The notes beneath the pieces are model-generated. The model saw nothing but the letters and a program-made list of their open reading frames with translations. It was not told the DNA's origin and did not search any database. From positions 1,550,001 to 1,614,000 of the forward strand of contig NZ_JRHC01000001.1 in assembly GCF_000949475.1 (NCBI RefSeq): a stretch of 64,000 bases of DNA. Reading direction: 5' to 3'. The stretch is from Draconibacterium sediminis. Its GTDB lineage: Bacteria; Bacteroidota; Bacteroidia; Bacteroidales; Prolixibacteraceae. Within the stretch, counting starts at the first letter, position 1; every line of letters starts with the position of its first letter. Below are positions 1-64,000 of the stretch, piece by piece. Position numbers and translations under genes: made by a program.

Positions 1-816
1 CACCATTACTTCATCGCCTTTTTTTATGATACCTGAAGCTACAGAAGTTGAGAACCCACGGAATTTAATATCGGGGCGCAATACATACTGAACCGGGAAA
101 CGCAGGTCGTCGAAGTTACGGTCGGAACTTACATGAACGTTCTCCAAAAACTCCAGCAGACAAGGACCATGGTACCAATCCATATTCTCGCCTTTATCTA
201 CTACATTGTCGCCTTTTAATGCCGACAGCGGGATAAAGTTTACATCAGGTATATCCAATTGGGTAACAAACGCTTTGTAATCGGCTTTAATTTCCTCAAA
301 ACGTTCCTGTTTGTAATCGGCCAGGTCCATTTTGTTAATGGCCACCACCACGTGTTTAATTCCCAGAAGGTTGGCCAAATAGGTGTGGCGTTTGGTCTGG
401 GTAATTACTCCGTAGCGAGCATCTATAAGAATAATGGCCAGGTTGGCAGTCGATCCACCGGTAATCATGTTACGGGTGTACTGCTCGTGTCCCGGAGTAT
501 CTGCGATAATAAATTTACGCTTGGCAGTTGAGAAGTAGCGGTAAGCAACGTCGATGGTAATTCCCTGCTCGCGCTCGGCTTTCAAACCATCGAGCAACAA
601 GGCATAGTCAATTTCCTCACCGGCATGGCCGATACGTTTACTGTCGCGGTGCAAAGCTTCAAGCTGATCTTCGTAAAGCATTTTACTGTCAGCCATCAGG
701 CGTCCGATTAGCGTTGATTTGCCATCGTCAACCGATCCTGCAGTCAGTAAGCGTAATAAATCCTTTTTCTGGTCTTGATCCAGAAACTCTTGTATGTTAA
801 GTTTTTTTGTAGTCAT
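1..816 (-). CDS. cysN: Sulfate adenylyltransferase subunit 1 (CysN), 3' end beyond window
   Basis: The reading frame starts at the ATG ending at base 816 and runs off the left edge, so only about 272 N-terminal residues are present. It is the GTPase subunit of ATP sulfurylase, which couples GTP hydrolysis to formation of adenosine 5'-phosphosulfate from ATP and sulfate in the cytoplasm. The GTPase motifs are clear: P-loop GSVDDGKS near residues 27-34, the G3 motif [12 protein letters not shown], and NKMDL for guanine recognition. It lies directly downstream of cysD on the same strand, separated only by an 84-base heptamer repeat, so the two are very probably co-transcribed. Whether a CysC kinase domain is fused at the C terminus, as in some bacteria, cannot be judged here. 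Confidence 0.95.
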
Positions 817-820
817 CTTT

Positions 821-904
821 TTGATACTTGATGTTTGATACTAGATGCTGGATGCTTGATTCTGGATACTCGATCGATCAAGAATCCGGAATCCGGTATC
901 CAGT
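821..904. repeat. Phased degenerate 7-bp tandem repeat between cysD and cysN
   Basis: Twelve consecutive heptamers fit this interval exactly. The first eight follow TnGATnC (TTGATAC, TTGATGT, TTGATAC, TAGATGC, TGGATGC, TTGATTC, TGGATAC, TCGATCG). The last four read ATCnnGA/T (ATCAAGA, ATCCGGA, ATCCGGT, ATCCAGT), which is roughly the opposite orientation. CTGGATAC (862-869) and GTATCCAG (896-903) form an 8-bp inverted repeat, so the transcript can fold. The array begins four bases upstream of the cysN start and ends at the cysD stop. Confidence 0.8.
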
Positions 905-1813
905 CTAGAAATACCCTTCTCTTTTTTTCTGTTCCATACTTGCTTCCTGGTCGAAGTCGATAACACGAGTTGTACGTTCCGAAACGGTAACGGTCATCAT
1001 TTCTTCCACAATTTTCTCGATGGTATCAGCTTCCGATTCAATAGCACCGGTAAGCGGGTAACATCCCAGCGTACGGAAACGTACCATGCGCATTTCTGCT
1101 TTGTCGCGCAATTCTTTTGGCATACGTTCGTCGTCTACCATAACAAGGGTGCCATCCATTTCAACCACCGGGCGCTCTTTGGCGTAATACAGCGGAACGA
1201 TCGGGATATTTTCCAAACGAATGTACTGCCAGATGTCCAGCTCAGTCCAGTTCGAGATAGGGAACACACGAATGGATTCACCTTTCTGAACGCGGCTGTT
1301 ATAGATATTCCAAAGCTCAGGACGCTGGTTTTTGGGATCCCACTGATGGAATTTATCACGGAACGAGAAAATACGTTCTTTCGCACGTGATTTTTCCTCA
1401 TCACGACGGGCACCACCAAAGGCAGCATCAAATTTGTATTTATTCAGACCTGCCAGCAGCGCCTGTGTTTTCATAATGTCGGTGTGTACTTTACTTCCGT
1501 GAGTAAACGGACCAACGCCACTTTCAAAACCTTCTTTGTTGTAATGAACGATCAGATCCCAGCCTTTTTCTTTCGCATAGCTGTCGCGGAAATCGATCAT
1601 TTCCTGGAATTTCCATTTCGAGTCGATGTGCATCAACGGAAACGGAACTTTACCGGGATAAAAAGCTTTTTCGGCCAGGCGAACCATCACTGATGAGTCT
1701 TTCCCGATGGAATAAAGCATTACTGGATTTTCGAACTCGGCTGCCACCTCGCGGATGATGTGGATGGCTTCTGCCTCCAGTTCGCGAAGGTTGGTTAATG
1801 AATAATTATCCAT
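905..1813 (-). CDS. cysD: Sulfate adenylyltransferase subunit 2 (CysD)
   Basis: A 302-residue protein, the usual CysD length. It is the catalytic subunit of ATP sulfurylase, from the PAPS reductase/ATP pyrophosphatase superfamily, and forms APS together with CysN. The PP-loop [13 protein letters not shown] lies near residue 36. The family-typical [19 protein letters not shown] and WNIYN segments are intact, and the protein ends in the characteristic EQKKREGYF. The ATG at 1813 starts MDNYSLTNL, normal for the family. The gene follows an SLC13 permease on the same strand after a 224-base gap with its own promoter-like box. Sulfate released by the sulfatases farther along could feed this pathway, but that link is an inference. 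Confidence 0.97.
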
Positions 1814-1832
1814 TCTTTTCTATTTTAGTTTT

Positions 1833-1893
1833 TACAGCCCGGTATGATTACTTTTTTGGGTATGTTGCTGATATCTACCAATAGTAGGCTGTA
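1833..1893 (-). promoter_or_regulatory. Structured 5' leader of cysD
   Basis: In the transcript leading to cysD, TACAGCC (1833-1839) and GGCTGTA (1887-1893) can pair over a 47-base interval that itself contains a small CTAC/GTAG hairpin. The element lies between the promoter-like box and the cysD start. It resembles no riboswitch class I can name, so a regulatory role is only suggested. Confidence 0.3.
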
Positions 1894-1930
1894 GCTGTAT
1901 TAATTTCGTACTCTTATTTTCAAACGAATG

Positions 1931-1938
1931 CAAATATA
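1931..1938 (-). promoter_or_regulatory. Bacteroidota -7 promoter box upstream of cysD
   Basis: Read on the minus strand this is TATATTTG, a full match to the Bacteroidota TAnnTTTG consensus, about 118 bases upstream of the cysD start. No good TTG -33 box is visible at the usual 19-21 base spacing, so confidence is limited. It would let cysDN be expressed apart from the upstream permease. Confidence 0.4.
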
Positions 1939-2037
1939 GAATTTTATTCCGGTTGGCTTAAGGAATGAAGGGTTTTGTCCGGTGATCGATTTCTTTCTTA
2001 AGAATGAATTTAAATAAGGGGCAGAATGAAGTAAGAA

Positions 2038-3846
2038 CTAGAAGCTCCAGAAATACGGAATAAGTAACATCGACAAAATAAATGCGATTAAATTCAGCGG
2101 AAGACCAATTTTTAAATAGTCGCGGAATTTGTAGTTGCCAATAGCCTGAATAATCAGGTTTGTTTGATAGCCGATTGGAGTTGAGAAACTTGCTGATGCC
2201 GCGATGGCTATGGTTACAAAAAATGGTTTCGGATCGACATTTAGCTGTTGAGATGCCGCGAGTGCAATCGGAAATACAAGTGCCGCTGCAGCATTATTGG
2301 TAATGATTTCGGTAAAAATAGCTGTAATAATATAAAGTGCCGCCATTACTCCGATAGGACCAAATCCTTTTGAGAAGTTAATGGTTGTTCGCGCAATGGC
2401 TTCGGCGGCACCGGAATTTTGCATGGCTTTACTTAGGGCAAAAGCACATGCAATGGTAATTAGTACATCCCAACTGACAGCCTTTGTGTATTTCTGATGA
2501 GGCATAATTTTTAACCAAATCAATAACATCGCTGCAATTGAGGCAAAGAAAAACATGTCGAGTGTAACACCATCGGGTGATGAGATAAATTTGCCGATTG
2601 TTGTTCCCACAACCATACCGATAAGAATGATAAAGGCAAGCCACTTTTTCCAAAAAGTACCTGTACTTCGGTAATCGCGGATGTACGAGGTGAGCAAAAA
2701 GATTTTTGAATCGCCCCAGTTTTCGATAAATTTTTCGGTGGTAAGTAAAACAAGGTTGTCGCCGGTTTTCAGGTGTAACTTGTCTTTATTGCTGGTAATG
2801 CGCTCCCCGTTGCGGTGTATGGCAAGCACCACCGCCTGGTAGTGATCGTAAAAGTTAAACTCGTGAATATTTTTACCAATTGCCGGAAAACGCGGAGATA
2901 AAACAGCCTCGTATTGTTTCAGGTTTTCCTTGGGTACATTCTTAATCAGGTCGATGCCACTTAGCTTTACATTTGAATTCGCAAGGATGTAATTTAAACG
3001 ATCAGATTTTCCGGCTACCAGCAGAATATCGTCAGCCATAAGTTTAAACGAACCTTTTTTCGTTTCAATAATATTTCCGTCGCGGTTAATGGTTTGAATG
3101 ATCAGGCCTTTTAACTCCTTCATTCGGCCATTTTTTACTTCAAGGCCAATCAGGTTGCTGTTTTCGGTAATAATAATGTCGTAATGGTAATCCTTGTATT
3201 CTGTTGAGCTTTTTGAGTTGAAAAATATTTTCTCGCCGGGAAGTAGCCTGTTACTAAAAACAGTCATGTAAATAGTACCGGCTATGGCAATAAACCCGCC
3301 AATTTTTGCCAGTTCAAACATACTAAAACCTTCGTGTCCGTTCTCCAGAATTAAACCGTGCACCACAAGGTTGGTAGATGTACCGATAAGTGTGCACATT
3401 CCACCAAAAATGGTAGCGTACGAAAGTGGTATCAGAAATTTCTTTGATGAGAGGTTAAGGTTCTCCGACCATCTTTTAATGATAGGCGCAAAAATAATAA
3501 CCACCGGTGTATTGTTCAGAAAAGCAGAGAGCACCGAAACAGGAAGCATAATTTGCGGAATCAGCGAAACCATTTTTCTTCTTTTTCGGGGCAGATAGGT
3601 TTGTGCCAGTCGGTTTAGTATACCAGATTGTCGTATTCCTTCGCTTACTATAAAAAGAATACCAATGGTAATCATTCCCTTGTTTGAAAAGCCGGCCAGC
3701 ATCTCCTTATCGGTAATCGCTCCCGTTGCCATAAGTATAATTGCGGAAGAAAAAAAGATAAGGCCTGGGCGCATCAATTCTTTTGCCAGGGCAATTATGG
3801 TTATCAAAACAATAGCCAGTACAATATATCCTTCGGTACTAATCAA
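2038..3846 (-). CDS. SLC13/DASS-family permease with two TrkA-C domains, probable sulfate transporter
   Basis: A 602-residue inner-membrane protein. Hydrophobic helices occupy about residues 1-200 and 390-602. Between them lie two RCK_C/TrkA-C-type soluble domains (about 205-380), an architecture common in bacterial SLC13 carriers. Both substrate/sodium motifs of the DASS family are visible: LIGTSTNLVV in the first half and IGYQTNLII in the second, along with the NNTPVV and NNAAAALVFPIA helices. The frame opens with TTG at 3846. No ATG is nearby upstream, and the next in-frame ATG (codon 25) would remove the first membrane helix, so TTG is the preferred start. Its position upstream of cysDN suggests sulfate uptake; the family also carries dicarboxylates, so the substrate is inferred. 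Confidence 0.88.
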   Translation of the reverse strand: MISTEGYIVLAIVLITIIALAKELMRPGLIFFSSAIILMATGAITDKEMLAGFSNKGMITIGILFIVSEGIRQSGILNRLAQTYLPRKRRKMVSLIPQIMLPVSVLSAFLNNTPVVIIFAPIIKRWSENLNLSSKKFLIPLSYATIFGGMCTLIGTSTNLVVHGLILENGHEGFSMFELAKIGGFIAIAGTIYMTVFSNRLLPGEKIFFNSKSSTEYKDYHYDIIITENSNLIGLEVKNGRMKELKGLIIQTINRDGNIIETKKGSFKLMADDILLVAGKSDRLNYILANSNVKLSGIDLIKNVPKENLKQYEAVLSPRFPAIGKNIHEFNFYDHYQAVVLAIHRNGERITSNKDKLHLKTGDNLVLLTTEKFIENWGDSKIFLLTSYIRDYRSTGTFWKKWLAFIILIGMVVGTTIGKFISSPDGVTLDMFFFASIAAMLLIWLKIMPHQKYTKAVSWDVLITIACAFALSKAMQNSGAAEAIARTTINFSKGFGPIGVMAALYIITAIFTEIITNNAAAALVFPIALAASQQLNVDPKPFFVTIAIAASASFSTPIGYQTNLIIQAIGNYKFRDYLKIGLPLNLIAFILSMLLIPYFWSF

Positions 3847-4096
3847 ATTGATGCGGTATTAAGTTGTTGCTCTGTTCAAACTTAGTTTTCAAGAAAAATC
3901 AAAACTAATATTTAAATTTTTTCTCATCAAATAAATCTTCTGAAATAAAATTGGCCTTAAAACCAAATGTGTTGTAAGTTGTTGTAAACGTGGGGAAAGC
4001 CCTTGTAATGAGAGCTGAAAATATGTGTGGTGCGGGTAAGTGTTGTTGGCCGGAAGTGACGAAATTTTAATTTTTTTGAAAAAAATAGCTTTGTGA

Positions 4097-4127
4097 TTTG
4101 TGTGAAAAAAAATAATGATTACTTTTG
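4097..4127 (+). promoter_or_regulatory. Promoter of tRNA-Lys copy 1
   Basis: TTTG (4097-4100), a 19-base spacer and TACTTTTG (4120-4127) match the Bacteroidota housekeeping promoter (TTTG, N19, TAnnTTTG). The same boxes with identical spacing precede the second tRNA copy. Confidence 0.8.
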
Positions 4128-4162
4128 CACCCGCCTTTGAGAAACAAAGGTACTATAAGGAT

Positions 4163-4238
4163 GACTCAGTAGCTCAGTTGGTAGAGCACATCCCTTTTAA
4201 GGATGGGGTCCTGGGTTCGAGCCCCAGCTGAGTCACCA
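4163..4238 (+). tRNA. tRNA-Lys (TTT), copy 1
   Basis: The cloverleaf is complete: acceptor arms GACTCAG (4163-4169) and CTGAGTC (4228-4234), a D-arm with AGCTCAGTTGGTAGAGC, and anticodon stem CATCC/GGATG around the loop CTTTTAA with anticodon TTT at 4196-4198. The T-arm carries GGTTCGAGCC. An encoded CCA occupies 4236-4238. It is one of two identical copies. Confidence 0.97.
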
Positions 4239-4260
4239 AGTCGGAAATCATTCCGAATCG

Positions 4261-4296
4261 AAAGCGCTTAAATCGTTGATTTAGGCGCTTTTTTAT
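4261..4296 (+). terminator. Rho-independent terminator of tRNA-Lys copy 1
   Basis: Stem AAAGCGCTTAAATC pairs with GATTTAGGCGCTTT across a GTT loop (14 pairs, one G-U), followed by a T-run. The same terminator follows copy 2. Confidence 0.9.
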
Positions 4297-4547
4297 TTTG
4301 CGAAATTGGCGGGATTGAACGACAACGGTGAAGAGCCTTTGGGTATTCATTTTGATTTTGCCGGAAAAGGTGAATGATAAGCCGTTTTCTACCAGTCTGA
4401 AATTTCTTTAATGTACGTGATTTAAAAAATGTATTTGATTGTTTGAGTGCATTTTTTTTGATTTGCAGAATTGCTTCTTTCCCAGATTATTCGCTGGTAA
4501 GAAAGATGCATATTTGATGTGAAAGTCCAGCGGTTGCTGCTACATTA

Positions 4548-4578
4548 TTTGTATGAAAAAAAATAATGGTTACTTTTG
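4548..4578 (+). promoter_or_regulatory. Promoter of tRNA-Lys copy 2
   Basis: TTTG (4548-4551), a 19-base spacer and TACTTTTG (4571-4578) give the same promoter architecture as copy 1. Confidence 0.8.
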
Positions 4579-4613
4579 CATCCGCCTTTGAAAAACAAAG
4601 GTATTATAAGGAT

Positions 4614-4689
4614 GACTCAGTAGCTCAGTTGGTAGAGCACATCCCTTTTAAGGATGGGGTCCTGGGTTCGAGCCCCAGCTGAGTCACCA
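4614..4689 (+). tRNA. tRNA-Lys (TTT), copy 2
   Basis: The tRNA body is identical to copy 1: acceptor GACTCAG/CTGAGTC, anticodon loop CTTTTAA with anticodon TTT, and an encoded CCA at 4687-4689. It has its own promoter and terminator, so both copies should be expressed. Confidence 0.97.
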
Positions 4690-4711
4690 AGTCGGAAGTT
4701 GTTCCGAATCG

Positions 4712-4747
4712 AAAGCGCTTAAATCGTTGATTTAGGCGCTTTTTTAT
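4712..4747 (+). terminator. Rho-independent terminator of tRNA-Lys copy 2
   Basis: The same 14-bp stem with GTT loop and T-run as downstream of copy 1. Confidence 0.9.
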
Positions 4748-4751
4748 TTTG

Positions 4752-5341
4752 TGGTAATTCAAAGTGAGTCAAAAAACACCAAAAAAAAAGGGGACTAAAT
4801 CGAGACCCATCCATTTTTGGCTTAAAAATAGGTGTCTTTTTTGTAACTATTTGATATTCATGATTTAATTTGGTTTGAATTCGTCTCGTTTGCTGTTGTG
4901 AAACGGCACTTGTTGGGGGAATTTTATCCAAATAGAGACCTGAAGAGACCTTAAAATTCAAAAATTTAGGAGTTATGAGAGTCAGAATTAATCTGTTGTA
5001 CTCTGTCATGAGCTCGACTCCATTTTTTAATCGCATTTAATTCAGGTGTTTGTAACGACAGTAATAACGTGGTTCCCGAATTGTAGGCCGCCTATTATAT
5101 CTTAATCAATGAACTTACTTCAATAAGATTAAGAAAGATTATTTTGGTGATCCAACAACAACAAACCTTAATGTTATTGGATTAATTAAATTTTGTTATT
5201 ACACGCTGTGCTATTTGCATAATCTAGTCACAACTAAAAAGTTGTTGATAAACCTTATGTTTATGAGTCCCCGGATTTTCAAAGATACGATATCGACTTT
5301 CATGAAATAATTTCTATGTTTGTATGACTTAACTAACTAAA
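4752..5341. other. Non-coding interval before PUL1
   Basis: About 590 AT-rich bases with no convincing gene. A minus-strand frame of 105 codons exists but runs through the tRNA terminator and shows no recognisable domain. An 8-bp inverted repeat (TCTTAATC at 5100-5107, GATTAAGA at 5127-5134) is the only notable structure. TATGTTTG at 5315-5322 fits the TAnnTTTG -7 box for the sigma-factor gene starting at 5342, though no clear -33 box accompanies it. Confidence 0.5.
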
Positions 5342-5923
5342 ATGCCTGATAAAATAAACCTGGATAAAATAATACCTGAACTTTCAAAAGATAACGAAGA
5401 GCCGCTTGAGGAATTATTCAACTATTACTATCCACGTTTATATAATTTTTCCCGATCGATTTTAAAAATTGAAGATGGTATTGATGATATTCTGCAAGAA
5501 GTTTTTGTAAAAATTTGGCAAAACCGTGATGGCATTAAAAATACAGCCACATTTAATTCTTATATATTCACCATCACCCGAAACCTTTTATTAAACGAAC
5601 TGAGAAGCCGTTTAAACAAGCAAAGCACAAAAGAGGAAATCAGTAAACTTTCTGTTGCTCCTGAATATTCGTTAATGGAGCAGATTGAATACACGGATTT
5701 GAAAGAAAAGGTGGACCATATTGTAAATGAACTTCCCCAACGGCAGAAGGAAATTTTTATTTTAAGCCGAACCGAAGGTTTATCGCACAAAGAAATTGCA
5801 GAAAAACTTAAAATCTCTACAAAAACAGTCGAATATCATATCGCGCTGGCAGTAAGGTTTTTAAAAGATGAATTAAAAGGATTCGGACTGGTTTCTTTAC
5901 TCTATTTTTATCTTTTTTTCTAA
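5342..5923 (+). CDS. ECF RNA polymerase sigma factor, FecI-like
   Basis: A 193-residue extracytoplasmic-function sigma factor. Region 2 spans about residues 20-90 (FNYYYPRLYNFSRSIL, then the DDILQEVFVKIWQNRD core-binding helix). Region 4 spans about 125-175, with a helix-turn-helix containing LSHKEIAEKLKISTKTVEYH. It is followed after 64 bases by a FecR-type anti-sigma gene and then a SusC with an STN domain, the usual arrangement for PULs controlled by trans-envelope signalling. It probably directs transcription of the downstream SusC/SusD operon when its anti-sigma partner is triggered. The hydrophobic C-terminal tail (LVSLLYFYLFF) is slightly unusual. Confidence 0.93.
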   Translation: MPDKINLDKIIPELSKDNEEPLEELFNYYYPRLYNFSRSILKIEDGIDDILQEVFVKIWQNRDGIKNTATFNSYIFTITRNLLLNELRSRLNKQSTKEEISKLSVAPEYSLMEQIEYTDLKEKVDHIVNELPQRQKEIFILSRTEGLSHKEIAEKLKISTKTVEYHIALAVRFLKDELKGFGLVSLLYFYLFF

Positions 5924-5987
5924 TTTTTCACCTTTTTTACTAGGGATAAACCTTTTTGCTGTGTATTAAATAATAGTAAAGCACAAC

Positions 5988-6980
5988 ATGAAGAATTTAT
6001 TCAAAAAATATTATCACTCGATATTACGTCCCAACGAATTTTCAGAGGTCTCTGATTTTATAAAAGACAAAAAAAATGAGACTGTCGTTGTAAGCCTGAT
6101 GAAACCTTATTGGGACAAAGAAATAAATGAAGCGGAAGTTTCTCCTAAAACAAATCCTGCTCTTCTTGAGCGAATAAAAGAAACCATTTTGCTTGAAAAA
6201 CAAATGGCCGCACAACGTAAAATGAATATTTACATGTGGGGATTTCGGGTAGCAGCGGTTTTAGTAGTTGCATTACTGCTAAGTAATATTTTATTTTTTC
6301 AGAAATCGGCGAAAAATCAATTTGCAGAAACTCTGCAAACCATTACAACTCCCCATGGAGCAAAAACAAACATCACTTTACCCGATGGTTCATCAGTTTG
6401 GTTAAATTCTGGATCAACACTTTCATATCCCGCAAAATTCAGGAAAGACAGACCGGTAACCCTGGTGGGCGAAGCGTATTTTGAGGTTGTAAAAAATGAT
6501 AAGCCATTTTTAGTAACTACAGTATATGGAGATGTGGAAGTAAAGGGGACTTCATTTAATGTTCAAGCTTATAACGATGACGATGCGTTTGCGACAACAT
6601 TGGAAGAAGGAATTGTTGCCTTTAGGGTAAAAGATACAGAACATGGTGTTACGCTAAACCCTGGCGAGCAGTTAGTAAAAACAGACAAGGGATTTACTGT
6701 ACAAGAGGTGGAAACAAAATACTATACCTCCTGGAAAGAAGGTAAACTAATATTCAACAGAGAACCATTCCCAAGCTTTATCAAAAAGCTAGAACGCTGG
6801 TACAATGTTAAGATTGAATATAGCGATGAAAAGTTGAATGATTTGTGGTATACCGGTACAATTGAAATGGAAAGTATTAGTGAGGTAATGGAAATGATTA
6901 GTAAGGCAGCCCCGGTTACCTATAGTTTCGATAACAAGACTCGTGTTTTTACAATAAAATCAGCAATGACTAACCAATAA
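5988..6980 (+). CDS. FecR-family anti-sigma factor
   Basis: A 330-residue single-pass membrane protein. A cytoplasmic N-terminal part of about 80 residues would bind the sigma factor. One transmembrane helix follows (about 83-104, VAAVLVVALLLSNILFF). The periplasmic part holds a FecR domain (about 120-220, including TPHGAKTNITLPDGSSVWLN and GEAYFEV) and a C-terminal DUF4974-like domain (about 255-325) resembling an STN/secretin fold. It should hold the adjacent ECF sigma factor inactive until the periplasmic domain senses substrate-loaded SusC. Its position between the sigma gene and the STN-bearing SusC supports that role. Confidence 0.93.
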   Translation: MKNLFKKYYHSILRPNEFSEVSDFIKDKKNETVVVSLMKPYWDKEINEAEVSPKTNPALLERIKETILLEKQMAAQRKMNIYMWGFRVAAVLVVALLLSNILFFQKSAKNQFAETLQTITTPHGAKTNITLPDGSSVWLNSGSTLSYPAKFRKDRPVTLVGEAYFEVVKNDKPFLVTTVYGDVEVKGTSFNVQAYNDDDAFATTLEEGIVAFRVKDTEHGVTLNPGEQLVKTDKGFTVQEVETKYYTSWKEGKLIFNREPFPSFIKKLERWYNVKIEYSDEKLNDLWYTGTIEMESISEVMEMISKAAPVTYSFDNKTRVFTIKSAMTNQ

Positions 6981-7136
6981 GAGAATAAAAAAATCAGAAC
7001 AAATAAAATTCTGCTTATGATATAAAAATATCCTGCTCAACTACCAGGTAAAAAAAGAAGCAAGAACTCGTACTTCTCACTTCTTTCATGTAGTTGATAA
7101 ATAATTGTAGTTACTTAATCAAACCAGTTCAAAATT

Positions 7137-10100
7137 ATGGAAAAAAAACGAAGTATCCATGGTCTAAGTCCGTGTGTATTGCAAATGCTTAAAATTATGA
7201 AGCTAACTATTTTCTTGATGCTGATAACCTTTGTTGGAGTATTCGCATCTGAGACCTATTCGCAAACTACTAAACTATCGTTAAAGGTAGACGAAATTAG
7301 CCTTGAAGATTTCCTTATTAAAATTGAAAATCAGAGTGAATTTCGCTTCTTCTACACCGGAAATATTGATGTGGAACATAGAGTTTCCGGTAAATTTAAG
7401 AATCAAAAGATCACTGAAGTCTTAGACGACATTAAAGATGAAGTAGGTATTCAGTACGAGGTAATGGGACGTCAAATTATCCTTTCACCCATTGATTCTG
7501 AAAAAACGTTTAAAAGTATTCAGCAACAAAAATCCATAACAGGAATCGTAACCGACGCTAATGGAGACCCGTTACCAGGTGTAACTGTGTTAATAAAAGG
7601 TTCGACTCAGGGTACTGTTACCAATGCAGCTGGCCAGTATACTTTAGCCGATATTCCTGAAAGTGCTACCCTGCAATTTTCGTTTATTGGCATGAAAACA
7701 GAGGAAATAATTGTTGGTAAAAAAAGCACTATTAATCTAACTATGGAGCCCGATGCAGTTGGGCTTGACGAAATTGTTGTTGTTGGTTACGGATCTATCA
7801 AAAAAAGTGACCTTGTTGGATCGGTAGCCAGTGTTGATGTTCAGGAAGCAATATCCATCCCAACAACAAATGTGTCGGAGATGTTAAGAGGTAGAGCTGC
7901 CGGTGTTCAGGTGAGTTTGGCAGATGCCCGACCCGGAGGAAATTCAAATATCATTATTAGGGGTAAGGTATCTATCGATGGTGGCAATGAACCGCTCATT
8001 ATTGTAGATGGAATACCTTACGACAATATAAATGATGTTGCTTCGGAAGACGTAAAAAACATTGAAATATTAAAAGACGCATCTTCTCAGGCTATTTATG
8101 GTGCCCGCGCTGCCAATGGTGTAATATTAATTACAACAAAAAGAGGGAAACCCGGCGAATTTAAAGTGAACTATCATGGTTATGTAACAATGCAGTCGTT
8201 AACAAAGAATTTTGATCTATACACCGGCGAAGAGTTTGCTCAATTAAGAAGAGAAGCGCAGCGCACAGATAATGACGACGAATACAGACCTGACGAGGAC
8301 ATTTTTAACGAATTCGAATTGCAAACGCTTCAAGATAAAAAATACGTAGATTGGGAAGATCTAATCTTGCAGGATGCATACATTACAAGTCATTCGCTAA
8401 ATTTCTCCGGAGGCGGAAAAAACACGCGGATTTTTTCAAGTTTGAATTATTTTCTTCAGGATGGATTGATTCCAACTTCCGGATATGAAAGAGGAAATAT
8501 AAAGGTTAATATTGATCAAAGGATCAACGATAAGTTGAATTTTCAAATCAATACTAACTTTCAAACCAACAAACAGGATATCGAAAGTAACTCACTCGAC
8601 TTCATAAGTATTTCGCCTTTGGCAAAACCATACGATGAAAATGGTAACCTGAATAAGTATCCTTTGGGTACCGGATCGCAAATGGTTAATCCTCTTTGGA
8701 ATATCGAGGAGTCTACCAATGAAGTTAGCACACAGTTGGTTGATATCAATATTGTGGCGAATTACAATTTCTCGCCGTCTCTTTCCTATAAATTGAACAC
8801 TTTTTTAAGAAACAGAAATGCAGAGCAAGGCATATATCGCACAAGCAAACATTCCTCAGGAGATGATGGAATTAACGGAAGAGGTGTTTTAGGTACAAAA
8901 AAGTTTAGAGAATTTTTAATTGAAAATATAATAAACTACAATCCGACAATAAGCAAAAAACATAAACTTGATTTTACTTTTGTTCAAGCCGTAAATCAAC
9001 GAAATAATTGGGAAAAATCAATTACAAAAGAAAACTTCACAAATGACTATTTGGGATTCAATGGGAATGCCTCTGTTCTTGCTGATGCTACAAGAGATGT
9101 GAGTGAAAGAAAAATGTTGTCGTTTATGGGGCGTGCAAGATACAATGCTTTAGATCGCTATCTATTTACATTTACCGCAAGAGCTGATGCATCCTCCGTT
9201 TTTGCAGAAAACAATAAATGGGGATTTTTCCCGGCAGCAGCAGTTGCATGGAAAGTGCACGAGGAATCGTTTTTGAAAGAAAGCGAAGCTGTAAATATGT
9301 TAAAATTAAGGCTTAGTTATGGAGATACCGGTAACGAAGGTATTAAACCTAGCCAATCGTTAGGAGTAGCCGGTTACTTACCCTATGTTTTTGGAGGCGT
9401 AGCTACCGGCGGTAATGCCGCCCTCACAAGGTTACCAAACCCTGAGCTGAAATGGGAAACAACAACATCGTTAAACCTTGGTGTTGATTTTGGAATCCTG
9501 AATAATTTGTTTATTGGTACAATAGAATGGTACAAGTCTAACACACACGACCTTCTTCTTGATCGAATATTATCAGGAGTTTCAGGGTATTCAGTTACAC
9601 GGTTTAATATTGGAGAAGTTGAAAATAAAGGACTTGAACTAACACTCGATGCCAATGTCATTCGGAATAGAGAGTTTACTTTGTCGCTGGGTACAACGTG
9701 GTCAACCAATGATAACAAGATACTTGAATTGGATGGAAGTGTTGACGAAAATGGTGAGCCACTCGACTTTGTAACTCAAGGATTATTTATTGGAGAGCCC
9801 ATCGACAATATTCGAAATTATGTATTTGATGGTATCTTTCAGGAAGACGACGATTTCGAGAATTCTGCTCAGCCAGATGCGCAACCTGGTTTTATTCGGG
9901 TTAAGGATATCAATGAAGATGGCAACATTGGTCAGGAAGATTTAGTGATTTTCAGAAAAACTCCTGATTGGTATAGTTCAGTATACCTTACCATGAAATA
10001 TAAAGGCTTTGATTTATTTGCTGATGTTTATATAGTTGAAGGTGCCACCAGAATGAACAGCTACTTGTCTGACTGGGACAAAGGAGCCACGCTTCAAGGT

Positions 10101-10421
10101 GTAAGAAATGGTATTAAAGTCGATTATTATTTACCTGAAAAACCATCCAATCTATTTCCCCGACCCAACATTGGTGCTCCCGGATTCCTGTCTTCAGCAG
10201 CAATTAAAGATGCATCCTACGTAAGGCTAAGGACGCTTTCCTTAGGGTATACTATTTCAGCCTCCAGTATTTCTAAAATTGGTCTGGAATCAGCGAAGTT
10301 TTATGTTACAGGAACAAACCTGCTCACATTTACCGATTATAAATCGTATAGCCCGGAAAATAACGCAGGTGCTTTCCCCGATGCTAAAGGGATTACAGTT
10401 GGAGTTAAACTAGGATTTTAA
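7137..10421 (+). CDS. SusC/RagA-family TonB-dependent outer-membrane transporter with STN domain (PUL1)
   Basis: A 1094-residue TonB-dependent glycan importer. An extended signal region ends near YSQ at about residue 43. An STN signalling domain follows (about 45-118, ISLEDFLIKIENQSEFRFFY). Next come a CarboxypepD_reg-like domain (about 133-215, ITGIVTDANGDPLPGVTV), the TonB box region DEIVVVGYG, a plug with PLIIVDGIPYDN and LKDASSQAIYGARAANG, and a 22-strand-type barrel ending in phenylalanine. The STN domain is the part expected to contact the FecR-type anti-sigma factor encoded just upstream. The SusD partner starts 3 bases after the stop, so the two are translated from one transcript. The imported glycan cannot be read from this sequence; neighbours suggest a sulfated one. 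Confidence 0.95.
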   Translation: MEKKRSIHGLSPCVLQMLKIMKLTIFLMLITFVGVFASETYSQTTKLSLKVDEISLEDFLIKIENQSEFRFFYTGNIDVEHRVSGKFKNQKITEVLDDIKDEVGIQYEVMGRQIILSPIDSEKTFKSIQQQKSITGIVTDANGDPLPGVTVLIKGSTQGTVTNAAGQYTLADIPESATLQFSFIGMKTEEIIVGKKSTINLTMEPDAVGLDEIVVVGYGSIKKSDLVGSVASVDVQEAISIPTTNVSEMLRGRAAGVQVSLADARPGGNSNIIIRGKVSIDGGNEPLIIVDGIPYDNINDVASEDVKNIEILKDASSQAIYGARAANGVILITTKRGKPGEFKVNYHGYVTMQSLTKNFDLYTGEEFAQLRREAQRTDNDDEYRPDEDIFNEFELQTLQDKKYVDWEDLILQDAYITSHSLNFSGGGKNTRIFSSLNYFLQDGLIPTSGYERGNIKVNIDQRINDKLNFQINTNFQTNKQDIESNSLDFISISPLAKPYDENGNLNKYPLGTGSQMVNPLWNIEESTNEVSTQLVDINIVANYNFSPSLSYKLNTFLRNRNAEQGIYRTSKHSSGDDGINGRGVLGTKKFREFLIENIINYNPTISKKHKLDFTFVQAVNQRNNWEKSITKENFTNDYLGFNGNASVLADATRDVSERKMLSFMGRARYNALDRYLFTFTARADASSVFAENNKWGFFPAAAVAWKVHEESFLKESEAVNMLKLRLSYGDTGNEGIKPSQSLGVAGYLPYVFGGVATGGNAALTRLPNPELKWETTTSLNLGVDFGILNNLFIGTIEWYKSNTHDLLLDRILSGVSGYSVTRFNIGEVENKGLELTLDANVIRNREFTLSLGTTWSTNDNKILELDGSVDENGEPLDFVTQGLFIGEPIDNIRNYVFDGIFQEDDDFENSAQPDAQPGFIRVKDINEDGNIGQEDLVIFRKTPDWYSSVYLTMKYKGFDLFADVYIVEGATRMNSYLSDWDKGATLQGVRNGIKVDYYLPEKPSNLFPRPNIGAPGFLSSAAIKDASYVRLRTLSLGYTISASSISKIGLESAKFYVTGTNLLTFTDYKSYSPENNAGAFPDAKGITVGVKLGF

Positions 10422-10424
10422 AAA

Positions 10425-12041
10425 ATGAATGTTATGGAAAATATAAAAAATTATTTCAAACTTAGCATAATATTAACCACCATTAGTCTGCTAATGGTTA
10501 CATCATCGTGTGAAAATTATTTAGAGGATGAATTGTTATCTGAAACTTCGGTAGATTTTATTTATAGTACACCGGAAGGGCTTGAATTAGCAACTGTTGG
10601 ATTATATAATATTAACCGTCAGCTTTATCAAAGTGGGGGCCTATCTAATTCAGCAATCCCGCTAGTTCCTTCAGCAAAAACTGATTTGGTATTGCCCCGT
10701 GCAGGCGAACTTGCTTTTATGTCGCGTCAGGTAAGCTGGGGTGTTGATCAAACCAGATATGGAACAAAAAGGCTCGATGTATTCTGGAAACATTACTATC
10801 GTTTAATTGACCGATGCAATGCACTTATTGCTTATGCCGAAGATGTTAATTTTGAAGATGAAAACAGAAAACAAGTATTGTTGGCTGAGGCCAAGTGTTT
10901 CAGAGCAAATTCGTATTTTACATTATACAGGCAGTTTAATAACATATTTGTTACAACAGAGCCTACTACTCCTGATAATGCTTTTGAAAGACCTGAGAAT
11001 AAGTCATCTGTTGAAGAGATTTTCGCGCTACTAAACAGCGATTTGGATGATGCTATAAACAGTTTGGAGTGGACCACCACTGAACCCGGTCGTTGGACCC
11101 AGGCAGCAGCTCGACATTTAAAAGCCAAAGTAGCCATTTGGCAAAATAACTATGAAGAAGCAGCTGCACAGGCCGATGCCATTATCAACAACGGAAATTA
11201 TGCCTTGGTTCCAACTACCAATGAGGTATTTCTCAACGACATGGACCATTCTGAAAATTTATTTTCGATCCAATATAAAGAAGATGACTATATTTCTGGT
11301 GGTGGAAGAAACCAAATGAATTTCCAGCTAATTCCGCAATATGATGTTATTCAGGGTGCCACCTTTTCAATTGAAAACGGAGGTAATGGACTTGGTGGAT
11401 TGTTAATGAATGATTATTTACAAAGACTATTAGCTGAGGATCCCGACGATGACAGAGATGATGGCAATTATTACATTACAGTTTATCGGTATAATGATGC
11501 AGAAAATCTGCCTGAAGGAGTTGAATTAGGGGATACTATAAAAGTATATAGCCCTAATGGTAACAAAAATGAAAGGAAGAACTACTACCGAATGCTAAAT
11601 CCAGGGTGCATTAAGTACAGGCAGGAAACAGCAGAACCTTCCAATGCCAGTCACATTTCTACTATTATGGTTTACCGTTTGGCCGAAACCTATTTAATTG
11701 GCGCAGAGGCTTATCTGATGTTGGGAAATACATCCAAGTCGTTAGAATATATTAATACCGTTAGAAACCGGGCAAATGCCGAAAGCATAGCAAGTGTTGA
11801 TATGCAGGCAATAATGGATGAAAGAGCACGTGAATTGGCATTCGAGGGGCAACGTTTTTATTTTCTAAAGCGTACAGGCACGTTCTTAACACAGATACAA
11901 CAATATGCCGGCGATGACGCTGGTGACTTTGATCATGCAAGAACCGCGGTGCAAGCTCATTACGTAAATTGGCCCATACCAATTGCCGAGCTAAATCTTT
12001 TAGGTACAAATTACCCGCAAAACGAAGGATATCCTGAGTAA
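10425..12041 (+). CDS. SusD/RagB-family surface glycan-binding lipoprotein (PUL1)
   Basis: A 538-residue SusD homologue, the lid of the SusC transporter. The lipoprotein signal has a lipobox ending at Cys29 (MVTSSC), followed by an acidic stretch consistent with surface export. TPR-like helices follow, and the C-terminal RagB part has the typical NTVRNRAN and IMDERARELAFEGQRFYFL motifs. It follows the STN-type SusC by 3 bases. An alternative start at 10434 would shorten it by three residues. Fifty-plus bases downstream a 17-bp hairpin separates it from the enzymes. Confidence 0.95.
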   Translation: MNVMENIKNYFKLSIILTTISLLMVTSSCENYLEDELLSETSVDFIYSTPEGLELATVGLYNINRQLYQSGGLSNSAIPLVPSAKTDLVLPRAGELAFMSRQVSWGVDQTRYGTKRLDVFWKHYYRLIDRCNALIAYAEDVNFEDENRKQVLLAEAKCFRANSYFTLYRQFNNIFVTTEPTTPDNAFERPENKSSVEEIFALLNSDLDDAINSLEWTTTEPGRWTQAAARHLKAKVAIWQNNYEEAAAQADAIINNGNYALVPTTNEVFLNDMDHSENLFSIQYKEDDYISGGGRNQMNFQLIPQYDVIQGATFSIENGGNGLGGLLMNDYLQRLLAEDPDDDRDDGNYYITVYRYNDAENLPEGVELGDTIKVYSPNGNKNERKNYYRMLNPGCIKYRQETAEPSNASHISTIMVYRLAETYLIGAEAYLMLGNTSKSLEYINTVRNRANAESIASVDMQAIMDERARELAFEGQRFYFLKRTGTFLTQIQQYAGDDAGDFDHARTAVQAHYVNWPIPIAELNLLGTNYPQNEGYPE

Positions 12042-12074
12042 ACAATCATTGGGTATTTAAATTATCTAATACTT

Positions 12075-12113
12075 ATACAATTTAAGGGCAGTTGTTCTGT
12101 CCTTAAATTGTAT
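12075..12113 (+). terminator. Strong hairpin between susD and the GDPD-GH16 gene, attenuator or processing site
   Basis: ATACAATTTAAGGGCAG (12075-12091) pairs with CTGTCCTTAAATTGTAT (12097-12113) over 17 positions with one G-U and a 5-base loop. No poly-T tract follows, so full termination is unlikely. It could stabilise the susCD part of the transcript or partly reduce read-through into the enzyme genes. Confidence 0.5.
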
Positions 12114-12152
12114 AGTTCAACTTTTATTTACAAGAATCACTATTCAATAAGA

Positions 12153-13673
12153 ATGAATATACGTATCCTATTTGTATTTTTTCTGATAGGCGTTAACACG
12201 CTTCATGCTTGTGCCCAAGAGAAAATCAGTTTTGCGAATAACAAAATAATTGCTCATCGCGGAGCGTGGAAAAATGCACAACTGCCTGAAAATTCGATTG
12301 CAGCGCTGCAACAAGCAATAAAGATGGGTTGTACCGGGGCAGAGTTTGATGTGCGGATGACAAAAGACGAAGTGTTAGTTGTTAATCACGATGCTGAGTT
12401 TAATAATTTGATAGTTGAAGAATCCACATACAAACAATTATCAAAATTTAAGCTCTCTAACGGTGAAAGCATTCCCACATTAAAAGAGTTTATTAAAGCC
12501 GGACTAAAAGACAACAACACAACCGGTCTTGTATGCGAAATAAAAGCCACAAAAAATAAAGACCGGAATATCAGAATGACCGATAAGGTATTGGAATTGG
12601 TTAGCAATCTAAATGCTGAAAACCATATTCTTGCTTATATCAGCTTCAACTACGATGTATTAAAACGAATTAAATCAAAAAGTCCGAATGCAAATACTCA
12701 GTTTTTAGGTGGTTATAAAAGTCCGGAGCAATTGCAAAAAGATGAAATTGGAGGCTTAGATTACAAAACACAAAAGTACAAAGAATCACCTGAATGGATT
12801 TCTGCAGCTAAAACTTTAGGCCTAAGTTTAAACGCCTGGACTGCCAACACCAGACAAGATATGGAGTGGTTGTTAGGAAACGATTTTGATTACATAACAA
12901 CCGATGAACCAGAGCTTTTAAAAGAACTTGTTAATAACGTTGAATACATTCTGGATTGGAAGTTAATCTGGAACGATGAATTTTCAGGTGCCGGAATTCC
13001 CGATACCACAAAATGGAATTTCGATATCGGTGGACATGGATGGGGAAACAACGAAAAACAGTATTACACCAGTGCCGATACATTAAATGCGAAAATAGAA
13101 AATGGTAAACTGATTATTACTGCCCGCGCCCAAAAAACGGATAAAAATGATTATACCTCTGCCAGATTAACAACCAAAAATAAAGGGGACTGGAGATATG
13201 GTAAAATTGATGTTCGGGCAAAGTTGCCGAAAGGAAAAGGACTGTGGCCGGCCATCTGGATGTTGCCCACAGAATCTGCTTATGGGGGATGGCCCCGAAG
13301 TGGAGAAATAGATATAATGGAATTTGTGGGCTATTCACCCGACACTATTTTTCAAACCGTACATACCAAAAGCTTTAATCACCTATTAGGAACACAGGTT
13401 GGCAAGTCTACCAAAGTTGATAGTATTGGCGATAAATTTCACAATTACAGTATAATCTGGGACAGCGAAAAGATCCTGTTTTTTATCGATGGTAGAAATA
13501 CCCATCAGTTTCTGAATAAGAATCAAACATCAGCAGAATGGCCATTCGACCAGGAATTTCATCTCATTCTGAATTTGGCCGTTGGAGGTAACTGGGGTGG
13601 AAAATTTGGAATAGATGATTCCATTTTTCCGTCGCAGTTTGAAATTGCTTATGTAAGGGTTTATCAAAAATAA
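12153..13673 (+). CDS. Fusion of glycerophosphodiester phosphodiesterase and GH16 glycoside hydrolase
   Basis: A 506-residue exported protein with two enzymes. After a signal peptide with lipobox-like LHAC, a GDPD domain (about 25-265) shows IAHRGAW, LPENS, GAEFDV, VVNHD and the metal-ligand CEIKA, the expected active-site set. A GH16 laminarinase-type domain (about 280-506) follows with WNDEFSG, the substrate-cleft GLWPAIWMLP and the catalytic GEIDIMEFVG with both glutamates intact. The ATG at 12153 is preferred over an upstream TTG because it begins the signal peptide. GH16 cleaves beta-1,3/1,4-glucans or galactans; GDPD hydrolyses glycerophosphodiesters. The pairing implies a beta-glycan carrying phosphodiester groups, or two activities on a mixed polymer. 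The domains are clear; the joint substrate is inferred. Confidence 0.9.
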   Translation: MNIRILFVFFLIGVNTLHACAQEKISFANNKIIAHRGAWKNAQLPENSIAALQQAIKMGCTGAEFDVRMTKDEVLVVNHDAEFNNLIVEESTYKQLSKFKLSNGESIPTLKEFIKAGLKDNNTTGLVCEIKATKNKDRNIRMTDKVLELVSNLNAENHILAYISFNYDVLKRIKSKSPNANTQFLGGYKSPEQLQKDEIGGLDYKTQKYKESPEWISAAKTLGLSLNAWTANTRQDMEWLLGNDFDYITTDEPELLKELVNNVEYILDWKLIWNDEFSGAGIPDTTKWNFDIGGHGWGNNEKQYYTSADTLNAKIENGKLIITARAQKTDKNDYTSARLTTKNKGDWRYGKIDVRAKLPKGKGLWPAIWMLPTESAYGGWPRSGEIDIMEFVGYSPDTIFQTVHTKSFNHLLGTQVGKSTKVDSIGDKFHNYSIIWDSEKILFFIDGRNTHQFLNKNQTSAEWPFDQEFHLILNLAVGGNWGGKFGIDDSIFPSQFEIAYVRVYQK

Positions 13674-13727
13674 TTACCCTTCCGACCATTTTCCTGTTTA
13701 TGTTGAATTAAAAGTAAATGAAGAGTT

Positions 13728-15206
13728 ATGAGCAAACTGATTAGCTTAATACTGCTTTTAGCTGTTTTCTCTTGTGCAAACCAGGAGAAATCAATTAAGG
13801 CAGAAAAACACCCAAATATTTTATTAATCGTTGTTGATGATCAGGGATATGCTGATTTTGAGGCTTTCGATAACAGCGATCCCAGAGTGGTAAACCCCAA
13901 TATAAATAAACTGGCTCAATCGGGTATTGTATATACGCAAGCCTATACAACAGCTCCTGTTTGTAGCCCATCTCGTGTAGGAATGCTCACTGGTAAGAAC
14001 CAATTTCGCTGGGATATTCCTGCCAGCTGGGGGCCGGGTTTACCCGAATCGGTAAAAACCATTGCAGAATATCTGAAGGAGGTAGGTTATGCTACAGCAA
14101 GAATTGGTAAGAATGATTTAGGCCGAAATTTTCATAAATACGATACCCGGGAATATCCCTTAAAACATGGGTATGATGAATTTTTAGGTTTTAATGCACA
14201 TGCCCATGATTACTGGCTGCTTTCTAAAGATATTAAAGACCGGACACCCGACCCAAGTGGCACAAGTGCTGTACTTGGTCCGCTTATGCATAATTACGGA
14301 GAAAAAAGTTATTCGGATGGATATCTTACCGACATTTTAACTGATGAAGCCATACAATACATTAAAACGGAACGAGACAAACCTTTTTTTCTTACCCTGG
14401 CTTATAGCTCGGTGCACCATTTAATTCATGAAGTACCACAAAAATATCTGGAAAAGTACAATGCAGAACCGATTGAAAACTACAATCCCGATAGTATGTT
14501 GGCGTATGGCTCTCATGAGCCGGGATCTTACTCAGCATATTACGACAAATACTCGAGAATAGGCGCAATAAATGAAACCGACATACGAAACTATTATCTC
14601 GCAAACCTGGATTGTTTAGATGAAAATATTGGGAAACTACTCGAAGCCATATCAAATGAAGGAATTGATGAGGAAACAATAATAATCTATGTGTCGGATA
14701 ATGGCGGATCGCCATTAACAGGTGCAAATAACAGCCCGCTAACTGCAGGCAAATATTCACTTTGGGAAGGAGGGATTCGGGTGCCCATGCTCATAAGCTG
14801 GCCGGGCAAAATTAAACCGGGACAAACTCAAACCGACTATGTTTCAACACTTGATATACTCCCGACTATTGCTGAAATATCCGGCGTAAAAATAGAGGAT
14901 CACACAATAGACGGTATAAATTTATTTCAACCAGACTCTAACCGGCTTTTAGTATGGAAATGGCAAAAAACGTGGGCCGTTAGAAAGGGAGACTGGAAGT
15001 TGACCAATACAAATGAAAACCACTGGAAGAGCAGACCATCCAATTTCTATATCAAACCGATCGTGAATGATACAACATTGAAACTTTTTAACGTGAAGAA
15101 TGATCCGGGTGAACGTATAAACCTTGCAAATACCAATCCGGAAAAACTTGATGAGTTACTGAATGATTACGATGTGTGGTGTACAAAAAATATCGGCAAT
15201 TATTAA
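13728..15206 (+). CDS. FGly-dependent sulfatase, lipoprotein (first of two)
   Basis: A 492-residue S1-family (formylglycine) sulfatase. The signal peptide ends in a lipobox (AVFSC), so it is probably membrane anchored. The metal-binding DD at residues 37-38 and the maturation motif CSPSR at Cys79 are intact, the latter giving formylglycine after action by a maturase encoded elsewhere. SDNGGSPLTGANN and the GGIRVPMLISWPG segment complete the active site. It lies between the GDPD-GH16 fusion and a second sulfatase on the same strand, in the body of PUL1. It removes sulfate esters from glycan fragments; the sugar position attacked cannot be predicted from motifs alone. Confidence 0.93.
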   Translation: MSKLISLILLLAVFSCANQEKSIKAEKHPNILLIVVDDQGYADFEAFDNSDPRVVNPNINKLAQSGIVYTQAYTTAPVCSPSRVGMLTGKNQFRWDIPASWGPGLPESVKTIAEYLKEVGYATARIGKNDLGRNFHKYDTREYPLKHGYDEFLGFNAHAHDYWLLSKDIKDRTPDPSGTSAVLGPLMHNYGEKSYSDGYLTDILTDEAIQYIKTERDKPFFLTLAYSSVHHLIHEVPQKYLEKYNAEPIENYNPDSMLAYGSHEPGSYSAYYDKYSRIGAINETDIRNYYLANLDCLDENIGKLLEAISNEGIDEETIIIYVSDNGGSPLTGANNSPLTAGKYSLWEGGIRVPMLISWPGKIKPGQTQTDYVSTLDILPTIAEISGVKIEDHTIDGINLFQPDSNRLLVWKWQKTWAVRKGDWKLTNTNENHWKSRPSNFYIKPIVNDTTLKLFNVKNDPGERINLANTNPEKLDELLNDYDVWCTKNIGNY

Positions 15207-15221
15207 AAAATAATCCCTTCT

Positions 15222-16754
15222 ATGATGAAGTTTATAAATATGATTCAGCTGATTCTTGTTTTTGCACTTACAAGCTCATGTAATCAGTTATTGAAGTCTG
15301 AAAAATCAGAAAAACCAAATGTAATACTTATTAATGTTGATGATTTGGGCTATGGCGATGTAGGTTGCTATGGAGCAACCAAAGTTAAAACACCCAATAT
15401 TGATAAATTGGCTATAGAAGGAATTAAATTTACCGATGCTCATTCTGTATCTTCTGTATGTACTCCTTCAAGATATGCACTATTAACCGGACAATACCCT
15501 TTTCGCAAGGATTTATGGCACCCTGTTTTTTATAAAAGTCCACTTCTTATCGATACTACTCAAACAACCATTGCAGGTGTTATGAAAAAAGCAGGTTATG
15601 CAACAGCCTGCATCGGGAAATGGCATCTTGGCTTTGGTTCTGAAAAACCTGTGGACTGGAACCAGCCGCTTAAACCCGGCCCGCTTGAAATAGGCTTTGA
15701 TTATTACTTTGGGGTTCCTGTGGTAAATAGTCACCCACCATTTGTTTATGTTGAAAACCACAAGGTTGTAGGTTGGGTGCCTGAGGATCCTTTGGTTTAT
15801 GGCGAAAAAGCAGAAACACAGTGGTTCCCCGAGAAAATGGGGATGGATTTAATGGGTGGAGCAAAAGCAGCCCACGCAAAATATAACGACCGGGAGGTTG
15901 GAACTAAACTGAAAGAACAAGCTGTTGATTGGATAAAAAAACACAAAAAGAAGCCATTCTTTTTATACTATGCAACTACCAATATTCATCATCCGTTTAC
16001 CCCGGCAGAAAGATTTGTTGGCACCTCGGAAGCTGGCCGATACGGTGATTTTATTCACGAACTGGATTGGATTATTGGTGAAATAATGACGGTATTAAAG
16101 GATGAAGGATTGGATAAAAACACCTTAGTAATATTCACAAGCGATAATGGTGGAATGTTGAACCAGGGAGGCCAGGATGCCTGGCGTGCCGGGCACAAGC
16201 TTAACGGAGAGTTGCTGGGATTTAAGTTTGGAGCATGGGAGGGTGGCCACAGAATCCCGTTAATTGCCAGGTGGCCCGGGAACATTGCTTCAGGAATTGA
16301 ATCGGATAAATTAATTGGGAATGTTGATATGCTTGCCACTTTGGCTACACTAGTCAATCAACCAATTGATTCATCAAAAATTGACAGTAAAAATATGTTG
16401 CATGTTCTACTGGGAGATAATGATGCCAAAGGAAGGCATCAAATAGTCTTATGCCCTTCTCGGAAAAAAAATATTGCCATAAGAAAAGATAAATGGGTTT
16501 ACATTTCAGCGCAAAACGAAGGTGGTTTTAACGGCAAAAATATTGGCGACCATAATTTAGGTGGCGCTGCCGCCCATTTGCTAACCGGGCAGGTTAATAG
16601 CGATATTGAAAATGGCAAAATCAAAGAAGATGCACCACCGGCACAACTCTACAATTTAGATACAGATCCTTACCAAAAAACAAATGTATACCTCAAATAT
16701 CCCGAGGTTGTTTCAGAGTTAGAACAATTGTTGAAAAATGAATTAAATAAATAG
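15222..16754 (+). CDS. FGly-dependent arylsulfatase-like sulfatase, lipoprotein (second of two)
   Basis: A 510-residue S1-family sulfatase, 16 bases after the previous one. The lipobox ends at Cys20 (LTSSC). Key elements are NVDDLGYGDVGCYG (metal site), CTPSRYALLTG with the formylglycine cysteine at residue 80, IGKWHLG, and FTSDNGG. It is closer to the arylsulfatase A-like group than the first enzyme, which lacks GYGD, so the pair probably attacks different sulfate positions. It needs a maturase (anSME or FGE) not present in the window. The next gene starts 3 bases after its stop. Confidence 0.94.
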   Translation: MMKFINMIQLILVFALTSSCNQLLKSEKSEKPNVILINVDDLGYGDVGCYGATKVKTPNIDKLAIEGIKFTDAHSVSSVCTPSRYALLTGQYPFRKDLWHPVFYKSPLLIDTTQTTIAGVMKKAGYATACIGKWHLGFGSEKPVDWNQPLKPGPLEIGFDYYFGVPVVNSHPPFVYVENHKVVGWVPEDPLVYGEKAETQWFPEKMGMDLMGGAKAAHAKYNDREVGTKLKEQAVDWIKKHKKKPFFLYYATTNIHHPFTPAERFVGTSEAGRYGDFIHELDWIIGEIMTVLKDEGLDKNTLVIFTSDNGGMLNQGGQDAWRAGHKLNGELLGFKFGAWEGGHRIPLIARWPGNIASGIESDKLIGNVDMLATLATLVNQPIDSSKIDSKNMLHVLLGDNDAKGRHQIVLCPSRKKNIAIRKDKWVYISAQNEGGFNGKNIGDHNLGGAAAHLLTGQVNSDIENGKIKEDAPPAQLYNLDTDPYQKTNVYLKYPEVVSELEQLLKNELNK

Positions 16755-16757
16755 ACA

Positions 16758-18884
16758 ATGAAAACATCGATATACAAAAGCATTTCGCTTGCATTGTGGA
16801 TTGTATTTACAGGTATAATTGTGAGTTGCACCTCTCAGCCAAACGAAATTTCAATACAATCATTGCTGCAGGAAATGACAAACCGGGAAGTGTTGGCAAA
16901 ATTGCCGGAGGCACCTTATAAACTGGGGCAATTTAGCAGCTACGACAGAAATGCTGTTGCCCCCGATAGCAATTGGTTTGCAAACGACGACCGAAATAAT
17001 TACACCCGCGCTGAATTTAATCAGGGAAGGAAAGAATTTGTATTGATGGATTTTGAAGGACCAGGCGCTATTGTCCGATTTTGGATGACTTTTGCCGGTA
17101 AAGAACCTGGAAGCGGAACACTCCGGTTTTACTTTGATAACGATACGATTCCAGAAGTTGAAGGTCCCGTTCTTGACTTATTAAGTGGGCAAGCACTAGT
17201 TGGAGAACCTTTGGCAACTTCAGTTTCTGATTTATCTCCGCTACTTCGGCGTGGACATAACTTATATTTGCCTATTCCGTTTCAAAAAAATTGCAAAGTT
17301 ACCTACGAAACCAAATTCGAACCCATTGAAGGGAAACCGAAACGTTCAGGCGAAATTGTTTATTATGCTATAAATTATCGTGCCTATCCGAAAGGAACTC
17401 ATGTGCAAACATTCAGCAGGCAACAACTTTCGGAGGCCAGAGAGCTGATTGAAAATGTGCAAAACGATTTAACACAAAGAACCGACGGTTTAAAAACCGG
17501 AAGTGACGGCAAGGAGACAATCTCATCAACCTTGAATCCGGATGAAATATATTCCGCAACCATTAGTGGTAGTAAAGCCATTGAAAGCTTAATAATTAAA
17601 TTAGAAGCTGACAATTTAGAACAGGCATTACGTTCAACTATTTTGAGCATTGAATTTGATGGTGAAAAAACCATCTGGTGCCCCGTAGGTGACTTTTTTG
17701 GAACAGGGTATCAGATACGAAATATAAATACCTGGTATACCAGGGTTGACACAACTGGTTTAATGCATGCATTCTGGCTAATGCCTTTCAAACAGGAAGC
17801 AACCGTTTCGATAAAAAACATAGGCAGCCAGCAGGTAAAAATAAATGGTAATATCGCTTTGCGTAAGTGGACGTGGGATAAAACCAGTATGCATTTTGGT
17901 TGTTCGTGGCATCAGTACACCAATTTATTTACTCGCGAAGGATTAACAAACAACGATAATGGTAATTATTTCGACATCAATTTTGTTGAATTAAACGGGC
18001 AGGGAGTTTACGTTGGCGATGCTTTAACGCTTTTCAATACGGCGTACAATTGGTGGGGCGAGGGTGATGAAAAAATTTACATAGATTCAGATACCTTCCC
18101 TTCTCACTTTGGAACTGGAACAGAAGATTATTACGGATATGCCTGGGGAGGCGATTCAAAAGCATATTCAAACCATCCCTATCTGGCTCAACCCGATGCT
18201 ACCGGAAATGCAAAGCCCGGATACGTAGTAAACAGCAGATACAGAGGTTTGGATGCGTTACCTTTTAACGAGAAGCTTAAACTCGACATGGAACTTTGGC
18301 ACTGGCAGGCTACTTCAATCAATTATGCGCCCGTGTCGTTTTACTATTTATTACCTGGCGGGAAGTCTAACATTAAACCAGATTACCTTGCTGCACAGGA
18401 AAAAGTGGCTCTTGAATTTACCGATATCATTCCTAATGAGTTGAAAAACGGAAAGATTGAAGCAGAACATATGGTGTTTTCTAATTCATGCGGAAACAAG
18501 AAAAGAAGTATGGCTATGATACCTGATACACAATTTGATTTAAGCAATAAAGTATATGTAAAGTGGTACGATGGAGCACCTGGCGATACCATCACTTTCT
18601 ACTTCTATTCTAATGTTGAAGGAGAATACAAGTTGCAGAGCGGATTTGTTGGGGGAAAATTTTATGGAGATTATCAGATCAATTTTAACGGTAAAAAATT
18701 GAACCATAAGATCAATCTTTATGAGTCCGAACCTCATTATAAAAAGAAAACCATTGGAGCTGTTTACTTAAAAACCGGTGAGAATAAAATTGAATTTATT
18801 ATCGCGGAAGAACAACAAGGATACCCCGAATGGGCTCCAAACTATTTTTCCCTTGATTATTTGGAATTTACTGAAATGCGTTAA
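16758..18884 (+). CDS. DUF2961/GH172-family protein with C-terminal beta-sandwich, lipoprotein
   Basis: A 708-residue lipoprotein (lipobox ending at Cys24). The DUF2961 core, now glycoside hydrolase family GH172, occupies about residues 50-530, and an additional carbohydrate-binding-like beta domain occupies about 565-708. The two glutamates that serve as catalytic residues in characterised GH172 members appear as WWGEG (Glu435) and GTGTEDYYG (Glu456), 21 residues apart as in the founding enzyme. Known GH172 members act on fructofuranosides or D-arabinofuranosides. It is tightly packed after the sulfatases and before a second, shorter GH172 gene, so it likely acts in the same degradation. The exact furanoside is unknown. 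Confidence 0.85.
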   Translation: MKTSIYKSISLALWIVFTGIIVSCTSQPNEISIQSLLQEMTNREVLAKLPEAPYKLGQFSSYDRNAVAPDSNWFANDDRNNYTRAEFNQGRKEFVLMDFEGPGAIVRFWMTFAGKEPGSGTLRFYFDNDTIPEVEGPVLDLLSGQALVGEPLATSVSDLSPLLRRGHNLYLPIPFQKNCKVTYETKFEPIEGKPKRSGEIVYYAINYRAYPKGTHVQTFSRQQLSEARELIENVQNDLTQRTDGLKTGSDGKETISSTLNPDEIYSATISGSKAIESLIIKLEADNLEQALRSTILSIEFDGEKTIWCPVGDFFGTGYQIRNINTWYTRVDTTGLMHAFWLMPFKQEATVSIKNIGSQQVKINGNIALRKWTWDKTSMHFGCSWHQYTNLFTREGLTNNDNGNYFDINFVELNGQGVYVGDALTLFNTAYNWWGEGDEKIYIDSDTFPSHFGTGTEDYYGYAWGGDSKAYSNHPYLAQPDATGNAKPGYVVNSRYRGLDALPFNEKLKLDMELWHWQATSINYAPVSFYYLLPGGKSNIKPDYLAAQEKVALEFTDIIPNELKNGKIEAEHMVFSNSCGNKKRSMAMIPDTQFDLSNKVYVKWYDGAPGDTITFYFYSNVEGEYKLQSGFVGGKFYGDYQINFNGKKLNHKINLYESEPHYKKKTIGAVYLKTGENKIEFIIAEEQQGYPEWAPNYFSLDYLEFTEMR

Positions 18885-18939
18885 ACAAAAAGTTCGTGTA
18901 ACTTTACAATACTGCTTAACCGATTAATTAAAATAAACT

Positions 18940-20097
18940 ATGAAACGAATTGTAATTTTATTTATGGCTTGTTTTTTGGCTGGTCAGGTTTTTTCCCAAA
19001 CTACATTTAACGGACTGGAAATGAATATGGGAAATCTTTACCGATTGTCCGATGCTCAAACACGCTCAATCAGTCCCGAGAACTTTACCGGTGAAAAAGG
19101 AAAGGGAGGTATGGCTATTCCGAATCCGGATGCTCCTGTAAATACTGCAAATGCATCTCAAGCTGCACGGGATTTGGGACAAGGCTGGAAGGTCAATCCT
19201 TATGTACGAATTAAACCGGGAGAAACTTTCACGTTGGCAGAAATTAATGGCCCGGGTGCGATTCAACATATTTGGATGACGCCTACAGGGAATTGGCGTT
19301 TTTCTATTATACGGATTTATTATGATGATGAAGAAACGCCATCAGTAGAAGTACCAGTAGGTGACTTTTTTGCGATGGGTTGGGGAGAGTATGCACCACT
19401 TGTATCGCAGGCTGTTTGTGTGAATCCGGGTAGCGCTTTTAATTGTTACTGGCCTATGCCTTTTCGCAAAAAATGTAAAATCACGATGGAGAACATCAAC
19501 GACATGAATGAGATGCGGTTATACTACCAAATTGATTATACCCTGACAGATGTGCCAGACGATGCAGCCTATTTTCATGCTCAATTTAACAGAGCAAATC
19601 CCAATGAAACATCTGATTATACAATCATCGATAAAATTAAGGGAAAAGGACATTTTGTAGGACTTTACCTAGCTTGGGGAGTTAATAATAAAGGCTGGTG
19701 GGGTGAAGGAGAAATAAAATTCTTCATCGATGGAGATGGAAAATTCCCTACAATTTGCGGTACTGGTACCGAAGATTATTTCTGCGGTTCATATAATTTT
19801 GACAGAGAAGGACAATACAAGGAATTTTGTACTCCCTATGCCGGTCTGCATCAGGTTATTCGTCCGGATGGAACATATAAGTCCCAACAGCGGTTTGGGC
19901 TTTATCGATGGCACATTGTAGATCCAATTCGGTTTGAAGAAGATTTAAAAGTTACCATACAAGATTTGGGATGGAGACATGGCCGAAGATATTTGCCACA
20001 GAAGTCCGATATATCCTCGGTTGCATTTTGGTACCAGGCTGAACCACATGCAAGTTTCCCTGAACTGCCTGAATGGGAGGAGCTTGAAGTTAATTAG
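18940..20097 (+). CDS. DUF2961/GH172-family protein, single domain
   Basis: A 385-residue protein with a cleavable signal peptide (ends near VFSQ, residue 20) and one GH172/DUF2961 domain. The catalytic glutamates are visible as WWGEG (Glu256) and GTGTEDYFCG (Glu278), 22 residues apart. VEVPVGDFFAMGWG and the WPMPFRKKCKI segment are family hallmarks shared with the longer neighbour. It is close in size to characterised single-domain GH172 enzymes. Unlike its neighbour it lacks a lipobox, so it may be soluble in the periplasm. The pair may split an extracellular and a periplasmic step, an inference from signal types. Confidence 0.86.
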   Translation: MKRIVILFMACFLAGQVFSQTTFNGLEMNMGNLYRLSDAQTRSISPENFTGEKGKGGMAIPNPDAPVNTANASQAARDLGQGWKVNPYVRIKPGETFTLAEINGPGAIQHIWMTPTGNWRFSIIRIYYDDEETPSVEVPVGDFFAMGWGEYAPLVSQAVCVNPGSAFNCYWPMPFRKKCKITMENINDMNEMRLYYQIDYTLTDVPDDAAYFHAQFNRANPNETSDYTIIDKIKGKGHFVGLYLAWGVNNKGWWGEGEIKFFIDGDGKFPTICGTGTEDYFCGSYNFDREGQYKEFCTPYAGLHQVIRPDGTYKSQQRFGLYRWHIVDPIRFEEDLKVTIQDLGWRHGRRYLPQKSDISSVAFWYQAEPHASFPELPEWEELEVN

Positions 20098-20164
20098 TAA
20101 GGATGACGGCATGCCTCAATTGCAAGGTGTTATACAACTGAAAGAGAATAAAACCTGACATAAA

Positions 20165-21433
20165 ATGAATAAAACTAAAACCTTCTTGATAAGAGGATTT
20201 ACATGGGGAATTACGTTACTTATTTTTGTTTCCTGTGCAAATTCCGGAGGAAAAAAATCAAACCAAGTGAATAAATTACTTAATGGGTTCGAACAAGGAA
20301 CTTATGGATATGATGTTGCTTTCTTAAAAGAGAATAACATTGAAACAGTAGAGTTAAAAGATGAGAATACCGGTGCGATGGTTCTACTTGCTCCCGGATA
20401 TCAGGGGCGGGTAATGACCTCGTCGGCCAATAAAGAAAAGGGGAATAGTTATGGTTGGATAAATTATGATTTAATTCAATCAGGCGAGGTAAGTGAACAG
20501 TTTAATCCGGTAGGAGGAGAAGAACGGTTCTGGCTGGGGCCGGAAGGTGGTCCTTTCTCCATTTATTTCGAAAAAGGGAAAGAACAAGTTCATTCCAACT
20601 GGAAAGTTCCCGCGGTAATTGATACGGAGCGATTTGATATCAAGGATAAAAGTAGCGCGCATGTTACTTTTGAGAAAAACACCGAACTAATAAATGCTTC
20701 CGGCACTCATTTCAATTTTTCAATTAGACGAACCATCGAGCTTCTGTCAGAAGATACTCTTTCAACGCTGTTCGAAGCTGATTTCCCGTCAGATATTCTT
20801 GATGTTGTTGCTTACCAGTCGGAAAATACCATTACTAACCAGGGAGATAAAGCCTGGAATAAAGATGGCGGTTTGTTGTCGATATGGTTATTGTCAATGT
20901 TCAATCCTTCTCCAACAACAACAGTTTTTATCCCATACGAAACAGGTGCAGCGGGCACAGTAGTGAACGATGAATATTTCGGGAAAGTGCCATCGGATCG
21001 TTTGATTGTAGAACCGGGTACAATCTATTTTAAAATTGATGGCAGGTATCGCAGTAAGATCGGTATCCCACCGGGAAGAGCACAAAATATGTGCGGGAGC
21101 TATGATTCCGAAAAGAACATACTTACACTGGTATGGGGGTCATTACCTAAAGAAAAGGCTGAATATGTAAACTCACAATGGGGAGATCAGGACGATCCTT
21201 ATGACGGAGATGCTGTTAATGCGTATAATGATGGTCCGCTGGAGGATGGTTCTATCATGGGGCCATTTTACGAGATAGAGACTTCATCGCCGGGAGCAAT
21301 GCTTCAGCCGGGACAATCTCTTACACATATTCAAAGGGTTGTACATGTCCAGGGTGATCCGATTCAAATGGCCGGATTAGTTAACGACCTATTCAATTTA
21401 AACCTGCATTCCATCTCACAAAAGTTTAATTAA
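20165..21433 (+). CDS. DUF6786-like lipoprotein, mutarotase-like fold likely
   Basis: A 422-residue lipoprotein (lipobox near LIFVSC). I recognise the pattern of the DUF6786 family: an N-terminal APGYQGRVMTSS segment, then GGEERFWLGPEGGPFSIYF, and a beta-rich body. These proteins recur beside sulfatases and glycan enzymes in Bacteroidota, and their fold resembles aldose 1-epimerases, but no reaction is established to my knowledge. It sits between the GH172 pair and the sugar symporter, which suggests handling of a released sugar. Function is not assigned. Confidence 0.6.
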   Translation: MNKTKTFLIRGFTWGITLLIFVSCANSGGKKSNQVNKLLNGFEQGTYGYDVAFLKENNIETVELKDENTGAMVLLAPGYQGRVMTSSANKEKGNSYGWINYDLIQSGEVSEQFNPVGGEERFWLGPEGGPFSIYFEKGKEQVHSNWKVPAVIDTERFDIKDKSSAHVTFEKNTELINASGTHFNFSIRRTIELLSEDTLSTLFEADFPSDILDVVAYQSENTITNQGDKAWNKDGGLLSIWLLSMFNPSPTTTVFIPYETGAAGTVVNDEYFGKVPSDRLIVEPGTIYFKIDGRYRSKIGIPPGRAQNMCGSYDSEKNILTLVWGSLPKEKAEYVNSQWGDQDDPYDGDAVNAYNDGPLEDGSIMGPFYEIETSSPGAMLQPGQSLTHIQRVVHVQGDPIQMAGLVNDLFNLNLHSISQKFN

Positions 21434-21450
21434 TTGACGCATAAAACATC

Positions 21451-22881
21451 ATGGAAAAACAACCTATCGTTGCGAAAAATATTATACTACCATTTATTCT
21501 TTTAACCACACTGTTCTTCGCCTGGGCAATTCCGAATAATATGACTGATACCATGTTGGCAGCATTTAAAAGGATAATGAGTCTTACGGACGCCAAGACC
21601 GCCTGGATACAACTGTCTTGTTACTTGCTCGGTTATGGAGGGCTGGCCATACCAGCAGCGCTTTTTATAAAAAAATACACCTATAAATCCGGGGTGTTAT
21701 TGGGCCTTGGCATGTATGCATTGGGTACATTTATGTTTTATCCTGCAATGCAACTGGCTTACGTTAATATCAACATTAGTTTTATGATGTTTCTGCTATC
21801 CTTGTTTGTACTTTTTGCCGGGCTGTCTATTCTCGAAACATCCACAAATAACTATGTCTTCGCAATTGGTCATGAGTCGACTGCAACACAACGATTGAAT
21901 TTGGCTCAGTCATTCAATCCTTTTGGTGCAATAACAGGTGTTATTTTGAGCCAGGTATTTGTCCTGTCTCAACTAAATACGATGAATGCCGAGGAAAGGA
22001 CTTTGCTTCCAAAAGACGAATTACTCAGGATTCAGGTTGGAGAACTAAATGCAGTAACCATGACCTATATGGGTCTAGGGCTAGCAATGGTTGGTCTTTT
22101 TCTGGCCATTTATTTTACCCGGATGCCTAAAATGAAAGAAGGGGAGAAAAATCTTGATTTTGCAGGTACTTTTTGCAGATTGATTAAAAACAAGAACTAT
22201 GTGTGGGGGGTTTTTGCCCAATTTCTTTATGTAGGAGCTCAAATAGCCGTTTGGTCGTTCGTAATCAGGTACGTCATGCAGCAGTTTAACCTTGATGCAG
22301 CAGTTAACAACCTGGGACCCAATCCTAATATGAATAGTATCGTGGATACGCTGCGCGGTATTGAACCAATAGCTGCAGGCTTTTACAATGTTACCGAATG
22401 GTTGGGATTAAAGGCTTTTTTACCTAGAACAGCAGAACAAGCAGGGGCTACCTATTATATTCTTTCTCTTATTCTTTTTGTAGTTGGAAGGTTTTTATGC
22501 ACAGGCTTAATGCGTTATTTCAAACCAAGAACACTTTTAACAATTCTTGCAGTTTTAGCAGTCATTTTTAGTGTTATTACCATTTATGCCGAAGGCTGGA
22601 TTGGGGTTTATGCGCTAATGTGTATTTCGGGATGCATGTCGCTAATGTTTCCGACAATTTATGGCTTGGGTATGAGAGGCTTGGGCGAGGACACAAAAAT
22701 TGGAGGAGCAGGAATGGTAATGGCCATCGCCGGTGCTGCTGTTTTAACACAAATTCAGGGAATTGTTTCCGATCAATCGGGAAGTATCAAAATGGCCTTC
22801 TGGGTTCCGGCCGTTGCTTTTATAGTCATTGCCTACTACAGTGCAGTCGTAAGTAGGAAGTATTTATCTACTAAGGATTAA
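21451..22881 (+). CDS. FucP-like sugar:proton symporter (MFS, FHS family)
   Basis: A 476-residue, 12-helix inner-membrane carrier of the fucose-galactose-glucose:H+ symporter family. Residues equivalent to the two acidic groups essential in E. coli FucP are present: Asp33 in NNMTDTM and Glu129 in LSILETSTNN. The RLNLAQSFNPFGAITG signature is also intact. It starts 18 bases after the DUF6786-like gene, so it is very probably in the same operon and imports the monosaccharide produced by the locus. FHS members carry L-fucose, glucose/galactose or N-acetylglucosamine, so the substrate is open. About 45 extra residues in the middle loop (around 280-315) exceed the E. coli length. Confidence 0.9.
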   Translation: MEKQPIVAKNIILPFILLTTLFFAWAIPNNMTDTMLAAFKRIMSLTDAKTAWIQLSCYLLGYGGLAIPAALFIKKYTYKSGVLLGLGMYALGTFMFYPAMQLAYVNINISFMMFLLSLFVLFAGLSILETSTNNYVFAIGHESTATQRLNLAQSFNPFGAITGVILSQVFVLSQLNTMNAEERTLLPKDELLRIQVGELNAVTMTYMGLGLAMVGLFLAIYFTRMPKMKEGEKNLDFAGTFCRLIKNKNYVWGVFAQFLYVGAQIAVWSFVIRYVMQQFNLDAAVNNLGPNPNMNSIVDTLRGIEPIAAGFYNVTEWLGLKAFLPRTAEQAGATYYILSLILFVVGRFLCTGLMRYFKPRTLLTILAVLAVIFSVITIYAEGWIGVYALMCISGCMSLMFPTIYGLGMRGLGEDTKIGGAGMVMAIAGAAVLTQIQGIVSDQSGSIKMAFWVPAVAFIVIAYYSAVVSRKYLSTKD

Positions 22882-23045
22882 AAAGTCTACGTTTATGAAA
22901 AATCAATAAAAATGTCGAAATTAGATCTTAGTGGATAGTAATTACTCATATGGAACCAGATAAGTATTTGCAAATAAGACCACTAGAGTCTGATTGGTTT
23001 TTACTTTGTAGGTATTAAAGCAAAACTTATAATTGCATTGTTTCT

Positions 23046-23985
23046 ATGGTGAACATCACAGGTTTCAAAAGCCTTTTTACTTTGGACATTTTTGCGTACA
23101 GCTGCTATGGCAACCAAAATGCTAGCACTCCAGCAATTGATAAGTTGGCCGAAGAAAGAGTCCGTTTTACCTATGCATTCTCAACCGGAACAGTTTGTTC
23201 TTCAAAAGAAATACCATAATAACCGGTGTGCGCACCTATGAAATAGGAACTGGAAATCATCACATTAACTTTCCAATCTCTTCGTTTATTCCTGGCTTTC
23301 CGTGTTATTTGCAACAAGAAGGATATTACGTAATAAATAATGTCAAAACTGACTACAACGTTGGTAATGTAGAAGTATTTACAAAAGAAGCGTGGAACGA
23401 AAGTTCGAACAAAGCAGGTTGGTGGAAACGTAAACCTGGGCAGCCCTTTTTTACTGTTGTTAATTTCGAAGATTCGCACCAATCTTGAACAATTACAAAT
23501 CCATACGAATGGTACCGGAATAATATATGGGAAAAATTGTTGGTATTGGACAGAATTGGTGAAACAGAATTTGACACGCCTCCTATTTGCGGTGATCGTG
23601 ATGAAAAAATAATTTGCGTACAGTACTTTAATTTTCTTTTTTGCCGATCACGGCGAGAGAGCCTCGTGGAAAGACCAATGGTATTAATTATGATTATCGG
23701 GTGCCTTTTGTAATCTGGTTTCCCGAAATGTATAAACAACTTTCACCTGGGGGAACGAGTGGGTTTATGACTGATGAGTTAATTGATTTTGGTGATTTGG
23801 TGCCAATTGTAATTAGCCTTGCCAGTGGTGGGCTTCCCGATTATTTGAAAGGTCGGATTTTGATGGGCAAAAACCGTTCGGAAACGACCGAGCATTTAAT
23901 TTAATCAACCGACCGTTCCGATAATGGAATAGATATGGTCCGTAGTATTACGGATGGAAAATATGTACTAAAGAAATTATAGGCC
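23046..23985 (+). pseudogene. Decayed sulfatase gene
   Basis: Three frames read in turn as one sulfatase. 23046-23200 gives SCYGNQNASTPAIDKLAEER and FSTGTVCS. A one-base shift falls right at the FGly motif, after which the next frame reads RNTIITGVRTYEIGTGNHHI and continues to PFFTVVNFEDSHQS, ending in a stop. Near 23640-23904 another frame reads RVPFVIWFPEMYKQL and FMTDELIDFGDLVP, a sulfatase C-terminal region. The total of about 940 bases is well short of the roughly 1500 of an intact gene, so internal sequence is also missing. It lies just after the FucP-like gene and was probably the last enzyme of PUL1. No functional sulfatase can be made from it. Confidence 0.85.
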
Positions 23986-24049
23986 ATTTATTCCAGCGCA
24001 ACGCTATTTTCGATATTGTTTGAAAAAAACGGATTTAAGGTAATAAAAC

Positions 24050-24084
24050 AAGGTCGTTTAAGCTAAAGCAAACGACCTTTTATT
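24050..24084. terminator. Bidirectional terminator between PUL1 and the beta-propeller gene
   Basis: AAGGTCGTTT (24050-24059) and AAACGACCTT (24070-24079) form a perfect 10-bp stem with a 10-base loop. T-rich sequence follows on the plus strand and also on the minus strand (complement of TAATAAAAC), so it can end transcripts from both convergent sides. Confidence 0.8.
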
Positions 24085-24102
24085 CTATCGGGTAATAAAC
24101 CT

Positions 24103-26472
24103 TTATGGTTCAGGTTCAAATCTTCTTCTGCGCATAAACTTTTCTTTCTCGTTAACCGGATTTGCGTCCATCACAAAAACCCCACGGCCATGTGTGGCAA
24201 TTATAATCATGTTGTCGCGCGGATGAATTTGCAGATCGTGTACATATGCGAAAGGCAGGTCGCCCAATACGTTCCAGCTGGCACCTTTGTCTTTGCTGAT
24301 ATAAACGGATGCGTCAGTTCCCAGGTATAAAATCTCGGGATTGAACGGGTCTTCGCGAATAACGTTAACCGGACCAACAGGAATTTTACCGGAAATGTCC
24401 TCCCAGGTTTCTCCAAAATCGGTCGATTTCCATACGTATACCTGGAAGTCATCATCACGTCTGCCGGTCTGTGTCATGTAAACGGTTCCCAGTTCGTATT
24501 TCGATGCAACGATTCTGGACACCCAGCGCTGAGGCACGGCTCCGTTTCTTATTTCGTTCCAGTTTTTCCCTCCGTCTTTTGTGCGCCAAATTCGGCCATC
24601 GTCAGTTCCGGCATAAAGTAAACCATGTAAAAGCGGCGATTCATCCAAAGTCTGGATGGTTTGATAATTAATATCTCCGAACTTATTGGGATTGTTAAAA
24701 GTTAAGTCGTGGCTAATTTTTTCCCATGTACTTCCTTTGTCCACTGATTTCATAACGTACTGGGTGCCAAAATAAATAATGTCGTTGTTGTGTGCTGACA
24801 TTACAATTGGTGAAACCCACTGTCCGCGCAAGGCCGGTTCATCAGGATAATTCGGAGGAAGTACCTGTTTGGTGCTCGCCGGATAACTATCCACTTTGGC
24901 ACGGGCCAGATTCCCGTAAAATACGCTGGCATAAACGGTGTTATTATCGCGCGGATCAATTACGTGTGTGCTTCCTTCGGCTCCCAAAGTGTGTTCAAAT
25001 TTAACTTGTCGGGCCCTGTCTCTTCCATACGAAAGATCTACTGTTCCGTAATAACTGTGATGATCCTGTATTGAGCCGAATACGCGAAATGGTGTGCTGT
25101 AATCAAAAGCTACATTATAAAATTGTGCAAGAGGCAGCGGTTCAATAGGGTGTTTCCATGTGTCACCTTTATCGTAAGATATCGAAATTCCTCCATCTTG
25201 TGCATCAATAATATAGTTAGGGTTGTTCGGATCGATCCAAAGTCCGTGGTGGTCGGCATGCGGTTCGCGAATGCTTGTGAATGTTTTTCCTCCGTCAGTT
25301 GATTTGTTCAACCATATGCCCAGGGTATAGATGGTGTTCTCATCTTTCGGATCAATTCTGATCTGACCGAAAACCCAACCATATGTTCCCGAATGATTTT
25401 CCATATATACTTTTGTCTCAGGAGTTAACCCACTGGTTTTCTCCCATGTCTCTCCGGCGTTTATTGATTTGTAAACTGTGGCACCTTTTATTACATCTTG
25501 TTTCTGACGGTTGTATGAGTCCAGTTCTCCTTTTTCTGCCTTGTAAGCAATTTCATAATTATCGAGTAAAGCGTAGAGGACATTTGGGTTGCTTGGCGAA
25601 ATGTCAATCCCTATGCGTCCGCGATTTTTTGCTTCAGGCAAACCTTTATTGATTTGTTTCCAGTTCTTCCCTCCGTCGGTTGATTTCCAGATTCCACAGT
25701 GCCTGGTTTTTTCGAACGTTCTCGGGTCGTTCCATTTCAGGCGCATTCTTTCCCAGCTTGTGGCGTAAATTGTTTCCGGGTTTGAAGGATCAAGCACCAG
25801 GTCGAATACGCCGGTGTTTTCATCTATTTCCAGGATTTTATCCCATGTTTCTCCTCCGTCGGTAGTTTTGTATAATCCACGTTCTTTATTGGGGGTCCAT
25901 TCGTGGCCAGTTGCCGCAACGTAAACGATATCTGAATTTGAGGGATGTACTCTAACTCTTCCAATAGTATGAGTGTTTTCCAAACCCATTGCTTTCCACG
26001 ATTTTCCTCCGTCGGTGGTTTTAAATATACCACATCCGGCATTCGAGCTTCTGAAAATGTTCGCTTCACCGGTTCCAACCCAAACAACATCATTGTTTTG
26101 AGGGTCGATAGCCAGGTCGCCAATGGAAGCGGTAGGCATTTCATCAAACACGGATTCAAAAGTCGTTCCTTCATTTACCGATTTCCAAACGCCTCCGGTT
26201 GCTGATCCGACCCAAATGGTGTACTGGTTGCCTCGTGGTGAAATGGCTTCAACATCAGTACATCTGCCACTAATATTTGTGGGGCCAATATATTGCCAAT
26301 GATGATCTTTGTAGGGCGATGATTCTGCGAATTCCTTTTGCTGGCTGAACATTTTTATTCGCTCTGTTCCTGATAATACAGGTTTCTTTTCCTGCGCATA
26401 GCTGGCAAAAGTGGCAAGAATGAGAATTGACGCAAGCCCTTTTGTAAAGATGGTTTTTAGATTTTTTTTCAT
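24103..26472 (-). CDS. Secreted BNR/VPS10-type beta-propeller protein
   Basis: A 789-residue exported protein with a signal peptide (cleavage near SYAQ, residue 27). The body consists of repeated Asp-box units such as TTDGGKSWK, TTDGGETWD, STDGGKNWK and KSVDKGSTWEK, typical of sortilin/VPS10 and sialidase-like propellers. Most such proteins in Bacteroidota have no known substrate and are annotated as glycosyl hydrolase-like or WD40/YVTN repeat proteins. No sialidase arginine triad can be pointed to, so enzymatic activity is not claimed. The protein ends shortly after the last repeat in a basic then acidic tail (FMRRRRFEPEP), without the C-terminal sorting domain often found in longer relatives. 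It is transcribed alone, convergent with PUL1. Confidence 0.8.
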   Translation of the reverse strand: MKKNLKTIFTKGLASILILATFASYAQEKKPVLSGTERIKMFSQQKEFAESSPYKDHHWQYIGPTNISGRCTDVEAISPRGNQYTIWVGSATGGVWKSVNEGTTFESVFDEMPTASIGDLAIDPQNNDVVWVGTGEANIFRSSNAGCGIFKTTDGGKSWKAMGLENTHTIGRVRVHPSNSDIVYVAATGHEWTPNKERGLYKTTDGGETWDKILEIDENTGVFDLVLDPSNPETIYATSWERMRLKWNDPRTFEKTRHCGIWKSTDGGKNWKQINKGLPEAKNRGRIGIDISPSNPNVLYALLDNYEIAYKAEKGELDSYNRQKQDVIKGATVYKSINAGETWEKTSGLTPETKVYMENHSGTYGWVFGQIRIDPKDENTIYTLGIWLNKSTDGGKTFTSIREPHADHHGLWIDPNNPNYIIDAQDGGISISYDKGDTWKHPIEPLPLAQFYNVAFDYSTPFRVFGSIQDHHSYYGTVDLSYGRDRARQVKFEHTLGAEGSTHVIDPRDNNTVYASVFYGNLARAKVDSYPASTKQVLPPNYPDEPALRGQWVSPIVMSAHNNDIIYFGTQYVMKSVDKGSTWEKISHDLTFNNPNKFGDINYQTIQTLDESPLLHGLLYAGTDDGRIWRTKDGGKNWNEIRNGAVPQRWVSRIVASKYELGTVYMTQTGRRDDDFQVYVWKSTDFGETWEDISGKIPVGPVNVIREDPFNPEILYLGTDASVYISKDKGASWNVLGDLPFAYVHDLQIHPRDNMIIIATHGRGVFVMDANPVNEKEKFMRRRRFEPEP

Positions 26473-26797
26473 TGTTGATATGGTTTTGAATTTCCAAATA
26501 TTGTTTCAGCTGGTGTGAAAATGACAAGGTATGTAATATATTGATAACATTTGAATGGTACATCATAACATTGATTATCATTATAACAATTGTTTTAATG
26601 ATGATAGTTTTTTCGATGTTAGGAGATGGTTGACCAGCTTTTAAAATCGTTTATAAGATCACAAAGAATTGACTAATGTTAGCTATCAGAGGATTGGCTG
26701 AAAAACAATTTGTGTTTGGCGTACTCTGTGAACACGATCGCCAATATTTTTTATTGGGAGGAATATTGCAGATGGGAATTGTCAAAAATGCAGACAT

Positions 26798-26922
26798 AAA
26801 AAATGCCCTCGCGGGCAAAAAGGAAGGGGAAAGCTCTATGGACGCTTTTTGAAGATGATTGATAATTTACAAACCCCTAAACACAAAACCAATCATAAAT
26901 ACAGAAGTCGCTTTCCCCTTTT
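26798..26922 (-). ncRNA. Candidate structured small RNA or leader element with its own terminator
   Basis: On the minus strand the transcript would contain a long closing stem formed by AAGGGGAAAGC and GCTTTCCCCTT (plus-strand 26910-26920 and 26824-26834, 11 perfect pairs). A GAC/GTC extension and an internal loop follow, then a second stem ATGATTG/CAATCAT (26890-26896 with 26855-26861). Just downstream a TGCCC/GGGCA hairpin (26804-26817) precedes six Ts in the minus direction, an intrinsic terminator with no T-run on the plus strand. TATATTTG on the minus strand (26966-26973) is a plausible -7 box. It could be a free small RNA of about 160 nucleotides or an attenuator for the propeller gene 330 bases on. 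Confidence 0.5.
26804..26817 (-). terminator. Intrinsic terminator of the candidate small RNA
   Basis: TGCCC TCGC GGGCA hairpin. On the minus strand it is followed by TTTTTTA (complement of 26797-26803). On the plus strand it is followed by purines, so the polarity is minus. Confidence 0.65.
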
Positions 26923-26965
26923 AAGTTTTACTTATTGAAAATAAAACCAACCATTAAATCAATAG

Positions 26966-26973
26966 CAAATATA
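26966..26973 (-). promoter_or_regulatory. Possible -7 box for the candidate small RNA
   Basis: The minus-strand reading TATATTTG matches TAnnTTTG. A convincing TTTG -33 element is not seen 19-21 bases upstream, so this is tentative. Confidence 0.35.
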
Positions 26974-27120
26974 AGGAAATGATTAAAGCAGAAAAGCTTT
27001 GTAAAACATAAAATCACTTCTGTGTATATAAAAAAGGTTGGTTTTCCCAAAATGGGAAAAACTATGTTTATTTGGGAAATCACTGCTAAAGCAATAATAA
27101 TGCAGTATTGATTATTGAAT

Positions 27121-27128
27121 TATATTTG
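27121..27128 (+). promoter_or_regulatory. -7 promoter box of rlmD
   Basis: TATATTTG matches TAnnTTTG and lies only 16 bases before the GTG start at 27145, so the transcript would have a very short or absent leader. The box lies inside the longer TTG-initiated frame, which argues for the downstream start. Confidence 0.5.
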
Positions 27129-27144
27129 CGCAAAATTAGAAAGC

Positions 27145-28560
27145 GTGGGAAGAAAAAAAAGAAATAAGCCGTTTTACGAGGATGTAAAAATTGAAGATAT
27201 TGGTGCAGAAGGAAAAGCCGTTGCACGCGTAGGTGATGTGGTTGTTTTTACTAAACTGGCCATTCCCGGCGATGTGGTTGACTTGCAGGTAACAAAGAAG
27301 AGAAAACGTTATCAGGAGGCCAATGTAAGAGCGTTTAAAGCCTACAGCGAAGACAGAACTGAGGCTTTCTGCGAGCATTTTGGTGTATGTGGCGGATGCA
27401 AATGGCAAATTCTGCCATACGAAAAGCAATTGTTCTACAAACAAAAACAGGTGCAGGATCAGCTAACCAGAATCGGTAAAGTGGAAATGCCTGAAATGTT
27501 GCCAATTAAGGGGTCTGAAAAGAACACCTTCTACCGAAATAAAATGGAGTACACTTTTTCGAATAAACGCTGGTTAAGTTACGAGGAAGTGGAAAGCAAT
27601 GAGGAAATTAAAGATCCGAATGCGCTTGGTTTTCACGTTCCCGGCTTATTCGATAAAGTGGTGAATATTGATAAATGCTGGTTACAGGACGATCCATCAA
27701 ACCAAATTCGCAACTTTATTTACAACTATGCCCTCAAAGAAAAACTATCATTTTTCGATATTCGCGAGCAGAAAGGATTCCTGAGGACACTGATAATCAG
27801 AACCACATCAACCGGAGAGGTAATGGTTATCGTAAGTTTCTTTCACGAAGATGAACCGGCACGCGAACGCTTGTTGGAAGCTGTTCAAAGCGAGTTTCCC
27901 GAGATAACATCATTAATGTACGTTATTAATACAAAAGGAAACGATACGATCACCGATCAGGAGATAAACGTGTTTTCGGGGCGCGATTATGTGCTGGAAG
28001 AAATGGAGGGATTACAATTTAAGATCGGTCCAAAAAGCTTTTATCAAACCAACTCTGAACAGGCTTACGAGCTATACAAGGTAACGCGCAATTTAGCCGA
28101 ACTAACAGGAGATGAGATCGTTTACGACCTGTATACCGGCACCGGTACTATCGCTAATTTTGTGGCAAAAAAGGCAAAAAAAGTAGTGGGTATTGAATAT
28201 GTACCGGAGGCAATTGAAGATGCCAAAATCAATTCGAAACTCAACGATATAACAAATACACGTTTTTTTGCCGGTGATATGAAAGATGTTCTTAACGACA
28301 CATTTATAAGCGAGCACGGCAACCCCGAAGTGGTAATTACCGACCCCCCGCGGGCAGGTATGCATGCCGATGTAGTTGAGACTATTTTAAAGATGCAGCC
28401 ACATAAAATTGTTTATGTTAGTTGTAATCCTGCCACCCAGGCACGCGACCTCGGAATGCTTGATTCGTTGTACCAAATTGAGAAAATTCAGCCCGTAGAT
28501 ATGTTTCCTCATACACATCACGTGGAAAATGTGGTAATGCTCAGAAAAAGACTTGATTAA
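27145..28560 (+). CDS. rlmD: 23S rRNA (uracil-C5)-methyltransferase RlmD
   Basis: About 471 residues. It transfers a methyl group from SAM to U1939-type positions of 23S rRNA. An N-terminal TRAM domain (about 1-60) is followed by the iron-sulfur motif CEHFGVCGGC and a further candidate cysteine in DKCWLQ. The SAM-binding DLYTGTGTIANFVA, the DPPRAGMH motif and the catalytic cysteine in VYVSCNPATQ complete the Rossmann methyltransferase domain. I chose the GTG at 27145 because it gives the family-typical beginning GRKKRNKPFYEDVKIEDIG. The longer frame would begin with TTG at 27115 and include the promoter box. RlmC or another RumA paralogue is possible, but the cluster cysteines favour this group. 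Confidence 0.9.
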   Translation: MGRKKRNKPFYEDVKIEDIGAEGKAVARVGDVVVFTKLAIPGDVVDLQVTKKRKRYQEANVRAFKAYSEDRTEAFCEHFGVCGGCKWQILPYEKQLFYKQKQVQDQLTRIGKVEMPEMLPIKGSEKNTFYRNKMEYTFSNKRWLSYEEVESNEEIKDPNALGFHVPGLFDKVVNIDKCWLQDDPSNQIRNFIYNYALKEKLSFFDIREQKGFLRTLIIRTTSTGEVMVIVSFFHEDEPARERLLEAVQSEFPEITSLMYVINTKGNDTITDQEINVFSGRDYVLEEMEGLQFKIGPKSFYQTNSEQAYELYKVTRNLAELTGDEIVYDLYTGTGTIANFVAKKAKKVVGIEYVPEAIEDAKINSKLNDITNTRFFAGDMKDVLNDTFISEHGNPEVVITDPPRAGMHADVVETILKMQPHKIVYVSCNPATQARDLGMLDSLYQIEKIQPVDMFPHTHHVENVVMLRKRLD

Positions 28561-28624
28561 TTACATAAAATAGTCTAACTTGGTGTCTCTAAATGCAATT
28601 AAAAGTTGCAAAAATAAGGGTCGT

Positions 28625-28657
28625 ATTAAGAAGCCGGATGCTTTCTTAATATTTTAT
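28625..28657 (+). terminator. Probable terminator of rlmD
   Basis: ATTAAGAAGC pairs with GCTTTCTTAAT around CGGAT with a one-base bulge, followed by ATTTTATA. It is moderately strong. Confidence 0.5.
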
Positions 28658-28705
28658 ATGTATAATATTGAACAAGTTTTCTGAAAATCCTAAATTCAAA
28701 TAATT

Positions 28706-30250
28706 ATGAAAAGAGTATTACTTTTTCTTTTTGCATTTATACCAATGTTGGTGTTTGCTCAACAAGAATGTATTTATTTTAAAAAAATGGTCAAACTCGA
28801 AACCGAAAAGACCAACCTAAATACAACACAAAGTGATTTTGGTCCCGGTTTCGTGGGCGATGAACTTTGGTATTCGGCTTATACCGACGAAGAGATTGAA
28901 AAGTTAAATAGTGGTTCAAAAAAGAAAATCTATTATAACCTTTATTCAACTCCAACGGACGCGACAGGTAATGTAAAATCAGGTAAAAGCGCTATGCTGG
29001 CCGAGGCAAGCGAAGGTTACCATGCCGGCCCGGTTTCGTATTGCGAGGCGACCGGAGAGCTTTTTGTAACCTTAAGTAATTTCGAAAATCCGATTGTACG
29101 CAATAAAGTTTATCAAAAGGCAGATATCCGGCTAAAAATCATCATCGCCAAAAAGATTGATGGCGAGTGGCAGAAAACAGGTGAGTTGCCATTTAACGAT
29201 CCGGCTTATTCGGTGGGGCATCCCAGCGTAACAGTTACGGGCGATACCTTGTATTTTGTTTCAGATATTCCTGAAAAGGGGCTCGGAGGAACAGATATTT
29301 ACAAGGCGGTTCGCACAAACGGAACCTGGGGCGAAATGCATAACATGGGCAGCGGCGTAAATACAGATAAGAACGAAATGTTTCCGTTTATTTACAAAGG
29401 CAAATTCCTGGTTTTTGCATCAAATGGAAGAGAAGCAAGTGAAGATTTGGATATCTACAATGTTGGACTGTTTGGCGATCAAATGAGCGGAGTTGCTGAA
29501 CTAACCGAATTAAACTCTGAAGGAGATGATTTTGGTTTTGTAATTCATCCTGAAGGAGAAGTTGGTTACTATTGCTCGAACAAAGAAGGAGGAATGGGTA
29601 GCGATGATATTTATAAGGTTCTGATTGAAGGTTTATACCATCTTGAATTGGTGGTTATGGATAGAAAGACAATGGAGCCGATGGAAGATGCAAATATTAC
29701 ATTTGACGGCGTAGCCGAGTTGATTGCGGGTACTGTATTTAAGAAAGAATTGGAAGGAGGCAAAAGCTATCCTGTAGCCAGTAATATTGATGGCTATATG
29801 AACGATTCGAAAACAATTACTACAGTTGGAAAACCTTTTGGTGTAGTTCGCGATACCTTATGGGTTGAAAAAGTTGAAGTTAAACAGAAGTTCGTTATGG
29901 AAAATATTTATTACGACTTCGACAAATGGAATATTTTACCTGCATCAGAAGTTGAGCTGGATAAGTTAGTAAAAGTTATGCAGGATAATCCTGACTGGAA
30001 AGTTGAATTAGGATCGCACACCGACTGTCGTGGTAGTGATGCATATAACCAAATCCTGAGTCAGAAACGTTCAGATTCAGCAGTTGGATATATCGTAAGC
30101 AAAGGTATAGATGAGGACAGAATTACTGCTAAGGGATATGGCGAATCGCAGTTAGTAAACCATTGCGATGATGGTGTTGCTTGTTCAAAAGAAGATCATC
30201 GTAAAAACCGTAGAACAGAATTTACGATTCTTGAAATGAATGGAAATTAG
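28706..30250 (+). CDS. OmpA-family outer-membrane protein with PD40-type repeats
   Basis: A 514-residue exported protein. The signal peptide (MKRVLLFLFAFIPMLVFAQ) is followed by PD40/TolB-like beta-propeller segments (about 60-290, including GGTDIYKAVR and GSDDIYKVLIEG). A short carboxypeptidase-regulatory-like region follows (about 300-370). The C-terminal OmpA domain (about 395-512) has the peptidoglycan-binding signature SHTDCRGSDAYNQILSQKRS and NRRTEF. Such proteins anchor the outer membrane to peptidoglycan; some belong to gliding or type IX secretion systems, but nothing nearby ties this copy to either. It is followed by a clear terminator. Confidence 0.85.
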   Translation: MKRVLLFLFAFIPMLVFAQQECIYFKKMVKLETEKTNLNTTQSDFGPGFVGDELWYSAYTDEEIEKLNSGSKKKIYYNLYSTPTDATGNVKSGKSAMLAEASEGYHAGPVSYCEATGELFVTLSNFENPIVRNKVYQKADIRLKIIIAKKIDGEWQKTGELPFNDPAYSVGHPSVTVTGDTLYFVSDIPEKGLGGTDIYKAVRTNGTWGEMHNMGSGVNTDKNEMFPFIYKGKFLVFASNGREASEDLDIYNVGLFGDQMSGVAELTELNSEGDDFGFVIHPEGEVGYYCSNKEGGMGSDDIYKVLIEGLYHLELVVMDRKTMEPMEDANITFDGVAELIAGTVFKKELEGGKSYPVASNIDGYMNDSKTITTVGKPFGVVRDTLWVEKVEVKQKFVMENIYYDFDKWNILPASEVELDKLVKVMQDNPDWKVELGSHTDCRGSDAYNQILSQKRSDSAVGYIVSKGIDEDRITAKGYGESQLVNHCDDGVACSKEDHRKNRRTEFTILEMNGN

Positions 30251-30276
30251 TATTAAGTAATATATACCAATCATCT

Positions 30277-30311
30277 GAAAGCTGTTCTTTTCTAAGAGCA
30301 GCTTTCTTTTT
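30277..30311 (+). terminator. Rho-independent terminator after the OmpA gene
   Basis: GAAAGCTGTTCTT pairs with AAGAGCAGCTTTC (13 pairs, one G-U) around TTCT, followed by TTTTT. Confidence 0.85.
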
Positions 30312-30360
30312 GCTCAGAAGTTTGGACTTGTTGTTTTTTCTTTGAATGGATAACGGATTG

Positions 30361-31014
30361 TTACAGCGAAATAAGCTGATTTTTAAACGCGTAAATAACC
30401 AGGTTAACGGTATTGAAAGTTTCTGTTTTTTGGAAAAGATTGCTTTTGTGTTTCTCCACCGTTTTTGGGCTTAAATGAATTAATTCGGCAATTTGTTCGT
30501 TGTTTAGGCCTTTACAAATCAGATTCAGAATTTCTTTTTCGCGCGAAGTAAATTTATCTAGTAGTTGCTCGCCCGACTTACGCTCTTTGTCTTTGTATAA
30601 ATTGCGCGAAATTACTTTAATGATTTCTGCAGAGAAGTAACTTCCGCCATCGGCAACTTTTTTTATGGCCTCCTCAAAGTCTTCAATATCCGAGCGTTTT
30701 AGCATGTAGCCTTCCACGCCGGCCGAAATCATCTGCTCTATATATTCATCGTCGGCAAAAGAAGTAAGTGCAATTACCTTTAACTCAGGATATTTTTTGA
30801 GTGCATGTTTTGTGGCTTCAATGCCGTTCATTTTTGGCATGTTAATATCCATTAAAACAATGTCGGGTTCTACATCTTTAATAAGTTCCAGAAATTCTTC
30901 ACCATTGGCAGCTTCGCCTACAACCGTTACAAAATTGAAATTGCTTAACAGCATTATCAAACCATCTCTAAAAATCTTGTGGTCGTCAACGATTATAATG
31001 TTTGTGTTCTCCAT
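30361..31014 (-). CDS. LuxR/NarL-family response regulator
   Basis: A 217-residue two-component response regulator. The receiver domain (about 1-120) has the acidic pocket VDDHKIFRDG, the phospho-acceptor Asp56 in VLMDINMPKMNG, and the conserved ALTSF and KRSD positions. A GerE/LuxR helix-turn-helix (about 148-205) carries FTSREKEILNLICKGLNNEQ and LSPKTVEKHKSNL. It starts 9 bases after the partner histidine kinase stop, so both are on one transcript. No target gene can be assigned; it faces the OmpA gene convergently. Confidence 0.95.
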   Translation of the reverse strand: MENTNIIIVDDHKIFRDGLIMLLSNFNFVTVVGEAANGEEFLELIKDVEPDIVLMDINMPKMNGIEATKHALKKYPELKVIALTSFADDEYIEQMISAGVEGYMLKRSDIEDFEEAIKKVADGGSYFSAEIIKVISRNLYKDKERKSGEQLLDKFTSREKEILNLICKGLNNEQIAELIHLSPKTVEKHKSNLFQKTETFNTVNLVIYAFKNQLISL

Positions 31015-31023
31015 GTTCGTGAA

Positions 31024-32262
31024 TTATATCATGAAACTTAGCTTTATTTCTACGCCCTTTCCTTCGCCGGTGTTAATTTCGTATTTACCTCCAAACGACT
31101 CAATGCGGTTGATAATATTTCGCAGTCCCATTTTTTCTTCATCTGATGTATAAATAAGCTCGGGATTAAAACCTTTCCCGTTGTCGCGATAAATTATAAC
31201 CACTGTCTTTTTAATTTGTTGAATGTCGATATACAATTTTGAAGCACCGGCATGTTTAAGTGTATTGTTGATCAATTCGTTACAAATGCGGTACACGTTT
31301 AGTTCCATATTCTGATCTAACTTGATTTCAGAATTTGTTGAATTTACCACGCAGGAAACTTCTCCAATATCGTTTATTTTATCGCAGAGTATTTCAAGCG
31401 ATTTTATTAAACCGTATTTATTAAGGATTGATGGATTTAAGTTGTTTATTGTAGCCTCCAGGTTTTCCAAAGCAATTCCCGACAGTTCCTTAACCTGAAC
31501 CAGACTTTTGTTTTCTGCATTATTTGTGCAGTCTTTTTCGATTAATTTTATGAAAAGAGCAATGCTAGAAAGTATTGAACCCAATCCGTCGTGCAGGTCG
31601 GCTGCTATTCTTTTTCGTTCTTTGTATTCAACTTCAAGAGCTCTGAGTGCCTGTTGTTTTTCAATTGCATTATACGAATTGATTATTCTGTAAATTAAAA
31701 ATATACATACTAATAACAGAACCAGGGTTAACAGCACGAGCGTAAATACCCGTTGTCTGAATACGGTATTTTCATGCAGGATATAATCATGAATCTTTTT
31801 GTCCAATTCCTGGTAGGCCAGCTGAAAATCACGATATTCAGTTAAAATGGCCACGTTAAATTCTTCCACATTATTTTGAAGTGATGTTGCTACACTATTC
31901 TGTAGCAGTTTAACCTGGGAAGCAACTTCTTCAAGCGAATTTCGAAGGCTGGCTTCACGGCTTCCTTTATATTTCGCTGAAATAAGTGAATCGAGTGAAG
32001 TGGTGTATTTCCCGGTATTAGTAAAGCAGTTTAAGATCGTTGATTTTTTAGGGGAGTCGTTTAGCAAAAAGTAGTCATCTAAAAATATTCGACTGTGAGA
32101 AATTTCGAGGTCGATGTTTTTTGATAGTTCCAGTAACAAAAGGTGTTCGCGATCGAGACGCAAACTTTTTATGGAGGTGTAAATAATTCCGGTACAGGTA
32201 ATTATTGTGAATATTATAATGGCCAATAAGACCCTTCCGCGAAATAATATTTTTAAACTCAT
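31024..32262 (-). CDS. Membrane sensor histidine kinase, HisKA_3 (NarX-like) type
   Basis: A 412-residue kinase with two transmembrane helices (about 11-30 and 173-193) flanking a periplasmic helical sensor of about 140 residues. The cytoplasmic part has the HisKA_3 phosphorylation motif AADLHDGLGSIL (His224), an N-box (NELINNTLKHAG) and the ATP-binding YRDNGKGFNPEL. This kinase class pairs with LuxR-type regulators, as encoded immediately downstream. The sensor domain is not one I recognise, so the stimulus is unknown. Upstream is the terminator of the V-type ATPase operon, so the pair is probably independently transcribed. Confidence 0.92.
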   Translation of the reverse strand: MSLKILFRGRVLLAIIIFTIITCTGIIYTSIKSLRLDREHLLLLELSKNIDLEISHSRIFLDDYFLLNDSPKKSTILNCFTNTGKYTTSLDSLISAKYKGSREASLRNSLEEVASQVKLLQNSVATSLQNNVEEFNVAILTEYRDFQLAYQELDKKIHDYILHENTVFRQRVFTLVLLTLVLLLVCIFLIYRIINSYNAIEKQQALRALEVEYKERKRIAADLHDGLGSILSSIALFIKLIEKDCTNNAENKSLVQVKELSGIALENLEATINNLNPSILNKYGLIKSLEILCDKINDIGEVSCVVNSTNSEIKLDQNMELNVYRICNELINNTLKHAGASKLYIDIQQIKKTVVIIYRDNGKGFNPELIYTSDEEKMGLRNIINRIESFGGKYEINTGEGKGVEIKLSFMI

Positions 32263-32326
32263 CTAGTAAATTCAACGATTTCTTTTGATAAAGATATTCA
32301 ATTGTATTTACATATATAAAATAAAA

Positions 32327-32352
32327 TCCCCCGCCGAAAAACAGCGGGGGAA
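32327..32352 (-). terminator. Terminator of the V-type ATPase operon
   Basis: CCCCCGC (32328-32334) and GCGGGGG (32344-32350) form a 7-bp GC stem. On the minus strand it is followed by ATTTTATTTTATAT, so it ends the ATPase transcript. Confidence 0.8.
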
Positions 32353-32379
32353 TATTATAGTGTCATGCTTTGCGTATTA

Positions 32380-32850
32380 TTAAGCACTCGGAATGCCTCC
32401 CATACCAAATACCATGGCAAGAAGTGCAACAGTTTCGATGATACCCATGGCGGCTATGTACATACCCGATCCCTGTTTGTCATCAACAGCTAAGTTGGCA
32501 CAAGCTGCAGCACCCACACGTCCCTGCATAATTGCAGAGGCAGCAATGGCGATACCTACAAAAAATGCCCAGATCATCTGATTGGTATAACTGTCGGGAC
32601 TCAGGTTTGCACCTATCATCGAATTCATAAAAATCATACCATAAATTACCTGGCTTAATGGCATACCTACCATTGCCAAAGCCAGCGAAGGAAGTTTTTT
32701 CTTATCTCTGATCGATTGTTTCCAAAGCCCTAAAGCTCCCATGCCTGCAATACCGGTTCCAATTGCTGAACCTACACCTGCAATACCCAGAGCAATAGCG
32801 TGTCCGCCAAAGCCTGTAACTGTTGTTGCTAAAATTGTTGTTAAAGTCAT
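32380..32850 (-). CDS. ntpK: V/A-type ATPase rotor subunit K (proteolipid), probable sodium type
   Basis: A 156-residue, four-helix proteolipid made of two fused hairpins, forming the membrane rotor ring. The only carboxylate in the ion site is Glu139 (GIIETVALL); the first hairpin has a glutamine (Gln67 in MPLSQVIYG) in the equivalent place. Ser66, Gln67, Gln109 (IMQGRVGAA) and Glu139 align with Thr64, Gln65, Gln110 and Glu139, which bind sodium in the Enterococcus hirae NtpK ring. This points to sodium rather than proton transport, an inference from residue identity. It is the last gene of the operon and is followed by a terminator. Confidence 0.92.
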   Translation of the reverse strand: MTLTTILATTVTGFGGHAIALGIAGVGSAIGTGIAGMGALGLWKQSIRDKKKLPSLALAMVGMPLSQVIYGMIFMNSMIGANLSPDSYTNQMIWAFFVGIAIAASAIMQGRVGAAACANLAVDDKQGSGMYIAAMGIIETVALLAMVFGMGGIPSA

Positions 32851-32871
32851 TTTTATACTATTTTAAAAATT

Positions 32872-34707
32872 TTATTGTTTGTTGTCCTTCAAATTGAAGG
32901 GTTTATATTCATTTCCTGAAAACTCAACTTCGGCGTGGCCTGCGTACTCGAGCATGTTTAAGCGTACGCCATGAACCAGTACTGCCATTGCCGCCAGAAT
33001 CATATTTAATCCGTGTCCGAGAATTAATACCAACACAGCACCAATTCCGGAAGCCACGGTAGTTATACCATCGCCAATAGCCATTTGGTTAAAACTTGCT
33101 GCCATTAAAACGGTTGACAGACCAACTGCATAAAGCCGGATGTACGAGATAATGTCGGAAAAACCGTTGATGATGCTGAGTGGCAAATTACCGATGGATG
33201 AAAGCATGCCTTTAAAGAAGCTTGTTCCCGGTTTTGAGAACAAGGCCACAAGCAGTGCGCCACCAATAAACAGCCAAACCATTAAGCCCGGAGCTTCAAT
33301 GCCCAGTACCATTTGGTTTACAATTAGGTACAAGCCCCAGATAATAGCTATCCATCCGAATTGCGCAATGGCCCTAACGCTGTTATTAAATTTCCATGCA
33401 ACCTGCAGGTGTCCGACCGTTAGGTGAACAGCACCAATCAGGAACATGATTTTTTGTATAATCAGGTTGTCGCCACCAAAGCTGGCCAGTGCATCAATTT
33501 TTAAACTGCGAAGTACGGGAAGTTCGGCAATTGCTTCCGATCCGAAATAGGTTCCGGTTAACACACCCCAAAACATAATCGATACCGAAAGTGTATAGAT
33601 CAACCCAAACTCAATCTGTTTGGCAAATTTTTTCTTCCGGTGGGCCAAAAAGGTGATCAGCAAGAATACCAGGCCATAGCCGGCATCACCCACAAGAATT
33701 CCGGTGAAAAAGGTAAAGAATACCATAAATACCCGGGAAACATCCATCTCCTTGTAGCCCGGAACCAGACCCATAAAATCCATAACCGGCTGAATACGTT
33801 GTGCCCATTTTGGCGTTCTCACAAGGGTAGGGACCTCTTCCTCTTCTTCCGGTAAAGGATCCTCTATCACATAACCCCAATGACGTTTTTCAGCTGTTTC
33901 GATAAATTCGTCAACGTGTTCCAGCGGAATAAAGCCTTTCCAGAAACGAACGTGTTTATCCACAGCCAAACCTCCAAACTGCACATTCCGAACATCATAA
34001 CGACGCAAGCGTTCTTTTAAGCCGTCTACCAATACAGCTTTCTGTTCGCGTAGCTGAAGTAAAAACTCCTTGTTACTTTCCAGGTCCTTAATGGTTGCAG
34101 CTAATAATTCTTTTGCGTTTTCCAACTCGTTCTGAGGAAAAGGTAGTGCTTCCATATCCAGCAACCGTTCGCTGGCATCCTTGGTTAATAAAATAACCTG
34201 GTTCAGATCTGAGAATTTGCCAACAACCTGGATGTCATCACGATCAGTTACTTTTTTTAAGTCCTTGTCGTCAAGTAGATAGGTTTTTATCCAAATTCCT
34301 TTATCGTTGAGGTCTTTAATATCCTTTAGGGTAATATTTCCCCAATTCTCGAACCACCTTATGTCGCTGGTTAGGTTGAGTTTAATATTTTCCAGTTCCA
34401 GCCGGTGGTTTTCAGCATCCAGCACCTTTTCCATCAGAAAAACCGCTCCCCGTTCCAGTTTCGAGTAATCCGGAATTTCCTCATCTTTTGGGCCGGAATA
34501 CTGTTCGTTATCGTATTGATTCAGAACCTCGATGGCATTTTTGAGCTGTTTTATCCGGGCATCAACACGTTCAATCGATTCGTGTTTTGCCGGTTGCAAA
34601 GGCGCAATGTGTAACACTCCAAGCTCTCCCAATGCGGTAAGTTCGGCATCAATATCATCGGCCGAGTCGGGCATAAACAGCATCAGTTTCTTCATTTCTG
34701 CTATCAT
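32872..34707 (-). CDS. ntpI: V/A-type ATPase subunit I (a-subunit, stator)
   Basis: A 611-residue membrane subunit. The N-terminal cytoplasmic half (about 1-310) is rich in charged helices that attach the peripheral stalk. The C-terminal half has about seven to eight transmembrane helices, including the GDAGYGLVF segment and the ISYIRLYAVGLS helix, whose conserved arginine works with the rotor glutamate. The start ATG overlaps the stop of subunit D by four bases (ATGA), a sign of translational coupling. It forms the ion channel beside the K ring. Confidence 0.93.
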   Translation of the reverse strand: MIAEMKKLMLFMPDSADDIDAELTALGELGVLHIAPLQPAKHESIERVDARIKQLKNAIEVLNQYDNEQYSGPKDEEIPDYSKLERGAVFLMEKVLDAENHRLELENIKLNLTSDIRWFENWGNITLKDIKDLNDKGIWIKTYLLDDKDLKKVTDRDDIQVVGKFSDLNQVILLTKDASERLLDMEALPFPQNELENAKELLAATIKDLESNKEFLLQLREQKAVLVDGLKERLRRYDVRNVQFGGLAVDKHVRFWKGFIPLEHVDEFIETAEKRHWGYVIEDPLPEEEEEVPTLVRTPKWAQRIQPVMDFMGLVPGYKEMDVSRVFMVFFTFFTGILVGDAGYGLVFLLITFLAHRKKKFAKQIEFGLIYTLSVSIMFWGVLTGTYFGSEAIAELPVLRSLKIDALASFGGDNLIIQKIMFLIGAVHLTVGHLQVAWKFNNSVRAIAQFGWIAIIWGLYLIVNQMVLGIEAPGLMVWLFIGGALLVALFSKPGTSFFKGMLSSIGNLPLSIINGFSDIISYIRLYAVGLSTVLMAASFNQMAIGDGITTVASGIGAVLVLILGHGLNMILAAMAVLVHGVRLNMLEYAGHAEVEFSGNEYKPFNLKDNKQ

Positions 34708-35312
34708 AAGCTGCCCTCCTTTTGTTTGCTTGTTTTAACCACTTTCGCCGTTGCAATTGTAAGACGTTCGTCGTCCTGCAGCTTCTGACCAATTTTACGG
34801 ATGGCCAGTTTTGCATTCGGAATTCGTCGATTTTCGAACAGTTTTACCCGTGCACGAACATCCAGCAACTCTTCTTCCAAAAGTTCGATTTGTTCTTTCA
34901 AACACTCGATTTCGGCCAGCAGTTGCAATTGTACCTGCATCAGTTCAATGGCATCGTCAACCCACAAAGGGGTGTTGTCGTTAATTGGCATTACGTTAAA
35001 GTCAACCTTAACGAACTGCTGCACACGAACTCCGGCCACATCAATGGTTTTGGTGATAATTTTATTCACCGAAATGTATTCATTGATGTTTACCCACGAG
35101 TCGCTCATCACGGCTGTCCATGGTTCTGCTGCCTTTCGGTTCTTTTCAATCTCTTCGCGAATTTGCTCAATCCGTTCAGCGATGGTATTTATCGTTGCCA
35201 TCAACGATTTTTCCATCGCTTCAAACAACGGCAGCATCCTTTCCGATACCTTCAGAATTTTCTTCTGACGGGCCCGTTCTGTTTTTGTATATTTTATTTT
35301 TATACCTGCCAT
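34704..35312 (-). CDS. ntpD: V/A-type ATPase subunit D (central shaft)
   Basis: A 202-residue coiled-coil protein that forms the rotating shaft inside the A3B3 head. The N-terminal segment IKYTKTERARQKKILKVSER and the C-terminal NAKLAIRKIGQKLQDDER are family-typical. Its start overlaps the stop of the DUF2764 gene (TAATG), and its own stop overlaps the start of subunit I, so three genes are translationally linked. No subunit F gene is visible next to it. Confidence 0.9.
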   Translation of the reverse strand: MAGIKIKYTKTERARQKKILKVSERMLPLFEAMEKSLMATINTIAERIEQIREEIEKNRKAAEPWTAVMSDSWVNINEYISVNKIITKTIDVAGVRVQQFVKVDFNVMPINDNTPLWVDDAIELMQVQLQLLAEIECLKEQIELLEEELLDVRARVKLFENRRIPNAKLAIRKIGQKLQDDERLTIATAKVVKTSKQKEGSL

Positions 35313-35809
35313 TATTTGCCCTCCTTGTTTTTCCCCGGGTTTACCACCGATGCCAAAACTTCGGCACCCTTAATTTCATCGAAGGAATACAATCTTACCA
35401 CCAGCTGAAGTTTTAGTTTATACACCAAAACTTCTGTAAGGGTGAATGTTTTTCCGGCCTCAATGTCCTGCAATTCTTCCCATTGCCACTGCAAGATATT
35501 CATCTCGCGCTCCATGGGATTTCCGCGCAGCAACGAATTTGGCATCCGTTCCGGCTTCGGCTGACGGTTTTGCGCTTTGGCCGTTCTAACTTCTGAAAGA
35601 TCTTCCTTAATACTGTTTAAAAGCGAGAAAATGCTTTTTACTCCAACCTTAGCATCCAATTTTTGAATATCAACCGATTGCAGCGCCTTAAAATGTCGTG
35701 TAGACAGCTGGCGTTTTGCGTCATCGTTAAATTCATCAATTGTAATCGGAGGTGCCTCTCCCAGGGACAACGATGGCAAACTGGTCATAAGATAAACCAT
35801 GTTTGACAT
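35312..35809 (-). CDS. DUF2764-family protein of the V/A-type ATPase, subunit C-like
   Basis: A 165-residue protein with the start MSNMVYLMTSLPSLSLGEAP typical of DUF2764 members found in seven-gene ATPase operons of Bacteroidota and chlamydiae. It occupies the place of subunit C, which links shaft to rotor ring, and is thought to be its counterpart; that role is inferred from context. It is shorter than many DUF2764 proteins, lacking much of a C-terminal extension. It is packed between E and D with a one-base overlap on the D side. Confidence 0.8.
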   Translation of the reverse strand: MSNMVYLMTSLPSLSLGEAPPITIDEFNDDAKRQLSTRHFKALQSVDIQKLDAKVGVKSIFSLLNSIKEDLSEVRTAKAQNRQPKPERMPNSLLRGNPMEREMNILQWQWEELQDIEAGKTFTLTEVLVYKLKLQLVVRLYSFDEIKGAEVLASVVNPGKNKEGK

Positions 35810-35811
35810 AT

Positions 35812-36417
35812 TTAATCCTCCTGGCTTTTAATGATTCGGTCAACTAAATCCTTGTTGAGTAAGGAAAATAAACCACTCTCAATTTCTTTTGAGCTTACTA
35901 CGAAACTGATTCCGTCTTTGTCGGTCGATTTTACTTTTATTTTGGCTTTACTTGCCGAAAGTGGTTGTAAAGTTACCTCTTCCTGAAGTGCTTCTTTTAA
36001 TAAAAATGCTTCCATTTCTTTGTGCAACTCCGGCGGTACTTTTATCGATTTTTTTCCTGAAATAGAATCGATCACCACTTTTAGCAGTTCTTGCAGGTAT
36101 TCTTCCTGACGGAATAAAGTTTTGCACTCTTTACCAAACACCTTTTTCAGGTGGTTTAAGATGGTTATTTTTGTGGCTTCAACCATATCGCGCGAAGCCT
36201 GAGCAATTGCTTTTTCTGCATTTTTTTCGGCTTGCGAAGCTTTTGTTTCAGCCTCCTCAACAATTTTTTTGCTGGTAGCTTTTGCTTCGGCAATCAGCTT
36301 TTCGGCTTCCTGCTTTGCATTTTCAATTATACGTTGTTTCTCTGCTTCGCCGGCATTAACTCCCTGCTCTTTTAGTTTGGAAACAATTCCTTCCAGGTTT
36401 TCTTTATTTTTTGTCAT
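35812..36417 (-). CDS. ntpE: V/A-type ATPase subunit E (peripheral stalk)
   Basis: A 201-residue protein. A long alanine- and glutamate-rich helix (about 10-85, including AEKLIAEAKATSKKIVEEAE) forms the peripheral-stalk coiled coil. A globular C-terminal domain follows that docks on the catalytic head. It lies downstream of subunit B and 2 bases before the DUF2764 gene. A partner G/H subunit is not encoded here. Confidence 0.85.
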   Translation of the reverse strand: MTKNKENLEGIVSKLKEQGVNAGEAEKQRIIENAKQEAEKLIAEAKATSKKIVEEAETKASQAEKNAEKAIAQASRDMVEATKITILNHLKKVFGKECKTLFRQEEYLQELLKVVIDSISGKKSIKVPPELHKEMEAFLLKEALQEEVTLQPLSASKAKIKVKSTDKDGISFVVSSKEIESGLFSLLNKDLVDRIIKSQED

Positions 36418-36436
36418 CTCTTTTTCCGATTAGTAG

Positions 36437-37741
36437 TTAGTTCCAATATTGCTCGATCAGTTTTTTACTCAACCCTGTTTCGGTTGGTTCAAAATGTCGT
36501 TTTAAAATATCCCAGCATTTGTCTAATGCGGCTTCCAGCTCGATGGGTTCTCCAAATGGTTCTTCCATATTTGCGATAAAATCTTCGCGGTAACGCAGCA
36601 GTTTTTGCGAGAATGTATCGTTTGCTGCACCAACTTCAGCTGCTTCGTATGCTTTTTCAGCATCGGCAAGTAACGATGCCATTGCCGTCATAATAGGGCG
36701 GTGATCATCTCGGGTAGTGTCGTTAACCTGCTGCTTTAAACGCGACAGCGAACGTGCCAGTTTTAGCTTGCCATTGTCAAGGAAAAACTGTCCCTCGGTA
36801 ATATAACCGGTATTATCAGGAACCGGATCTTCAAGCGATTCAAGCGTTGTTGCCCCGATAATAGTTATCGAACCGGCGCCTTCAATGTCGGCAGCCACCT
36901 CGTAACGTTTGGCCAGCTCTGAATACAACGAACCCGGATAACCCTGCAACGAAGGAATCTGATCCTGATAGTTGGCAACGTTACGCAAAATGTTCGACCA
37001 GTTGGTCATGTCGGTTAGCAGTACCAACACGTCTTTTCCCTGGTCGGCAAATTCGCGCGATACACTTAATGCCACATCGGGTAACATAAGGCCTTTAATC
37101 TGTGAATCGCCGGCAAGGTGAGTAAACATGATGGTTTTATCGATATTACCCGATTGCGACAGCTGCTCCTTGAAGTAGTGGTACTCGTCGAACTTCAAAC
37201 CTATACCGGCAAAAATAATTACGTCGGCCTGCGCACCCTGTGCAATCTGCGAAAGCAAACGGTTGTAAGGCTCGGTTGGACCGGCAAAAATTGGAATCTT
37301 TTGCGATTTTACTAGCGTATTAAATACATCAATCATCGGTATACCTGTCCACAGTGGTTGCTTGGGAACCAAACGAACCGTTGGATTTAAGGTATCTAAA
37401 CGCGTTGAAACATATTTGTCGAAAATAATTTCCGGGCCACCGTCGGCCACATCACCAATTCCATCGAAACTACGGCCCAGCATATTGTACGAGAAACCTG
37501 CAGTTAGCGGAACCTCGTGCATGCGTATTTTTGTTTGTGTGCTTAAACCCTGCGTTCCGTTAAACACCTGGAAACGCGTTGAGTCTTCGGTAATATTAAT
37601 GGCTTTGGCAAACGAAAGACTTTGGTTGGTTCCGGCCTCCAGCAATTCTACCACGTGGTTGAGTGCCACACCCGGATTTCCTTCAACCGAAATCAGTGCT
37701 TTACCAACTTCGCTAATTCTGTTTATTTCTTTTCGTATCAT
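36437..37741 (-). CDS. ntpB: V/A-type ATPase subunit B (non-catalytic)
   Basis: A 434-residue regulatory nucleotide-binding subunit of the A3B3 head. GYPGSLYSELAKRYEVA and the family segments MLGRSFDGIGD and PIFAGPTEPYNRLLSQIA are intact, and no catalytic P-loop lysine motif is present, as expected for B. Its start overlaps the stop of subunit A by four bases (ATGA). Confidence 0.96.
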   Translation of the reverse strand: MIRKEINRISEVGKALISVEGNPGVALNHVVELLEAGTNQSLSFAKAINITEDSTRFQVFNGTQGLSTQTKIRMHEVPLTAGFSYNMLGRSFDGIGDVADGGPEIIFDKYVSTRLDTLNPTVRLVPKQPLWTGIPMIDVFNTLVKSQKIPIFAGPTEPYNRLLSQIAQGAQADVIIFAGIGLKFDEYHYFKEQLSQSGNIDKTIMFTHLAGDSQIKGLMLPDVALSVSREFADQGKDVLVLLTDMTNWSNILRNVANYQDQIPSLQGYPGSLYSELAKRYEVAADIEGAGSITIIGATTLESLEDPVPDNTGYITEGQFFLDNGKLKLARSLSRLKQQVNDTTRDDHRPIMTAMASLLADAEKAYEAAEVGAANDTFSQKLLRYREDFIANMEEPFGEPIELEAALDKCWDILKRHFEPTETGLSKKLIEQYWN

Positions 37742-39510
37742 AGTGTGTACTCTTCTTGTAAAATAAATTGTTCAACTTTTTGTGGAAGAACGGCCATTTC
37801 GTCGATGGTTTGTGCAGATAAGTTCCAGTCTTTCCACCACTGGCGCAATTCATCAAATTTTGCTTTTACCATTTCTTTTACTTCTTCATCTTCCTTGTCG
37901 TCCTGCGCAAAATTGATGGTGCTATCGATAAGTTTCTGAACGGCCTCGTTAATAACAATCAGGCGTTCAGGTCGGGTACACGCATCCAGCTTGTGGAAAG
38001 CATTTTGCTGCATCACACAGAAATCGATGGTGAGTCCTTTTTGATAAAGCACGTATTTTTCTACCGGAACCTTTTTCAAACCAATGGTGCTGATGGTTTG
38101 ATCGATACCATTTGCTTCGTAAAGCGTTTGAAGCATTTTATTGCGGTCGTCCCACGAAATAAAACTGTCGTACACCGATGATGTGTATGAAAGCGGATCG
38201 ATTGCAGGGTATTTTTTTGCATCGGCACGGTCTTGCGACAAGCCCCAGAAACCACCGGTTGCATCCATTGTTGCCTGCGTTACCGGTTCCTGAAAGTTAC
38301 CGCCTGCAGGCGAAACCGTTCCGATAAAGGTTAGCGAACCTCCTGTGCCCTGATCGGCACCGGCACGCTGGTACATCCCTTTAATCTGATCAGGGATATC
38401 CATAGGGAAAGCTTCCGGACCCGGAATATCTCCCTGGCGGCCACTACGCTCACGAAGTGCCTGTGCCCAACGCGAAGTTGAGTCGGCCAAAAGCACCACA
38501 TTATAGCCCTGGTAGCGGTAATATTCGCCTACGGTTAATGCGATAAATACACTGGCCTCACGTGCGGCAACAGGCATCGAGCTGGTATTCCCGAAAATAC
38601 ACATTCGGTTCATCAGCGAATCGCCGGTTGACGGATCTTCCAATTCGGCAAAATCTTTAAACACCTCAACAGCCTCTCCGGCACGTTCGCCACAGGCTGC
38701 CATAATAATAATATCGGCCAGGGCATATTTACACAGCGAGTGCTGCAATACGGTTTTACCGGCACCAAAAGGACCCGGATTTCCAACCGTTCCGCCATAA
38801 CTAACGGGCGCAAGTAAATCGATAACACGCACTCCGGTAGAAATTGTTTTACTCGGGATAGCGCGATCCTTGAACGGAATAGGGGATTTAACCGCCCAGC
38901 GGAATGCCAGTTTTAACTCGTGTTTTGTGTTTTGACTATCAGAAATAACAGCAACGGTTTCGGTAATATTCACCTGGCTTTTTTCGATAATGCTCTCCAC
39001 TTTGCATTTGCCAAAATTAAAAGGTACCAAAATGCTGTGGGTTAAACGTCCTTCAGGAACGGTACCGATGGCATCGCCACCATTTACTTTGTCGCCAACT
39101 GCTACCGATGGGGTAAATTCCCACAATTTTTCTTCATCAAGTGCCGGAGCTTTCATGCCGGGCACCAGGTAAGCATTCTGTTCGCCCAGTTTGTATAAGG
39201 GATTTTGCAGTCCGTCCCAAATACTGGTTAGCAACCCCGGACCCAGAAGTACCGATAAAGACTTGCCTGTAAATTCAACCTGATCGCCAATCTGAGCACC
39301 TGTTAAATCCTCAAAAACCTGCATTTCAACAATTCCCGCATCCGCATGTTTCGGATCGGGAATAATTTGTAACACTTCGGCTTGTAACGACTTACCATCT
39401 ACGATAACATTGGCAGTTTCACCCATAATCACATTTCCGTAGAATCGTGCTTTCACCAACGAATCCTGAATGGATATGAGTTTGCCTGTTCTTGTTGTAT
39501 TATTATTCAT
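37738..39510 (-). CDS. ntpA: V/A-type ATPase subunit A (catalytic)
   Basis: A 590-residue catalytic subunit. The Walker A motif GPFGAGKT lies at residues 245-252, and the non-homologous insertion and GERAGEAVEVFKDF follow. Other signatures are LLADSTSRWAQALRERSGR and the GSLTFIGTVSPAGGNF segment. It is the first gene of the seven-gene operon. The region upstream (39511-39798) has no clear TAnnTTTG box on this strand, so the promoter is not located. Confidence 0.97.
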   Translation of the reverse strand: MNNNTTRTGKLISIQDSLVKARFYGNVIMGETANVIVDGKSLQAEVLQIIPDPKHADAGIVEMQVFEDLTGAQIGDQVEFTGKSLSVLLGPGLLTSIWDGLQNPLYKLGEQNAYLVPGMKAPALDEEKLWEFTPSVAVGDKVNGGDAIGTVPEGRLTHSILVPFNFGKCKVESIIEKSQVNITETVAVISDSQNTKHELKLAFRWAVKSPIPFKDRAIPSKTISTGVRVIDLLAPVSYGGTVGNPGPFGAGKTVLQHSLCKYALADIIIMAACGERAGEAVEVFKDFAELEDPSTGDSLMNRMCIFGNTSSMPVAAREASVFIALTVGEYYRYQGYNVVLLADSTSRWAQALRERSGRQGDIPGPEAFPMDIPDQIKGMYQRAGADQGTGGSLTFIGTVSPAGGNFQEPVTQATMDATGGFWGLSQDRADAKKYPAIDPLSYTSSVYDSFISWDDRNKMLQTLYEANGIDQTISTIGLKKVPVEKYVLYQKGLTIDFCVMQQNAFHKLDACTRPERLIVINEAVQKLIDSTINFAQDDKEDEEVKEMVKAKFDELRQWWKDWNLSAQTIDEMAVLPQKVEQFILQEEYTL

Positions 39511-39798
39511 GTTATTTTATATAGAATGTCTAAAAAATCTTAATATACTTTGTTTACTAAATATGACGTGATTATGAATATTTATTTGTGTAATATTTTA
39601 ATATATCTTAACGTTTAATGACATGTTGTCAAAATGACACTTATGTTTGTCTGCAATGTTTTAAGCTCAAATAACACACTCTTTGCGATTGTGATGTCAA
39701 GCTGGTTTCTCTTTCATCGAATGAAATAAAAAGTTCCTCAGTGTTAACGTTCAAACTGGTAATTGGTTGGCTGAATACGGACATTTTTCTTTATTTTT

Positions 39799-40668
39799 TT
39801 ACAGAAATAGTGAGTCGATAGGATTGGGCGTATAATTAACCGTAAAAACGGGCAATTGACTTCCATGAACAATTTCGGAAACAAATTTTCCGATGTTCTT
39901 ATTCGAGAATATCGATTCCTGATGCGTGCGAATAATCATTAACTCGGGTTTTTCTTCTTTTATATATTCCAGAATAACCTGGTGCGAATCCTGATTGTAT
40001 ACTTTAAGTATTTTTATATCACACTGGATATCATGATCCTGAAGCAACTGTTGAATTTTCTGCGCATTTTTTAAAGCCAGGCTTTTTTCAACATCAATAT
40101 TTGCTTTTAGTGCCGACAGTATGGTGATTTTTGCACCGTGCTTTTTCGCCAAAAATTGCGCCCACAAAAGTCTTTTCTTAGTCGATTGGGTAATATCAAT
40201 CGGAATGGCAATATTCTTGATTTCGGGTACGCCAAAATCTTTGTTTACCGTTAATACAGGGCATTTCGACAGGCTTATTAATTTGTCGACTTCCTCTTTT
40301 GTCAGAGCTCCCGGATAATTACTGTCGCTTTTATCAATCAAAAGAAACTCCAGACTGTCGGTTTTCGATTTTTCCAGTAAAACATCCACCGGATCTCCGG
40401 CCCGCACCGAAATAACAATATTGTTTGGTATTTCCTTACCAATTACTTTCCTCACAAAATCGGTAAGTTCCTGTTTGGCATTTTTTATGGCCAACTCAGT
40501 TTCTTCGGGCTGGAAATTTCGCTCAAAAAAACTGGGCTCTTTTATAACGTTTAAAATTACCAGCTTTACCTCCAGTGTATTTTGCAGGTACAATGCTTCT
40601 TTTAAAACCGTCTCCCCTTCTTTATTTGGCGAAATAAGCGCCAAAATGCTGTAATCTTTCTGTTTCAT
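39799..40668 (-). CDS. Universal stress protein, tandem UspA domains
   Basis: About 289 residues in two UspA-type domains (about 1-145 and 150-289). The first begins DYSILALISPNKEGE; the second begins NIAIPIDITQSTKKRLLWAQ and ends with the partial nucleotide-site pattern GKFVSEIVHGSQLPVFTV. The ATG at 40668 is preferred; a longer frame begins ten codons earlier with TTG, only 6 bases after the upstream stop. UspA proteins bind ATP or act in stress survival. It is paired with a divergent UspA-like gene. Confidence 0.85.
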   Translation of the reverse strand: MKQKDYSILALISPNKEGETVLKEALYLQNTLEVKLVILNVIKEPSFFERNFQPEETELAIKNAKQELTDFVRKVIGKEIPNNIVISVRAGDPVDVLLEKSKTDSLEFLLIDKSDSNYPGALTKEEVDKLISLSKCPVLTVNKDFGVPEIKNIAIPIDITQSTKKRLLWAQFLAKKHGAKITILSALKANIDVEKSLALKNAQKIQQLLQDHDIQCDIKILKVYNQDSHQVILEYIKEEKPELMIIRTHQESIFSNKNIGKFVSEIVHGSQLPVFTVNYTPNPIDSLFL

Positions 40669-40704
40669 TGCTGTTGTTTTAGTCTGACTGCTTTCCAAAA
40701 ACTG

Positions 40705-41454
40705 TCAATCGTTTTCAATTACAATTAAATCGCGGTTTGTCTGATTCAGGTAATTGTTAATTCCCTTACACTTTGTTTTATATTGTATGGTATTCAGTGT
40801 AATATCAATCCCATCAAAATATTCGTGGAAGTATGATTTTACATCTTCGTTTATATTCTGGTTTTGGGTTTTCAATACAAAAAGTACTTCCAGATTCGAT
40901 TTTGTTTTGCTACATATTTCGCTAACCTGGTTGCACAATAGTTCCGATGGTTTTTTATCGGGATTCGCCACAAACAGAATCCTTTTTGATGTTTCGCCTT
41001 CAAAGGTGTCGGGTAAGATAAAAAGTGGATGTTTTGCGGTATCAATAATCTTTTCAAGGCATCCGTTTTGTCTTTTGCACGAATCTTCAAAGGAATTATG
41101 GGTGGATAAAACTAAGTTGTGCTGGCCGTTAATAATTGGCTTATAATTCAGAACCGTATTAAGTTCGCCTTCAATAGAAAGGGTGTTAACCTTTTGTTTT
41201 TCAATATTAAAATGCTTTAGTAGTCTGTTTTTTAAAGCCCGTAGTTCGTTCTTCGTAATTTTTCTTAAGTGATGGCTAAGTTTGCGCATCATTAAATGAC
41301 CCCAGCCCGGATTCTGGTAGGTTTGTAAGATCGATACCGGCGATTTTTCTTTGTATAGAAATTTCATGGCAAACGAAGTTGCATGCCAGCTTCCGTCCGA
41401 GAAATCGGCCAGTATTAATATCGATGGTTGATTATTTATGGTTCTTACATTCAT
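40705..41454 (-). CDS. Divergent UspA-like protein
   Basis: A 249-residue cytoplasmic protein. The N terminus (SILILADFSDGSWHATSFAMKFL) and the second-half strand KRILFVANPDKKPSELL fit two degenerate UspA folds, but the glycine-rich nucleotide loop is not evident. It is 36 bases upstream of the clearer universal stress protein and probably in one operon. A minus-strand TAATTTTG box sits at 41478-41485, just upstream. Confidence 0.65.
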   Translation of the reverse strand: MNVRTINNQPSILILADFSDGSWHATSFAMKFLYKEKSPVSILQTYQNPGWGHLMMRKLSHHLRKITKNELRALKNRLLKHFNIEKQKVNTLSIEGELNTVLNYKPIINGQHNLVLSTHNSFEDSCKRQNGCLEKIIDTAKHPLFILPDTFEGETSKRILFVANPDKKPSELLCNQVSEICSKTKSNLEVLFVLKTQNQNINEDVKSYFHEYFDGIDITLNTIQYKTKCKGINNYLNQTNRDLIVIEND

Positions 41455-42512
41455 TTGCTCACTTATTTTGTTTTTAACAAAATTACCATGGATAAAGAGT
41501 AATTGCTACAGGTGAAAACCTACTTATAAGGAGGAAAAAATCTAACAAAAGGTAGGGAAATCCCTAGTACTGATTGCGAGACTTAATTACTTCTGATTGC
41601 ATGAAATCGTGATTAATTTTTCTGGTTAGAGGTGGCTTTTACAACTATAAAATAACTATCAGTAGTTCATGCTGTAAGCCATTCTGAAATTTTTACCACA
41701 AAGCATTGAAGGGAGTTGGAATTACTGCGTGTAAGAATAATCTGATGTGTTTATAAGGCTTATAAGTAATCTTGCTTCCCATTAATTTCCAAACCACCTA
41801 ATGGATAGAAGAAGCTGGCATTTTAATTGAAACCAAATCAATGGAAGAATATGATATTGCTTTAGATAGATAATCAATATGTTATGGATAATGGCGTATT
41901 GTGCTCCTATTCTTTGATAAAATCTGACATAATATTAATAATCCGAACAGAAAAGAATAGCACAGGCAGAATAAAACTTCAAATTTTAATATAATTATCT
42001 GTTCTTTATTTGACAATATTTTCTGTTAAGATTTATTTGCAATTATATCGAGCATATATTTTGAAGAGCGCAGAGAATCAGTTATTTTAGACTTCCTATG
42101 AAGATTGTTAGACAGTTCGTGTATTTTTAGCTTTTTTAATCAAAACCTAAAGAGGAATTCTTCAATCCTTTCTTATTGTGTTAATTGCACACGTATGTTA
42201 TACAGCATTTTCCTTATTTGACGCGACTTTGCGGACTACCCTTTTTTTTAATAAAAGTTGTTCGTAACAGATAATTTATTGAACTTTGTTGAAGAACAGA
42301 GCAGAACAGAATGCATACAGTGGGATAATTTCTTTTTTTAATTAGATAATGCTCTTAAAATCAAATCATTTTTTTAGGTTAAAAGCTAAACTGCACATTA
42401 TATAACACCAAAAGAATATTGAAATAACCAATTGTCAATTATTATGAAATAATAAATCTACTAAATGAAAATTGTATACAGTATAATGAATGCTAGATGT
42501 AATAAAATACCT

Positions 42513-42535
42513 AAATAAGCCTTCGCTTATTTTTG
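42513..42535 (+). terminator. Terminator-like hairpin with overlapping -7 box
   Basis: AAATAAGC, loop CTTC, GCTTATTT, then TTG. TATTTTTG (42528-42535) overlaps the 3' arm and fits TAnnTTTG, so this may be either the end of an upstream short transcript or a promoter with dyad symmetry. No -33 box is apparent. Confidence 0.4.
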
Positions 42536-42753
42536 TGATCACTACAAAAACTAACCAAAATTGTAATCAAAAAATTTGTGAAAAGGAATAAACTAAACTC
42601 AGTTACAAAATTTGAAAACCAACTAGTCTTTTAAATAATTATTAAATATTTCAAAAAAAAGAGAACCTACATCGCTAGTACTAATTTTAAAACATGGAAA
42701 TAAAAAAATTAAAGGAGGAATTATTGTATGATTTAACCATTTGTATGAAAAAA

Positions 42754-42809
42754 ACCGGTAGCTGCTCCATCAACTACCGGTAAATTAATTTACAGGTGTT
42801 AAAACACCT
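42754..42809 (+). promoter_or_regulatory. Double-hairpin leader of PUL2 susC
   Basis: ACCGGTAG (42754-42761) pairs perfectly with CTACCGGT (42774-42781), and AGGTGTT pairs with AACACCT (42794-42809, 2-base loop). The second hairpin ends 28 bases before the susC start. The first is not followed by a T-run. The pair may control transcript stability or translation. Confidence 0.45.
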
Positions 42810-42837
42810 AATAACTTTAACTTAATAATTTGAATTT

Positions 42838-45800
42838 ATGAAAAAAAATGCAACCTGTTTTTTTCTGTATTTTAACAGGAAAAAGAAATTTTTGCTTTCA
42901 TTGAAACTAATGTTGATAATTCTCTTAACAAGTTTCACTACCGTTTCTGCCAGTAATTATTCGATTACCGACAATTCCGAAAAAAAACAGGCATCTAGTG
43001 TGCAACAAAATGTGGTTTCCGGAAAGGTTGTCGACGATTCTGGAGCGCCTCTTCCCGGTGTAACCGTTGTAGTTAAAGGAACAAATAATGGAGTAATTAC
43101 CGACACCGACGGGAATTTCTCATTAAGTGATGTTTCGCCGGATAATGTCCTGGTATTTTCTTTTATCGGGATGCAGTCTCAGGAAGTAATCGTTGGTAAT
43201 CAATCGGTTATTAACGTAACCATGAAAGTAGATGTAATTGGTATTGAAGAAGTAGTTACCATCGGTTATGGTGTGCAGAAAAAAACCACTGTAACCGGTG
43301 CAATCAGTACCGTTAAAGGCGAAGAATTGGCTGAAATTCCCGTTCCAAACATTTCGCAGGCCATGGCTGGAAAACTTGCAGGTGTTAGTATGCGCTCAAG
43401 TAACGGTGCTCAGCCAGGTATGGACACGCCCGATTTACATATTCGAGGAGTTGTTTCTACTGGTAATAATAGTCCATTAGTAGTTGTTGACGGGGTGAAA
43501 CGGAATAATATTATGCAAATTGACCCGGCAACTATTGAAAGTATTACTGTATTAAAAGATGCAGCAGCTGTGGCGCCCTACGGTATTGGTGGAGCAAACG
43601 GTGTAATACTTATAACAACTAAAAAAGGTAAAGCAGGTAAACCAGTGGTGCGGTTAAGTACATCTTACGGTTTTCAAAATCCAACCTATGTGCCTGATAT
43701 GTTGGATGCAACGGATTATATGTCGCTGCAAAACGAAGGCTACTACAACCTAACACCTAACGGAACTACTCCTCCAAACGCCCCGGACTTGATTGCCAAT
43801 TATGCAAGCCTTCATAAAGAAGATCCGTACCGCTATCCTGATTCAAAATTTATTGATGTTTGGAATGATAATGTTCCTGTACAAAACCACAATATTGAAT
43901 TAAGTGGCGGAACAAACAATATTAACTACCATGCCGGTTTGGGTTACTACGACCAGAAAGGTTTATTTGACCCCGTTGGCTACAAACGTTATAACTACAA
44001 CTTAAGCCTCGAGATGAAAGCCACCAACACCACAAAGGTGGGTATGTCCTTATATGGTTCGGTTGAAGAAACCAACGACCTTGATCCGGGTGAAAATGCA
44101 ACCGGTCACCTCTTCCGTGCATTCTATAAGTTTGTTCCTATTCAGCAGCTGATTTATCCGGATGGAGAACACTGGGGAGAATCTTCAGCAAGTACTCCTG
44201 TGGGTGCTTTAAGATCAGAAGGATACGAGCAGTGGGATAAAAACACTTTACTGGCATCAGTATACCTGGAACAAGAATTGCCGTTTATCCAGGGACTAAG
44301 TTTTAAAGGTGTATTTAGTTACGACCCTACCAGTCAGAAACAAAAACAATGGCACATTCCTTTTGTGTATCATGTAATTGATTTGGATGCAAATCCCTAT
44401 ACTTTTACGGAGGTGGTTTCAACGCAGGAAGGTAATTCGCCTACCTATACCTATTTACGTCAGCAAAGCAACGATTGGAAAAACTACACCGGACAGGCGT
44501 ATTTGAACTATGCGCGCACATTTGGCGACCATAGCGTAACAGGTTTGGTCGTTGCAGAAGCACGTAAAAATACCTACGAAACATTCTGGGCCCGCAGAAA
44601 CAATTACGCATTGGAAATTGATGAACTTAACTTTGGTAGTTCTGATAAGTTGGACTACGACAACGGTGGTTCATCGAGCGAAGGAAGTGAAATTGGTTTC
44701 GTTTATCGTTTAGGATATAGTTATCAAGACAAATATATGTTGGAGGCAGCAGGTCGATACGATGGTCACTATGCTTTTGGTCCCGGTAAACAGTGGGGAT
44801 ACTTCCCTTCATTCTCAGCAGCATGGCGTGTTTCAGAAGAAAGTTTTATGGCAGATATGACATCTGTAAACAACCTGAAATTTCGCGCGTCGTGGGGGCA
44901 ATCGGGTAACTTGCCTTATATCGATGGTAATTTGGCCGACTTCCAGTTTATGCCCGGTTATACCTTAAGAGGTAATGCTTATCTGTTTGGCTCTTCAGGC
45001 CTGGTGCAAGGTTCGCGTGTTGATAAGGAAGCCAACCCTGATATTACCTGGGAGGTTTCTTCGAAACTTGATGTGGGTTTCGACCTGAATATGTGGGATG
45101 GATTATTAAATGTTGAATTCGACTATTTCCACGAGAAACGTACAGATATGCTTTTGGCACCGCAGGTTACCTTACCTGTTGAATACGGCTTAAGCATTGC
45201 GCAGGAAAATGCCGGCGAAATGAAAAACAATGGTTTTGAAATTACGGCCAGCACGCGCAAAACATTCAGTAATGGTCTGGAATTAGGTATTAGTGGTAAT
45301 TTTAGCTATGCTAAAAATAAAATGATTGAAGTTTTTGAAACCGATGCACAACGTAACAATCCTAACCGTACCTTAACTGGTCGTCCTTTCGGAACTCCGT
45401 TTGGCTACCATGCCCTTGGTTTATTTACCACAGATGAAGACACTAACGGAGATGGAATTATTAATGGTTCAGATGGTTATAATATAACCCAGTTTGGTGA
45501 TTTACACCCCGGTGACATTAAATATGCCGACCTAAGTGGGCCTGACGGTGTGCCAGATGGATTGATAGACTCGAATGATGAGATCGCCATCGGAGATCCG
45601 GTTTACCCATTAATGACGTATGGAATAACTCCAGAAATCAATTGGAAGGGTGTTGATGTATCAATGTTCTTTCAGGGAACTGCAATGTCAAGCATCAACA
45701 TTCGCCAGTTTATGACTGTTCCTTTTGAAAATAATGGATCGAACACTGCATACGAGTATTTTGATAATCGATGGACTGTTGATAATCAGGGGGCGAGATA

Positions 45801-46086
45801 CCCAAGAGCAACACCATCACCATATGGTAATAATACGAAAGATTCTGATTGGTGGACTGTTAGTTCAAATTACTTAAGGTTGAAAACTATGATTGTAGGT
45901 TATAATATTCCTGAATCAATTGTTGATAAGATAGGACTTGATGGAATTCGCATTTATTATACAGGTCAGAATTTGTTAACCATTAGTAATATAAAGCATA
46001 TTGATCCAGAAATGGGATATAACCAACGAGAGAATTCTTATCCGGTAATGCGGTCTCATACATTTGGACTAGATATAACTTTTTAA
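42838..46086 (+). CDS. SusC/RagA-family TonB-dependent outer-membrane transporter (PUL2)
   Basis: A 1082-residue importer without an STN domain. The signal segment is followed by a CarboxypepD_reg-like domain (about 60-140, VSGKVVDDSGAPLPGVTV), a TonB-box region EEVVTIGYGVQ, and a plug with PLVVVDGVKRNN and LKDAAAVAPYGIGGANGV. The barrel ends in phenylalanine. The motif APYGIGGANG departs from the usual AIYGARAANG seen in the other two copies, marking a distinct subclass. The SusD gene starts 7 bases later. Downstream oxidoreductases suggest a glycoside substrate. Confidence 0.95.
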   Translation: MKKNATCFFLYFNRKKKFLLSLKLMLIILLTSFTTVSASNYSITDNSEKKQASSVQQNVVSGKVVDDSGAPLPGVTVVVKGTNNGVITDTDGNFSLSDVSPDNVLVFSFIGMQSQEVIVGNQSVINVTMKVDVIGIEEVVTIGYGVQKKTTVTGAISTVKGEELAEIPVPNISQAMAGKLAGVSMRSSNGAQPGMDTPDLHIRGVVSTGNNSPLVVVDGVKRNNIMQIDPATIESITVLKDAAAVAPYGIGGANGVILITTKKGKAGKPVVRLSTSYGFQNPTYVPDMLDATDYMSLQNEGYYNLTPNGTTPPNAPDLIANYASLHKEDPYRYPDSKFIDVWNDNVPVQNHNIELSGGTNNINYHAGLGYYDQKGLFDPVGYKRYNYNLSLEMKATNTTKVGMSLYGSVEETNDLDPGENATGHLFRAFYKFVPIQQLIYPDGEHWGESSASTPVGALRSEGYEQWDKNTLLASVYLEQELPFIQGLSFKGVFSYDPTSQKQKQWHIPFVYHVIDLDANPYTFTEVVSTQEGNSPTYTYLRQQSNDWKNYTGQAYLNYARTFGDHSVTGLVVAEARKNTYETFWARRNNYALEIDELNFGSSDKLDYDNGGSSSEGSEIGFVYRLGYSYQDKYMLEAAGRYDGHYAFGPGKQWGYFPSFSAAWRVSEESFMADMTSVNNLKFRASWGQSGNLPYIDGNLADFQFMPGYTLRGNAYLFGSSGLVQGSRVDKEANPDITWEVSSKLDVGFDLNMWDGLLNVEFDYFHEKRTDMLLAPQVTLPVEYGLSIAQENAGEMKNNGFEITASTRKTFSNGLELGISGNFSYAKNKMIEVFETDAQRNNPNRTLTGRPFGTPFGYHALGLFTTDEDTNGDGIINGSDGYNITQFGDLHPGDIKYADLSGPDGVPDGLIDSNDEIAIGDPVYPLMTYGITPEINWKGVDVSMFFQGTAMSSINIRQFMTVPFENNGSNTAYEYFDNRWTVDNQGARYPRATPSPYGNNTKDSDWWTVSSNYLRLKTMIVGYNIPESIVDKIGLDGIRIYYTGQNLLTISNIKHIDPEMGYNQRENSYPVMRSHTFGLDITF

Positions 46087-46093
46087 ACCGTAA

Positions 46094-47920
46094 ATGATAG
46101 AAAAAATGAAGAGTTTAAAATTTAAATATATAATAGCAGCAATTTGTGTGTTGGTCTTATTCACCACAAGTTCATGCGACACTGAAGATTTTCTAGACAA
46201 TGAAAATAAGTCGAACCTTACCGACCAAACACAATGGGCTTCTGAAGGTAATGCTGATATTTATCTCAACGATGTTTATAGCGAGATAATTAAAAAGTGG
46301 AATAATGCTGAAAATTTAGATTATTACACCGATGATTATAATATCAGTCATTACTATACTGCGTCTAACTGGAGACAAGGAATATGTATTGCTCCATCAA
46401 GCAGCACAACAGGAGTTTGGGGAGGAACCCACGGTCCCACCGATGGTTACAGTTGGAGTAATTTCTTTACCAAACTTAGAAAGTGCAATACTTTTATTCA
46501 AAAGGTTGATGAGAATAGAGAGAATTTCTCGGATGAGTGGTATAATAAAAGAATGGATGAAGTCAAATTTATGCGTGCATATTTCTATAGTGAGTTTTTT
46601 ATGCATGTGGGAGGTCTTCCAATCATTGAGATTCCTCTTGACAGAAACACAATGTCTGAAGACGAAATGTTGTTTCCGAGAGCAACGTTTAAAGAAACAT
46701 TTGAATTTATCGACAACGAATTAAATACCATCGTAAATAATGGTAATTTGCCTGTAAAGTATAGCTCAGGCGATCCGGAAGCTGGTCATGCAACTATAGG
46801 CGCTGCTTTGGCAATTAAAGGTTGGATTGAATTGTTTGTTGCAAGTCCGTTATTTAATACAGCAGATCCGTATTTGCCAGATCCTGACAACTTTGTTCAT
46901 ATGGGTAGCTACGATGCTGGGCTTTGGACAAAAGCTGCTGCAACTAACAAAAAATTTATTGACGAGATGGGTGGTGGTGCTCCTTATGCACTTTTCTCTG
47001 ATGCTAAAAACCTATTTAGAGCTGCAAATGAATATAATTCAGAAATTATTTGGGATAGACAGATGTTAGATGTCACTGGTATGGGATCTAATTATGAACG
47101 TCGTGGGGGGCCAACATATGTATTAGGGCAATATATGTGTTGGGGTAATTATAACCCTACACAGGAAGTAGTTGATCAATATTGTATGGCAAACGGTAAA
47201 GTTATTACTGATCCTGAATCGGGCTATGATCCGCAAAATCCTTATGTTGGAAGAGAACAGCGTTTTTATAACGATATTGTTTTTGATGGCGCGGAATATA
47301 AGTTAGATTGGATGCCTGCAACCGATGTTATTTACACTCGTATCGACGAAACTTATGCAAATCCGGATAAAACCAATCAAATAGACCTTGCAGGTAAAAC
47401 TGACGTGGGAGACTCGGGTTATTATCAACGTAAACGATTAAATCCTGATGCTGCACCAGCAAACGATGCAAGTGGTCAGAATGAAATTTACTATCGTTAT
47501 GCTGAGGTTTTGTTAAACTTTGCCGAAGCTCAAAACGAAGCTACTGGACCCAATGCTGATGTTTACGCCGCTCTCAATGAACTACGCGCACGTGTTGATC
47601 TTCCTGCTTTGCCAGAGGGTCTCTCTAAAGATGAAATGCGTGAAGTTATCAGACGCGAACGCCGTGTTGAACTTTGCTTTGAAGGTAAAAGATACTTCGA
47701 TAACAAACGCTGGAAAATTGCTGAACAGACCATGGGTAATCAGCGTCATAACATGGTTATTCGCAACTCAGTGCCCTCTAATAACTCAGGCGTTTGGGTT
47801 TATAGTATAGAGGAAGAAGTAAAATGGACTGCTAAATTTGAAATGAAACAGTACATGAATCCAATTCCTACAGATGTAATTGATCAAAATCCGAATATTA
47901 AGCAAAACCCAGGTTATTAA
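46094..47920 (+). CDS. SusD/RagB-family surface glycan-binding lipoprotein (PUL2)
   Basis: A 608-residue SusD homologue with lipobox ending at Cys28 (FTTSSC). The TPR-like core and RagB tail are present, with NELRARVDLPALPEG and VIRRERRVELCFEGKRYFD. The ATG at 46094 could be replaced by one four codons later. It is followed by a hairpin that may reduce read-through to the oxidoreductase genes. Confidence 0.95.
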   Translation: MIEKMKSLKFKYIIAAICVLVLFTTSSCDTEDFLDNENKSNLTDQTQWASEGNADIYLNDVYSEIIKKWNNAENLDYYTDDYNISHYYTASNWRQGICIAPSSSTTGVWGGTHGPTDGYSWSNFFTKLRKCNTFIQKVDENRENFSDEWYNKRMDEVKFMRAYFYSEFFMHVGGLPIIEIPLDRNTMSEDEMLFPRATFKETFEFIDNELNTIVNNGNLPVKYSSGDPEAGHATIGAALAIKGWIELFVASPLFNTADPYLPDPDNFVHMGSYDAGLWTKAAATNKKFIDEMGGGAPYALFSDAKNLFRAANEYNSEIIWDRQMLDVTGMGSNYERRGGPTYVLGQYMCWGNYNPTQEVVDQYCMANGKVITDPESGYDPQNPYVGREQRFYNDIVFDGAEYKLDWMPATDVIYTRIDETYANPDKTNQIDLAGKTDVGDSGYYQRKRLNPDAAPANDASGQNEIYYRYAEVLLNFAEAQNEATGPNADVYAALNELRARVDLPALPEGLSKDEMREVIRRERRVELCFEGKRYFDNKRWKIAEQTMGNQRHNMVIRNSVPSNNSGVWVYSIEEEVKWTAKFEMKQYMNPIPTDVIDQNPNIKQNPGY

Positions 47921-47949
47921 TGTGTAACTAGTTTCGTTAAATAAGTAAG

Positions 47950-47972
47950 GTCCCGAAAAAATGTTTCGGGAC
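47950..47972 (+). terminator. Hairpin after PUL2 susD
   Basis: GTCCCGAAA (47950-47958) pairs with TTTCGGGAC (47964-47972), 9 bp with AAATG loop, followed by TTTCATACCTTTA. A short T-run suggests partial termination. Confidence 0.6.
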
Positions 47973-48017
47973 TTTCATACCTTTATTTCTAAACTTAAAT
48001 CAATTAAATAAAAGAAC

Positions 48018-49313
48018 ATGAGTAATTTTTCAAGAAGAGGGTTTATTCAAAGCTCAATGGTAGGAGCTGCCGGTTTAACGCTTATGCCTTGGTCGCAAGT
48101 ATTAGCAACAGGTGCAAACGACACTATCCGCATTGGTTTTATTGGACTTGGGCAGCAAGCCATGAACCTGTTAAATGGTTTTAGCCAAATTAAAGGTGTT
48201 GAAATTGTAGCAGGAGCTGATTGTTATGGTGTTAAACGCGAGCGTTTCGAGCTTAAGGTAAATGAATTTTACAAAGCCCGGAATCAAAAAGTAGATGTAA
48301 AAACTTACAAAGATTACCGCGAAATTATCGATCGGAAAGACATTGACGCGGTTGTTATTGCAACACCCGACCACTGGCATGCCATTATGGCTATTGATGC
48401 CTGCGAGGCCGGAAAAGACATTTACCAGGAAAAACCAATTACTTTCACCATTAAAGAAAGTATTATGGTTGCAGCAGCCGTACGTAAACACAATGTAATT
48501 TTTGCAACCGGTAGTCAGCAACGTTCCGACAATAACTACCAACATGCCGTAAATATGGTGCACCGCGAAGCATTTGGCAAGCTTACCAAGGTTAATGCTT
48601 ATGTAGGGCCAGGCCCCGATCCGTATAACTTACCAAAAGAGGAAGTTCCTGCAGATCTTGACTGGAAACAATGGTTAGGCCCCATGCCTTACGTACATTA
48701 CAACCAGGCTTTAAATCCACCTATTACTATAGATCCTGAAACCAAAGAAACGTTCTGGGCACGCTGGCGTTACTACAAAGAAACCGGTGGTGGTTTTACC
48801 TGCGACTGGGGTGCACACAATTTTGATATTGGCCAGTGGGGATTGAAAAAAGACCATAGCGGACCGGTTGAAGTAATTCCTCCGGGATACAAAGGCACCA
48901 AGTTTTTAACTTATGTATACGACAATGGAGTTACCATGACCAACGAAGCCTACGACGATAAAAATTCGCGTGGTGTAAAATTCTGGGGCGAAGATGGTTG
49001 GATTGAAGTTAGCCGCCAGGGCATATGGGCGTCTGATCCTGTATTGTTGCCTGAAAAAGAAGCTGTTGAAGCCGGGATGTACGAGAAAAGTTCAGGTCAC
49101 TTGGAGAACTTCATTAACGCTGTTCGTATGCGTATCGATCCAATTGTACCTGTAGAAATTGGTGCGCGTACAGCAATTTGCAGCATTTTGGGTAATGTGG
49201 CTTACGAACTACAACGTCCTGTTGCCTGGTCGCCTGAAGAACAGTATTTCATCAACGATCCGGAGGCAGAGAAGTTCTATCACCGCGAATATGAGAATGG
49301 ATACAAACTGTAA
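48018..49313 (+). CDS. Tat-exported Gfo/Idh/MocA-family oxidoreductase (first of two)
   Basis: A 431-residue protein with a twin-arginine signal (FSRRGFIQSS, residues 4-13) and a hydrophobic stretch. The Rossmann fold begins at IRIGFIGLGQQAM (about 38-50), and ATPDHWHAIMAIDACEAGKD and EKPITFT are the family cofactor and substrate motifs. The C-terminal alpha/beta domain carries CDWGAHNFDIGQWGL. Gfo/Idh/MocA enzymes use tightly bound or free NAD(P) to oxidise sugars, cyclitols or glycosides. Export with bound cofactor by the Tat route suggests action in the periplasm. It is bounded on both sides by hairpins, then ThuA and a second oxidoreductase follow. Confidence 0.9.
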   Translation: MSNFSRRGFIQSSMVGAAGLTLMPWSQVLATGANDTIRIGFIGLGQQAMNLLNGFSQIKGVEIVAGADCYGVKRERFELKVNEFYKARNQKVDVKTYKDYREIIDRKDIDAVVIATPDHWHAIMAIDACEAGKDIYQEKPITFTIKESIMVAAAVRKHNVIFATGSQQRSDNNYQHAVNMVHREAFGKLTKVNAYVGPGPDPYNLPKEEVPADLDWKQWLGPMPYVHYNQALNPPITIDPETKETFWARWRYYKETGGGFTCDWGAHNFDIGQWGLKKDHSGPVEVIPPGYKGTKFLTYVYDNGVTMTNEAYDDKNSRGVKFWGEDGWIEVSRQGIWASDPVLLPEKEAVEAGMYEKSSGHLENFINAVRMRIDPIVPVEIGARTAICSILGNVAYELQRPVAWSPEEQYFINDPEAEKFYHREYENGYKL

Positions 49314-49363
49314 TCAGGTTTTCTAAATGAGGTTTAGACTTCATTAATCGTTAATGAGTTTCA

Positions 49364-49402
49364 TAAAAAATCCCGGTGAATCAACATTTCATCGGGATTT
49401 TA
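49364..49402 (+). terminator. Terminator-like hairpin after the first oxidoreductase
   Basis: AAAATCCCGGTGAA pairs with TTTCATCGGGATTTT with minor mismatch around TCAACA, ending in TTTTAT. It should reduce read-through to the ThuA gene. Confidence 0.65.
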
Positions 49403-49605
49403 TACCAAATTGACCATAAATGCCGCATTTAAACTAATTCTTTTTTCAATTCATCTTCGTTGAAGAATTATAGCGTAGCGAAGGCTATGCTAAAATTTAT
49501 TATCCTGATAAAAAGAAAAATAATGATATATCCAATACGGTATTTTATGATCCAATTGGTGTTTTTTATTTTTAAAGCAATCAAAACAACTAAAATTAAT
49601 AAATC

Positions 49606-50409
49606 ATGTCGGTTTCAAGAAGGAAATTTGTAAAAGCAACAGTGGTGGCCGGAGCCGGAGCCATGGTAGTACCCGGTATATCGATGGCAGCAAATAAAGA
49701 AAAGCTGGTGCCAAGCCTGAAAAGGAAAAAAGTGCTTTATGTTTATGGAGGATGGAAAGGCCATGAGCCGAAAGAATCAGTAGATATTTTTGTTCCGTGG
49801 ATGCGTTCTGAAGGAGCAGAAGTTACTGTTTCTGATACCCTTGATTCATACCTCGATGAGGAGTTGATGAATTCACTTGACCTGATTGTTCAGATTTGGA
49901 CTATGGGAGAGATTTCTAAAGAACAGGAAAAAGCACTACTAGCGGCAGTTAAACGTGGAGTTGGACTTGCCGGTTGGCACGGAGGAATTGGTGACTCGTT
50001 TCGCAATAACGTAGCATACCAGTTTATGGTTGGTGGGCAATGGGTTGCTCATCCCGGTGGAGTAATCGATTATTCGGTTAAGATTACCAATAAATCAGAT
50101 TCTGTGACAAAGGGTTTGAAAGACTTTGATATGCACTCAGAGCAATATTATATGCATCTTGATCCTAACGTTAAGGTATTGGCTACAACCGAATTTTCAG
50201 CCGAACATGCCGAGTGGATTGACGGTTGCATCATGCCGGTTGTGTGGAAAAAATACTATGGCGAAGGACGTGTGTTCTATTCATCGCTGGGACATGTAAT
50301 GAAAGACTACGATGTGCCAGAAGCGTTTGAAATACAAAAACGAGGAATACGGTGGGCCAGCGAAAGTAAATATCATCCCAAAGAAAGTTGGGTGAACCCT
50401 GTCTACTAG
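49606..50409 (+). CDS. ThuA-domain protein, Tat-exported
   Basis: A 267-residue protein with a twin-arginine signal (SVSRRKFVKATVV) and a ThuA-like class-I glutamine-amidotransferase fold: VLYVYGGWKGHEPKESVDIF, GVGLAGWHGGIGDSF, and GEGRVFYSSLGHV near the end. In Sinorhizobium, ThuA and the Gfo/Idh/MocA protein ThuB act together in trehalose/sucrose catabolism through 3-keto sugars. Here ThuA lies between two exported Gfo/Idh/MocA genes, so a role in processing keto-glycosides is plausible but unproven. The next gene begins 31 bases later. Confidence 0.88.
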   Translation: MSVSRRKFVKATVVAGAGAMVVPGISMAANKEKLVPSLKRKKVLYVYGGWKGHEPKESVDIFVPWMRSEGAEVTVSDTLDSYLDEELMNSLDLIVQIWTMGEISKEQEKALLAAVKRGVGLAGWHGGIGDSFRNNVAYQFMVGGQWVAHPGGVIDYSVKITNKSDSVTKGLKDFDMHSEQYYMHLDPNVKVLATTEFSAEHAEWIDGCIMPVVWKKYYGEGRVFYSSLGHVMKDYDVPEAFEIQKRGIRWASESKYHPKESWVNPVY

Positions 50410-50440
50410 TAGTTAAGTAAGAACTTATAAAATGTAAGCA

Positions 50441-51793
50441 ATGATAAATATTGATAGAAGAAGATTCCTTCAATCTGCTTCTGCGATTGGTGTAGGTGCA
50501 GCATTAATTCCAAATTTATTGAGCTGCTCGCCTTCGCAAAAAGTTAATATAGCTATTATTGGAGTTGGTGGCCGGGGTCGTGAAAACTGGAGTAAAAGCA
50601 AGAGTGAAAATATTGTTGCTATGTGCGATGTAAACGACGAAAGTGCCGCAGAAGGTTATAAGACTTTCCCAAAAGCCAAACGGTATAAAGATTACAGAAA
50701 AATGTTCGATGAAATGGCTGATGAAATTGATGCGGTTATGGTATCAACACCCGATCATAGTCATTTCCCGGCAGCAATGGCGGCCATGCAATTGGGCAAA
50801 CATGTTTTTGTTGAAAAACCATTGGCTCATAATGTATGGCAACTACGAACACTTAAAAAAGCCGCTGAGTATTACAATGTAATCACGCAGATGGGCAATC
50901 AGGGGCATACAACTGATGGAATCAGGAAAGTAAAAGAATGGTACGATGCAGGTGTAACAGGCGAGGTGAAAGAAATATTTGCCTGGTTTAACGGACCCGA
51001 ATTTGGAGAAGGAAAATATTTCACCAAACCAGGGCAGTTTCCCCCTGCAGAACAAGCTATTCCAGAAAGTCTGGATTGGGATTTATGGCTGGGGCCTGCT
51101 GCTGTTCGGCCTTACAACAAGGTTTATGTTCCCCGCTCGTGGCGGGGCTTTTATGATTTCGGAAATGGCGAATTAGGCGACTGGGCTTGCCATACACTCG
51201 ATGCTCCGTTTTGGTCATTAGAGTTGGGAATGCCCAATGTTGTGGAGTCGGAATTTCATTCGGGTTCGCCCGAAGGTTTTGTACCCGATAAATCGGTAAT
51301 CCGTTTTGAATTTCCGGAAAGAGGAAATAAAGCACCGGCCGTTTTGAAATGGTACGAAGGAGGATTAAAACCCGAAAACAGACCTGAATGGGGAATCGAT
51401 GAATTGCCTCCTTCGGGAATGATAATGGTTGGCGAAAAGCAAAGTATAATTACCGGTGGACGGCCAAACAATGCAATGCTGATTATGCCAGATGAAGAGT
51501 GGGAAGATTGGGTTGCCAACAAAATGCCCGAACCTTCAATTCCGAGAATTGAGGGAGGGCCTGTTAAAGAATTTTTGGATGCCATTAAAGCTGATGGCCC
51601 AATGCCCGGTTCGAACTTCAACTATGCAACCGACCTGACAGAAATGGCTCTGATAGGTGTACTTGCACAGCGTTTTAATACTCGCATTGAATACGATGCA
51701 ACTAACATGAAAGTAACCAACCACCCTGAGTTGGATCAATTCATCAAAGAACCCGTTCGTAAAGGATGGGAATACGGTGAAGAACTTTGGTAA
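50441..51793 (+). CDS. Tat-exported Gfo/Idh/MocA-family oxidoreductase, lipoprotein-like (second of two)
   Basis: A 450-residue protein. The N terminus combines a twin-arginine motif (DRRRFLQSASA) with a lipobox ending at Cys29 (NLLSC), suggesting a Tat-exported lipoprotein. NAD-binding NIAIIGVGGRGREN (about 36-49), STPDHSHFPAAMAAMQLGKH and EKPLAHN mark the family, and GDWACHTLDAPFWSLELG the C-terminal domain. It belongs to a different subgroup from the first copy, so the two probably oxidise or reduce different intermediates. A carrier gene follows after 21 bases. Confidence 0.9.
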   Translation: MINIDRRRFLQSASAIGVGAALIPNLLSCSPSQKVNIAIIGVGGRGRENWSKSKSENIVAMCDVNDESAAEGYKTFPKAKRYKDYRKMFDEMADEIDAVMVSTPDHSHFPAAMAAMQLGKHVFVEKPLAHNVWQLRTLKKAAEYYNVITQMGNQGHTTDGIRKVKEWYDAGVTGEVKEIFAWFNGPEFGEGKYFTKPGQFPPAEQAIPESLDWDLWLGPAAVRPYNKVYVPRSWRGFYDFGNGELGDWACHTLDAPFWSLELGMPNVVESEFHSGSPEGFVPDKSVIRFEFPERGNKAPAVLKWYEGGLKPENRPEWGIDELPPSGMIMVGEKQSIITGGRPNNAMLIMPDEEWEDWVANKMPEPSIPRIEGGPVKEFLDAIKADGPMPGSNFNYATDLTEMALIGVLAQRFNTRIEYDATNMKVTNHPELDQFIKEPVRKGWEYGEELW

Positions 51794-51814
51794 ATTCTAA
51801 TTAAATCTAAGCAT

Positions 51815-53026
51815 ATGAATAAAATCAGAACGTCTTTGTTATTTAATACCAGCTGTCTGGCGCTGGTAGTTACAGCCCTCTCTTTTGGAACCCGTGGTGG
51901 ATTTATAACTCCGTGGATGGAAGAATTTAACCTCGCAGGGGCAGAGGTTGGGTGGATTGTAGGAACCGCTTTTTGGGGATTTACACTTGCCATGGTAATT
52001 TTTGGTCCCCTGGTTGATATTTTAGGCATCGGAAAAGTTATGGCTATCGCTTTTGCCTGCCACATTATTGGCCTTACCTGGACCATATTTGCACAGGGCT
52101 TTTGGTCGCTTTTCTTTTCAACCATGTTTATTGGTATTGCAAACGGAAGTGTTGAAGCCGCAGCAAATCCATTGGTTACGGCCTTGTATCCGAACAATAA
52201 AACGGCAAAGCTTAATCGGTTTCACATGTGGTTTCCGGCCGGTATTGTAATCGGAGGTCTTATCGTTTTCTTTTTAAACGAAATTGGCATTGGGTGGCGT
52301 ATTCAAACAGCCGTAATGTTATTACCCACTTTGGTGTACGGTTTCTTATTCTTCCGCCAAAAATTCCCGAAAACGGAAAGGGTTACAGCGGGTGCATCGT
52401 ACAAAGATATGCTTAAAGCCTGTGTGTCTCCATTATTTCTTTTTATGGCTTTTTGCATGTTGTTTACAGCTGCCACCGAATTAGGAACCAACCAGTGGAT
52501 TGCTGCATTATTTAATGATTCGGTAAGTAATTTATTTGGCGAAGGGATTGGAGCAATTTTGATCCTGGTTTGGATTTCAGCAATTATGGCTTTGGCCAGA
52601 TTGGTTGCTGGTCCGGTTGTTCACCGTTTATCGGGTATCGGAGTATTATTGTTCTCCGCTGTTTTTTCCGGAATCGGTCTTTATTTAATGAGCATCTCAT
52701 CCGGTGCTGTATTATTTGCCTCAGCAACGGTTTTTGCATTGGGCATAGGATTCTTTTGGCCAAATATGTTGGGAGTGGTTGCCGAAAAAGTACCAACCAG
52801 CGGGGCTTTGGGATTAGCCATAATGGGAGGAATCGGATTCCTTGGAGGAGCTATTGCCCAGCCCGTATTGGGTAAAATCTACGATGTGCAAACTACCAAG
52901 TTTGGCGATGATTTGCTTGCCGGAGCAGCTACGCTTCAGTATGTAATTATTCTTACAGCATTTCTTTCGCTGGCTTTTTTGTACCTGTTTTTAAAACATA
53001 GAAAACAGAAAGTGGCAGAAGCATAG
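51815..53026 (+). CDS. MFS transporter of PUL2
   Basis: A 403-residue, 12-helix major facilitator protein. Recognisable parts are the N-terminal GFITPWMEEFNLAGAEVGW and the cytoplasmic-loop region PLVDILGIGKVMAIAF. It is the last gene of PUL2 and precedes a strong terminator, so it likely imports the sugar or keto-sugar released by the exported oxidoreductases and ThuA. Sequence alone does not identify the substrate. Confidence 0.88.
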   Translation: MNKIRTSLLFNTSCLALVVTALSFGTRGGFITPWMEEFNLAGAEVGWIVGTAFWGFTLAMVIFGPLVDILGIGKVMAIAFACHIIGLTWTIFAQGFWSLFFSTMFIGIANGSVEAAANPLVTALYPNNKTAKLNRFHMWFPAGIVIGGLIVFFLNEIGIGWRIQTAVMLLPTLVYGFLFFRQKFPKTERVTAGASYKDMLKACVSPLFLFMAFCMLFTAATELGTNQWIAALFNDSVSNLFGEGIGAILILVWISAIMALARLVAGPVVHRLSGIGVLLFSAVFSGIGLYLMSISSGAVLFASATVFALGIGFFWPNMLGVVAEKVPTSGALGLAIMGGIGFLGGAIAQPVLGKIYDVQTTKFGDDLLAGAATLQYVIILTAFLSLAFLYLFLKHRKQKVAEA

Positions 53027-53071
53027 AAAATATACTAATTATAAATAGTTTGATTAGTTTAGTTAGTTTAC

Positions 53072-53123
53072 ATCAGTATTGGCATTTGATTCATTATCAT
53101 TATTGCCAATACTGATTTTTTTT
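53072..53123 (+). terminator. Strong terminator at the end of PUL2
   Basis: ATCAGTATTGGCA (53072-53084) pairs perfectly with TGCCAATACTGAT (53104-53116) over 13 bp, followed by eight Ts. Confidence 0.93.
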
Positions 53124-53261
53124 GTAAACTTTTAATCTAAAAGTGAACTTTGAAACGAGCATGTAAAAAAATTACACCCAGGAGTATAATTAAAACTCAT
53201 GCGAGTTCCATACTATACCTTTGAAAACAAACAATTTTAATAGTATGAAAATTGGTTAATT

Positions 53262-55142
53262 TCAATTCTTCTTAAAAAACCGGTATGAATGTGGCATTAA
53301 AGTAACCCTGAATTTACTGGTCTTTTCAGGCCCTCTCATTCTGCGGCTAAAGAAGCTTGGTGTTTCTTCGGGCAGTTTTTCAATAGTAACTCTTTCGGAA
53401 ATATCGGAGATGGTGGAAATATCTTCCGTGCTAACCAGTTGAATGGTTACCGGTTCATCCAAAAACGACTCAATTATAAATGTATTATTGTCGTATACAA
53501 ACAAGCTTACTTTGGCCGGTCCCTCGATGTACATGCCCAAATCTTTGCTCATTACCTGGCGAAATACATTCAAAACTCCATCGGGCAAATCGTAAAGGTT
53601 ACCAAAATCGTTGGGGATTGTTATAACATACAGGTTTCCCTTTGAATACTGGCCTCTAAGCAGCATCGGGTAACCGCTAACTCCATTTGTTAAAGGTCTT
53701 CCGGCGCTTACAATCTCCCAGGCATCGTTGGTTTGATACTGCACCTGTGTAATAAGGATGTCTTTTTCGGCTTTTCCGAAGAAACCAAAATCGTTAACCA
53801 GTGCGTCCTTGTCTCCTGCGCGTAATTCTACAATATCGGCAATGTCGTTTTGTATGGCTTTTAGCAAGCCGCTGGTAATTACGATATCGCCGCCTTTCTG
53901 TAACTGCTTTTTCATTTTGCTTACAATATCGCTATCGTACTTGGCTTGCTCGGTTAGCAGTATTACTTTCTGATCTTCAGGAAATTCGGAATACATGTCC
54001 ATGGGCAGACCAATCATTCCGAGGTAATTCTGCAGGAAATCGTCGCCCAACGAATGATAAGGTTTGTACGATTTAATACCGATTGGTTTGCCCAATTGGC
54101 CAACAACTTCATCAGCTTGTTCCAAAGCTACACCGGCCACACGTGCTAAGGTCGATGGTGTTACAGTTTTACCATCGGGCAATTGAACGGGTTTCATCAT
54201 CTCGTCGTAATCAAAACTGGTTCCCGTGCCTTGCCATTGTTTCCGATGAATTTCGGGGCGCAATTGCACGCCGGTTAGCTGGTTATAGGCAAATAGCATA
54301 ATTTCGGGTGCTTTGGCAAACATAGTCAGCCAGAGTTGTTCAGCGTAACGATCCATTCCCATGTTCGATCCGCCGGCATCAACCCATCCGCCAAAGTTGT
54401 AACCCGGGCGTAAGTTGTCGAAATAGCGAATAATATTAAAACTCAGGTAGTTTTGCAGATGCTGTGCAGATGAAGGGTCGCGGGTTTCTGTGCCTGTCCA
54501 AACTCCGTCGAAAAGGTGTGGCCCGTTTTGCAGGTCAAAACCCAATCCTTGAAAATGATCGTACCAGTTCGGGTATTTAATAATCACTTTTACATTGGGA
54601 TTAACTTTTTTCGCCGGATCCAGAACCAGTTCTTTTCCGGCTTTGGTCATTAACTTTGTTCGGTACTCCGTCCAGCTCATGTCACCTTTAGCTTCAATTT
54701 CAATATCAGATTTACAGCTGGTAAAAAAGAAATCGTCGAGAATAAAATCGTCAAAATGACGGGCGGTATGTTCGGCAATCTGTTGCACAATTTCCCGATG
54801 TTCCGGATTGGAATAGCAAAAGGTTTCAAAATTGTTCGACTCATCAATGGTGTAGGTGATTCCTCCTCCAACTTCCATGCCTTTATCCAAAAAATATTGT
54901 TTTGCCTGCTCCAGTGTTTCATCCGGAACAATCAGTAAATCGCGATGGGTTTCCAGGTAAATTTTGTCGATTTTTATCTGGTTCGAAATGATGGTCCAGG
55001 TAGAGTCGAGCCAATTCAGGTCTTTCATCTTTTCCACTTCGTAAGCCCGGACATACACCGACACTTTATAATTTTTGTAATTTCCGGCCTGCGAAAGTAG
55101 AGTCATACCGGCCAGCACAAGTAAAATAATAATTCGTTTCAT
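53262..55142 (-). CDS. Exported putative glycosidase with TIM-barrel-like fold, family unassigned
   Basis: A 626-residue exported protein (signal to about residue 19). The first 350 residues alternate strand and helix like a TIM barrel, with acidic loop positions in HFDDFILDDFFFTSC, IKYPNWYDHFQ and FDGVWTGTETRDPSS. A Rossmann-like segment about 375-470 (KVILLTEQAKYDSD, GGDIVITSG) resembles the trimerisation domain of GH42-type enzymes, and a beta-rich C-terminal domain follows. I cannot place it in a named glycoside hydrolase family. It lies 112 bases downstream of a GH9 gene on the same strand, so both may act on one substrate. Catalytic residues are guesses only. Confidence 0.6.
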   Translation of the reverse strand: MKRIIILLVLAGMTLLSQAGNYKNYKVSVYVRAYEVEKMKDLNWLDSTWTIISNQIKIDKIYLETHRDLLIVPDETLEQAKQYFLDKGMEVGGGITYTIDESNNFETFCYSNPEHREIVQQIAEHTARHFDDFILDDFFFTSCKSDIEIEAKGDMSWTEYRTKLMTKAGKELVLDPAKKVNPNVKVIIKYPNWYDHFQGLGFDLQNGPHLFDGVWTGTETRDPSSAQHLQNYLSFNIIRYFDNLRPGYNFGGWVDAGGSNMGMDRYAEQLWLTMFAKAPEIMLFAYNQLTGVQLRPEIHRKQWQGTGTSFDYDEMMKPVQLPDGKTVTPSTLARVAGVALEQADEVVGQLGKPIGIKSYKPYHSLGDDFLQNYLGMIGLPMDMYSEFPEDQKVILLTEQAKYDSDIVSKMKKQLQKGGDIVITSGLLKAIQNDIADIVELRAGDKDALVNDFGFFGKAEKDILITQVQYQTNDAWEIVSAGRPLTNGVSGYPMLLRGQYSKGNLYVITIPNDFGNLYDLPDGVLNVFRQVMSKDLGMYIEGPAKVSLFVYDNNTFIIESFLDEPVTIQLVSTEDISTISDISERVTIEKLPEETPSFFSRRMRGPEKTSKFRVTLMPHSYRFFKKN

Positions 55143-55254
55143 AGTAGGTTTTTATTGGTTTCAAAAAATTTACATCGATCCGTTTTTCGTATAATGATTA
55201 AAACTTCGCTCTCAAAGTTTTGTCGTTGAATTTTATATCTCGCGAATATTCCGC

Positions 55255-57771
55255 TTATTCTTCGGCCAGTAGCTGTTGAGCCGCCAATGCCAAAAACATA
55301 TAATGCGACGAGCCGCCGCCAAGCACGTATTCAACCTGTTGCCACAGGTATGGGAATTCAAGCAGTTCAGGAAAATCAGGGCGAATAAGTGCCGTTCCCG
55401 ACACAACGCCACCCGGAATGTACGACCAGTCGGCGCGATTTAAACCATAACCAACAGTTGCCGAGCGAGCACCAATTCCCGAAGCAAACGAAGAAGTATT
55501 GGAGCCCGGATGACAACCCAAAATAAAATTGAGTGCATTGTAAATGTATTCTGAGCTAAAAATATCGGGGTAGGCGGTATGCAAAAAGTATTGCCTGAAA
55601 CCAAATGACTGAATATCCCAGCCTGCACCCCAGATACGCGGACGATAAGGAATTCCGTAAGGAGTTTCGGCACCTTGTTTTGTTATCTGTTCGTTTAGCC
55701 CGTTCATGGCTTCTCTGATCGCTTGGGTAAAAGCAGGGTCATTAATCTTTTTTTCGGCGCGGCCAATGTACCAGCCTACAAATCCAATAGCTTCTGTAAT
55801 AAATTCAGTTTCAGAAAGCAAGTAATCCTTATAAACGTCATCGCCGGTAGTAAGTAATAGTTCGGTTGCAGCGTGTATTTTTGCCGATTTCGAACGTCCG
55901 CTTGCATCAGTAATCTCAAATAAGGTTTTGGCACAATCGAGAGCCTGCGTGCTGAGCGTATCGTTAAAACCTTTTAGCACCCGCGCTGTGGCTGCCATCT
56001 GTGCAGCAGTGGTTAATTCGCGGTAAGGATTGTCTTCGGTAAATACCCAGCGGTCGTCGTCGTTACCCGGTTCGTTGTCGGTCATTGCCGCCGCGTCGCC
56101 CAGCATAACATATTGCCTTAGGTTATTACAAATTATTCCGCGGTAAAGACGGCCCAGGGCACGGTATCCGCCAACGATTGTAAGTGCACCGTTTTCAATT
56201 TGTTGCAGGATGTCGGCTTTCCCATCGGGCTGGTGGATTTCGGTAATTCGTTTTTGCTGATCGATGGAAGTTACATCATAATCCACCCCAAATGCTTCGT
56301 AGGCCAGTGCCAGAATGTACGTTTCGCCGGCCTGTGATTCAACCCGCAGGTCGAAGTCGCCGGCATCGTGCCAGCCACCAATATTTAATCCGGGCACCAT
56401 ATCGCCGGGCGAATAATCAGTTAAAGTGGATTCTCCTTGTACATAGCCATCAATGTGGTTAAAATTAACCGGAGCCATTTGCGCATCATCCATATGGCAG
56501 TCGTCGTGCCAAACACGGTATTTCTCGTTTACTCGCATGTGACACATCTGTACGGGTAAGAAATATTCCAATACCGGTTGCCAGACTCCGCGATCGTAAA
56601 CCGCATCATCAATCCGAAAAACCGGAGAAGCAGAATTACCGTATCGCACCTGGTAAAGACCGGGGTCATTTATTTCCGAGAAATCGAACTTCAGGTAGTT
56701 GTAGCGCAAAAATTGTCCCCATTCTTCACCTGATTTACTGAGTACTTCTTCTTCTCCCGAAGCGGTAATTTTGAACAGTGCAGGAGTCTCTGTTTTTTCG
56801 GTGCGTTTATCGAGTTCAATAATAGCTGTTTTTTGTTGATTGCTGTGATAGCCGATTTGCGAAGTTTGAACAACCGGCGTATACTGCCAGTCTTCAACAA
56901 CATTGGGTGTAATGATCCATTTTATGGCCTCTTTTGTTTTTCCTGCGGAAATTTCGCTTCGCACAACAAACCAGCCATTGTTGTGATTCATTCGGCCATC
57001 GTATAGCTTTAAGGCAGCTCCTTCACTTTCAATACTGAATTTCCCGTAAGGATCGTCGGGGCGGACTACAAAGTGGTGCCCCTGAGCATAAGGCTCGGCA
57101 ACAATATCGTCGGCAATTATCGGGCTATATCCCTCTCCGGCAAGGTGTTCGGCTGAGGCTTTTCCTTCCGAATTAAAATTCCCCGGATCGTTGTAATGCG
57201 AAGGTTCGTAACGGGTTGGCCCATTGGGTTGTTGCGGAAAAATTCCCGTTTCATCGTCCATAATCCAGGGTTTACCGAATAATGCTCCCGGAAACAGTTC
57301 CATATTAAAACCCACTTTTCCCAGGTAATTTTGCGGAACGGGTTGCTCCAGGTCAACGGTAACGATAACCGAGCCGCCTTTGCCTTCAACATTTACAGTG
57401 TAATTTAACTGCAGATCGGGATAAACCATAGGGTTGAAGCCGGTAATGTGGCGCGATGAGTCGGGAAAACTCAAATATGCAGTAATCGTATTTTTTTCCT
57501 GGTTCGTAACACGGTCGTGTTGTTTCGGCACCGGCTGCCATTGTCCGGGAGTGGGTTCCAGCCTGATATCGCCGTTGGTGGCAATGCGGTTTCCGTGCAT
57601 AATCAGCGATACGCCTCCCTGGTGTCCTTCAGGATAAATATCATCGAAGGCCATAATATCCACACCATGGTTTTGGAAATATCCGGATGATATAAGTTTA
57701 AATTCCTGGGCTTTGAGGTTATTGGTGAAAAGGATTACCAGAAAATAGAAAAGGAAAGAAAATTTCTTCAT
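55255..57771 (-). CDS. GH9-family glycoside hydrolase with extra N-terminal domain
   Basis: An 838-residue exported enzyme. After the signal peptide (to about 21), a beta-rich domain of about 280 residues precedes the Ig-like CelD_N domain (about 300-395, SQIGYHSNQQKTAIIELD). The (alpha/alpha)6 GH9 catalytic domain (about 395-838) follows, with GGWHDAGDFDLRV providing the two aspartates (Asp469, Asp472). The late GH9 motif is altered: HPGSNTSSFASGIGARS replaces the usual GYNP form. The likely proton donor is Glu814 in QQVEYVLGGGSS. GH9 enzymes cut beta-1,4-glucans or act as exo-glucosidases/glucosaminidases. Because of the altered motifs, specificity is uncertain. Confidence 0.85.
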   Translation of the reverse strand: MKKFSFLFYFLVILFTNNLKAQEFKLISSGYFQNHGVDIMAFDDIYPEGHQGGVSLIMHGNRIATNGDIRLEPTPGQWQPVPKQHDRVTNQEKNTITAYLSFPDSSRHITGFNPMVYPDLQLNYTVNVEGKGGSVIVTVDLEQPVPQNYLGKVGFNMELFPGALFGKPWIMDDETGIFPQQPNGPTRYEPSHYNDPGNFNSEGKASAEHLAGEGYSPIIADDIVAEPYAQGHHFVVRPDDPYGKFSIESEGAALKLYDGRMNHNNGWFVVRSEISAGKTKEAIKWIITPNVVEDWQYTPVVQTSQIGYHSNQQKTAIIELDKRTEKTETPALFKITASGEEEVLSKSGEEWGQFLRYNYLKFDFSEINDPGLYQVRYGNSASPVFRIDDAVYDRGVWQPVLEYFLPVQMCHMRVNEKYRVWHDDCHMDDAQMAPVNFNHIDGYVQGESTLTDYSPGDMVPGLNIGGWHDAGDFDLRVESQAGETYILALAYEAFGVDYDVTSIDQQKRITEIHQPDGKADILQQIENGALTIVGGYRALGRLYRGIICNNLRQYVMLGDAAAMTDNEPGNDDDRWVFTEDNPYRELTTAAQMAATARVLKGFNDTLSTQALDCAKTLFEITDASGRSKSAKIHAATELLLTTGDDVYKDYLLSETEFITEAIGFVGWYIGRAEKKINDPAFTQAIREAMNGLNEQITKQGAETPYGIPYRPRIWGAGWDIQSFGFRQYFLHTAYPDIFSSEYIYNALNFILGCHPGSNTSSFASGIGARSATVGYGLNRADWSYIPGGVVSGTALIRPDFPELLEFPYLWQQVEYVLGGGSSHYMFLALAAQQLLAEE

Positions 57772-58718
57772 AATTCAGATTTTAGGTTGTTGGTTTTTTA
57801 TACTATTTGGATTCTTTATTTCTCATACTTAACAAATTTATAAAAAATTGTAATTAGTACAATAAGTATCTTTGTTCTTCAAAAAAATGTAGTGGTAACT
57901 GATTTGGGATTGGAATCAAACAGATCATATGTTTTGAACAAATCATACATATTGTGACCATTGAAGTTAGTGTCAGGATTCAAGTGTCCGAATTGAGTTA
58001 AAAGTCAGTAATACAGCATTTTGGCGTTTGTAAGGTTTTGAGATTAGATGGGTGTATATGCCTGGTTGGAAGCATTAAAAGCATTGTCTGACTGATTCTT
58101 GTAATGTTGCTTTTCAGGCTGTCACAAAGAGGAAATTTATCTAAACTTGAAACTAAATTATCTAAAATTATAAGTCATCTATATATTGATAGTGTAGTTT
58201 TGACAATTACTAACAAACGATATTATCAAACTTGAAAGAATGGACTGTAAAAAACTATTATCATTAACCGTCTTTTATAAGAACACAAATTTCGCTTGTG
58301 CTTTCCGATTATGGAATATTGTCGGACAAGTGATGCATTTACACCGATTTAATTCGTTCATATTATCGTTCACCTGATGTGCTCTGTTTGGGGGTGTTAA
58401 TGCAAACACCATTTAACCATTGTGCAAATTATTTGTGTTTAGTGAAGCAGGACGAAAGATCGGAGTTGAACTTTTTCGCATAGAAATTATTGCTGCTATT
58501 TTTCTGAAAATTTCGTTAAACACCAAAGTTTTAAAAAAAGGATTTAGTTGAACGCACGGTGGAATATTGGTGATGCATAGGATCCTATCATCAGAAAACT
58601 CAGAATGAACGAAAATATAACTAAGAGGTTGGCGCTTTTTAAAAGGGCTATTTCCCCCGATAAATAAACGCTTTCAACTTAGACTTAATTCCAATTTATT
58701 AATCAAAACTATTTATTT
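57772..58718. other. Non-coding interval between the GH9 gene and PUL3 susC
   Basis: About 950 AT-rich bases with no convincing gene on either strand. It carries the minus-strand promoter of the GH9 gene near 57833-57862 and a weak 6-bp hairpin GGTGTT/AACACC (58393-58410). A TATCTTTG on the plus strand around 57867 has no gene nearby. No regulator gene for the third SusC/SusD pair is present. Confidence 0.5.
57833..57862 (-). promoter_or_regulatory. Promoter of the GH9 gene
   Basis: Minus-strand TTG (57860-57862), a 19-base spacer and TAAATTTG (57833-57840) match the Bacteroidota consensus. Initiation would be about 55 bases before the ATG at 57771. Confidence 0.65.
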
Positions 58719-61700
58719 ATGAAAAAAGGCAAATTATTTCAGGTTGCACTAATGATGCTGCCTATGATGCTCTTAACACTCTGGGGTTTTGGACAAAACA
58801 TCAATTTGCAGGGTACTGTAGTTGATGATGCCGGAAGTCCGATTCCGGGTGTTTCAGTTTCTGTACAAGAGACTACTATCGGTACAGTAACCGACTTTGA
58901 TGGCAAGTTTAGTCTGGATGCTCCTCAGGGATCAAAAGTTCTTGTGTTTAGCTTCGTTGGTATGGAAGTTCAGGAAGTTGAAATTGGTTCGCAAACCACT
59001 TTTAACATTACAATGAAACCCGATGTGGTTGGGATCGATGAAGTTGTGGTTGTTGGTTACGGTACAATTAAAAAGAGTGACATCTCAGGTTCCGTGGCTT
59101 CCGTAAGTACTGAGGAAATGATGCGAAAAGCACCAGTAAACGTTGCACAAGGTTTACAGGGAGCTGCTGCCGGGGTAATGGTTACCTCACAAGATGGTGC
59201 TCCTGATGCGAATGCTGCAGTACGTATCCGCGGGGTTGCTACGATTAACGGTTCTGCTTCTCCTTTGTACGTGGTTGACGGTGTGCAGGTTGGTACTAAC
59301 GCAAACTTTCTTAACCCGGCCGACATTGAAAGTATTGAAGTATTAAAAGATGCTTCAGCAACTGCTATTTATGGTGCACGTGGTGCGAACGGTGTAATCA
59401 TGATTACCACAAAACATGGAACTAAAGGTTCGGCCAGAGTTGAATTCTCAGCCAACTTTGGGGCACAAACCTTGCCTTACAGCCTTGATGTGCAAGATGC
59501 TGATAGCTACGCAAAATCAATTCGTACGGCCCGTGCTTCTGATGGGGGAGTACCGGTATTATCTATCTGGGATGCACAATATGATGGTAGAAGAAAAACC
59601 ATCAACTGGCAAGACGAAATGACACGTATGGCTCTCAGACAGCAATACAATCTTTCGGCCTCAGGTGGTACTGAAAAAACTCAGGCAAACTTCTCATTAG
59701 GTTACCTGGATAACGAAGGTCTTGTTATAAACAGTTACTACGAGCGTATAACTTCGCGTGCCAATGTTAAAGTAAACGTTGCTGACTTTATTGAAGTGGG
59801 TGGTGATGTAAATTTTGTTCACACCGAATCGATGGGTAGTAATGCGGCGCTTGGAAACAATACCAACCTATCAAGTTTACGCGATATGGCATTTATTACA
59901 CCAACTATGGACTATATTAGTGACGATGGTGAATACATTAGCCCTAACGTAGTTAATCCTGACGGAACCTATGGTGTATTTTATCAAACTTCTGTTGCCA
60001 ACGAAATTGGTAAAGGTTATGATAACCCATATGCCCGCCAAATGGAATTGGACAATCCTTCAAAATCAAACCGGGTATTCGCAAGTGCTTATATTAATCT
60101 TGATCTTTACAAAGGTTTGTCTTTCAGGTCAATTGCTTCGTACAATTTCACTTCGCGCGATGGTTACAGCTGGACTCCGTTAAGGTATCGTTACAACAAT
60201 GGAGAATCAATTGAGCTTTACGGTGTGGATATGACTGAACAATTTTCAATGAATGCTTCTCAAGGTAATGATTTGGCTCTTGAAAGTTACTTTACATACA
60301 ATTATAAAACCGACCTTCACAACCTTACATTAATGGCTGGTAATTCAGTTAGTAAGAGTTATGGCCAGTGGCTGAATGTTTCGGCGAGAGATTTCCCTGC
60401 ATCTAATATCCGCGATATTGGTTTAACCAATGACCTGGATTCAAAAACAGCAGGTGGTGCTTTCAATTTGCAAACCCGTTACATCTCTTATTATGGAAGG
60501 GCGATGTATAGCCTTAAGGATCGTTATATCTTAACAGCAACTATGCGTCGCGACGGTTCTTCAAACTTTGGTGCAGGTAACCGTTGGGGATCTTTCCCAT
60601 CAGCCGCATTGGCGTGGCGTATTTCTGAAGAAAGCTTTATGGATGTCGCGCCGGTAATCAGCAACCTTAAGTTGCGTTTAGGATGGGGACGTACAGGTAA
60701 TGCAGGTGGCGCTACCGATTTGTCAGTAGAGCAATTAAGTTCAGCAAATAATCTGTATCACTTTTACGGCATCTCATCAAGCAGCCAGAGTAGCTCTGCT
60801 GCAAATGGTTTTGCTCAGCAAAGTGTAATCGATACCAACCTGAAATGGGAAACCAACGAACAGATAAACATTGGTCTTGATTTAGGCCTGTACGATAACA
60901 AGTTGAATATTACAGCCGACTATTTCGAACGTACCGCAAAAGATCTGTTAATTTACCAAACTATGCGTCCTTCTACAGGTTTTACAACAGTGTACACTAA
61001 CTTTGGTGAAATTCAGAATAAAGGTTTCGAATTCAGTATTAATTACAATACAAACATTGGAAGAGACTGGCAAGTTGGAGCAACTTTAACCGGTTCGTCT
61101 CTTAAAAACAAAGTAATTGAATCTGGTTCAGATATATTCAATACCAATTCAGGTACAACCAACGACGGAAGTAACGTAGGTGCTGTTGGTGGCGGTCTTA
61201 GCTGGGACAACCACTCAATTTGCCGCGAAGGTTATGCTGTCGGTTCTTTCTACGGATACAGAGTTGCCGGTATTTTCTCTGATCAATCAGAAATCGACCA
61301 GTTAAATGCTGCGGCAGTTGCTGCTGGCTACGATTACTACCAGGAAGCTCAAACTCAGCCTGGCGATTTCAAATATGTAGATATTAACAACGATGGCCAG
61401 ATCAGTGAAGAGGATATGGACGTTCTGGGTAACGGTTTCCCAAAACTGAACTACGGTTTAATGCTTGACGCTACTTATAAAAACTGGGACTTCTCAGTAT
61501 ACATGTATGGCGTATTAGGTCAGGATATTCTTTCTTACTCGGCAATGAAACTGTCTACTATGACACCATCTGACGACTGTGTATCGAATATTTTAACTGA
61601 TGTTGTAGCTGATGCATGGTCGCCAACCAATACCGACGGAGCATATCCACGTTTATCGATTACCGACCTTAATGCCAATACCCGTACTTCTGACGCATGG

Positions 61701-61952
61701 ATTAAGAAAGGTGACTTCCTGAAGATTAATAATATCCAGGTTGGCTATACTTTACCAAACAATATTGCCAAATCGCTAAAAATGTCTGGTGCCCGCGTTT
61801 ATGCTTCTGTACAAAACCTGGCTACTTTTTCATCGTACAACAAGTACGGCGATCCTGAAGTAGGACAAGGAAGTGTGCTCTATACAGGTCTTGATACCGG
61901 CCGATATCCAACACCACGTACCTATACATTTGGTGTGAACATTAAATTTTAA
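58719..61952 (+). CDS. SusC/RagA-family TonB-dependent outer-membrane transporter (PUL3)
   Basis: A 1077-residue importer lacking an STN domain. The signal peptide (MKKGKLFQVALMMLPMMLL) is followed by a CarboxypepD_reg-like domain (about 30-110, LQGTVVDDAGSPIPGVSVSV), TonB box region DEVVVVGYGTIKKSD, and plug motifs PLYVVDGVQVG and LKDASATAIYGARGANG. The barrel ends with VNIKF. The partner SusD begins 30 bases after the stop. The genes that would define this third locus lie beyond the right edge, though the GH9 and TIM-barrel genes on its left may belong to it functionally. Confidence 0.95.
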   Translation: MKKGKLFQVALMMLPMMLLTLWGFGQNINLQGTVVDDAGSPIPGVSVSVQETTIGTVTDFDGKFSLDAPQGSKVLVFSFVGMEVQEVEIGSQTTFNITMKPDVVGIDEVVVVGYGTIKKSDISGSVASVSTEEMMRKAPVNVAQGLQGAAAGVMVTSQDGAPDANAAVRIRGVATINGSASPLYVVDGVQVGTNANFLNPADIESIEVLKDASATAIYGARGANGVIMITTKHGTKGSARVEFSANFGAQTLPYSLDVQDADSYAKSIRTARASDGGVPVLSIWDAQYDGRRKTINWQDEMTRMALRQQYNLSASGGTEKTQANFSLGYLDNEGLVINSYYERITSRANVKVNVADFIEVGGDVNFVHTESMGSNAALGNNTNLSSLRDMAFITPTMDYISDDGEYISPNVVNPDGTYGVFYQTSVANEIGKGYDNPYARQMELDNPSKSNRVFASAYINLDLYKGLSFRSIASYNFTSRDGYSWTPLRYRYNNGESIELYGVDMTEQFSMNASQGNDLALESYFTYNYKTDLHNLTLMAGNSVSKSYGQWLNVSARDFPASNIRDIGLTNDLDSKTAGGAFNLQTRYISYYGRAMYSLKDRYILTATMRRDGSSNFGAGNRWGSFPSAALAWRISEESFMDVAPVISNLKLRLGWGRTGNAGGATDLSVEQLSSANNLYHFYGISSSSQSSSAANGFAQQSVIDTNLKWETNEQINIGLDLGLYDNKLNITADYFERTAKDLLIYQTMRPSTGFTTVYTNFGEIQNKGFEFSINYNTNIGRDWQVGATLTGSSLKNKVIESGSDIFNTNSGTTNDGSNVGAVGGGLSWDNHSICREGYAVGSFYGYRVAGIFSDQSEIDQLNAAAVAAGYDYYQEAQTQPGDFKYVDINNDGQISEEDMDVLGNGFPKLNYGLMLDATYKNWDFSVYMYGVLGQDILSYSAMKLSTMTPSDDCVSNILTDVVADAWSPTNTDGAYPRLSITDLNANTRTSDAWIKKGDFLKINNIQVGYTLPNNIAKSLKMSGARVYASVQNLATFSSYNKYGDPEVGQGSVLYTGLDTGRYPTPRTYTFGVNIKF

Positions 61953-61982
61953 TTGTTCCATAATAAACAAAAGATTAACATT

Positions 61983-63842
61983 ATGAAAAACATATTAAGA
62001 ATATTATTTATAGCCGCTTTTGTTGGGACTGTTTTATTCGGAACAACTTCTTGCGACAATGAAGAGTTTTTGACAGTTGACCACTATACGATCCTTGCGT
62101 CTGATCAAATGTTTAAGAGCGAAGAAGACGCAGCAAAAGGTTTGGTGGGATGTTACGACATGTTCTTCCCTGGAACCAACGCAGACGACTGGAACTACAA
62201 ACCTCAGTTATTTGTTGGTTGCCACCCTACACTGGAAACCCAGGCTACCGGATGGGATAAACAATATGGTAACCAGCAGTGGACTGCTGATGATCCAAGT
62301 TTAAATGCAGGTTGGATGTATGCCTACCGTGCCATTGGACGTTGTAACGTATTTTTGGCAGGTTTGGAAGCATCAGAAGAGGCTGCAAGCTGGTCAACAG
62401 CCGCATCTATGGCTGGCCAGGCGAAAGCAATCCGTGCCTATTTTTATATGTGGCTGGCGCAAACCTGGGGAAGAGTACCAATGCTGGCAGCTGGTGAAAC
62501 TTTCTCAAATACGCCTGACAAGGCTGCTGCCGAAACTGATGACGAAATGTGGGATTTCATTATCCAGGATTTGAAAGATGCTTCTTTATCACTTGAGTGG
62601 GCTCCACAAAATAACGAGTACGGCCGTTGTACAAAAGGTATGGCACTTTCATACTTAGGTGAAGCGTACTTGTGGAAAGCTTACAAAGCCCGTGTAAATG
62701 GTGAAGGCGATGCCAAGAGCAACGAAAATATCCAACTGGCTGCTGCTGCTTTAAAAGAAGTTATTGATGACGGACCTTACGAATTGGCACCATCCTACTC
62801 AACTTTATGGGACGTAGGTCTTGCTTGGCCAAAAGAAGCTGTTTGGCAGGTTGTTATGGATATGGGTGCAGGAAACTATTCAAATTGGGACTCTAACGCG
62901 CACAACTTTGTGAACTTTTTCGCCGGTTCTACCAATGGTGGTGGAGGCTGGGGCTCACAGTACCTCTCGTGGGAATTGTATTTCGCTTTTGAAAAAGGAG
63001 ACAAACGTCGCGATGCATCACTGGCTACTAATCCTGTTCCGGAACTTCCTGAAGATCAGCGTTCAGAATATTGTTATGGTTACAACCCATTTTTACAGCA
63101 AACAATTGGAAGTACACCTGATAAAAACAGTTTTAAAATGAATAACGGTGGCGACTATGCCCCAGGTATATGGACGATTAAACTTTGGAGAAATCAGCGC
63201 TGTCAGTGGTCATCACCTCACTCACCGGTTCATTTCTATTACAAACGTTATTCAGGCGTATTGCTCGACTATGCAGAATGTCTGTTCCGCTTAAATGGTG
63301 GAGATGATGCAACTGCCTGGGATCTTGTTAATCAAGTTCGCGATCGTGCGTTTGGAAACCTGGAAGTAGGTAAAGCGGAGGCATTAACTAGTACGTTCTT
63401 ACCTTATTTCCAATCACTGGAGAATATCAATGGTTCTTATTCTGACTATGTGGCTCCAACAGAATACCCTATTCCATTTAGTACTGAAACTGTTGAAGTG
63501 CCTGATGCCAAAACTTATTACACTACAGATGCCGCCGGTAACGAATACCACCAAGCCTTCTCTGGTCTTGAAGTTTGGGAAGTTGCCCTTGGACAGGAGC
63601 GCCGTAAAGAGTTTAATTCAGAATGGAACCTGAAGTACGACCTGCAACGGTCTGACTTCCTGATCCCTCATATTGAATCCAATTATCCAAAAGGTGTTGG
63701 TGTTCCTAATACCGACTTAAATGCATTGACTAACTGGCATACTTATCGCGAATGGGATTTCAACCAACAGAAACTTGTTATGCCTATTCCAACAAATGAA
63801 TTGCTTAGAAATCAGCTGATAACCCAAAATGAAGGTTATTAG
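61983..63842 (+). CDS. SusD/RagB-family surface glycan-binding lipoprotein (PUL3)
   Basis: About 619 residues from the ATG at 61983; a longer frame begins with TTG at 61953 but includes residues ahead of the signal peptide. The lipobox ends at Cys24 (GTTSC), followed by DNEEF. TPR-like helices and the RagB tail (LGQERRKEFNSEWNLKYDLQ) are typical. It pairs with the SusC just upstream and is followed by a terminator-like hairpin, so any enzymes of this locus are likely on separate transcripts. Confidence 0.94.
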   Translation: MKNILRILFIAAFVGTVLFGTTSCDNEEFLTVDHYTILASDQMFKSEEDAAKGLVGCYDMFFPGTNADDWNYKPQLFVGCHPTLETQATGWDKQYGNQQWTADDPSLNAGWMYAYRAIGRCNVFLAGLEASEEAASWSTAASMAGQAKAIRAYFYMWLAQTWGRVPMLAAGETFSNTPDKAAAETDDEMWDFIIQDLKDASLSLEWAPQNNEYGRCTKGMALSYLGEAYLWKAYKARVNGEGDAKSNENIQLAAAALKEVIDDGPYELAPSYSTLWDVGLAWPKEAVWQVVMDMGAGNYSNWDSNAHNFVNFFAGSTNGGGGWGSQYLSWELYFAFEKGDKRRDASLATNPVPELPEDQRSEYCYGYNPFLQQTIGSTPDKNSFKMNNGGDYAPGIWTIKLWRNQRCQWSSPHSPVHFYYKRYSGVLLDYAECLFRLNGGDDATAWDLVNQVRDRAFGNLEVGKAEALTSTFLPYFQSLENINGSYSDYVAPTEYPIPFSTETVEVPDAKTYYTTDAAGNEYHQAFSGLEVWEVALGQERRKEFNSEWNLKYDLQRSDFLIPHIESNYPKGVGVPNTDLNALTNWHTYREWDFNQQKLVMPIPTNELLRNQLITQNEGY

Positions 63843-63878
63843 AGTTTAGAATTCATAAAAATAAATTTGATTGTTTTG

Positions 63879-63912
63879 AAAGGGGATTTCCGAAAGGTTT
63901 TCCCCTTTTTTC
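63879..63912 (+). terminator. Probable terminator after PUL3 susD
   Basis: AAAGGGGA (63879-63886) pairs with TCCCCTTT (63901-63908) with additional CC/GG pairing near the apical GAAA, followed by a T-run. Confidence 0.75.
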
Positions 63913-64000
63913 TGTGGTATTAAAGCCTTTCATCCATTATTACCTCCCTAAAACTTTTTTCGCAACCATGAATAACACCATCGTTTTAGCTAAATATTAC

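Follow-up and report, generated by a model that had tools for sequence, protein, structure and literature searches.

A dispersed multicopy family of structured RNAs in Prolixibacteraceae, with predicted enhancer-dependent sigma-54 promoters upstream of many copies

The Qrr RNAs of Vibrio are controlled by LuxO and sigma-54 and carry a LuxO dyad, and sponge RNAs of the CsrB/RsmZ type titrate an RNA-binding protein through unpaired motifs. 6S RNA, in turn, can exist in more than one copy. To our knowledge, regulatory RNA in Bacteroidota has been studied mainly in gut Bacteroides. For the FopS/GibS small RNA (sRNA) family of Bacteroides, multicopy paralogues have been described, with 14 FopS copies in B. 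thetaiotaomicron, in which a single-stranded 5' seed region is followed by a terminator and which have canonical sigma-ABfr promoters (PMC11697453). Here, we analyze a locus in a stretch of 64,000 nucleotides from Draconibacterium sediminis, referred to below as the window. The locus probably encodes a stand-alone noncoding RNA of approximately 160 nt on the minus strand, with a core of approximately 105 nt, that is the rlmD-linked member of a multicopy family, several copies of which would be governed by one NtrC-type activator and sigma-54 and would act in trans in a Qrr-like manner.

The original prediction, namely, that this region contains an unannotated structured RNA with a promoter-like box and a terminator of its own, holds, since the entire block is kept in 39 orthologues. 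All features given below are on the minus strand. The small RNA gene spans positions 26798 to 26960, with the predicted transcript running from approximately 26960 to the end of the T run, and the core, which is the unit found in multiple copies, covers 26814 to 26922 (134-bit match to model R1). The perfect 11-bp closing stem that had been noticed, P1, is seen in both the sequence and the minus-strand fold (5' arm, 26910 to 26920; 3' arm, 26824 to 26834). It is extended by the proposed GAC/GTC pairing, P2, at 26907 to 26909 (5' arm) and 26841 to 26843 (3' arm). The nested stem of 26855 to 26861 with 26890 to 26896 is likewise present, and the predicted fold lengthens it to 9 bp, forming the apical stem P3 (5' arm, 26888 to 26896; 3' arm, 26855 to 26863). 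Two motifs are near-invariant: AGGGGUUUGUAA (26867 to 26878), which is conserved among the orthologues and is a candidate pairing or protein-binding site, and AAAAAGCGUCC (26840 to 26850), a possible pseudoknot partner of GGGGUUU. Fold and motif counts define a leader hairpin (GGUUUUAUU...; 26924 to 26948), which is present in the rlmD-linked copies of the window's genus and near genera and overlaps a second occurrence of the GGUUGGUUUU-like motif of the core. The predicted intrinsic terminator (26798 to 26817) consists, as had been stated, of a GC hairpin within 26804 to 26817 and six Ts at 26798 to 26803, and a second T-rich tract lies directly 3' of P1. The promoter-like box is TATATTTG at 26966 to 26973; in the 39 orthologues, its fixed letters, TA..TTTG, are 100% conserved and the middle two letters 95%, and it corresponds to TAnnTTTG, the sigma-70-type -7 box of Bacteroidota. 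Folding energy was less informative. The z score of the minus strand was -2.26 for 165 nt and -2.16 for the 103-nt core, whereas the plus strand of the region scored lower (-3.90). As the minus-strand values are only modest, energy alone settles neither the reality of the structure nor its strand, and comparison between sequences was needed.

The 39 orthologues beside rlmD delimit the gene. Mean identity to the window, calculated per 20 bases, is 0.53 to 0.74 upstream of the box, rises to 0.91 to 1.00 between the box region and the end of P1, is 0.86 and then 0.68 over the terminator, and drops past the terminator to 0.46 and then to 0.19 to 0.41. Within the core, positions 26907 to 26848 are close to 100% identical. 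This footprint fits a minus-strand transcript from approximately 26960 to 26798, and the region is almost certainly a real RNA gene. The gene neighborhood bears on the alternative that the RNA acts in cis, as a leader or attenuator of the gene that follows it. In the window, this is a propeller gene, and the position of the RNA upstream of it on the same strand speaks for such a role. rlmD is upstream and divergent at all 49 rlmD-linked loci examined; downstream of these copies, an ABC-F gene was detected in 30 cases, a propeller gene in 4, and neither in 15, with the loci differing in the distance covered. A conserved linkage to a controlled gene, as an attenuator or riboswitch would have, was thus found for neither gene. 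Copies not linked to rlmD sit among differing genes in both orientations. Because the propeller gene is so rarely downstream and the paralogues lie among other genes, a leader function of the RNA for the propeller gene is improbable, and its own terminator also argues against a cis-acting leader, an explanation that we consider extremely improbable. Of the two roles originally put forward, regulatory RNA or propeller attenuator, the former is favored by the occurrence of the RNA in several copies per genome, many of them behind a shared promoter arrangement.

Covariation was analyzed in 92 copies (88 distinct) aligned to model R1. These copies come from 87 of 221 loci; the copies omitted from the alignment were mostly near-identical ones. 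For model R1, 18 of the 27 rows in a first alignment were used; rows L035, L047, and L050 are among the 18 and were left out only from a trial alignment that was not used. The first MAFFT alignment, in which some rows were misplaced in the 3' arm and the core offers no variation, led RNAalifold to a different fold and was replaced by the covariance-model alignment. A test for compensatory changes in the closing stem had been proposed, and it came out clearly: all nine modeled P1 pairs change on both sides among the 92 copies, and 98.7% of the cells are paired. The covariation score of the whole structure was 0.259, compared with a mean of 0.121 for shuffled alignments, a control that ignores the kinship of the copies, and none of 500 shuffles scored as high; controls with slid partners, which take kinship into account, gave 0.028 to 0.073. 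The alignment was fitted to model R1, which somewhat favors the modeled structure; however, the alternation of GGGGAAAGC/GCTTTCCCC with GGGTAGAAC/GTTCTACCC is visible in the raw sequences. The apical stem P3 is consistent (95.3% of cells paired), with no pair that changes on both sides, and P2 is weak (82.3%). The motifs GGGUUU and AAAGCGUC are nearly invariant across the copies. A pseudoknot between GGGGUUU and AAAGCGUCC could form and, given the near-invariance of both motifs, lies beyond the reach of covariation. In 79 of 91 copies (L202, a fragment, was left out), the 16 bases that follow P1 include a T-rich tract, with 7 or more Ts in the best 10.

The genome of D. sediminis contains four copies according to a DNA search, and model R1 returned the same four. 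Among 140 genomes of Prolixibacteraceae, we found 127 copies in 51, with 1 to 6 copies each, of which at least two are fragments; in terms of genera, the RNA occurs in 6 of the 23 represented by good genomes. In an order-wide sample, it was detected in 4 of 295 genomes, all belonging to the window's family, and in a class-wide sample, the broader model R2 matched 4 of 395 genomes, with only that of D. sediminis giving a strong match. The other three matches (E values of 0.013 to 0.021) were treated as chance. A pattern scan of named genomes yielded 59 stretches, mostly with Draconibacterium, Maribellus, Mariniphaga, Tangfeifania, or Prolixibacteraceae in their titles; the four genera are all assigned to Prolixibacteraceae in the NCBI taxonomy, and some of the 59 stretches come from metagenome-assembled genomes labeled Bacteroidales, Bacteroidetes, Bacteroidota, and, in one case, Chlorobiota. 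Judging from these searches, the sequences look like a dispersed multicopy RNA family found only in Prolixibacteraceae, and it appears to be undescribed: our literature searches, as far as accessible text goes, turned up neither this RNA nor a sigma-54-dependent multicopy sRNA family in Bacteroidota.

The statement that no known RNA consensus is matched was likewise confirmed. Searches of the window region and 11 loci with Rfam 15 gave no match to the RNA at either curated or permissive thresholds, leaving only sub-threshold matches elsewhere in the loci and four with low scores inside the gap. The same searches weigh on a second alternative, namely, that the RNA is of the 6S type and binds the housekeeping RNA polymerase. 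The layout, in which a loop separates a closing stem from an apical stem, is similar, as had been remarked for 6S-type and riboswitch RNAs, and the presence of several copies is compatible with it. However, the 6S-Flavo model (RF01685) misses the RNA; its two matches in the genome, of 43.6 and 30.2 bits, are both away from the RNA and below the cutoff of 85, and a 6S RNA would not be expected in as many as six copies with sigma-54-like promoters. The suggested likeness is thus not supported, and a 6S function is very improbable. The better of the two matches (contig C15 of this genome, positions 495517 to 495655; E value of 4e-5), although sub-threshold, is a candidate for the true 6S RNA of the genome. 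Elsewhere in the window, two tRNA genes with an equal model score of 71.9 bits are found 451 bases apart, at 4163 to 4235 and 4614 to 4686.

Near-identical cores in differing flanks are also what a non-autonomous mobile repeat (a MITE or a recombination site) would show if it spread as DNA and the structure served a recombinase, and some ABC-F-linked copies are followed, at a distance of approximately 400 bp, by integrase-like genes. Several data oppose this explanation: (i) the constant adjacency of rlmD in the 49 rlmD-type loci examined, (ii) the conservation of promoter spacing and T-rich tracts, (iii) a scan of viral contigs with the core pattern, which gave 0 matches, and (iv) the lack of any same-strand repeat of at least 12 bases of the RNA 3' end in the approximately 19 to 59 kb downstream in four integrase-linked cases. 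We hence regard a mobile repeat as highly unlikely. The downstream genes concerned are a tyrosine integrase identified by Pfam (L036, 6854 to 8083) and, as judged by eye, a second, different integrase-like protein at L199, L201, and L204.

We then turn to the regions upstream of the copies. The sigma-54 consensus is given as TGGCAC-N5-7-TTGCT (PMC12316311). With a score matrix that was written by hand from the consensus after some of the sequences had been seen, sigma-54-like sites reached a score of 13 or more for 35 of the 92 copies and for 20 of the 46 upstream clusters (110 nt upstream). The corresponding rates were 1.7% for dinucleotide shuffles and 1.3% for 5,000 low-GC windows, in which the RNA flanks were left unmasked. 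A dyad, TTCCCA-N3-TGGGAA, was present with at most one mismatch in 29 copies and 16 clusters versus 1.0% of 4,000 control windows; these windows, like the former, were taken from the fetched loci, and some RNA copies in them were unmasked, which can only raise the control rate. The dyad came to notice in orthologues of the window copy before it was tried on the paralogues, and its spacing serves as the independent check. With one copy per cluster, up to two mismatches in the dyad, and a box score of at least 12, the dyad TTCCCA-N3-TGRGAA starts 68 to 71 bp upstream of the -24 TGG in 23 of the 24 clusters that have both motifs (37 of 39 when counted by copies), whereas the distance from the box to the start of the RNA model varies from 23 to 74 in the same clusters. 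An enhancer-binding protein that acts on the sigma-54 polymerase would impose just such a constant distance. In sequence terms, a common enhancer plus sigma-54 promoter (-24/-12 box) is present before about half of the upstream clusters, and many paralogues are very likely under sigma-54/activator control. The genome of D. sediminis encodes a single RpoN and 8 strong enhancer-binding ATPase domains, 12 being above the cutoff. The other 22 clusters lack both motifs together at these thresholds, and one group of copies has a common GTAACTTGT element instead. By eye, GTAACTT-like letters were seen approximately 35 to 50 nt upstream of the stem in L036, L184, L188, L190, L198 to L201, L203, and L204; these copies are without a good sigma-54 box and possibly represent a third promoter class.

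The window copy has the dyad, presumed to be an upstream activator site, as a perfect match, TTCCCATTTTGGGAA, at 27044 to 27058 on the minus strand, centered at approximately -91 from the predicted start; it is conserved among the orthologues and also found upstream of paralogous copies. In the aligned set, the dyad is kept (at most one mismatch) in all 11 rlmD-linked copies of the window's genus and near genera, and all 11 have TAnnTTTG in place of the sigma-54 box. In genera g2 and g5, by contrast, ten rlmD-linked copies examined (L045, L046, L047, L050, L051, L152, L158, and L162 to L164) have sigma-54-like sites scoring 11.7 to 15.2. The promoter class thus appears to have been exchanged at the rlmD-linked locus between genera, in either direction.

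We subsequently searched for the dyad and box combined. This pattern occurs at 40 places in 33 of the 140 family genomes, compared with 3 for the reversed pattern, and 21 of the 40 are directly upstream of an RNA copy. The genome of D. sediminis has no exact match, its own RNA copies included, and among the sites inspected there for other genes with dyad and sigma-54 box, only an RNA copy was convincing. Four places (L315, L316, L317, and L338) are in three genera in which the RNA was not found. The regions following them share AGGTTGAAGTTAG and other blocks and look noncoding by eye over approximately 300 nt (L315, from 1501 on the plus strand; L316 and L317, minus strand, below approximately 1583; L338, from 1144 on the plus strand); they may represent a second RNA family driven by the same activator. 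Judged by eye, most of the remaining 15 places look coding, and at least L328 could precede a gene. On the basis of the four promoters in genera without the RNA, we tentatively propose, as a possibility short of a probability, a dedicated enhancer-binding protein of Prolixibacteraceae with an almost RNA-only regulon, which would read TTCCCA-N3-TGRGAA and drive, via sigma-54, the RNA copies and, in sister genera that lack them, a different and apparently unrelated noncoding RNA. If true, the enhancer circuit would persist while one RNA output could be exchanged for another. A perfect TTCCCATATTGGGAA dyad was also observed at L258 (1501 to 1515), with no sigma-54 box scoring 10.5 or more at the expected spacing.

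Only 4 of the 92 copies contain, inside the RNA, an ATG frame that is closed and 15 codons or longer. A 9-codon frame starting with ATG or TTG is intact in 57 copies, 41 of them identical (MIGFVFRGL), and is shortened, shifted, or without a start in the other 35, so that no small open reading frame is conserved across the 92 copies; a subset may make a tiny peptide.

As to function, we infer the following sequence of events. One NtrC-type enhancer-binding protein, answering a signal, would turn on several copies at once, and the rlmD-linked copy of the window's genus, with its dyad and sigma-70-type box, would provide basal output. The closed stem P1 would present the nearly invariant core, which would act in trans; mRNAs are its most likely targets, as they are for the Qrr RNAs, and an RNA-binding protein is the alternative. 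We have good, if incomplete, confidence in trans action, and mRNA pairing is the more likely route. The other route, a variant of the favored explanation that differs in the last step, is a protein-titrating sponge with CsrB/RsmZ-like logic, in which the near-invariant GGUUUU and AGGGUUUGUA would bind the protein and the copies would raise the dose. In its favor are the near-invariance of the whole core, beyond a short seed, and the lack of an excess in a genome search with 12-mers for the complement of the conserved loop, which gave 46 sites and 46 in the control, 4 of the former being the RNA copies themselves. In two groups of copies, moreover, core motifs recur in the leader (AGGGTTTGTA in 10 copies and GGTTGGTTTT in 11). 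Each of these repeats is nevertheless confined to a single one of the 46 upstream clusters, and an RNA carries only one or two motif copies; we rate the sponge as rather unlikely. The leader repeats (26924 to 26960 in the window; L035 and relatives) suggest in themselves that the core motifs are functional units. In copies that are convergent with a GLAA-B/beta-helix gene, a piece similar to CTTCAAAAAGCGTC recurs approximately 40 to 120 nt beyond the RNA (near 3151 in L191, 3160 in L153, 3213 in L170, and 3146 in both L206 and L208). With at most one mismatch, it is found in 8 distinct contexts, besides one unmasked RNA copy, versus 3 for the reversed motif. Its other strand is complementary to the RNA core, and the 3' end of the GLAA-B/beta-helix mRNA could thus be a target, or the piece a relic copy.

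As far as the literature accessible to our search shows, a fixed enhancer/sigma-54 promoter that drives a multicopy, covarying RNA family would make this the first circuit of its kind in the phylum. It would open several issues to test, including its signal and activator, the reason for several copies, and how, at the rlmD-linked copy, some genera came to have sigma-54-like control and others a sigma-70-type box beside the same dyad.

Comparison with the known systems can be summarized as follows. (i) With the FopS family the RNA shares the existence of multicopy paralogous sRNAs in Bacteroidota. It is set apart from FopS by its covarying closing stem, by the sigma-54-like promoters of many copies, and by its lack of an Rfam match, and neither fold nor covariation gives the FopS arrangement of a single-stranded 5' seed and terminator hairpin. 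(ii) A long closing stem with an interrupted interior is reminiscent of 6S RNA, from which it differs in the absence of a model match, in its multiple copies, and in the enhancer-type promoters of many of these. (iii) Possible protein titration by conserved unpaired motifs recalls CsrB/RsmZ, although the motif copies per RNA are few. (iv) The closest parallel is Qrr of Vibrio, in the sense of a class of function, not of homology. Phylum, sequence, and fold are different, a long P1 stem closes the RNA here, and one copy has a sigma-70-type box. Both systems, however, have several near-identical structured sRNAs per genome, with some genomes here having one only, and sigma-54 promoters preceded by the dyad of an activator of the NtrC family, which are here predicted from sequence in 24 of the 46 clusters, the window copy not being among them.
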